Source: an uncultured Bacillota bacterium
Lineage (GTDB): Bacteria; Bacillota; Clostridia; Oscillospirales; Oscillospiraceae
Assembly: GCA_947172355.1 (NCBI GenBank)
Contig: CAMWBA010000012.1
Coordinates: forward strand, 1-35,810
Length of the DNA: 35,810 nt
Direction: 5' to 3'
Below are positions 1-35,810 of this stretch, piece after piece. Position 1 is the stretch's first letter; the number at the start of each line of letters is the position of its first letter. The translations under genes and the position numbers were made by a program. The notes beneath the pieces are model-generated. The model saw only the letters and a program-made list of their open reading frames with translations. It was not told the DNA's origin and searched no databases.

Positions 1-106
1 TATGGCTCAGTCCGAGCTCCTCCATGGCAATGGAGGAGAGAATTTGATTGACCGCCGCCTCCCGATCAATGGGTGGGTCAACCGTGGGAAAGCTGGGCAG
101 AGACAT
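1..106 (-). CDS. N-terminal part of a putative spore-surface protein (truncated by the window edge)
   Basis: Minus-strand ATG at 106 with AAAGGAG SD upstream. Translation MSLPSFPTVDPPIDREAAVNQILSSIAMEELGLSH runs off the left edge. It is homologous to the N-terminus of the divergent ORF at 340-1212 (MSMPSFPPNGADMTQEEALTMIIASIAMEELALSHI). Not in the ORF track because it is truncated. Confidence 0.75.
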   Translation of the reverse strand, partial: MSLPSFPTVDPPIDREAAVNQILSSIAMEELGLSH

Positions 107-200
107 AATTGAGAATCTCCTTTCAATATGAGAAAGTGCACAGTAATCCATGCGATGGCGCAGCGGCGGAAGAACGGCTCTCTGCGGCGCTGCACCGGGG

Positions 201-228
201 TATTCTATGCACATGGCGGACAGCAGGT
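201..228 (-). promoter_or_regulatory. Sigma-K-like promoter for the minus-strand gene ending at 106
   Basis: Minus-strand ACC (228-226), 16 nt, CATAGAATA (209-201); fits ACC-N16-CATANNNTA. Confidence 0.5.
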
Positions 229-238
229 TCTCGTCAGC

Positions 239-266
239 ACCTAACTGCCCCGGTTGTCATAGAGTA
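239..266 (+). promoter_or_regulatory. Sigma-K-like promoter for the plus-strand gene at 340
   Basis: ACC (239-241), 16 nt, CATAGAGTA (258-266); fits ACC-N16-CATANNNTA. Confidence 0.5.
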
Positions 267-339
267 GAGCGGCGGCGTGGATATCCTGCCGCAAATATCA
301 CTCCCAGCCAAAGCCGGGACACACTATGGAGTTTTGAAT

Positions 340-1212
340 ATGTCGATGCCTTCCTTTCCGCCCAACGGAGCAGATATGACCCAGGAAGAAGCTCTGACCA
401 TGATTATTGCGTCCATCGCCATGGAAGAGCTTGCCTTGAGCCATATCCTCAACGCCGAGGGCGAGAAACTGCAATATATCCTGGGAACGCTGCCGGGGGG
501 AAGTCCATGCACCTGCCCCCAAGACGTGCTGGCGGTCAACAAAAGCGTCACTGCCCTTGTGGAAGCAGTGACCCAGAATCAAATCCTGCTGAAAAACAAA
601 CTGGACCATGTACTGGAGTTCTGTCCGCTGCCTCCGCTCCCGCCTCCGCCGCCAGCCTGCCGGCCGGAGCCCCGTCCCATCCCCTGTCCTCCGCCATGCC
701 AGTCGGGACCCTGCACTTTCCCCTGTCCCGCAATGGGTCCGCAGCCCTGCCCAACACCTCGCTTATCGCCGTATAAAATGCTGCCCCGCGAAAAAAGCGC
801 CGCACAGCTTACCATCCAGCAGAAACGAACGTGGTGGAACTCGGATTGCCCCCTCGCCTGGAGACTGCGAAGCTGTACAGGCAAGGATATCTGCTGGAGT
901 GAACACGCACCGGCTCAGATTCAACTGAAACCCGGAAACACGTATGCGCTCCAATACACATTGAATGTCTGTGCCATGCCTTCGGCAGAAGAAACAGGAA
1001 GCATTCTTCTTGTACAGTCGCCCTGTGGGATGTTTACGGACGCACCGCCCCTGCACATTTCCCGTTTGGCGCATAGCTCTCAGTGCCTTCATAACGTATC
1101 CATACTGCATCCGCGCCAGGACGGATGCAATGTGGCGCTGTCCCTGGTGCTAAAGTCGAAAACACCTCTGTGCGTAGAACAAGCCATAATTGATGTAGTA
1201 GAACTATGTTAA
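340..1212 (+). CDS. Putative spore-surface protein: SIAMEEL-type N-terminal domain, Pro/Cys-rich linker, C-terminal domain
   Basis: In-frame ATG at 340 inside ORF 277-1212. N-terminus IIASIAMEELALSHILNAEGEKLQYILGTL resembles N-termini recalled from clostridial collagen-like/exosporium-type proteins, followed by a proline/cysteine-rich linker. Confidence 0.7.
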   Translation: MSMPSFPPNGADMTQEEALTMIIASIAMEELALSHILNAEGEKLQYILGTLPGGSPCTCPQDVLAVNKSVTALVEAVTQNQILLKNKLDHVLEFCPLPPLPPPPPACRPEPRPIPCPPPCQSGPCTFPCPAMGPQPCPTPRLSPYKMLPREKSAAQLTIQQKRTWWNSDCPLAWRLRSCTGKDICWSEHAPAQIQLKPGNTYALQYTLNVCAMPSAEETGSILLVQSPCGMFTDAPPLHISRLAHSSQCLHNVSILHPRQDGCNVALSLVLKSKTPLCVEQAIIDVVELC

Positions 1213-1233
1213 CAGAATCCAATTAAATGCAAG

Positions 1234-1274
1234 GTGGCCCACGCCCGGAATGGTAACCTGGCGTGGGCTACTTT
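1234..1274 (+). terminator. Probable terminator of the gene at 340-1212
   Basis: Inverted repeat GTGGCCCACGCC (1234-1245) / GGCGTGGGCTAC (1260-1271) with a short T run (TTT) just after. Confidence 0.5.
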
Positions 1275-1357
1275 GCTGCTGCGGTTATTCCTCCCGGCTG
1301 TTGGGGAGACCCTCCATGGTCTCGTTCAGTATCAATCACATCAATCTACAAAATTCT

Positions 1358-1447
1358 GTCACGGAATACATTGATTTTTTCAACAGCCCTAGGCCTCACC
1401 AAAATTTGGCCACCGCACCCAAATCAAACAGAGGCCGGTTACTATGA
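1358..1447 (+). pseudogene. C-terminal remnant of an IS3-like transposase (rve-type integrase core)
   Basis: VTEYIDFFNSPRPHQNLATAP matches the YIxFYNxxRPHxxLxxxTP tail of IS3-family OrfB; no upstream catalytic region in frame. Confidence 0.55.
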
Positions 1448-1559
1448 CGCTTGAAAGCAACGAGGGCATCTTTGACTCTCCAAAGGATAGACGGCAGTCG
1501 AAAAAGAGGGCGCAAAAACAGGTGCGGCAGAAAACCGCTTACTGTCCCACTTTGATGTC

Positions 1560-1715
1560 CTACCACAAGGGACAGGCCGGTTCCAGGGATTACAAGCCGG
1601 GGGATATCATCTTTTTTAACTTCTCCGGCAAGACAAACGCTTGCCCACGTGGGCAGCTGTGAGCGCTGGTATGGAACTTACATCACCACCATATTCCACC
1701 ACACAATTAACCTTA
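1560..1715 (+). pseudogene. CHAP-domain (amidase/endopeptidase) remnant, frameshifted
   Basis: YKPGDIIFFNFSGKTNA in one frame continues after a frameshift as AHVGSCERWYGTYITTI, the expected continuation of a CHAP domain (…NAxHVGIC…). Confidence 0.55.
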
Positions 1716-1760
1716 AATGACCATTTTTGAACGGCCAAGTTGGTGGAGCGGAAAATAAGA

Positions 1761-1804
1761 AACCCGCCGAAAGCCTTTGAAACACAAGGCTTTCGGCGGG
1801 TTTT
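1761..1804 (-). terminator. Intrinsic terminator downstream of tRNA-Arg (possibly bidirectional)
   Basis: Inverted repeat AACCCGCCGAAAGCCT / AGGCTTTCGGCGGGTT with T-rich tails on both strands. Confidence 0.85.
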
Positions 1805-1808
1805 AAAC

Positions 1809-1885
1809 TGGCACGCCCGAAGGGACTCGAACCCCCAACATTCAGAACCGGAATCTGACGCTCTATCCAATTGAACTACGGACGC
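1809..1885 (-). tRNA. tRNA-Arg (anticodon CCG)
   Basis: Reverse complement GCGTCCG..GTTC..GAGC..TCAGA TTCCGGT TCTGA..TTCGAGT..CGGGCGT G CCA folds as a cloverleaf; anticodon CCG; CCA encoded. Confidence 0.93.
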
Positions 1886-1905
1886 ATATCCCGAAGGACC
1901 AGGTT

Positions 1906-1934
1906 ATTATAGCAGATTTGCGTTCCGTTGTAAA
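1906..1934 (-). promoter_or_regulatory. Sigma-A promoter for tRNA-Arg
   Basis: Minus strand TTTACA-N17-TATAAT about 20 nt upstream of the tRNA. Confidence 0.75.
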
Positions 1935-1969
1935 GGGGTAAAATGGGGATTCCGGCAAAATTTTTTCAA

Positions 1970-3853
1970 TTAGAACTTGCGGTAGGGTGCTAACTCCTCA
2001 GCCTGTGGCTCATCGAACACTTTAGCAAAAATTTCTCCATCCATAGTCTCATGATCCAGCAGGTATCGGGCAGTAATTTCCAGTTCCCGGCGGCAGCGGG
2101 TCAAAATAGCCTCACATTGAGCATATGCCTGGTCAATCAGCAGGCGCACCTCCTCGTCAATCACGGCGGCGACCTCCTCCGAGTAGGTTTTGGCCTGCGC
2201 CATAGACCGGCCAATAAACACCTCATCATGTCCGTTTTCAAAGACGACGCTGCCCAATTTATCACTCATTCCATAGCGCATAACCATATTCCGGGCAATA
2301 GCAGAGGCACGCTGAATGTCGCTGCCTGCACCGGTAGAGATATCCCCCAACACCAGCTGTTCTGCCACCCGGCCGCCCAGACAGCGGGCAATCTGCTCCT
2401 TCAGCTCCTTCTTTGACTGATAGGCTTTATCCTCTTCCGGCAGAGATATGGTCATACCACCCGCCTGTCCCCGAGGGATAATGGTAATCTGATGGACCGG
2501 ATCGGCGGTGGACAGCTCGTGAATTACCACAGCGTGGCCCGCCTCATGGTATGCAGTAAGGGTTCTTGCATGTTCTGTCACCACCCGGCTGCGCTTTTCC
2601 GGGCCGGCAATCACCTTGAGCATAGCATCATGGAGATCAGACATGAGAATAAATCTCCGGTCTGCCCGGGCAGCCAGCAAAGCTGCCTCATTGAGCAGAT
2701 TTTCCAAATCCGCTCCGGTGAACCCAGCTGTGGCCTTGGCCACCTCTTTCAGTGAGACGTCCTCCGCCAGCGGTTTTTGCCGTGCGTGTACCTTTAAAAT
2801 CTCCTCCCGGCCCTTAATATCGGGCAGTCCCACATAGATCTGCCGGTCAAAGCGGCCAGGCCGCAGAAGGGCAGGGTCCAGGATGTCCTGGCGATTGGTA
2901 GCAGCCAGCACAATGACCCCCTCGTTGGAGGCAAAGCCGTCCATCTCCACCAGCAGCTGGTTCAGTGTCTGTTCCCGCTCGTCGTGGCCGCCCCCCAGTC
3001 CGGCGCCCCGCTGGCGGCCCACAGCATCAATCTCGTCAATAAACACAATCGCAGGGGCATCCTTTTTGGCCTGGTCAAAGAGGTCACGTACCCGGCCTGC
3101 GCCCACTCCCACATACAGCTCCACAAAGTCGGAGCCGGAGATAGACAAAAACTTCACCCCGGCCTCTCCAGCTACCGCCTTGGCAATGAGGGTTTTTCCG
3201 GTGCCTGGAGGCCCCACCAACAGCACACCCTTGGGAATACGTGCCCCCAGTGTGGTAAATTTCTGGGGCTCCCGAAGGAACTCCACAATCTCCTGAAGCT
3301 CCTCCTTCTCCTCATCCGCTCCGGCCACATCGTCAAAGGTGACCTTCTTCCCCTGGTCGGACAAGGTGCGGGTGCGGGCACGGCTGAACCGGGCAGCTCC
3401 AGGGGCCCCGTTTCCACCGCTGGCGCTGCCCCGCTGGCGAACCATCAGATACCAGAACAGGCACAGCACCGCCGCCGCCACCAGATAGGGAACCAGATTA
3501 TACCACCAGGAGTTCTCCACACCGGGGGGATAGTCACAGCCCTTCAATATGCCGGCATCCAGCTGTTCGTTGATGATCTCACGCATATCCAGGTAAAAGA
3601 CGGCGGGATTGGCCACGTGGCAGACAACCCGGAACGACTCGCCGCCGTCCTGACCCCGAAGCGTCAGTGTAAGGGTGTTGTCTTCCAGGGTAAAGTATTC
3701 CACCTGTCCCTGGAGGAAACTGGCGCGGATCTGGCTGTAGGTGGGGGCATCCTGCCGTTCCATCCCCTGCAGGGCGGTAAAGGTAAAATATACCATCAGG
3801 GTCAGCAGCAGACACAGCGTGATGTCCCGGGGGCCAAAACGTCTCATAGGCAC
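1970..3853 (-). CDS. ftsH: ATP-dependent zinc metalloprotease FtsH
   Basis: Walker A GPPGTGKT, Walker [19 protein letters not shown] zinc site, N-terminal TM segments. Confidence 0.97.
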
Positions 3854-3872
3854 AAAATCCTTTCCAAATCAA

Positions 3873-4415
3873 TCAGCCGTTGTAGACCTCCGGCTTCAAG
3901 ATGCCGATGTAGGGCAGATTGCGGTACTTTTCCGCATAATCCAGGCCGTAACCTACCACAAAGGCATCTGGTATGGTGAAGCCGCTGTAGTGCAGGTCCA
4001 CCGGTTTGGTCCGGCGATCCGGTTTATCCAGCAGAGTACACAGCCGGACAGAGGCGGGGCGGCGGTGGTTGAGTATGTTCAGCAGATAGCTCAGAGTATT
4101 GCCGCTGTCTAAAATATCCTCTACTACAATCACATGCCGTCCGGTAATGTCCTCGGTCAAATCTTTAGTAATTTGAACCTGTCCGCTGGAGGTGGTCCCG
4201 GTTCCGTAGGAGGAGACGGACATGAAGTCCAGGGTACAGGGCAGATCAATGGCGCGGCACAGGTCGGCTACGAAGATAAACGAGCCCCGCAGTACACTGA
4301 TAAGCATGATCTCCTTGCCGGTATAGTCCGCCTCAATCTGCCGGGCAATTTCATTCACCCGGTTTTTCAGCTGTTCCTCTGTAAATAATATTTCCTGAAT
4401 ATCATTCTCTAACAT
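3873..4415 (-). CDS. hpt: Hypoxanthine phosphoribosyltransferase
   Basis: PRPP motif VIVVEDILDSGNTL and overall HPRT pattern; adjacent to tilS and ftsH as commonly seen in Firmicutes. Confidence 0.95.
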   Translation of the reverse strand: MLENDIQEILFTEEQLKNRVNEIARQIEADYTGKEIMLISVLRGSFIFVADLCRAIDLPCTLDFMSVSSYGTGTTSSGQVQITKDLTEDITGRHVIVVEDILDSGNTLSYLLNILNHRRPASVRLCTLLDKPDRRTKPVDLHYSGFTIPDAFVVGYGLDYAEKYRNLPYIGILKPEVYNG

Positions 4416-4476
4416 GGAAATTTTCTTCCTTTCAACAAAATAGGTGGAGCGCTATCGGTCCCTCTGTTCCAGAAGA

Positions 4477-5865
4477 CTATCCTTCGGACGGCGCAATCAC
4501 AATATGCCACGCCTCCAGCCCTTCTTCGGCGGCAAATGCCCGGTCGGGTCCCAGCCCAGCTACTGCGGCAGCCTGCCCTCCGCAGTCAAAAACAGGCAGG
4601 ACATCCCGCTGAAAACGGGGGATTTTTTCCTCAATCAGCCATTTTTTCACCGTTTTTCCCAGCCGCCCCGGAGGCGTAAACCGGTCGCCGGTGCGCCGGG
4701 GGCGCACCTCCAAGGCAGGGACCGCACACAGCCAAAAATCCCAGGGGCCCTGAGTCTGACCATGGTACTCTTCACGTGTGCAGACAACATGCCAAGGGCC
4801 GCAGTCCAAAACACCAGGGAGAGGCAGCGGTCCTACCTCCCAGGGAATCGGCCCCAACCTTGGCAGCAGCAGCAATTTTTCATAGGCACGCTGCGCATTG
4901 GTGCTATGAGGAAGATATACCTGTGCAGAGGGGGCTGTCCCCTGGCACAGCCGAAGCAAAGCGTTCAGATGGACCGCGGAGCAGTTCTGGTCCCCACCCC
5001 ACAACCGTCCCAACAACAACCGGAGTGTCCGGACGGCAATAGGACTAGGGGCGGCAGCAATAACTTCTGCATCTATAGCCAGTCCTCCTTCCCAGGGGGT
5101 CGCCTGCTCTGCCAGTTCCTGGGCCAACTGGGTGAGACAGACCTCATCGGCCCGAAGCCGGGCGGCGGTGTCTGCCAGCCGGACGGCAAAACCGGGGGCG
5201 ATATCCTCCAGCACGGGGAGCACCTGATGCCGGATGCGGTTGCGGGTATAACCGTCATCCTGATTGGAGCTGTCCTCCATATGGGGCAGGGACTGGCGGG
5301 AAAGGTAGTCCTCCACCTGCTGCCGGGTCGTGGTAAGCAGGGGGCGTATCACCCCATCCCGTCTGGGCGGAATGCCTCCCAGTCCCCGCAGTCCGCTGCC
5401 CCGAGCCAGATGAAAGAGGATGGTCTCCACATTGTCGTTGGCAGTGTGGGCAGTGGCAATCCAATCCGCCCCTACCCTCTGGGCTGTGCTGCGCAGAAAG
5501 GCATACCGCATCTCCCGGGCGGTCTCTTCCACGCCCAGTCCCCGGAGCCTCGCCTCCGCTGCCACATCTCCGCTGCCGGTATACAGGGCAACGGCGGGGA
5601 GAACACCTCTGCTGGCCGTATGCTGTGCCCCGCAGCACAGCTCCACAAACTGCTCTACAAACCGCTGATCCCGATCGGACTCCTCCCCACGAAGCCGGTG
5701 GTTGTAGTGGGCGGAAACCAGGGTAAAGCCCAGCTTGGCGCGCAGCTGATAAAGCACATGGAGCATGGCAATGGAGTCCGCACCACCGGACACGGCGCAC
5801 AGCACCTTAGACCCGGCAGGAATCAAGTCCTGCTCCCGAATAAAATCTTCAACCGTCTTCCACAC
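4477..5865 (-). CDS. tilS: tRNA(Ile)-lysidine synthase
   Basis: PP-loop SGGADSIAMLH; RTGDRFTPPGRLGKTVKKWLIEEKIP C-terminal domain. Confidence 0.95.
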   Translation of the reverse strand: MWKTVEDFIREQDLIPAGSKVLCAVSGGADSIAMLHVLYQLRAKLGFTLVSAHYNHRLRGEESDRDQRFVEQFVELCCGAQHTASRGVLPAVALYTGSGDVAAEARLRGLGVEETAREMRYAFLRSTAQRVGADWIATAHTANDNVETILFHLARGSGLRGLGGIPPRRDGVIRPLLTTTRQQVEDYLSRQSLPHMEDSSNQDDGYTRNRIRHQVLPVLEDIAPGFAVRLADTAARLRADEVCLTQLAQELAEQATPWEGGLAIDAEVIAAAPSPIAVRTLRLLLGRLWGGDQNCSAVHLNALLRLCQGTAPSAQVYLPHSTNAQRAYEKLLLLPRLGPIPWEVGPLPLPGVLDCGPWHVVCTREEYHGQTQGPWDFWLCAVPALEVRPRRTGDRFTPPGRLGKTVKKWLIEEKIPRFQRDVLPVFDCGGQAAAVAGLGPDRAFAAEEGLEAWHIVIAPSEG

Positions 5866-5947
5866 TGAAAGGACCTCCGTTTTCCTGTAGGGGCGGATAT
5901 CCCCCGCAAGAGATACGCCATATTCGCCCGCTGTTTATAGGGACAAC

Positions 5948-6820
5948 TCAGGGGACCGGCAGGATTTCTGTCACAAGATGAAGCTTTGAGGTATAACGGA
6001 CCCGATATCGCTGGGCATGCTCCAGGTTCCAGAGGCTGGATTGACTCTCCCGAAAGGGCCGCTCCATGTCGGGAGAAACATCCAACGCGTCCGGCACAAG
6101 GACCTCCACCCACTGGCTTCCGGGCTCCGTTTCGACAATATGATAACGGTGCGCATACGCCCGATAACCGCTCCCCCAGGCGCCGGGCAGATGGGCGGTA
6201 TCCGTTTGGGGATGAATCCAGACCTCCGCCTGCTCCAGCTCGCCCTCCTCCAGCTGCTCTAACTCCGCCAGCAGGGCGGGGATGTACTTCTGCGGCGCAA
6301 TCGGCGCGGACGCGGCGCCGCCCGTAAAGAGGACCGTACCATACCAGACCAGCACCATCACGGCCAGCGCGATTACCATAAACAGTCCCATAAACCTGCC
6401 GATAAGGGCGGCGCTGAGCTGGTCCAGCAGCTTTTTCAGCTCCGCCCTCCGCCGGTCCGGACCGGGGCCGCTGAGGTAGGTGAGGGATATAAACTCATCC
6501 TCCAGCCGGTCCTCCAGCGCCTTCTCCTCCGGACGGATTTGGAAAAAGCGGACCACCGTCCGGACCATCACCCGCACCTGGAGCGCGGTTCCCACGCCGT
6601 ATACCAGGACCACACCCCAGTAGGAGCGCAGCTCGCCGGTGAGGAGATCGTGGGCGGGGGAGACCTCCCCCATGGCGGAGGTGCGCAGCCAATCCACAAA
6701 GGGCGGGAAGATGGCCAGCGGGACCAGGAAAAAGCCCAGCAGACCCCAGCCGATCCCGGCAAGCAGCTCCCGGATAACCCGCCAGGCATAGGCTTCTACT
6801 TCAGCTTGTTGGGTTTTCAT
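5948..6820 (-). CDS. Uncharacterized membrane protein, paralog A of a tandem triplet (3 TM + C-terminal domain)
   Basis: ATG at 6820. Three hydrophobic segments, then a domain ending SLWNLEHAQRYRVRYTSKLHLVTEILPVP, shared with the next two genes. Confidence 0.8.
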   Translation of the reverse strand: MKTQQAEVEAYAWRVIRELLAGIGWGLLGFFLVPLAIFPPFVDWLRTSAMGEVSPAHDLLTGELRSYWGVVLVYGVGTALQVRVMVRTVVRFFQIRPEEKALEDRLEDEFISLTYLSGPGPDRRRAELKKLLDQLSAALIGRFMGLFMVIALAVMVLVWYGTVLFTGGAASAPIAPQKYIPALLAELEQLEEGELEQAEVWIHPQTDTAHLPGAWGSGYRAYAHRYHIVETEPGSQWVEVLVPDALDVSPDMERPFRESQSSLWNLEHAQRYRVRYTSKLHLVTEILPVP

Positions 6821-6882
6821 GGTTTCTCACCACCAACGGTCATAATTTCCACCGCCAGGCAGAAGTTGGCTGCTTCCTCCAT
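6817..6882 (-). CDS. Putative 21-aa microprotein between paralogs B and A
   Basis: MEEAANFCLAVEIMTVGGEKP; strong SD AAGGAGGTG-N6-ATG; stop overlaps the paralog A start as ATGA; starts 1 nt after the paralog B stop. Below the ORF-track cutoff. Confidence 0.5.
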   Translation of the reverse strand: MEEAANFCLAVEIMTVGGEKP

Positions 6883-6883
6883 A

Positions 6884-7606
6884 CTATGCACCTCCTTGGG
6901 ACTCCACAGGGGTAATCGCCACCACATAGTGGAAATGGGACGTGTAGCTGACCCGGTAGCGCCCGGCGTGTTCCCAGTTCCAGGCGACGGTCTGGGTTTC
7001 GTCAAAAAAACGGTCCTGCGCCGGGGAAAACTCCATGGCCAGCGGGACGTAGACCGATACCCACTGGTGATTGGTGTCATCTCCCAAAATCCCATAGCGG
7101 GTGGAAACCTCCGTCTGCGGCTCGGCATAGGGACCGGGCAGCCGGGCGGGATAGGTTTTGGGGCTGATCCAGACCTCCGCCTGGACCAAAAAGCTGGACG
7201 CAATCTCGTCCAGGTCCTCCCCGGCCTGGAAAAAACGGCCGGGCAGTTCTCCGTGCCGGACTATAGCCCAGATGAACAGGCAGGGAATAATCAGGCAGAC
7301 CACAACGACGGCTGGCATATGGTGGGCCCCTGCCACTCCGGTCAGCTTCCGGCAGGCGAACCGCCCAGCCAGGAAGATGATTGGAAACCCCGCCAACAGA
7401 ACCACGGCCAGCACCACATACCATAGACGGCAGATTTGGAGCAGGTGCCGGGCGGCATCCCCGGCAGAGACCGCAGGGGTCAGCAGGTTGGGAAAGACCA
7501 ATGCGCCCATGAGCAGCAGCAGCCACAACATAGCGGCAAACAGGGGCGTCAAAATCCACATCAGGTTCAAAACGTGCCGGGCGCGTTCCCAGTGGAAGCG
7601 GGTCAT
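6884..7606 (-). CDS. Uncharacterized membrane protein, paralog B (3 TM + C-terminal domain)
   Basis: Ends AWNWEHAGRYRVSYTSHFHYVVAITPVE, aligning with paralog A; SD AGGAGGG upstream of the ATG. Confidence 0.8.
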   Translation of the reverse strand: MTRFHWERARHVLNLMWILTPLFAAMLWLLLLMGALVFPNLLTPAVSAGDAARHLLQICRLWYVVLAVVLLAGFPIIFLAGRFACRKLTGVAGAHHMPAVVVVCLIIPCLFIWAIVRHGELPGRFFQAGEDLDEIASSFLVQAEVWISPKTYPARLPGPYAEPQTEVSTRYGILGDDTNHQWVSVYVPLAMEFSPAQDRFFDETQTVAWNWEHAGRYRVSYTSHFHYVVAITPVESQGGA

Positions 7607-7621
7607 GTATATCCCTCCTAG

Positions 7622-8344
7622 TTACGGAACCGGAACGATCTGCACCACCAGGCGGAACCGGGAGGTGAAGGACACCTCATACCATTGGGCCTTGTCCCAG
7701 CTCTCCACGGCGAAGCCCTCCGGATCCAGAGCGGCTTCCAGCGCCTCCGGGAAGCGGAGGACGATTCCGCTCCGGCCGGTGTCCGGGCCAAAAGCGGTCC
7801 GCCGGACCACCTGCCAGCCCTCCGGGTGATCGGTGAAAAAGGAGTCCGGAGCGGACACCTCGTGGATAAAAACGGTCATACGCTCCGCTTCTCCCGCTTC
7901 TGCCTGCTGAATGTCCGCCGCAATTTGGTTGCAGAAGGAACAGGTTCCGTTGGGCGCAAGGGCGGCCCACATCAGTATCCCAATAACCGGCAGAAGGGCC
8001 GGCAGAAGAACCAACGGGGCCGAGCGGATCTGCTTCCGAAGCTCCAGGTCCAGCTTCCGGGCCATGAGCTGGTACAGCAGAAGGGTGAGCCCCCCAAAAA
8101 GCAGTGGGGACAGGACCGCCAGCACCGAGAAGATCATGCGCCCGGTCCAATAAGCCCGCAGCAGGGCCAGGGCGGAGCGCTCCCCGACAGAACACAGCAG
8201 CAGAATGGGCGGCAGTGTCCAGCTCAAAAGCGCCAGTCCAAGCACAGCCAGCACGGCAAAGAAGGGGGCAAAGTACAGCGGAAACTGGTTTTGAGGGACC
8301 GGCGGCATGTCCCGAAAATTCGGAACTGCGTGGATTGGAGCCAT
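7622..8344 (-). CDS. Uncharacterized membrane protein, paralog C (3 TM + C-terminal domain)
   Basis: Ends ESWDKAQWYEVSFTSRFRLVVQIVPVP, same tail as A and B; starts 1 nt after the dnaB stop. Confidence 0.8.
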   Translation of the reverse strand: MAPIHAVPNFRDMPPVPQNQFPLYFAPFFAVLAVLGLALLSWTLPPILLLCSVGERSALALLRAYWTGRMIFSVLAVLSPLLFGGLTLLLYQLMARKLDLELRKQIRSAPLVLLPALLPVIGILMWAALAPNGTCSFCNQIAADIQQAEAGEAERMTVFIHEVSAPDSFFTDHPEGWQVVRRTAFGPDTGRSGIVLRFPEALEAALDPEGFAVESWDKAQWYEVSFTSRFRLVVQIVPVP

Positions 8345-8345
8345 C

Positions 8346-9710
8346 TCAGTACTCCTCCCGCCGCCGCTCCATGTCGGTGAAGGTGGTAAACTCCGGGGTC
8401 CACTGAAGCTCTACAGTTCCTATCTCGCCGTGGCGGTTCTTGGCAATGATACACTCGGCCAGATTGGGGTTTTCCGCCTCCCGGTCGTAATAGCCGTTCC
8501 GGTACAGGAAGAGTACAATATCTGCGTCCTGCTCAATGGCCCCCGATTCCCGCAGGTCAGACAGCATAGGCCGCTTGTCCTGCCGGGACTCATTGGCCCG
8601 GGACAACTGGCTCAGGCACAGGACGGGCACATTCAGCTCTTTTGCCATAATTTTGAGGGAACGGGAGATGTCCGATACAATCTGCTGCCGGTTGTCCGAG
8701 CTGCGGGTCTTCCCCCCGGCGGACTGCATCAGCTGGAGATAATCGATCACTACCAGCCCCAAATTTTCCACCCGGCGGCACTTGGCGCTGATATCGGCCA
8801 CGGTGACGCTGGAGTCGTCGTCAATCAGAATGGTGGAACGGTTGAGGGAATCGGCGGCGGCGGCGATGCTCTCCCAATCGTCGTCAGAGAGTTTTCCGGT
8901 AACCAGTTTTTTGTTGTCAATAAAGCACTCGCTGGAAATTAGCCGCAGGGCCAGCTGCTCCCGGCTCATCTCCAAAGAGAAAAAGGCCACCTTCCTGCCC
9001 GACCTTTTCCCCACCTCCAGCAGAATGTTGAGGGCCATAGAGGTCTTGCCCATGCCGGGCCGGGCGGCCAGCAGAATCAAATCCGAATTGTTCAGTCCGG
9101 AAATAGCCCGGTCCAGATCCCGCAGGCCGGTGGACAGCCCTGGAATGGAACTTTCACTGGCGGACAATTCCTCCAACCGGCTGTATACGTCAATAATAAC
9201 CTCAGAGATGGGGACCAGTCCCCGACTGGCCCGGCCCTGACGGATGGCGTAGATTCGCTGTTCCGCCGCCTCCAAAATGTCCTGGCCGGTGCCAGTGCCC
9301 CGCTGAACCATAGCCAGCAGGTCGCCGGCGGTCTCAGCCACCCGGCGCAGCAGGGTAGTATCCTGAAGGATCCCGATGTAATCCCCCACATTGGCGGCGG
9401 TGGGGGTTGCGTCCATCAGCTGGAACATGTATTCCCGAGACTGGCCCTCCACATAGAAGCCGTTCTGCCGCATATGCTCCAGCACCGTCACCGGGTCGAT
9501 GGTGAGAGAGTAGTTGAACATGGAGTAGATGGTCTCGTAAATTTCCCGATTCTGGCGCAAGTAAAAGTCCTCGGGGTGCAGTTTTTCGATCACTTCCGGC
9601 ACGCAGCGGGGGTCGATGAGCATGGAACCCAACACCGCGTGTTCCGCGTCCATATTGTGCGGCATCTGCCGCAGCAACAGTTCGTCCGTCTCTGTGGGCA
9701 ATACGGTCAC
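8346..9710 (-). CDS. dnaB: Replicative DNA helicase DnaB
   Basis: PHNMDAEHAVLGSML N-terminal domain, Walker A ARPGMGKTSMALNI, QLSRANESRQDKRPMLSDLRESGAIEQDAD. Confidence 0.97.
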   Translation of the reverse strand: MTVLPTETDELLLRQMPHNMDAEHAVLGSMLIDPRCVPEVIEKLHPEDFYLRQNREIYETIYSMFNYSLTIDPVTVLEHMRQNGFYVEGQSREYMFQLMDATPTAANVGDYIGILQDTTLLRRVAETAGDLLAMVQRGTGTGQDILEAAEQRIYAIRQGRASRGLVPISEVIIDVYSRLEELSASESSIPGLSTGLRDLDRAISGLNNSDLILLAARPGMGKTSMALNILLEVGKRSGRKVAFFSLEMSREQLALRLISSECFIDNKKLVTGKLSDDDWESIAAAADSLNRSTILIDDDSSVTVADISAKCRRVENLGLVVIDYLQLMQSAGGKTRSSDNRQQIVSDISRSLKIMAKELNVPVLCLSQLSRANESRQDKRPMLSDLRESGAIEQDADIVLFLYRNGYYDREAENPNLAECIIAKNRHGEIGTVELQWTPEFTTFTDMERRREEY

Positions 9711-9762
9711 CTCCTGATTAGGGATATGGTCAAATGGGCGGCAGAGGACAAGGCCGGAGCAA

Positions 9763-10218
9763 TTACCCCTCTGTCACCAGCACGTTAACTATTCCGCTGA
9801 CCTCATAGCCCAGCTTGGCCTTGATCTGATAGCTGCCACAGGACTTGATGGGCTCATCCATCACCAGCTTAGCTTTGGGGATGGTAAGGCTGTGCTGGGC
9901 GGCCAGGGCCTCTGAGACCTCCTTGCCGGTGACCGCACCGAACAGGCGCCCGCCCTCGCCGGCCTTGGCGGAAATCTTCACCATCAGGCCCTCCAGCTTC
10001 TTGGCTGTGGCCTCGGCCTCCGCCTTCTCGGCGGCCTCCTGGGCCTTGCGGGCTTTCTCCTGCTGCTTCATGGTATTCACATTCTCTGCCGTGGCGGCCA
10101 CGGCCAGCTTTCGGGGCAGGAGGAAGTTGCGGGCGTAGCCGTCAGAGACCTCCACCAGCTGGCCCTTTTTCCCTTGGCCTCTCACGTCCTGCTGTAAAAT
10201 AACCTTCATTGAAATCAA
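9763..10218 (-). CDS. rplI: 50S ribosomal protein L9
   Basis: MKVILQQDVRGQGKKGQLVEVSDGYARNFLLPRKLA signature. Track start 10218 (MISMKV…); the downstream MKV is the likely start. Confidence 0.97.
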   Translation of the reverse strand: MISMKVILQQDVRGQGKKGQLVEVSDGYARNFLLPRKLAVAATAENVNTMKQQEKARKAQEAAEKAEAEATAKKLEGLMVKISAKAGEGGRLFGAVTGKEVSEALAAQHSLTIPKAKLVMDEPIKSCGSYQIKAKLGYEVSGIVNVLVTEG

Positions 10219-10285
10219 ATCCTTTCAAAAAAATATAGATGGTCGAAACATACCCAATCGAAAAAATGCTCTCCATAGCGCTCCT

Positions 10286-10417
10286 TTACGGAGCGGTCCG
10301 GATCGTACCATGCTCTTTCTTCCGGTATCTCCAGGCCTTTTGCCGGGCCTCCATATCCTTCTGCCGCCGGCACGCCGAAGCAGCCAGTGCCTTCTCCTGC
10401 GTTTTATCGGCGCTCAT
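10286..10417 (-). CDS. Putative 43-aa basic small protein between gdpP and rplI
   Basis: MSADKTQEKALAASACRRQKDMEARQKAWRYRKKEHGTIRTAP; 36 nt after the gdpP stop; AAGGAG upstream but with short spacing. Below the track cutoff. Confidence 0.4.
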   Translation of the reverse strand: MSADKTQEKALAASACRRQKDMEARQKAWRYRKKEHGTIRTAP

Positions 10418-10453
10418 ACACTCCTTCCGTCTTTGAGGCTCCGGCGACACAGG

Positions 10454-12439
10454 TCACTCCTCCGCCAAATACTGGTCAATGGCCCGAGCCAGGGCCTGGG
10501 CCACTTCGTCCACCGACTGGCCGGAAATCTGACAGCCTGCGGCGGCGGCGTTCCCGCCTCCTCCCAGTTTTTCCAGCACAAGCTGAACGTTGGTATCCCC
10601 CATAGAGCGGCCCGAGATGTTCACTTGCTCCCCGTCGGGGGAGATGACAAAGGAGGCGCCGATACCGATGATATTGAGAAGCTCGTCCGCCGCCTGGGCA
10701 GCGGTAACCCGGTTCACCGGCCTGTCAGCCATAGCCACGGCAATACCGTCCCGGTAGAGTTTCGCATTTTGAATGATGGAGTATTTGGCGATGGTGCCCG
10801 CCAAATCGTTCTGGAAGAGTTTTTTCACTTCGGCGGTATCAGCGCCGGAGCGGCGCAGGAAGGCGGCGGCCTCAAAGGTACGTCCGCCGGTGCGCATGGT
10901 GAAATTCTTGGTATCCAGCACGATACCGGCCAGCAGCGCCTCGGCCTCGGCCCGGAGAAGATGGTTGGGCTCCATAATATACTGGAGCAGCTCGGTGACC
11001 AATTCAGAGGCGGAAGAGGCGTATGGCTCGTGGTAATTCAGCGCCGCCCCCTCAATATAGGTGGCCGCACGGCGGTGGTGGTCAATCACCGCCACCCGGT
11101 TGCAGGACTGAAGCACCTCCAAGGCCTGGACCTGTTCCGGGCGGTTAGTGTCCACCACCACCACCAGAGACCGGGCGTCGGCAATCAGCAGGGCCTCCTG
11201 GGCGGAGAGGAAGCAGTCGTGATACTCCGGCAGCTGAAGCAGACGGTCAATCAGTTCCTGGGAGGGGGGATTGCCCGCCTCCCGGATGATGTGGGCGGGG
11301 ATTCCGTTTTTCCGGCACAGGGCACATACTCCGGCGGCCGCACCCACCGCGTCGTTGTCAGGGGCCTTGTGGCCCATAATAAATACCTGAGAGGAGTCGG
11401 AGACCAGGGAGGACAGGGCATTGGCCATCACCCGGCTCTTCACTTTGGTGCGCTTCTCCGTCTCCTTGGACCGGCCTCCGTAGAACTCAAAGGTGAACTT
11501 GTTGCGGATCACCGCCTGGTCTCCCCCCCGGGAGAGGGCCATGTCGATGGACAGGTTGGCAAAGTCCAACAGTTCCTTATAGCTGTCCCCATCCTTTCCG
11601 ATGCCGATGGACAACGAAGCATTGATTCCGCCGAGGTTGACCACCTGGTGAACCAGATCCAGAATATCGAATTTGGTCTCAATAAATTTGGACAGATAGC
11701 GCTCCTCAAAGATAAACAGGTAGCGGTCACGCTGATAGCGGCGCAGCAGGCCGCCGGTGTGGGCCATCCAGTTCTCCAGCCGGGAGTCCAGCTCCGCCAT
11801 GATGTTGGAACGCTCGTTTTCCGTGGGATTTTTCAAAAGGTCATCATAGTTGTCCAGCAGCAGCACCGCCGCTACCGGCCGGCTGGCCTGATACTGGTCC
11901 CGGGTGAAGGACAGCTCTGTGATGTCCACCCAATAGGTGGTGGCCAAAAAACCGCCGCCCCGCCCGCTGGAGCGCACCAAATGGCCAAAGACCAAAAACC
12001 GCCGGCCACTGTAGTCCACATCGGTGGGACACTGGTTCTTTCCCTCCATCAGCCATCGGGTGTCAAAGCCGGGGATGAGGGCGGACAGTTTAGTGTCATA
12101 TAGGTGTTCCCGCTGGTCGGACAGGCGCAGGAAGCGGTCGTTGGTCCAAATAATATCGTCGCTCTCAGGCCGGAACAGCACCATCGGCAGCGGGGAATTG
12201 ACCATAGTATCTTTGGTGGCGGAGTCCACATTGCCGGTGTAGCTTTCTAAGTATTGGTTGATCTCTTTGCGGCGGCGGCGGGCCGCCTCCCGGCTGTAGA
12301 GGGCCAGACAGACCACCACCGCCAGTTCCAGCGCCGCAAGCGGCGGGGAGAACACGGCGGACAGCAGGGCAAAGACAATCAGGCAGCCAAAATACAGCCG
12401 GAAACTGGGCTGAAGCAGTTTGTTGAGTTTTCGATGCAA
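10454..12439 (-). CDS. gdpP: GdpP-type cyclic-di-AMP phosphodiesterase (degenerate PAS/GGDEF plus DHH/DHHA1)
   Basis: Two N-terminal TMs, degenerate GGDEF region (SIGIGKDGDSYKELLDFANLSIDMAL), DHH-family motifs MGHKAPDNDAVGAA and VIDHHRR, C-terminal GGGGN. Confidence 0.93.
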   Translation of the reverse strand: MHRKLNKLLQPSFRLYFGCLIVFALLSAVFSPPLAALELAVVVCLALYSREAARRRRKEINQYLESYTGNVDSATKDTMVNSPLPMVLFRPESDDIIWTNDRFLRLSDQREHLYDTKLSALIPGFDTRWLMEGKNQCPTDVDYSGRRFLVFGHLVRSSGRGGGFLATTYWVDITELSFTRDQYQASRPVAAVLLLDNYDDLLKNPTENERSNIMAELDSRLENWMAHTGGLLRRYQRDRYLFIFEERYLSKFIETKFDILDLVHQVVNLGGINASLSIGIGKDGDSYKELLDFANLSIDMALSRGGDQAVIRNKFTFEFYGGRSKETEKRTKVKSRVMANALSSLVSDSSQVFIMGHKAPDNDAVGAAAGVCALCRKNGIPAHIIREAGNPPSQELIDRLLQLPEYHDCFLSAQEALLIADARSLVVVVDTNRPEQVQALEVLQSCNRVAVIDHHRRAATYIEGAALNYHEPYASSASELVTELLQYIMEPNHLLRAEAEALLAGIVLDTKNFTMRTGGRTFEAAAFLRRSGADTAEVKKLFQNDLAGTIAKYSIIQNAKLYRDGIAVAMADRPVNRVTAAQAADELLNIIGIGASFVISPDGEQVNISGRSMGDTNVQLVLEKLGGGGNAAAAGCQISGQSVDEVAQALARAIDQYLAEE

Positions 12440-12543
12440 GAAAGCGGCCCCCTCTCCATAATTCTAAGCGGGAAAAAACAGAGGTATTTCATTATAACAA
12501 ATTGAAACAGGAAGTACAAGCATAAAATACTGCGCCTTGCCCC

Positions 12544-12571
12544 TTGACCGGAGAAAAAATACTGCTATAAT
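12544..12571 (+). promoter_or_regulatory. Sigma-A promoter for ilvE
   Basis: TTGACC-N16-TATAAT. Confidence 0.75.
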
Positions 12572-12581
12572 AGAAAATAAT

Positions 12582-12649
12582 TTAAGACCCTATATCCACA
12601 GCCGCACAGCAGTCCGGCACGTTTTGCCGCTGTGAATATAGGTTCTTAA
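12582..12649 (+). promoter_or_regulatory. Long inverted repeat at the predicted 5' end of the ilvE mRNA
   Basis: TTAAGACCCTATATCCACAG (12582-12601) and CTGTGAATATAGGTTCTTAA (12630-12649) are complementary at 18 of 20 positions; nested CGGCA/TGCCG stem inside. Confidence 0.7.
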
Positions 12650-12676
12650 CCAAAGCTATACAGGAGGGATCCCAAA

Positions 12677-13738
12677 ATGGAAATCAAAGTTACCCCTGCG
12701 GCCACTCTGAAAGAAAAGCCCGACTCCTCTACCCTGGTGTTCGGCAAGGCTATGACCGACCATATGTTTATTGCAGACTACAACGAGGGCCAGGGCTGGC
12801 ACGACGCCCGCATTGTCCCCTATGCCCCTCTTCAAATCGACCCCGCCGCCAAAGTGCTCCACTATGGCGAGGAGATCTTTGAGGGCTTAAAGGCATACCG
12901 CACCGCTGACGGTTCCATTCAGCTCTTCCGACCCCGAGACAACATCGACCGGATGAACAAATCCGCCCAGCGGCTGTGCCTGCCCCAGATTCCCGAAGAG
13001 CTGGCCCTGGCCGGCATTACCAAGCTGGTAGAGGTGGAGCAGGACTGGGTGCCCCGGGAGAAGGACACTTCTCTGTACATCCGCCCCTTTATGATTGGCC
13101 TGGATGCCGCTCTGGGGGTCCACTCCTCCAAGCATGTGCAGTATATCGTGGTGGTCTGCCCGGTTGGAGCCTACTACCCCGAGGGGCTGAACCCCGTCAA
13201 AATCTTCGTGGAGGAGCAGGATGTCCGCGCCGTCAAGGGCGGTATGGGCATGGCCAAGACGGGCGGCAACTACGCCGCCTCCCTCCGGGCGGGCGACCTG
13301 GCCGAGAAGGCCGGCTACAGCCAGGTGCTGTGGCTGGACGGCGTACACCGCAAGTATATTGAGGAGGTCGGCTCCATGAACGTAATGTTCAAGATTGCCG
13401 GTAAGATCCTCACCCCCGATCTGAACGGCTCCGTGCTGGACGGCATCACCCGCCGCTCCTGCATCCAGCTGCTGAAAGATTGGGGGTACGAGGTGGAGGA
13501 ACGCCGCATCTCCGCCAGCGAACTCTTTGAGGCCGCCGAAAACGGCACACTGGAGGAGGCGTGGGGCACCGGCACCGCCGCGGTGGTCTCCCCCATCGGT
13601 GAGTTGGCTATGGGCAGTAAGAAAGTCACTGTCTCCAACAACCAGATCGGGGAAATCACCCAGAAGCTCTATGACGAGCTCACCGGTATCCAGTGGGGCC
13701 GGGTGGCCGACCCCCACGGCTGGATTATGAAGCTGTAA
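12677..13738 (+). CDS. ilvE: Branched-chain amino acid aminotransferase
   Basis: KVLHYGEEIFEGLKAYR, GGMGMAKTGGNYAASL, EEVGSMNVMF, GTGTAAVVSPIG; SD AGGAGG. Confidence 0.95.
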   Translation: MEIKVTPAATLKEKPDSSTLVFGKAMTDHMFIADYNEGQGWHDARIVPYAPLQIDPAAKVLHYGEEIFEGLKAYRTADGSIQLFRPRDNIDRMNKSAQRLCLPQIPEELALAGITKLVEVEQDWVPREKDTSLYIRPFMIGLDAALGVHSSKHVQYIVVVCPVGAYYPEGLNPVKIFVEEQDVRAVKGGMGMAKTGGNYAASLRAGDLAEKAGYSQVLWLDGVHRKYIEEVGSMNVMFKIAGKILTPDLNGSVLDGITRRSCIQLLKDWGYEVEERRISASELFEAAENGTLEEAWGTGTAAVVSPIGELAMGSKKVTVSNNQIGEITQKLYDELTGIQWGRVADPHGWIMKL

Positions 13739-13753
13739 TCATTCCGCAGAACA

Positions 13754-13787
13754 GGCCCGGAAGCGAACGCTTCCGGGCCCCGCTTTT
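13754..13787 (+). terminator. ilvE intrinsic terminator
   Basis: GGCCCGGAAGC GAAC GCTTCCGGGCC followed by CCGCTTTTT. Confidence 0.88.
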
Positions 13788-13797
13788 TGGCAGAGAG

Positions 13798-13829
13798 AAA
13801 CCGGCGCGGTCTACAGGCCGCGCCGGTTT
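13798..13829 (-). terminator. Terminator of the nfn operon
   Basis: AAACCGGCGCGG / CCGCGCCGGTTT; minus-strand tail TTTCTCTCT. Confidence 0.8.
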
Positions 13830-13864
13830 GAACCACCATATTTTCGGGCACGTTCAGCCGGACA

Positions 13865-15250
13865 TCACGCTTTGCTCTTGATATACGCGTCGATGGACTT
13901 GGCGGCAGACTTGCCGGCACCCATAGCCAGAATGACGGTGGCGGCTCCGGTGGCGGCATCGCCGCCGGCAAAGATATTGGGACAAGAGGTACAGCCGCCC
14001 TCGTTGGCCTGAACACATCCCTTGCGGGTCTTTTCCAGCCCGGGGGTGCCGTCGTAGCTCATGGGGTTGGGCTGGGTGCCCAGCGACATGATAACCGCAT
14101 CCACCTCCATCTTAAACTCGCTGCCCTCTTTCACCACAGGGCGGCGGCGGCCGGAGGCGTCGGGCTCGCCCAGCTCCATCTGCACACAGGTCATAGACTG
14201 AACATGGCCGGTCTCGTCCCCCTCGATGGATACGGGGTTGGTGAGCAGATCAAAGATGATGCCCTCCTCCTTAGCGTGGTGGACCTCCTCCGCCCGGGCG
14301 GGAAGCTCAGCTTCGGAACGGCGGTAGACGATATGGACCTCGGCCCCCAACCGCTTGGCACAGCGGGCAGCGTCCATCGCCACGTTGCCGCCGCCTACCA
14401 CTGCCACCTTCTTGTTGTGAAGGACCGGGGTGGGGGAATCCTCCTTATAGGCTTTCATCAGGTTGATACGGGTCAGATACTCGTTGGCGGAGTATACGCC
14501 CACCAAGGACTCACCCGGAATCTTCATAAACATGGGCAGTCCCGCACCGGAGCCGATGAAGACAGCCTCATACCCCCGCTCGAATAGCTCGGTGATGGTG
14601 AGCACCTTGCCAATGACCATGTTCAGCTGGATGTCCACCCCCATCTTCTCCAGGTTGGCCACCTCTCGCTTAACAATCGCCTTGGGGAGACGGAACTCAG
14701 GGATACCATAGCTCAGCACGCCGCCGGGGGTATGGAACGCCTCGAAAACAGAGACATCGTAGCCCATCCGGGCCAGCTCCCCAGCACAGGTCAGGCCGGC
14801 GGGGCCGGAGCCGATAACCGCCACCTTGTGACCGTTCTTGGGGGCGGTGGCCACATTAGCGATGCCGTTCTCAGCGGCCCAGTCGGCCACAAAACGCTCG
14901 ATACGGCCGATGGACACCGGTTCCCCCTTAATCCCCCGGACGCACTTGCCCTCACACTGGCTCTCCTGAGGACAGACCCGGCCGGAGATCGCAGGCAAGG
15001 CATTCGCATCAGACAGCAGCTGATAGGCGGCGGCCAAATCGCCCTCCGCCACCTTAGCTACAAATTCAGGGATGGGGATACCCACCGGGCAGCCGCTGAC
15101 ACAGGGCTTGTTCTTGCAGCTCAGGCACCGCTGCGCCTCGTTCTGTGCCTGTTCCAGCGTATAGCCCAGAGCCACCTCTTTAAAATTGGCGTTGCGTACG
15201 TTGGCCTCCTGTTCTGGCATGGGGGTCTTTTCCATCTGCATATTAGCCAT
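13865..15250 (-). CDS. NfnB-type flavoprotein (glutamate synthase small-subunit-like, NADPH/FAD)
   Basis: CxxCxxKPCVSGCPVG and CPQESQCEGKCVRG Fe-S motifs; GSGPAGLTCAGELA and GGGNVAMDAARCAKRLGA nucleotide sites; overlaps an NfnA-like gene. Confidence 0.9.
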   Translation of the reverse strand: MANMQMEKTPMPEQEANVRNANFKEVALGYTLEQAQNEAQRCLSCKNKPCVSGCPVGIPIPEFVAKVAEGDLAAAYQLLSDANALPAISGRVCPQESQCEGKCVRGIKGEPVSIGRIERFVADWAAENGIANVATAPKNGHKVAVIGSGPAGLTCAGELARMGYDVSVFEAFHTPGGVLSYGIPEFRLPKAIVKREVANLEKMGVDIQLNMVIGKVLTITELFERGYEAVFIGSGAGLPMFMKIPGESLVGVYSANEYLTRINLMKAYKEDSPTPVLHNKKVAVVGGGNVAMDAARCAKRLGAEVHIVYRRSEAELPARAEEVHHAKEEGIIFDLLTNPVSIEGDETGHVQSMTCVQMELGEPDASGRRRPVVKEGSEFKMEVDAVIMSLGTQPNPMSYDGTPGLEKTRKGCVQANEGGCTSCPNIFAGGDAATGAATVILAMGAGKSAAKSIDAYIKSKA

Positions 15251-16091
15251 TCATGGCACCTCCTCCCAGGCGGCAGAGGTGAGCCTCTTTCGCCTTCGCT
15301 TCATGCTCCTTATAGGTTGCGTTGCGGGCAATCACTTCGTCAAAGTCCACCTTATGGCCGTCAAAGTCAGGGCCGTCCACACAGGCAAACTTTACCTCAC
15401 CGTCCACGGTAAGGCGGCAGCAGCCGCACATACCTGTACCGTCGATCATAATGGGGTTCATGCTTACGGTGGTGGGGATGTCATACTTTTCTGTCAGCTT
15501 GCAGGCAAACTTCATCATCAGCAGAGGACCGATGGCGAAAACGTGGTCGAACTTGACTCCGCTGGCAATCAGTTCCTCCAGCTTACCGGTGACAAAGCCA
15601 TGGTAGCCGTAGGTGCCGTCGTCCGTACAGATGTGCAGGTCGGTGCAGGCTTCCCTCATTTCGTCCTCAAGGATGACGATTTCTTTGGTTTTAAATCCGC
15701 CGATCAGGTCCACCTGATTGCCGGCTTGATGCAGGGCCCGGGCCACAGGCAGGGCAATGGCACAGCCCAGTCCGCCGCCCAGAACGGCCACCCGGCCCAG
15801 ATCCTCCACCTCGGTGGGCAGGCCCAAGGGCCCCACAAAATCCTGGAGGCAATCGCCCTCGTTCAGCTGGTCCAGGGCCAGAGTGGTGCCGCCGATCTTC
15901 TGATAGATCACCGTCACCAGACCGTCCACTGCGCTGGAGATGGTCAGGGGAATCCGTTCTCCCTCTTCGTCCACTCGCAGAATGATGAACTGGCCCGCCT
16001 TGGCTTTGGCGGCCACCAGGGGCGCGTACACCGAAATTTGAGAAATCTCCGGTGTCAGCGTCTTCTTTTTAACAATTTCATACTTCTTCAC
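15243..16091 (-). CDS. NfnA-type FAD/NAD-binding subunit (sulfide dehydrogenase beta / DHODB-like)
   Basis: VKKYEIVKKKTLTPEISQISVYAP…GTGMCGCCRLTVDGEVKFACVDGPDFDGHKVDF. GTG start at 16091 chosen because GGAGGAG lies just upstream; the track ORF start (16271) is probably too long. Confidence 0.88.
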   Translation of the reverse strand: MKKYEIVKKKTLTPEISQISVYAPLVAAKAKAGQFIILRVDEEGERIPLTISSAVDGLVTVIYQKIGGTTLALDQLNEGDCLQDFVGPLGLPTEVEDLGRVAVLGGGLGCAIALPVARALHQAGNQVDLIGGFKTKEIVILEDEMREACTDLHICTDDGTYGYHGFVTGKLEELIASGVKFDHVFAIGPLLMMKFACKLTEKYDIPTTVSMNPIMIDGTGMCGCCRLTVDGEVKFACVDGPDFDGHKVDFDEVIARNATYKEHEAKAKEAHLCRLGGGAMNG

Positions 16092-16227
16092 TGTTTCTCC
16101 TCCTGTCAGAGTTCTTCCTTTTTTCATCCCAACTATCTGCCCCCAAGGCCGGCTGCATTTCCGCCTACAGGCGGAAGTGTATCGTTCTTCGAGGCGAACA
16201 GCGGCTTCCGCCGCACGGATCACAACA

Positions 16228-18141
16228 TTACCATCTGGTGCCCTTGCCGTATCTCCGGCGCTTTCGCACAAAACGGATCCGCCGAATCAGGAACACCAGG
16301 AATACCACCAGCAGTACTGCCGCCGCCAGGGCAGTCCAGCCAATCCAATTGAGGTTCTGCATCAGCTCGATGGGATTCCAGCTGCGGCTCACATGCTTCC
16401 GGCCATCCCCGTTGGGATAGGAGTAACGGGGAGAGAGCCCCTCCTCCCCAAAGGTCTGGAGGTAGGCGGCTAAAGCGTACCACTCTTTGATCTCATTGCC
16501 GTTTTTATCCCGGAGGATGCATTCTTCAAAGTCGGTGACAGGGGTGCCGTCCGCCATCTTGGGCTCCAGGGACAGCAGGCCCAGGGACTTGGACTTCACC
16601 GTGCCCAGCATCTGGGCGGAGTACATCCCGGTGACCACCCGGTAGAGCTGGCCGTCCTCTACTTGATCGGCACTGTTATGGATCCGGCAATCTGTCACCC
16701 GGTTGAAGAACATCCGGTGGGTGTTGAAGGAGTAGTCCAGCCCCGCCATATACAGCTGGGCGGCGGGCATGAGAGGGGTGACCGAGGCATCCACCTCGGC
16801 GGCGGCCCTCAGTTCCCTGCCGGTGAGGTACACCCCCACCAGCGGAAAGCCGGAGGTTCCGTCGCTCCCCACCCCCATGGACAGCACATCAAAAGCCAGA
16901 GACGTGGTGATCTCCCCGGAAGCCAGCGGAGCGCGGAGCACTCCGTCGGCGGTGACGGTGACGGTGGGTACATCGGGGGCGTCCACCTCCAGGTTTTGCG
17001 TGGCCCATAGGAAGGAATCCGCCACCAGCTCCCCCAGGGCGTTGCCCTCCTGGACCCCAGATCTCGGGGCGGGCAGGTCGAACTCCGTTCGGGTGAGCAC
17101 CTGATCGTAGTACAGGCCATACCGACCCAAATAGGTTCCCCCCACCAGCCCCTTCCACCGCTCCACCATGGCGGCAATATCCGGGTCGCCGGGCAGCGTT
17201 TCATCAATGGGAGTCAGGTGGTAATCAGCAAGGCGTTTGCCTCCGCCTTCTGTCCATTCAATGGTGACTGACCCCAGATTTTGGCAGTAGGGTCCGGCGG
17301 AGACAATATAGGTATCGTTGACCAGGAGAGGCTCGGCCAGCGTGGTGTGGGTGTGGCCTGAAACAATCAGGTCAATGCCGGACACCTTCTCCGCTAACTG
17401 TTCATCCTCCGACAACTTCTTTTTCTCGTTGGTTCCCGAGTGGGACAGGCAGATAATAAACTGGGCGCCCTGTTCCTTGAGGGCATCCACACATCGCTGG
17501 GCGTTGGACGTAATATCCCCCAAGGTAAATCCGGAGGAGGGGGCACAGGCATGGGAATCCGCTCCCATCAGACCAAAGATGCCATAGGTAACGCCGCCCC
17601 GCTCCAGCAGCATATAGTCTTGGACCCCGTAGGCAGCCATTGCCCGCTGGATATCCAGCCTGTCCGGATTGTCATTGGATGGCTTGTAGTTGGCTGTCAG
17701 AAGGGCGGGGGCCCTGCTGCCGCTTTCGGTCACGGCGCGGAGCATTTCAGCAAAACCAGTCCCGGTATGGTCGAACTCATGGTTGCCCACAGCAGCGGCA
17801 TCATAGCCCATCGCACCCATAGTACGCAGTTCCGCCCCCTGGGTGGTATAGAGAGTCTGGATCAGGGAGCCGATGGAAAAGTCCCCCCCGTCCAGAGTCA
17901 GAGCGTCCGGATGGGCCGCCCGTTCCCGGTCCAATGCAGTTTTCAGCCGGGCATAGCCGCCGGACTCCCCTCCTGCTCCGTCCGGCTGGGGCAGAAAGTG
18001 GGAGTGCAGGTCGTGGGTAAACAGCACCGTGGTGCTGTGGTTGTTTGGGGATGCCGCCAGGGCTTGCAAAAGGGAAAGCAGCAGCAAAACTGCTAGCAAA
18101 CATGCGGAAACTCGGCGCGGGTGCTTCATCGGGGCCTCCAA
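16228..18141 (-). CDS. 5'-nucleotidase / UshA-like metallophosphatase, secreted with C-terminal TM anchor
   Basis: Signal peptide LLAVLLLLSLLQALAAS; FTHDLHSHFLP, LDGGDFSIG, GNHEFDHTG, GHTHT; C-terminal TALAAAVLLVVFLVFLIRRIRFVRKRRR. Confidence 0.92.
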   Translation of the reverse strand: MEAPMKHPRRVSACLLAVLLLLSLLQALAASPNNHSTTVLFTHDLHSHFLPQPDGAGGESGGYARLKTALDRERAAHPDALTLDGGDFSIGSLIQTLYTTQGAELRTMGAMGYDAAAVGNHEFDHTGTGFAEMLRAVTESGSRAPALLTANYKPSNDNPDRLDIQRAMAAYGVQDYMLLERGGVTYGIFGLMGADSHACAPSSGFTLGDITSNAQRCVDALKEQGAQFIICLSHSGTNEKKKLSEDEQLAEKVSGIDLIVSGHTHTTLAEPLLVNDTYIVSAGPYCQNLGSVTIEWTEGGGKRLADYHLTPIDETLPGDPDIAAMVERWKGLVGGTYLGRYGLYYDQVLTRTEFDLPAPRSGVQEGNALGELVADSFLWATQNLEVDAPDVPTVTVTADGVLRAPLASGEITTSLAFDVLSMGVGSDGTSGFPLVGVYLTGRELRAAAEVDASVTPLMPAAQLYMAGLDYSFNTHRMFFNRVTDCRIHNSADQVEDGQLYRVVTGMYSAQMLGTVKSKSLGLLSLEPKMADGTPVTDFEECILRDKNGNEIKEWYALAAYLQTFGEEGLSPRYSYPNGDGRKHVSRSWNPIELMQNLNWIGWTALAAAVLLVVFLVFLIRRIRFVRKRRRYGKGTRW

Positions 18142-18161
18142 TCACGCTTATAAAATTGGTG

Positions 18162-18464
18162 TCAGTGTTTCTTTTTCATATCCAGCCATCTCTTCCAGGT
18201 GGACACATTCCCCCACATCAACGCGGAGATACAGACCACTGCAAACAAGAAGAACAAGACTTTGCTGCCAAAATCCGTCCGGCTGACCGACACCTCTCCC
18301 ACTCCCATCGCCATCATAATCATCAGGCCCAGGCTCAGCACGCCGCAGAACAGATTGGCAGGGAGCTGTACCGCCTCCCATATACGCTTATTCTTTTTTT
18401 CCAAAATTCCGTCGCCCACAATCATTGCGGCCAGAACGATCCACAGCAATCCTTTAATCTTCAT
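18162..18464 (-). CDS. Small membrane protein of unknown function
   Basis: 100 aa with about 3 hydrophobic segments; same strand, between two well-supported genes. Confidence 0.6.
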   Translation of the reverse strand: MKIKGLLWIVLAAMIVGDGILEKKNKRIWEAVQLPANLFCGVLSLGLMIMMAMGVGEVSVSRTDFGSKVLFFLFAVVCISALMWGNVSTWKRWLDMKKKH

Positions 18465-18489
18465 CCTATCCTTTCTATGGCACGCCCAT

Positions 18490-19491
18490 TCAACGAATTA
18501 CATCCCACTGGACCGGACGGTAAAACAGTTCCTGGACTCGCTCCGGGTCTCTTGACTGGCCCAGCACCCACATCAGTTTGGCCGCCGCCGCCTCCAGGGT
18601 CATATTATAAGCCTCCATCAGCCGGAATTTTTCTTTTACCTGCTGGCCCACCTGATAGACGGACATATCGCTGCCCTCATAGGGCACTTGGGTCATCATC
18701 ACAATGGTCTTGCCCTCAGACAGCCACTCCTCGATGGCCTGGGCCAATGGGCCGCTCCCCCCTCCAGGCAGTCCCCCCACCCCGAAGGACTGAAGGATCA
18801 CCGCCTGATAGCTGTCCTTCAACAGACGCAGTGCCTCCGCCCTCATGCCAGGGATGAGGGTGAGCAGCAACACCTTATCCTCCAGCTTGTCATAGAACAC
18901 CGGTTCCGCCCCATAAGAGTAGGCCCGCGGGGCCAGATAGCGGATCAGTTTGCTGTCTCGAATGACCGCAATCTCCGGATAATCCACACTGGAAAAGGCA
19001 TTAAAGCTCTTGCTGCGCTCCTTCCGTGCCCGGGTACCCAGAATCACCCGGCCGTCAAAGACCAAGCTCACATCGTGAGACTGGCGGTCAGCTGCATATA
19101 GAACGCTTTGAAAAAGGTTGCGCCTGGCATCGGTGTCGTCCAGGCAGATCGACTTCTGCGATCCGGTGATCACAATCGGCTTGGGAGAATCTTGAATCAG
19201 GTAGGACAGGGCCGCAGCGGTATACGCCATGGTGTCGGTCCCGTGGGTTATGACAAAGCCGTCATACGCGGAGTAGTGTTCCCGAATTGCCGCTGCAATT
19301 TTCAGCCAATGACTGGGCCCGACATTGGTGCTGTCCAAATTCATCAGCTGAATGGCCTCCATCCGGCACAGTTCGCCCACCGCAGGAACATAGCTCAAAA
19401 TCTCCTCCGAAGTAATCGCAGGACTCAGCCCCTGCCCGCTCTCTTTCGAGGCGATGGTCCCCCCCGTCGCCAGCATTAAAATTCGTTTCAT
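18490..19491 (-). CDS. ansA: Type I asparaginase
   Basis: ILMLATGGTIAS and VITHGTDTMAYTAAALSY active-site motifs. Confidence 0.94.
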   Translation of the reverse strand: MKRILMLATGGTIASKESGQGLSPAITSEEILSYVPAVGELCRMEAIQLMNLDSTNVGPSHWLKIAAAIREHYSAYDGFVITHGTDTMAYTAAALSYLIQDSPKPIVITGSQKSICLDDTDARRNLFQSVLYAADRQSHDVSLVFDGRVILGTRARKERSKSFNAFSSVDYPEIAVIRDSKLIRYLAPRAYSYGAEPVFYDKLEDKVLLLTLIPGMRAEALRLLKDSYQAVILQSFGVGGLPGGGSGPLAQAIEEWLSEGKTIVMMTQVPYEGSDMSVYQVGQQVKEKFRLMEAYNMTLEAAAAKLMWVLGQSRDPERVQELFYRPVQWDVIR

Positions 19492-19500
19492 GCCGTCCCC

Positions 19501-20358
19501 TCACAAACACTGCAAATATTTTCCGTATAACGTCATGGACAACTCGTTGCCGATGGCGTGGACCTGCTCCTCGGTGACCCAGCCTTCATAGAGGGCCAGT
19601 TCCTCCAAACAGCCCACATACCGGCCGGTGGTGTCCTGGATTCGTTTGATGGTCTCCCCTGCCGCCAGCAGACTGTCGGCCGTTCCGGCGTCCAGCCAGG
19701 TAAAGTTCTTTTCCAGGGGCATCACTTGGAGCTGACCCCGGCGCATATACTCCAGGTTCACATCGGTAATCTCCAATTCTCCCCGGGCAGAGGGCTTCAG
19801 GTGATTGGCAATCTCCATCACCTGATGGTCATAGAAGTACAGGCCGGGGATAATGTAGTTGGACTTGGGATACCTGGGCTTCTCCTCGATGGAGATTGCC
19901 CGGCCGTCCCTGTCAAACTCTACCACACCGAAGGGACGGGGGTCCTCCACCCAATAGCCAAAGACGGTGGAGCCCCGGTCGTTGGCGGCGGCCCGCTTCA
20001 AGGTGGCCGCCAGGGTGGGGGCATAAAAAATATTGTCCCCCAGCACCAGACACACCCGGTCGTTGCCCACAAAGCTCTGCCCAATGAGCAGCGCATCAGC
20101 AATTCCCCGGGCTACCGGCTGCTCGGCATAGGCAATGTGCAGGCCGTACTGCCTGCCATCGCCCAGCAGGGCCTGGAAGGTTGCCGTCTCACTTGGCGGA
20201 ACAATAATCAAAATTTCAGATATCCCCGCCTGCATTAAAATGGCAATGGGGTAATAAATCAGCGGCTTGTCATAGACCGGCAGCAGAGGTTTGCAAACCG
20301 GTTTGGTCATAGGATAAAGGCGGGTCCCCTTTCCCGCCGCTAAAACAATGCCTTTCAT
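19501..20358 (-). CDS. rfbA: Glucose-1-phosphate thymidylyltransferase
   Basis: MKGIVLAAGKGTRLYPMTKPVCKPLLPVYDKPLIYYP, LGDNIFY, TWLDAGTADSLL. Confidence 0.95.
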   Translation of the reverse strand: MKGIVLAAGKGTRLYPMTKPVCKPLLPVYDKPLIYYPIAILMQAGISEILIIVPPSETATFQALLGDGRQYGLHIAYAEQPVARGIADALLIGQSFVGNDRVCLVLGDNIFYAPTLAATLKRAAANDRGSTVFGYWVEDPRPFGVVEFDRDGRAISIEEKPRYPKSNYIIPGLYFYDHQVMEIANHLKPSARGELEITDVNLEYMRRGQLQVMPLEKNFTWLDAGTADSLLAAGETIKRIQDTTGRYVGCLEELALYEGWVTEEQVHAIGNELSMTLYGKYLQCL

Positions 20359-20574
20359 CCTGCCCTCCTATCCACTTCGCCGGTTCTCTGCCGCCGAAGA
20401 TAGCATCCTTTGTTGTCCGCTTCTGTGCTCTGTATTGTTATGTGCGTCAGCATACTATCCCGCAAAACACAACGCTTGAGCAGAATTTTCATTCCTTTCA
20501 AGTGGTTTGACGATAGTTCTTTTGTATTTTACCACAGAAGATGGTCCTTTTCAAGAAAAAGCTATTCCAAACTG

Positions 20575-20612
20575 CAACAACCGGCGGGGCTGTTCTAGCC
20601 CGCCGGTTGTTG
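20575..20612 (-). terminator. Terminator of the TRAP transporter operon
   Basis: CAACAACCGGCGGG / CCCGCCGGTTGTTG perfect arms just past the permease stop. Confidence 0.8.
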
Positions 20613-20643
20613 AAACTATCAAATCGGATCTGAATTGCCGGGG

Positions 20644-22677
20644 TCAGGCCGCAGCGCTTTTCTTCGCTCCCATACGCTGGTACACAACAACGCCGACCAC
20701 AACAACCAGACCGATGATATCGGTAAGATTGCCGGGAATCATCATGCACAGACCGCCGGCTGCGATGAGCAGGCGGAACAGGGGGTTCATCGGCTTGTAC
20801 AGATGTCCGTTCAGGGCGGCGGCTACGCCGAACAGGCCAGCCAGGGAGGTAATCACAATAAGGACGGACTGAACCACCTTCATAGTGGGGCTGGTGCCCG
20901 CCTCAAACTGGAACAGCATGGCGGGATTCAGGGCAAAGATGTAGGGCACCACAAAGGCGGCGATAGCCAGCTTGGTAGCGTTGAAAGCCGTCTTCATGGG
21001 CGGGGACTTGGCGATCGCGGAACCCGCATAAGCAGCCAGGGCCACGGGGGGGGTGATGTCAGCCACGATGCCGAAGTAGAACACGAAGAAGTGGGCGCAG
21101 ATCATCTTGATGCCGATCTGGTCGCTCATCAGGATAGGGGCGCAGGTGGCGGCCATAATGCAGTAGTTGGCGGTGGTAGGCACGCCCATGCCCAGCACAA
21201 TACAGCACAGCATGGTCAGGAACAAAGCCACAATCTTCACGCCGCCGGAGACGGACAGGATGGCCCGCAGCAGGTCGCTGGCCAGGCCGGTGCTGGTGAC
21301 GCAGCCGGCCACGATGCCGGCCATGGAGCAGGCCGCGGCCACCGAGATGGTGCCCTTGGCTCCGGCCTCCAGGGAGTCCAGAATCTTGACAAGGGTGATA
21401 TTGTCAGAGGTATCCGTAATACCCAGGGCCTTGTTGACAAAGATATTCACCGCGCCCACCGCGATGGCGATCATGATGGCGATGGCGGCGGAGAAAGCCA
21501 TGCTCCGGGTACCGGTGGATACCAGGACCACCAGGACGATCAGGGGCAGAAGCAGGTACAGCTTGGGAGCCAGCTCCTTAAACTTGGGCAGCTCGTTCTT
21601 GGGGATGCCCTTCAGGCCCAGCTTCTTGGCCTCCAGGTGGACGGCGATGAAGATGCCGGCAAAGTACAGGAAAGCGGGCAGGATGGCCAGCACCACGATC
21701 TCCTGATAGGGGATACCGGTGGTCTCAGCCATGATGAAGGCGGCGGCGCCCATGATGGGGGGCATGATCTGACCGCCGGTGGAGGCGGCGGCCTCTACGG
21801 CCCCGGCGAACTCGCCCTTATAGCCGGTCTTCTTCATCATGGGGATGGTGACCGAGCCGGTGGTCACGGTGTTGCCCACGGAGGAGCCGGACACCATGCC
21901 GCACAGGGCCGAGGAGATGACGGCCACCTTGGCCGGGCCGCCGGAGGAGGAGCCGGCCACACAGTTGGCCAGACTGATGAAGAAATTGGAAATTCCGGTG
22001 CGCTCCAGGAACGCGCCGAAGATAATGAACATAACAATGAATTTCTGGCAGGCGGAGACGGGGGTGCCAATGACGCCGTTGGTGGTGTAAAACAGATCAA
22101 AGAGAGCCTTGCCCAGACGGATATTGGCCCCGAACAGGGTATACAGAATCAGAAGGCCCGCCACACACAGGATGGGCAGTCCCACACTGCGGCGGCACAG
22201 CTCCACCATGGCCAGAATACCGATCACGGCGAAGCCCAGCAGCATGAAATCTTTGGTCACGATGGCATAATCGGTCAGGGCGATCTTCTCCGCGTTGAAG
22301 GCGAAGTAGAAGAAGGGGATACAGCCCACGACCATAATCAGAATGTCATACCAGGGCAGACTGTTCACCTTAACGTTGCCCTTCTTGATGGGGAAGTTGA
22401 GATAACCAATGACGACGATGCCGCCCAGGAAGGTACACAGGCGGAACTCAGCCTGTCCCTTGTTGAACAGGGTCAGATACATACAGAACAGGGAGAAAGC
22501 GATCATAATGAACTTTACGATCCACTTGGGCGTGCCTTCCCAGATGCGGACATTGGACTCTCGGTCAAACTTTTTCATGACCGCGTCCACATCAGCTGCG
22601 GTCCCTACCTCTTGGGAATCTACTGCGGCCTGGCTGACGGGAGGGGGCGCTTCCTTTTCTTTTTTCCACAAACTCAC
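20644..22677 (-). CDS. TRAP transporter permease, fused DctQM type
   Basis: 677 aa polytopic; GGQIMPPIMGAAAFIMAE, GMGVPTTANYCIMA and ADITPPVALAAYAGSAIA match TRAP large-subunit signatures; next to a TAXI binding protein. Confidence 0.93.
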   Translation of the reverse strand: MSLWKKEKEAPPPVSQAAVDSQEVGTAADVDAVMKKFDRESNVRIWEGTPKWIVKFIMIAFSLFCMYLTLFNKGQAEFRLCTFLGGIVVIGYLNFPIKKGNVKVNSLPWYDILIMVVGCIPFFYFAFNAEKIALTDYAIVTKDFMLLGFAVIGILAMVELCRRSVGLPILCVAGLLILYTLFGANIRLGKALFDLFYTTNGVIGTPVSACQKFIVMFIIFGAFLERTGISNFFISLANCVAGSSSGGPAKVAVISSALCGMVSGSSVGNTVTTGSVTIPMMKKTGYKGEFAGAVEAAASTGGQIMPPIMGAAAFIMAETTGIPYQEIVVLAILPAFLYFAGIFIAVHLEAKKLGLKGIPKNELPKFKELAPKLYLLLPLIVLVVLVSTGTRSMAFSAAIAIMIAIAVGAVNIFVNKALGITDTSDNITLVKILDSLEAGAKGTISVAAACSMAGIVAGCVTSTGLASDLLRAILSVSGGVKIVALFLTMLCCIVLGMGVPTTANYCIMAATCAPILMSDQIGIKMICAHFFVFYFGIVADITPPVALAAYAGSAIAKSPPMKTAFNATKLAIAAFVVPYIFALNPAMLFQFEAGTSPTMKVVQSVLIVITSLAGLFGVAAALNGHLYKPMNPLFRLLIAAGGLCMMIPGNLTDIIGLVVVVGVVVYQRMGAKKSAAA

Positions 22678-22712
22678 GTTCTACTCTCCTCTCAACGCTT
22701 GATACACGCAAT

Positions 22713-22744
22713 GGACTGCGGTGGAGCAAAATCCACCGCAGTCC
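22713..22744 (-). promoter_or_regulatory. Intercistronic hairpin between the TRAP binding-protein and permease genes
   Basis: Perfect 13-bp arms GGACTGCGGTGGA / TCCACCGCAGTCC, 6-nt loop, no long U run. Confidence 0.8.
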
Positions 22745-22762
22745 GATGGCTGCTAAACGATT

Positions 22763-23710
22763 TTACTTGGTGGGAACGGTGAATCCCTTCTCGGTGAAGT
22801 ACTTGGCGGCGCCGGCGTGATAGGGCACGGCGGTGATGCTGGCGGCAAAGTCCAGACTCAGCTCGGCCTTCTTGTCGTGGCCCAGAGTGTCGATGCTGTC
22901 AAAGATGCCGGCGCAGACATTGTAGATGTCATCCTCAGAGCAGTCGTCCCGGGCGATGATGACGGCGCCCACGGCCACGGTGGTGGCGTCAGCGGCCATG
23001 TTATAGGCGCTGGCGGGGATGACGTTCTTGCTGTAGTAGGGGGAGGCCTCGATCAGCTTGTTGATGTGCTCGTCGTCCAGCTCAACCAGGTAGACATCGC
23101 GGCTGGCGGACAGGGACAGGATGGCGTTGGTGGGAGCGCCGGCGACCACGAAGGCGGCGTCGATCTTGCCGTCCTGGAGCGCGTCGGCACTGTCGCCGAA
23201 GCCCTGGTAGGTGGGCTTGATGTCCTTCTCAACGTCCAGGTCGTAAGCGGCCAGCACGTCAACGGCGTTGAAGTACACGCCGGAGCCGGACTCACCGACA
23301 GAGACGCTCTTGCCGGCCAGGTCGGCCACGGACTTGATGCTGGGGTCCAGGGTGACGATCTGGACCTGCTCCATGTACAGGGCGGCCACGGTGGAGAAGC
23401 TCTCTACTTTCTTCTCAAACAGGCGCTCGCCGTTGTAGGCGTAAGCCATAACGTCGGACTGGACGAAGCCCAGCTGGGCGTCCTTCACGTCCATGGCCTC
23501 GATGTTGGCCTTGGAGCCCTTGCCCACGATGGCAGTGACGGTGGTCTTGGTCTTGTCGCTGATCTGGCCGGCCAGAACGGTGCCGAAGCCATAGTAAGTA
23601 CCCTGGTCGCCGCCAGTGGTGAAGGTCAGCTTGCCGCCGCCGCCGCAGGCGGTCAGCGCCACGCTCATCGTCAAAACCAGAGCGAGTGCCAATGCGATTT
23701 TTTTCTTCAT
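22763..23710 (-). CDS. TAXI-family TRAP transporter solute-binding lipoprotein
   Basis: Lipobox LTACGGGG; LTFTTGGDQGTYYGFGTVLA; VSVGESGSGVYFNAVDVLAAY. Confidence 0.94.
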   Translation of the reverse strand: MKKKIALALALVLTMSVALTACGGGGKLTFTTGGDQGTYYGFGTVLAGQISDKTKTTVTAIVGKGSKANIEAMDVKDAQLGFVQSDVMAYAYNGERLFEKKVESFSTVAALYMEQVQIVTLDPSIKSVADLAGKSVSVGESGSGVYFNAVDVLAAYDLDVEKDIKPTYQGFGDSADALQDGKIDAAFVVAGAPTNAILSLSASRDVYLVELDDEHINKLIEASPYYSKNVIPASAYNMAADATTVAVGAVIIARDDCSEDDIYNVCAGIFDSIDTLGHDKKAELSLDFAASITAVPYHAGAAKYFTEKGFTVPTK

Positions 23711-23760
23711 ATTCTCTTTCCTCCGTTTTCAGTTTGGCATTGCTCTCCCGGACCGGAAGA

Positions 23761-23785
23761 GCAAAAAGCCCGACGGGCTTTTTGC
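23761..23785 (-). terminator. Terminator-like hairpin in the TRAP leader (possible attenuator)
   Basis: GCAAAAAGCCC GTC GGGCTTTTTGC, 11-bp arms; lies between the promoter at 23819-23847 and the start codon at 23710. Confidence 0.75.
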
Positions 23786-23818
23786 CATTGAATATGCGGG
23801 GTTACAATCCGCATTTTT

Positions 23819-23847
23819 ATTATATTACATCTTGCCCAAAAAAGCAA
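23819..23847 (-). promoter_or_regulatory. Sigma-A promoter for the TRAP operon
   Basis: Minus strand TTGCTT-N17-TATAAT. Confidence 0.65.
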
Positions 23848-23879
23848 GACACATTTTCACCAGAACGTGGCAAAATATA

Positions 23880-24395
23880 TCACCGACAAGAGCCCTCCAT
23901 CCTTTGTACTACCCCACAGGCAATTTTTGTGCCGGAACCGCCGGATGGCTGGGTGGTAAAATCATCGGGGTGGTCGTGAATTATGACAGTTTTTCCAATC
24001 ACCTCCCGGATGGAAAACCGATTGGTCAAGAACAGGGAGAGGGCCGACCCGTCATTTCCAAACAGCGGCGGCAGGTCTCCGGCGTGGTACGGATGCTCAC
24101 AGCGGTTAGGATTATAATGGGACATCGCGTCCGCAAACGGATCGTCCGCATTTCCTGTGCAGGCGGTGCCACTGTGGATGTGAAACCCAAATACTCCGCT
24201 CTGGCAAGGAAGTTCCGAATGGGGCAGCCCGCTGATTTCCGCCCAGACAAGCACGCCCTCATTGGTCTGGTAAAACCGCACAATGCCCGACAGCTCCGGA
24301 TAACCTTCCCTTCCCGCGATGCATGCCGCCGCTTGCGGTCTGCCGCGCAGGACGGAAAGAAGACCCGCACTTTTGCAGGACGACAATTGATTCAT
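23880..24395 (-). CDS. Cu/Zn superoxide dismutase family protein, no evident signal peptide
   Basis: GFHIHSGTACTGN, SHYNP, HPYHAGDLPPL, VIIHDHPDDFTTQPSGGSGTKIACGVV retain the Cu/Zn ligand and disulfide pattern. ATG at 24395 has SD AAAGGAG. Confidence 0.9.
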   Translation of the reverse strand: MNQLSSCKSAGLLSVLRGRPQAAACIAGREGYPELSGIVRFYQTNEGVLVWAEISGLPHSELPCQSGVFGFHIHSGTACTGNADDPFADAMSHYNPNRCEHPYHAGDLPPLFGNDGSALSLFLTNRFSIREVIGKTVIIHDHPDDFTTQPSGGSGTKIACGVVQRMEGSCR

Positions 24396-24702
24396 ATGCA
24401 ATACTCCTTTGCTTTGCGTTTTTTAAGTGTGCCGGCACTATCAGAATATGTAGCCAAACGGGCGGTTGACCGTGCTGCCATGCTGATTGCAATTTCCAGC
24501 CGGGCGGAAAGCTGGCGAAGGTTGTTTGGATGCTTTAAAAAGGATTGTCCTCATACCCTCGCCATACAACATATCAAAATATACCGCCCTTTTGCCCTCC
24601 GGGCTGATAATTCTTTAATCCCAGATATTTCCAGTTCATCAAAATGCACATGGTTTGTTGGAGTGTTGACGGATTTGAATAGGATGATGGGTGTACATAA
24701 AG

Positions 24703-24731
24703 AAAGCCAGTCAGATAAACCGACCGGCTTT
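24703..24731 (-). terminator. Terminator-like hairpin downstream of the glgX-like gene
   Basis: AAAGCCAGTC / GACCGGCTTT stem (one G-U); minus-strand tail CTTTATG. Confidence 0.45.
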
Positions 24732-24939
24732 ACTGGATTCATTTGATTCCTTGGGGTATGTGGCGAAATTGACGGTGCTGTTCGTCAAACCTCCGGAGAT
24801 TTTCCATCAACACGAAAGGTAAAAGGACCAAATATACTTGAAAAGAGCTCCATTCTTTCCATGTATAACAGCCTCTGTGCCCGCCAGAAGCCATCCATGC
24901 AGCGGCCCGCGTCGGAGATTCCGGTGCGGGCCGCCGTGT

Positions 24940-27057
24940 TTATTTCGCTACAAAAACCATAACGCTCCTGGCTCGTATTACCGTTTGGGCACTGGGGAGT
25001 ACACTGGGCTTCTGCTCCGCCTGCCAGGTGTCCACCGCTTTCTCCCAGCACAGGGAGGCGGGCAGTTGGGGCAGCTGGATCTCCAGATCCCCCCAATAGG
25101 CGTTGGAGGCTATATAGACAATTTCCGGGCCGGCGTCCCGCTCCCAGCCGCTGAACATAACCCCCACATAGCGGTCCTGACTGTCAAAGGGCCGGTCCCG
25201 CCAGGGCGTCACCCCGTGGAAACTGACATCCGGAAAGCCGTGGACCCCACCGCCGGTGGTAGCCCGCACCACCCGGTGCGTCCTGCGGAAGCGGATCATA
25301 AATTGGAAGAACTCAAACATGTCTTGATTTTGCTCCAGTCGGCTCCAGTCCAGCCAGGAGATGATATTGTCCTGACAGTATGCATTATTATTGCCAAACT
25401 GGGTGTTGCAGAACTCGTCCCCTGCCAGGAACATCGGAACGCCTCTGGAGCACATCAGCAGCGCAAAGGCATTGCGGCACATCCGCTTGCGCAGGGCATT
25501 GATATCCGGGTCAGAGCTCTCTCCCTCTGTGCCGCAGTTCCAGCTGTTGTTGTCGTTAGCCCCATCGGTGCTGTTCCAGCCGTTGGATTCGTTATGTTTG
25601 TCGTTATAGGAGTACAAATCCCACAGGGTAAAGCCGTCGTGGCAGGTGATAAAATTGACCGAAGCGTTGCTGCCCCCCCGGTCGCCGTACATATCCTGGG
25701 AGCCCGCCAGCCGCAGGGCGGCGCCCTGTGCCAAGCCTGGGTCCCCTTTGAGATAGCGGCGGATATCGTCCCGGTAGCGGCCGTTCCACTCCGCCCACCG
25801 GTTCCAGGAGGGGAAGGTGCCCACCTGATACAGCCCGCCGGCGTCCCACGCCTCGGCAATGAGCTTAACATCCCCTAAAATCGGGTCGAAGGCCAGGGTC
25901 TGGAGCAGCGGCGGCGCCCCCATGGGGGAACCATCTTCGCTGCGTCCCAGAATGGAGGCCAAGTCAAACCGGAATCCGTCTACCCGATAGGTGGTGACCC
26001 AGTAGCGCAGACAGTCCAAAATCATCTGCCGGACAATAGGGTGATTGCAGTTCATGGTATTGCCGCAGCCGCTGAAATTATAGTAGTGTCCATCAGGGGT
26101 GAGCAGGTAATAGATGTTGTTGTCAAACCCTTTGAATGAGAAGAAGGGGCCCCGCTCGTCCCCCTCGGCAGTGTGGTTAAATACCACATCCAAGTAGACC
26201 TCAATCCCCCGCTGGTGGAAGGCTTGAATCAGCTCCTTCAGCTCGTTGCCCTCCCGGTTATATTCTGTGCTGGCGGTGTAACTGGTATTGGGTGAGAAAA
26301 AGCTGACTGTGCTGTATCCCCAGTAATTATAGAGGGTATTTCCGTTATGATGGCGATAATCCTGCATCTCGTCGAACTCAAAAATCGGCATCAGCTCCAC
26401 CGCGTTGACCCCCAACGATTCCAAATAAGGAATCTTTTCCTTCAATCCGGCAAAGGTCCCCGGGTACGTTACGCCAGAGGAGGCATCTTTGGTATAGCCT
26501 CGGACATGGAGCTCATAGATAATAAGGTCCTCCATGGGGGTGAGAGGCTGCTGACTGTCCCGCCAGTCAAAATCGTCTTTGACGACCCGCGCCTTATAGT
26601 GCTGGCCTCGGGGCGCGGTGGCCCCCCACTGGCTCTGGCCGGTGACCGCTTTAGCGTAGGGATCCAGCAGATAACGAGTCTTGTCAAAGATGAGTCCCTT
26701 TTTGGGGTCGTAGGGGCCGTCCACCCGATAAGCATACTCAAACTCCTCTATATTCAGCTTGAATACAATCATGGAATATACATTGCCGATGCGGTAGTGC
26801 TGGGGGAACGGCAGTACGGCAAAGGGTTCGTCCTCAGTCCGGTGGAACAGCAGCAGCTCGATAGAGGTTGCTCCATGGGAGTGGACCGTAAAGTTCACTC
26901 CGCCGGGGATTGCGGTAGCGCCGTTGACCTCGTAAAAGCCGGGTCGAACGTCAAAGCCGGCAATCTGGTCCAGAGGGACCAGATGGATGGTGCGGGGCAG
27001 GCTCAGTTGGGGCAGTCCCGCTTCCGTTTTGGAAGCGGTATGGACTTGTCGCTCCAT
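24940..27057 (-). CDS. Glycogen debranching enzyme GlgX / type I pullulanase-isoamylase family
   Basis: GH13 motifs DVVFNHTAEGD, GFRFDLAS, IAEAWDAGG, FITCHDGFTLWDL. ATG at 27057 preceded by GGAGGAACCCATCT; the track ORF start is upstream. Confidence 0.92.
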   Translation of the reverse strand: MERQVHTASKTEAGLPQLSLPRTIHLVPLDQIAGFDVRPGFYEVNGATAIPGGVNFTVHSHGATSIELLLFHRTEDEPFAVLPFPQHYRIGNVYSMIVFKLNIEEFEYAYRVDGPYDPKKGLIFDKTRYLLDPYAKAVTGQSQWGATAPRGQHYKARVVKDDFDWRDSQQPLTPMEDLIIYELHVRGYTKDASSGVTYPGTFAGLKEKIPYLESLGVNAVELMPIFEFDEMQDYRHHNGNTLYNYWGYSTVSFFSPNTSYTASTEYNREGNELKELIQAFHQRGIEVYLDVVFNHTAEGDERGPFFSFKGFDNNIYYLLTPDGHYYNFSGCGNTMNCNHPIVRQMILDCLRYWVTTYRVDGFRFDLASILGRSEDGSPMGAPPLLQTLAFDPILGDVKLIAEAWDAGGLYQVGTFPSWNRWAEWNGRYRDDIRRYLKGDPGLAQGAALRLAGSQDMYGDRGGSNASVNFITCHDGFTLWDLYSYNDKHNESNGWNSTDGANDNNSWNCGTEGESSDPDINALRKRMCRNAFALLMCSRGVPMFLAGDEFCNTQFGNNNAYCQDNIISWLDWSRLEQNQDMFEFFQFMIRFRRTHRVVRATTGGGVHGFPDVSFHGVTPWRDRPFDSQDRYVGVMFSGWERDAGPEIVYIASNAYWGDLEIQLPQLPASLCWEKAVDTWQAEQKPSVLPSAQTVIRARSVMVFVAK

Positions 27058-27184
27058 AGATGGGTTCCTCCATTCAAAAATAGTTCCCGGTTCGGTGATG
27101 TGCCCCCGGTTCCAACTGTCCCAGGCTTCCTCCTTCCAGGCGGGAGTACCGGGAAAGGAATCCGGACCACACAATGATAGCTAA

Positions 27185-27213
27185 ATTATACGCCGCTTTT
27201 TCTTTTTTGTAAA
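27185..27213 (-). promoter_or_regulatory. Sigma-A promoter for the glgX-like gene
   Basis: Minus strand TTTACA-N17-TATAAT. Confidence 0.75.
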
Positions 27214-27255
27214 CTATGCCCAGACTCCTCTTTGCGGTTTTTCCTCTTTGACCCC

Positions 27256-27284
27256 TTGCACACAGAGATAAAATTTGATATAAT
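27256..27284 (+). promoter_or_regulatory. Sigma-A promoter for the bactofilin gene
   Basis: TTGCAC-N17-TATAAT. Confidence 0.75.
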
Positions 27285-27349
27285 TTCTTACACGTTGGCA
27301 ACCCCGGCCCTGTGGCCGGCGAATGAATAAACGTAAGGAGCGATTCATT

Positions 27350-27844
27350 ATGGGTTTATTTGGACCAGCTAAGCAGGAACCGGTCAGTCCTGCCGCCTTT
27401 GAAAACGACACCTTTGAGGAACCCTTCGATTCTCTGCCCACCTTACCAAAGCCCCACAGCAACACCATCATCGCAAAGGGAATCACCGTCACTGGTGTGA
27501 TCCGGGGAGAAGGCGCGGTACAGGTCGAGGGCTGCATTGAAGGCGAAATTGATTTGAAGGGCAGCGTCACCGTAACCACCACCGGTCAGGTGCAGGGGCC
27601 TGTCACCGCCGACACCATCCGCATTGCGGGCGATGTGCAGGGCAGCGTTACCGCCCGGGAGCACCTGTGCCTGGAACGGACGGGCAGTATTCACGGCGAT
27701 ATTTCCACCGCCTCCCTGGTGGTGGAGAACGGCCGTCTGGATGGCAGCAGCACCATGCTCACCCCCCCTGCGCGGCCCCAGGAGCCGGTACTCACTTCGG
27801 ACGACCTTCAGTTTGGCGAGAATTATCAGCTTGATGACCAGTAA
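27350..27844 (+). CDS. Bactofilin (polymer-forming cytoskeletal protein)
   Basis: Repeating beta-helix pattern: SNTIIAKGITVTGVIRGEGAVQVEGCIEGEIDLKGSVTVTTTGQVQGPVTADTIRIAGDVQGSVTAREHLCLERTGSIHGDIS. ATG at 27350 with SD AAGGAG. Confidence 0.93.
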   Translation: MGLFGPAKQEPVSPAAFENDTFEEPFDSLPTLPKPHSNTIIAKGITVTGVIRGEGAVQVEGCIEGEIDLKGSVTVTTTGQVQGPVTADTIRIAGDVQGSVTAREHLCLERTGSIHGDISTASLVVENGRLDGSSTMLTPPARPQEPVLTSDDLQFGENYQLDDQ

Positions 27845-27848
27845 ATCA

Positions 27849-27876
27849 AAAAGCGGTCCCGAACGGGACCGCTTTT
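27849..27876 (+). terminator. Bactofilin gene terminator
   Basis: AAAAGCGGTCCC GAAC GGGACCGCTTTT then CCTATTTTT. Confidence 0.88.
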
Positions 27877-27915
27877 CCTATTTTTAGAAGTCTGCTGCAA
27901 GATTCCCCCCAGCCT

Positions 27916-29106
27916 TTATGCCGCTTTAATGTGGTGCTTCTCCGCGTAGCCGGTGAGGATCAGGGTGAGCGCGCCGTCACCGGTGACGTTGCAGGCGGTG
28001 CCAAAGCTATCCTGGAGTGCGAAGATGGCGAGCATCAGGCCCTGACCGGCACCGTCAAAGCCCAACACGCCGGAAATCAGCCCCAGCGACGCCACCACCG
28101 TCCCGCCGGGAACCCCAGGGGCGCCGATGGCGAACACCGCCAAAAGCACACAGAAGAGCACCATTGTCCCGGCTTCGGGCGGCTTGCCATAAAGCACTTG
28201 GGAGACGGTCATACAGAAAAACACCTCTGTGAGAACGGAGCCGCACAGGTGGATGTTGGCAAAGAGGGGGACTCCAAAGTCCACCATGTCGCTGCGCAGG
28301 CCCTTGCTCTTGTGGGCACACTGGAGGGCGACCGCCAAGGTGGCGGCGGAGGACATGGTTCCCACAGCGGTGAGATAGGCCGGGCCATAGTGCTTGACAA
28401 CTTCAATACCCGACCGGCCGGAGTAGGCCCCGGCTGCGCCGTAGAGAACCACCAGCCAGATGTAGTGGCCCGCCATTACAATGACGATGGCGATCAGGAA
28501 CACGGGCAGCTGCTGGGTAATGGAGCCGTTCCACCCCAGCTGGTAGAAGGTGGAGGCGATGAAGAAGGGCAGAATGGGTATAATCACCCGCTTTACAATA
28601 TCCAGAACAATGCTTTGGAACTCCTCCAGAATCGCGGTGATGGTCTTTGCTTTGGTCCACACGGCAGCCAGACCGATCAGGACAGAGAAAACCAAGGCGC
28701 TCATCACCGGCATGATCTGGGGGATGGCCAGCTCAAAGGGGACGGGCAGGCCAGCTCCCTCCTTGGCGGCAGAGGCAATATTCAGATGAGGAATGATGGC
28801 GTAGCCTGCACCCATGGACAAAAAGGCGGCCAGCACAGAACTGACATAGGCGATGACTATGGCTACCCCTAGCAGCCGGGTAGCATTGCTGCCCAGCTTG
28901 GTGATGGAGGGGGCAATGAAGCCAATGATGATGAGGGGAACACAGAAGTTGATCAGCTGGCCCAGAATATACTTGACCGTACCAATGACATTGACCACCG
29001 CACCGGCAAAGGGCAGCGAACTGCCCTGGGGGATGAGCAGTCCCAGCACAGCGCCCGCCACCACGCCAATCAGCAGCTTCACGAGAAAGTTTTCCGATTT
29101 TTTCAT
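27916..29106 (-). CDS. Dicarboxylate/amino acid:cation symporter (DAACS family)
   Basis: MKKSENFLVKLLIGVVAGAVLGLLIPQG…; GAPGVPGGTVVASLG and conserved C-terminal TM motifs. Start at 29106 by SD GAAAGGAG. Confidence 0.9.
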   Translation of the reverse strand: MKKSENFLVKLLIGVVAGAVLGLLIPQGSSLPFAGAVVNVIGTVKYILGQLINFCVPLIIIGFIAPSITKLGSNATRLLGVAIVIAYVSSVLAAFLSMGAGYAIIPHLNIASAAKEGAGLPVPFELAIPQIMPVMSALVFSVLIGLAAVWTKAKTITAILEEFQSIVLDIVKRVIIPILPFFIASTFYQLGWNGSITQQLPVFLIAIVIVMAGHYIWLVVLYGAAGAYSGRSGIEVVKHYGPAYLTAVGTMSSAATLAVALQCAHKSKGLRSDMVDFGVPLFANIHLCGSVLTEVFFCMTVSQVLYGKPPEAGTMVLFCVLLAVFAIGAPGVPGGTVVASLGLISGVLGFDGAGQGLMLAIFALQDSFGTACNVTGDGALTLILTGYAEKHHIKAA

Positions 29107-29234
29107 AATAGTCTCCTTTCCTTTCTTCCAACACACAGCACACAAGTTGGATCTGTGGCCCACATGCAGACATGGTTCTGTGCTCCCTCTGGAACGGAAC
29201 CAGAATCTTGCGGCACAGTCAATGGTGCTCCTTC

Positions 29235-29263
29235 ACTATAGCACACGCTGCTGGAGAAATCAA
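29235..29263 (-). promoter_or_regulatory. Sigma-A promoter for the DAACS symporter
   Basis: Minus strand TTGATT-N17-TATAGT. Confidence 0.65.
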
Positions 29264-29386
29264 CCGCTTCCCACCACCGGGAGGGGCCTCAGCGGGAACC
29301 TATCGCCGCTTCTTCCCTGCCTCCCGCCGGGGAAACACGGTGCTTCGGACCCTCCCTCACCCTCCGGGGACCGTCCCAAACAGGCC

Positions 29387-29947
29387 CTAGGCCAACAGGG
29401 TATGCTCCAGCAGAATTTTCACCCCCATCCCGATGAGAACCAGCCCTCCGGCCAGCTCCGCCCGACTCTTGAAGCGGCTTCCAAAAACGGCGCCCACCTT
29501 CACCCCAACCGCAGACAGCAGGAAGGTCGTCCCGCCGATAAAGGCGACAGCGGGCAGAATATCCGCCTGGAGAAAGGCAAAGGTAACTCCCACTGCCAAG
29601 GCGTCGATGGAGGTGGCCACCGCCAGGGGCAGCATGGCCCGAAATCCAAAGGAGGCATCCAGCTCCTCCGCGGCTCCCCCTCTGGCCTCCCGCACCATAT
29701 TAAAGCCAATCAATCCCAGCAGGCCAAAGGCAATCCAATGATCGACTGACACAATCATCCCCTGGAACCGCACCCCCAGCAGCCATCCCAGCAGGGGCAT
29801 CAGGGCCTGGAAGCCTCCAAACCAGGCGCCGCAGGTCAGACAGTGCCCCAACCGGGGCCGTCCGGTGGACAGCCCCTTGCATACAGATACGGCGAAAGCA
29901 TCCATAGACAGGCTGACCGCAATGATAAAAAGCTCATAAAGGCGCAT
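29387..29947 (-). CDS. mntP: Manganese efflux pump MntP
   Basis: Six TM; SLSMDAFAVSVCKGL and ATSIDALAVGVTFAFL repeats; downstream of a yybP-ykoY riboswitch. Confidence 0.94.
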   Translation of the reverse strand: MRLYELFIIAVSLSMDAFAVSVCKGLSTGRPRLGHCLTCGAWFGGFQALMPLLGWLLGVRFQGMIVSVDHWIAFGLLGLIGFNMVREARGGAAEELDASFGFRAMLPLAVATSIDALAVGVTFAFLQADILPAVAFIGGTTFLLSAVGVKVGAVFGSRFKSRAELAGGLVLIGMGVKILLEHTLLA

Positions 29948-29975
29948 AAAAAGTCCCCCCGGTGTGTGAAAATAA

Positions 29976-30097
29976 GGAAAAGACCTACCTGCCCTAAGGA
30001 CAGGTAAGTCTCGTCATTTCAGGTCCGGCCAGGAGGGATACTCCCTCCAGTCTGTTGACCGGGCCGCACCCCTCTGGGTGCCGGCTACTCCCTTACT
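29976..30097 (-). ncRNA. yybP-ykoY manganese riboswitch
   Basis: Minus strand AAGGGAGTAGCCGG…GGTCAACA…GGCCGGACCTGAAATGACGAGACTTACCTGTCC…GGGCAGGTAGGTCTTTTCC: conserved GGGAGUAG and ACGAGAC elements and a terminator platform, upstream of mntP. Confidence 0.92.
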
Positions 30098-30106
30098 GTG
30101 CGTGTC

Positions 30107-30136
30107 AGTGTACCACAAAACCGCTGCCCCTGTCAA
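30107..30136 (-). promoter_or_regulatory. Promoter for riboswitch-mntP
   Basis: Minus strand TTGACA-N18-TACACT. Confidence 0.65.
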
Positions 30137-30237
30137 CCTATTTCCAAACACGGAAAAATATGCCCCAATATCCAACGTGCGGCCGTGCGGCAGCGGACCA
30201 TGTCCCCACTCCTTTGCCGCAGCCTTCACGCCGCCTT

Positions 30238-30885
30238 TTAAAGATGCAGGCACTTTTGTACTTCCTTTTGTTGCCCCAAAATCAGGACGGAACTTGTCTC
30301 ATCCAGCACCATGTCCGGGGTGATGCTCATATTCAGCCCATGTTCATTCCGAATCCCCAACACGTTGATGCCATATTTCCGCCGCAGGTCCAACTGAAGG
30401 ATGCTCCGCCCGCTCCACTCCTCCGGAGTGGACAGTTCAAAGATGGAGTAATTTTTGTCCAATTCGATGTAGTCCAAAATATGCTCTGAGGTACACCGGA
30501 TAGCCACCCAGGCAGCCAGCTGCTTTTCCGGATAGACCACCTCGTCCGCCCCGCAGCGCAGGAGAAATTTTTCCTGCACCCCCCGCGAGGCCCGTGCGAT
30601 CACCTTTTTGGCTCCCAACTCCTTCAGCAAATCCGCTGTCTCCAGGGAATTTTGAAACTTATCCCCAATGGCCACAATACAGACATCAAAATTGGGGATA
30701 TCCAAGGCGGAGAGAAATTCCCGGCTGGTACTGTCTCCAATCTGCGCATTGGTTACAAAGGGCAAAACGGTGTCCACACGCTCCTCATCACTGTCCACCG
30801 CCATCACCTGGTGGCCCAGACCATGGAGCTTTCTGGCCACATGCTGGCCAAAGCGGCCCAGCCCAATCAATAGGATAGTTTTCAC
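30238..30885 (-). CDS. KtrA/TrkA-family K+ uptake regulatory subunit
   Basis: ILLIGLGRFGQHVARKLHGLGHQVMAVDSDEERV Rossmann RCK_N plus RCK_C; GTG start with GGAGGG. Confidence 0.93.
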   Translation of the reverse strand: MKTILLIGLGRFGQHVARKLHGLGHQVMAVDSDEERVDTVLPFVTNAQIGDSTSREFLSALDIPNFDVCIVAIGDKFQNSLETADLLKELGAKKVIARASRGVQEKFLLRCGADEVVYPEKQLAAWVAIRCTSEHILDYIELDKNYSIFELSTPEEWSGRSILQLDLRRKYGINVLGIRNEHGLNMSITPDMVLDETSSVLILGQQKEVQKCLHL

Positions 30886-30954
30886 AAGGACCCTCCACTC
30901 TATTCCAGATATATCGTCGAACTGCTTCAGTCAAATGCAGGGATGCGGATTGTA

Positions 30955-32283
30955 TCACCCCACCATCAGCCTTTCCCGGGGCAGACGGGCAAGGCTCCGC
31001 TTCCCATCGGAGAGGGCGGCAAATACCAGGGTCAGCGCCCCTACCCGCCCCACATACATCAGCACGATCAAAACCATCCGGGACAGCCAGCCCAAGCTGG
31101 TGGTTATGCCCAGAGTCAGGCCCGCCGTTCCCACCGCTGAAGCGCTTTCAAACAGGCAGGTCAACAGGGGCAGTCCCTCCACCTGGCTGATCAACAGTCC
31201 GCCGGAGAGAAACAGCGTCAGATACAGCGTCAAAATCGCCATCGCGCTGCGTACCGTCTCCTCTTCAATCCGGCGGCCGAAAAAATGGGTATCGCTCCTG
31301 TGCCGGAATACCGAGGCCGCTGTGGACAGCATAACAGCCAGAGTGGTCACCTTCATCCCGCCCGCCGTGGACCCGGGCGCGCCCCCCACCAGCATCAGAA
31401 TAATCATAACTGCGACGCCGCCCTCGCTCATTAGCCCAAAGTCCAGCGTATTAAACCCCGCAGTCCTGGCGGTCACCGATTGGAACAGCGCCCCCCAAAA
31501 CCGCTCGCCCAGCGGGAGAGCGGCAAACTCGACCCAGAAAAAATACAGCGCAGGCAGAGCGATCAGCAGTACGGTGGCGGCGAGAATCACCTTGCTCTGC
31601 ATCCGATACCGCCGGACCTGCAGCCGGTTGGTCTTGACGTCCTCCCAGGTTATAAAGCTGATCCCGCCCACCACAATCAGCACCATAATCACCAGGTTGA
31701 CCACTGGCTGCGCCGCAAAGCCGGTAAGGGAGGAAAAGGGAGCCCTCACCCCCATCAAGTCAAACCCCGCATTGCAGAAAGCGGACACCGAGTGAAACAG
31801 GCTGTACCACAGTCCCTGAAGTATACCAAATTCCCGACAAAATACCGGCGCCAGGGCAACCGCCCCCAGCAGCTCAAAAACGGCGGTCGTGGTGATGACA
31901 AATCCGGTCAGCGAAACAATTCCGCCAATTTTGGGGGCAGAGATGGCGTCCTGCATAGCGCCCCGCTGCCAGAGGGAAATTTTTTGCCCCGCTGCCAGCG
32001 AGACCAGTACCGCAAAGGTAACCACTCCCATACCGCCAATCTGAATCAGCAGCAAAATCACAGCCTGTCCAAAGGTGCTCCAGTAGAGCGCGGTATCCTG
32101 GACCACCAGGCCGGTTACACAGGCGGCGGAGGTTGCGGTAAAGACGGCATCCAAAAAACTTGCACCCTGCCCATCCCTTGTGGATACCGGCAGCATCAGC
32201 AGCAGACTCCCCAGCAGAATGACCGCCGCAAACCCTAGAATAATGACCTGGGAAGAGGAAAGATTTCGTTTCATTTTCCACAT
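30955..32283 (-). CDS. KtrB/TrkH-family K+ transporter
   Basis: Polytopic; TATSAACVTGLVVQDTALYWS, SAFCNAGFDLMG, SVTARTAGFNTLDFG, ASAVGTAGLTLGIT P-loops. Confidence 0.94.
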   Translation of the reverse strand: MWKMKRNLSSSQVIILGFAAVILLGSLLLMLPVSTRDGQGASFLDAVFTATSAACVTGLVVQDTALYWSTFGQAVILLLIQIGGMGVVTFAVLVSLAAGQKISLWQRGAMQDAISAPKIGGIVSLTGFVITTTAVFELLGAVALAPVFCREFGILQGLWYSLFHSVSAFCNAGFDLMGVRAPFSSLTGFAAQPVVNLVIMVLIVVGGISFITWEDVKTNRLQVRRYRMQSKVILAATVLLIALPALYFFWVEFAALPLGERFWGALFQSVTARTAGFNTLDFGLMSEGGVAVMIILMLVGGAPGSTAGGMKVTTLAVMLSTAASVFRHRSDTHFFGRRIEEETVRSAMAILTLYLTLFLSGGLLISQVEGLPLLTCLFESASAVGTAGLTLGITTSLGWLSRMVLIVLMYVGRVGALTLVFAALSDGKRSLARLPRERLMVG

Positions 32284-32447
32284 AATACGCGCCTCAGTAC
32301 CAATTCAGTGAACTTGCTGTCTGCACTCTTATCTTCCTAGTATAGCACAGAAATGAAAAAGGTCAACCGCCGCCGGCGGATTTTTGCAACGTGCTTTTTC
32401 GTCTGCTTGCCTCTTTTCTTTTTCTTTCGCCTGTGCTATACTATAGA

Positions 32448-32993
32448 ATGAATTTGTATGTAAAGGTTGGGAACTTTTTGGACAACATCATCCTCACAGG
32501 CATGCCGGGCTCCGGCAAGAGCACCATCGGCGTTTTGCTGGCCAAGGCGCTGGGATACAGCTTTGTAGACGTTGACCTGGTCATTCAGGAGCGGGAGGGG
32601 GCCCTGCTCCAAGAGATTTTGAACCGCCAGGGGACTGCCGGCTTTTTGGCTGTGGAGGAGGCGGCGGTATTGAGTTTGGATTGCCGCCGCCATGTTGTGG
32701 CGCCGGGGGGCAGCGCCATGTGCCGGGAGCGGGCTGCCCGGCATTTGAGCGGGCTGGGTCCCATCGTCTACCTCAATGTTCCCCTGGAAGAGCTGCTGCG
32801 CCGTATTCAAAATATGGCTCAGCGGGGTATTGCCATGGAGCCCGGTCAGACTCTGGCCGACGTACTGGCCTACCGCGACCCCCTTTACCGCAAATATGCC
32901 GACCTGATCGTGGACTGTCCCCCGGGCCAGCCTCTTGATCAGACGGTCCAGTTGGTTCGTACCGCTTTGACGGAAAGCGGCCTGTTCCGCTGA
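32448..32993 (+). CDS. aroK: Shikimate kinase
   Basis: ILTGMPGSGKSTIGVLLA, FVDVDLVIQEREG, YRDPLYRKYAD. Start uncertain: ATG 32448 coincides with the predicted TSS; TTG 32478 with AAAGG upstream is an alternative. Confidence 0.9.
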   Translation: MNLYVKVGNFLDNIILTGMPGSGKSTIGVLLAKALGYSFVDVDLVIQEREGALLQEILNRQGTAGFLAVEEAAVLSLDCRRHVVAPGGSAMCRERAARHLSGLGPIVYLNVPLEELLRRIQNMAQRGIAMEPGQTLADVLAYRDPLYRKYADLIVDCPPGQPLDQTVQLVRTALTESGLFR

Positions 32994-33129
32994 AAAACAC
33001 CCCAGCCCACAGGGAAAAGCGTGGGCCGTCACAGTACAGCTGTGCCGAATCGCAGCGGGCTGCTTTTGCCGGACAAGGCAATCCACGCGGTATGGTGAAA
33101 AAAGCCGCTGCACGAAAAGGAAGTTTTGA

Positions 33130-35043
33130 ATGCAATTTGTAGACCTGGGGCTGAACGCCCCCATTTTGAAAGCCCTAACGGAGCAGGGCTACCACAAACC
33201 ATCCCCCATACAAGAAAAGGCCATCCCCCCCGCTCTGGCCGGGCGGGACGTTTTGGGCTGTGCTCAGACAGGCACCGGCAAGACCTGTGCCTTCGCAGCG
33301 CCGATTTTACAGCGTCTGGAAGCTGTCCGGGGCCCCAAGCGGCCCATCCGGGCGCTGATCCTCACCCCCACCCGGGAACTGGCCATCCAGATCGGCGAGA
33401 GCTTCGCCGCCTACGGTAAATATCTTAAACTGCGCCACACCGTCATCTTCGGCGGCGTGGGCCAAACGCCCCAGGTGGAGGCCCTGAAACGGGGCACAGA
33501 CATTCTGGTCGCCACCCCAGGCCGGCTTATGGATCTCCACAGCCAGGGGTTTCTCTCTCTGGAGAACCTGGAAATTTTTGTCTTGGACGAGGCCGACCGA
33601 ATGCTGGACATGGGCTTTATCCACGATGTTCGGAAAATTTTGAAGTGGCTGCCCCCAAAAAAGCAGACCCTTTTCTTCTCCGCCACCATGCCCCCGGAGA
33701 TCGCCGACCTGGTAAACTCCCTGCTCAAGAACCCGGTGAAAGTGGCCGTGGACCCAATCTCCTCCCCGGTGGAGGTCATCCGTCAGTCTGTTTATCTGGT
33801 CGATAAGGGGAATAAGCCCCATCTCCTGGCCCATCTGATGGAGCAAAAACAGGTGAAAAACGCCTTGGTCTTCACCCGCACCAAACATGGAGCCAATAAG
33901 GTGGCCCGGGACCTAGGCAAAGCAGGCATCTCCGCTGCCGCCATCCACGGCAACAAGAGCCAGACCGCCCGGCAGCAGGCCCTGGCCGACTTCAAGATGG
34001 GGAACATCCGCTGTCTGGTAGCCACCGACATCGCTGCCCGGGGCCTGGATATCGAGGAACTGTCCCATGTATTTAACTACAATCTGCCTGAAGTGCCGGA
34101 AACCTATGTCCACCGCATCGGGCGCACCGGCCGGGCAGGCCGGTGCGGCGAGGCCATCGCCTTCTGTGACTTCGGGGAGAAGCCCCTGCTGCGCGACATC
34201 GAGAAGCTGATTGGAAAGAAGGTCCCTCTGGTGGACGACCATCCCTACCCCATGCAGGTCTTTGAGGCCCCCAAGCGGGATAAGAACGGAAAAATCATCA
34301 ACCAGGAGGACGCCGAAGCCCGTCAGGCCGCCCGGGAACGCCGCCGGGAACGGGAGGAGGCCAAGCATCTGTCTGAGCAGGCCGCTCAGGAGAAGAAAGC
34401 GGCCAAGACTCCGCCCCCCGCAGCTGACGGGGCTGTCCAGCCCGAAGCCCCCGCCAAAAAGAGACGCCGCCGGAAAAAGAAATCCACCGCCCCCTCCGAG
34501 GAGACAATCACCCTCCGTCCAGCCCCTGTGGAGACGGAGGAGACATCTTTGGGCGCTCCGCCCCCCTCTGCCCCCAAGCGGGGCGTACGGCCCGGAGCTC
34601 TGATGGACACCGGCGACTCTATGCCCAACACCGAGTTTTACCGGCCTAATCCCCTGGACAGCGACGTCATCATGGACGCCACCGCCCGCCTTTTGGCCCC
34701 CAAGCGTTCGCTGCTGTCCTCCATCCTGCCCCCTAAAAAGCAGGAGACGAAAAAGCAGTCCGCACCTCAAACGGCCAAACCGGCCAAAGCCCAGGACGCT
34801 AAAAAGGCAAAACGGCCCAAGCCTGACCCATCTCAGGGGAGAAGGACCCAAACGCCCGCCAAAGCCAAGCAGGCGCAGCCGAAAAAGGCTGTTCCCACCC
34901 CTCAGCAGTCCAAAAAAAGGAGCTCCAGCCCCCCACGCCGGGATCGCCGGATGCCCCCCGAGCCGCCCCGGAAGAACCAGCCCAAGGACTCCACCGAGCA
35001 GGCCAGCTTGATGAAGCCCTATTATCTGGACATTGGAAGATAA
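33130..35043 (+). CDS. DEAD-box ATP-dependent RNA helicase with long basic C-terminal tail
   Basis: [50 protein letters not shown]-terminal ~230 aa rich in K/R/P/A. Confidence 0.95.
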
Positions 35044-35063
35044 GCGAAAGGAGGACGAACACA

Positions 35064-35213
35064 ATGACGGAAGCAGAGCGTCAGGACACCCGGAAAGCAA
35101 TGGCGTTTGACCTGTGCCACATCGTCGATGAAAACCCCGCGCAGGAGACCTATACGGCGGAAGAAGTGAAAAAGCTGATCACCGTATATGTTTTCTCCTC
35201 AGGCCAGAAGTGA
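35064..35213 (+). CDS. Putative 49-aa protein of unknown function
   Basis: MTEAERQDTRKAMAFDLCHIVDENPAQETYTAEEVKKLITVYVFSSGQK; strong SD AAAGGAGGA with ~8-nt spacing. Below the track cutoff. Confidence 0.65.
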   Translation: MTEAERQDTRKAMAFDLCHIVDENPAQETYTAEEVKKLITVYVFSSGQK

Positions 35214-35281
35214 CGAACGCCAGGGCTGGGCAGCCGGCCCTGCATTCCACAACGAAACAAACAGATATGGAGGAGATCACC

Positions 35282-35810
35282 ATGGATTATCAAGCCCTTT
35301 ACCAGCAGAAGCTGACCACCCCGGAGCAGGCCGTCAAGGCGGTCAAATCGGGAGACTGGGTGGACTACGGCTGGTGCACCAACCACCCTGTGGCCCTGGA
35401 CCGCGCCCTGGCCGCCCGAAAGGACGAGCTCACCGATGTGAAGGTGCGCGGCGGCGTCACCATGTGGATGCCTGAGATTGCCAAAGCGGAGGATGCCGGG
35501 GAGCATTTCACCTGGAACTCCTGGCACTGTTCCGGTGTGGACCGGAAGATCATCGGCAAGGGAATGGGCTTTTTCGCCCCCATGCGCTACTCGGAACTGC
35601 CCCGGTTTTACCGGGAGAACGTGACTGTGGACGTGGCCATGATCCAGGTCACCCCCATGGACAGCCACGGCAATTTCAGCTATGCTCTGGCCGCCTCCCA
35701 CCTGGCCGACATGCTGGACAAGGCTAAAATCATCATTCTGGAGGTCAACCAGAACCTGCCCTGGGTCTACGGCCTCACCGGCAGCGAGATCAACATCGCC
35801 GACGTGGACT
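35282..35810 (+). CDS. Butyryl-CoA:acetate CoA-transferase-like (acetyl-CoA hydrolase/transferase family), truncated by the window edge
   Basis: MDYQALYQQKLTTPEQAVKAVKSGDWVDYGWCTNHPVALDRALAARKDELTDVKVRGGVTMWMPE…HFTWNSWHCSGVDRK…YSELPRFYRENVTVDVAMIQVTPMDSHGNFSYALAAS; SD GGAGGAG. Absent from the track because it has no stop. Confidence 0.87.
   Translation, partial: MDYQALYQQKLTTPEQAVKAVKSGDWVDYGWCTNHPVALDRALAARKDELTDVKVRGGVTMWMPEIAKAEDAGEHFTWNSWHCSGVDRKIIGKGMGFFAPMRYSELPRFYRENVTVDVAMIQVTPMDSHGNFSYALAASHLADMLDKAKIIILEVNQNLPWVYGLTGSEINIADVD

Follow-up and report, generated by a model that had tools for sequence, protein, structure and literature searches.

Between dnaB and tilS, the window (the whole 35,810-nucleotide stretch of DNA that was analysed, from an uncultured bacterium of the Oscillospiraceae) carries three tandem genes, A, B and C, whose products are an undescribed family of small predicted membrane proteins, to date observed in no other bacterial order. 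The family is new but its kind is ordinary: the membrane proteins are optional, and their genes occupy one chromosomal position, where they are duplicated in tandem. The overall picture of an optional tandem membrane family at dnaB-tilS can be held with good confidence. What the analysis adds is a previously undescribed domain family, whose profile can find members across a bacterial order, together with a clear natural record of how genes were gained, lost and left as scars at a single location. Currently, this is a useful annotation and not a surprise.

Gene Arrangement at dnaB-tilS

The gene order on the minus strand is dnaB, C, B, A, tilS, hpt, ftsH. The replicative helicase gene dnaB (8346..9710), an ORF with matches in 60 of 64 congeners, is the upstream neighbor of C, while tilS (4477..5865) is the downstream neighbor of A and is followed by hpt (3873-4415) and ftsH (1970-3853). 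Two ORFs upstream of dnaB are taken to be rplI (9763..10218, minus strand) and, preceding it, a gene for a GdpP-like DHH phosphodiesterase (10454-12439). The sole RNA gene found in the window, a minus-strand tRNA-Arg (CCG) at 1809-1885, adjoins ftsH.

Paralogs C (7622..8344) and B (6884..7606) are 240 amino acids long and paralog A (5948..6820) is 290. All three minus-strand ORFs are intact, and their positions, strand and two closest gaps agree with those reported in the first-pass annotation. The stop of dnaB and the start of C are 1 nt apart, C and B are separated by 15 nt and B and A by 63 nt. A Shine-Dalgarno-like GGAGGAG for C sits within the 3' end of dnaB. Based on these tight junctions and on the finding that no promoter or terminator signal in the array clearly exceeds the shuffled background, co-transcription of dnaB-C-B-A-tilS is likely, as had been proposed. 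The further proposal that the genes are embedded in the dnaB-tilS operon holds for the window; within the genus, their presence there is optional.

The gap between B and A contains a relic ORF of 21 codons, MEEAANFCLAVEIMTVGGEKP (6817..6882, minus strand), whose stop overlaps the start of A (ATGA). The corresponding relatives end in ...FHLAVEIVPVGGEEP, and the DNA of the 63-nt gap aligns with the tails of C and D genes from three congeners (G022, G078, and G005) at local scores of 18-20, against a shuffle maximum of 12-13. The relic is what remains, at the 3' end, of a fourth copy that has been lost, and the window therefore once had at least four copies.

The spacer between A and tilS (about 5870-5945) contains ATATCCGCCCCTACA, which resembles the CCGCCCCTACA element found in the dnaB-tilS gaps of G071 and G007 (L033 and L059). 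Those gaps also carry a GC-rich palindrome (GGGCGCGACGAC...GTCGTCGCGCCC).

A Shared C-Terminal Domain Behind Divergent Membrane Parts

The three proteins share a C-terminal domain of about 115 residues, encoded at about 5951-6301 in A, 6887-7255 in B and 7625-7948 in C, where it follows a multi-helix membrane part. In BLOSUM62 local alignments with 1000 shuffles, the domains of A and B score 229 (z 38), those of A and C 103 (z 16) and those of B and C 77 (z 11). A genome-wide search with A recovers B at an E value of 1e-22 and C at 5e-5. The common domain and the similar tails described in the first-pass annotation are thus present, and the homology of the domains supports its reading of the genes as tandem paralogs. 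The membrane parts, compared pairwise, show no significant similarity (z 0.6-2.1 against shuffles); they are nevertheless considered related because intermediates bridge them in an alignment of 24 proteins.

In this alignment, the proteins share three helices. A conserved loop joins helices 1 and 2, a loop of highly variable length joins helices 2 and 3, and the domain comes last. The loop after helix 1 reads PAxxLLxGYxxWY in the A and D types. Between TM2 and TM3, paralog A possesses a charged loop of about 55 residues and B almost none. The domain itself comprises a helix (DLxQIExGxLE) and then a strand (VWISPK). Further strands lie around TRYGxIG and WVxVYVP, and a second helix (WNxEHAQ) precedes the final hairpin (YxVxYTSNFHLVVEIxPV). 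Three hydrophobic segments had been assigned to each protein. The orthologue of A in G004 has three, while the second segment of A from the window itself falls under the Kyte-Doolittle threshold. Basic residues, the one basis for orientation, place 11 K/R in loop 2 of A and 2 in loop 1, so that an N-in/C-out topology, and hence an extracytoplasmic C-terminal domain, is probable.

Relation to Known Families

Searches against Pfam and NCBIfam return nothing over the cut-off for the window proteins, the 24 aligned members or the distant members, with the exception of one DUF6709 segment. PADLOC models assign no family to any of nine proteins, the window proteins have no significant match in PHROGs, and profile searches find no relative among PDB sequences. 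These results agree with the initial impression that no known family is involved, and they rule out a known family under another name.

The fold can be described only loosely. AlphaFold2, given as input nothing beyond the three window sequences, models full-length A with a pLDDT of 52 and the domain of B with a pLDDT of about 56.5 and a pTM of 0.54, both of low confidence. In the low-confidence model of the B domain, the elements run helix, beta1-beta2-beta3, helix, beta4-beta5, which is the order of an OB fold. Many of the weak Foldseek matches to this model contain OB folds, with TM-scores of about 0.4 and a best E value of 0.033, and none is significant. The OB-like strand order is therefore no more than a hint from a model.

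Two described families resemble these proteins in part. Like the family here, NfeD (PF01957) combines helices with a small C-terminal beta domain, and the low-confidence model shares the OB strand order. However, there is no sequence relation: alignment by hhalign to 13 NfeD proteins from related genomes gives a probability of 0.2% and an E value of 0.31, and the genome of the window has its own NfeD elsewhere (C66). DUF6709 (PF20456) forms the N-terminal part of a fusion protein in G302 that also contains a distant family member; the gene lies directly upstream of the BREX genes brxA and brxC (L127, 1030-2490). DUF6709 is nonetheless not the parent family, for it covers a different segment of the fused protein and matches no window protein, and the window's genome contains a separate DUF6709 ORF (C90). 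In the literature, nothing was found on DUF6709, and DUF1266, which is encoded near another distant member, is only mentioned in passing.

Distribution of the Family

A genus survey covered 64 species. Of these, 60 gave a dnaB match, and in 57 a single contig showed both flanks of the dnaB-tilS gap. The gap measures 816-2854 bp and contains family members in 13 of the 57 and measures 0-151 bp in the other 44, which retain dnaB, tilS and usually hpt and ftsH. A 14th carrier, G057, has its array spread over two contigs, with the third copy adjoining tilS. A profile search of the 64 congener genomes finds 28 strong copies in 14 genomes, all between dnaB and tilS, with one to three copies per carrier. 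Copy number in this interval, for which a survey had been suggested, thus varies across species. The orthologue of B in G022 is 69% identical to that of the window.

Marked divergence between the copies had been taken to suggest distinct roles or hetero-oligomers. This suggestion is not supported: some genomes have a single copy, which is of the A type in G004, of the C type in G009 and D-like in G021 and G055. Because these single copies belong to different subgroups, no fixed complex of A, B and C can be required.

In one congener, G044 (L030), a separate 213-amino acid ORF with one TM segment, which to the eye resembles a C39-type peptidase, lies about 1437-2078 bp past the end of dnaB. It sits within the array, and the copy downstream of it is without a 5' end.

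Beyond the genus, two genomes from other genera of the same family (G092 and G145) carry one member each at dnaB-tilS. In a sample of the order, members occur in at least five of 296 genomes besides that of the window (about 2%), and in a sample of the phylum no member is among the matches listed, apart from the window's own genome; both counts are lower bounds. The members found elsewhere in the order are rare, often longer and located at sites other than dnaB-tilS. Their neighbors include an Hsp70/J-domain pair, brxA, DUF1266/DUF3137 genes, an AddA-like helicase and a Cas3-like gene, a variety which, as far as gene context can tell, points to no one role. In G1126, a distant member is the last of three successive genes, behind those for Hsp70 and a weak DnaJ-domain protein (L126, 4595-7707).

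Gain, Loss, and Selection

On a housekeeping tree built from dnaB, tilS, hpt and ftsH, presence and absence in the genus amount to nine changes, of which at least seven are forced by supported branches. The simplest reading is an old presence followed by repeated loss, because the same site is occupied in other genera, and scars support it. G053, which has no gene at the site, retains in its 141-bp gap the scar RYRVRSFGNFHFVTEIPPSP, corresponding to the C-terminal hairpin of an A-type gene. In G078 and G013, C-type copies have large in-frame deletions. Moreover, the gene tree supports orthologous subgroups A, B and D and two C groups, each spanning several species. Together, the roughly nine changes, the scar in G053 and the relic of a fourth copy in the window indicate a birth-and-death family of optional, putative envelope proteins and not a fixed component of the operon.

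The dN/dS ratios of 13 orthologue pairs range from 0.19 to 0.44 and are alike in the membrane part and the domain, indicating that these are real genes under purifying selection. With their conservation across species, this rules out spurious ORFs. The family proteins evolve faster than DnaB as judged by identity: the closest orthologues are 69-71% identical, while DnaB, compared in the same species or close ones, reaches 86-89%.

Possible Function

The explanation we favor, which taken as a whole is tentative and slightly short of an even chance, is as follows. Roughly three helices would anchor the domain of about 115 residues, which from the charge distribution is probably extracytoplasmic, and the genes, which are homologous and under purifying selection, multiply and vanish at one fixed site between dnaB and tilS, leaving scars. 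The site may be a permissive gap between cistrons, where genes would be expressed for free from a housekeeping operon, and the proteins would be unconnected with DnaB or TilS. Each might act alone or as a homo-oligomer with a surface-facing binding domain, and the benefit might be conditional, for instance if they shield the envelope from some variable external agent such as a bacteriocin, an inhibitor or the entry of a phage. A conditional protective benefit would account for the optional presence, rapid divergence and duplication. In more general terms, what speaks for a conditional advantage at the cell surface, and against any essential link to DnaB, TilS or FtsH, is that the genes are optional, duplicate, diverge fast and become lost.

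An extracytoplasmic binding or immunity-type role is favored with low confidence, and an immunity or protection role in particular is rather unlikely. Immunity or exclusion gene arrays have tandem copies, fast divergence, frequent loss, scars and a membrane location. The family at dnaB-tilS resembles them in having tandem copies, divergence, loss, scars and a membrane location. In contrast to such arrays, it has no adjoining toxin, bacteriocin or defense gene, and PADLOC is negative. If a protective role is true, the dnaB-tilS gap would be a place to seek strain-variable surface functions. A broader proposal describes a new class of modular envelope receptors or immunity proteins in this order, in which one outer domain is combined with interchangeable cytoplasmic or membrane modules (a charged loop, DUF6709, DnaJ-type zinc motifs, a TKREFF helical module or none). 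Their genes would form a diversifying array at dnaB-tilS and, in other places, would sporadically stand next to Hsp70/J or BREX genes. This proposal is distinctly unlikely.

Several other explanations can be weighed against an optional surface function. An envelope-stress or signaling sensor, in which a ligand from the host or the wall is bound by the outer domain and the signal passes through the variable loop in the cytoplasm, would fit the contrast between the long charged loop of A and its near absence in B, as well as the strong sharing of the outer domain. However, the cytoplasmic part of B and C is too short for an output domain and there is no regulator gene beside the array, so this reading is unlikely. 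The position upstream of tilS-hpt-ftsH is fixed in three genera and the junctions are tight, as would be expected of functional partners of the host operon, e.g., modulators of the FtsH membrane protease or of c-di-AMP/translation housekeeping. Such a partnership is improbable given that 44 of the 57 assessable congeners lack the genes although they retain dnaB and tilS, and in most cases hpt and ftsH as well, that distant members are located far from this operon and that one to three copies from different subgroups suffice.

The patchiness in the genus and in about 2% of sampled order genomes (a lower bound) would also suit the cargo of a mobile element or prophage inserting at dnaB-tilS. A phage minor capsid gene is found near one distant member, and a stretch of this member's variable N-terminal part has a 30%-identical counterpart in one faecal phage record. 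Searches of viral contigs and of phage and plasmid records do not otherwise support such an origin: no relatives were found in viral contigs or plasmids, and a D-type member is unmatched in phage and plasmid records. Furthermore, no integrase or recombinase ORF was seen between dnaB and tilS, the copies are old and tend to group by orthologous type, and the empty site of G053 bears a scar in place of a clean target. Mobile cargo is thus very improbable. It is also very improbable that the proteins are the membrane component of accessory Hsp70/J-protein modules, with the dnaB-tilS type as a reduced form minus the cytoplasmic adaptor. The G1126 member comes after genes for an Hsp70 and a weak DnaJ-domain protein, those of G438 and G1117 have two CxxC motifs that resemble the DnaJ zinc region before their last helices, and the G1117 member lies near DUF1266 genes. 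Even so, these are single cases, three of about 12 distant contexts, none concerns the dnaB-tilS type, and Pfam calls no zinc domain in the G438 or G1117 protein.

Translation Start of the A Orthologues

The A orthologues of four congeners (G005, G022, G016, and G078; L023, L022, L028, and L060) possess no ATG, GTG or TTG before helix 1. Their frame opens instead at an ATA that overlaps the TAG with which the upstream gene stops (GAGGAGCCATAGAAA); the window reads CCATGA at this point. The N-terminal segment so encoded is conserved between species, and the arrangement suggests a rare AUA start coupled to termination.
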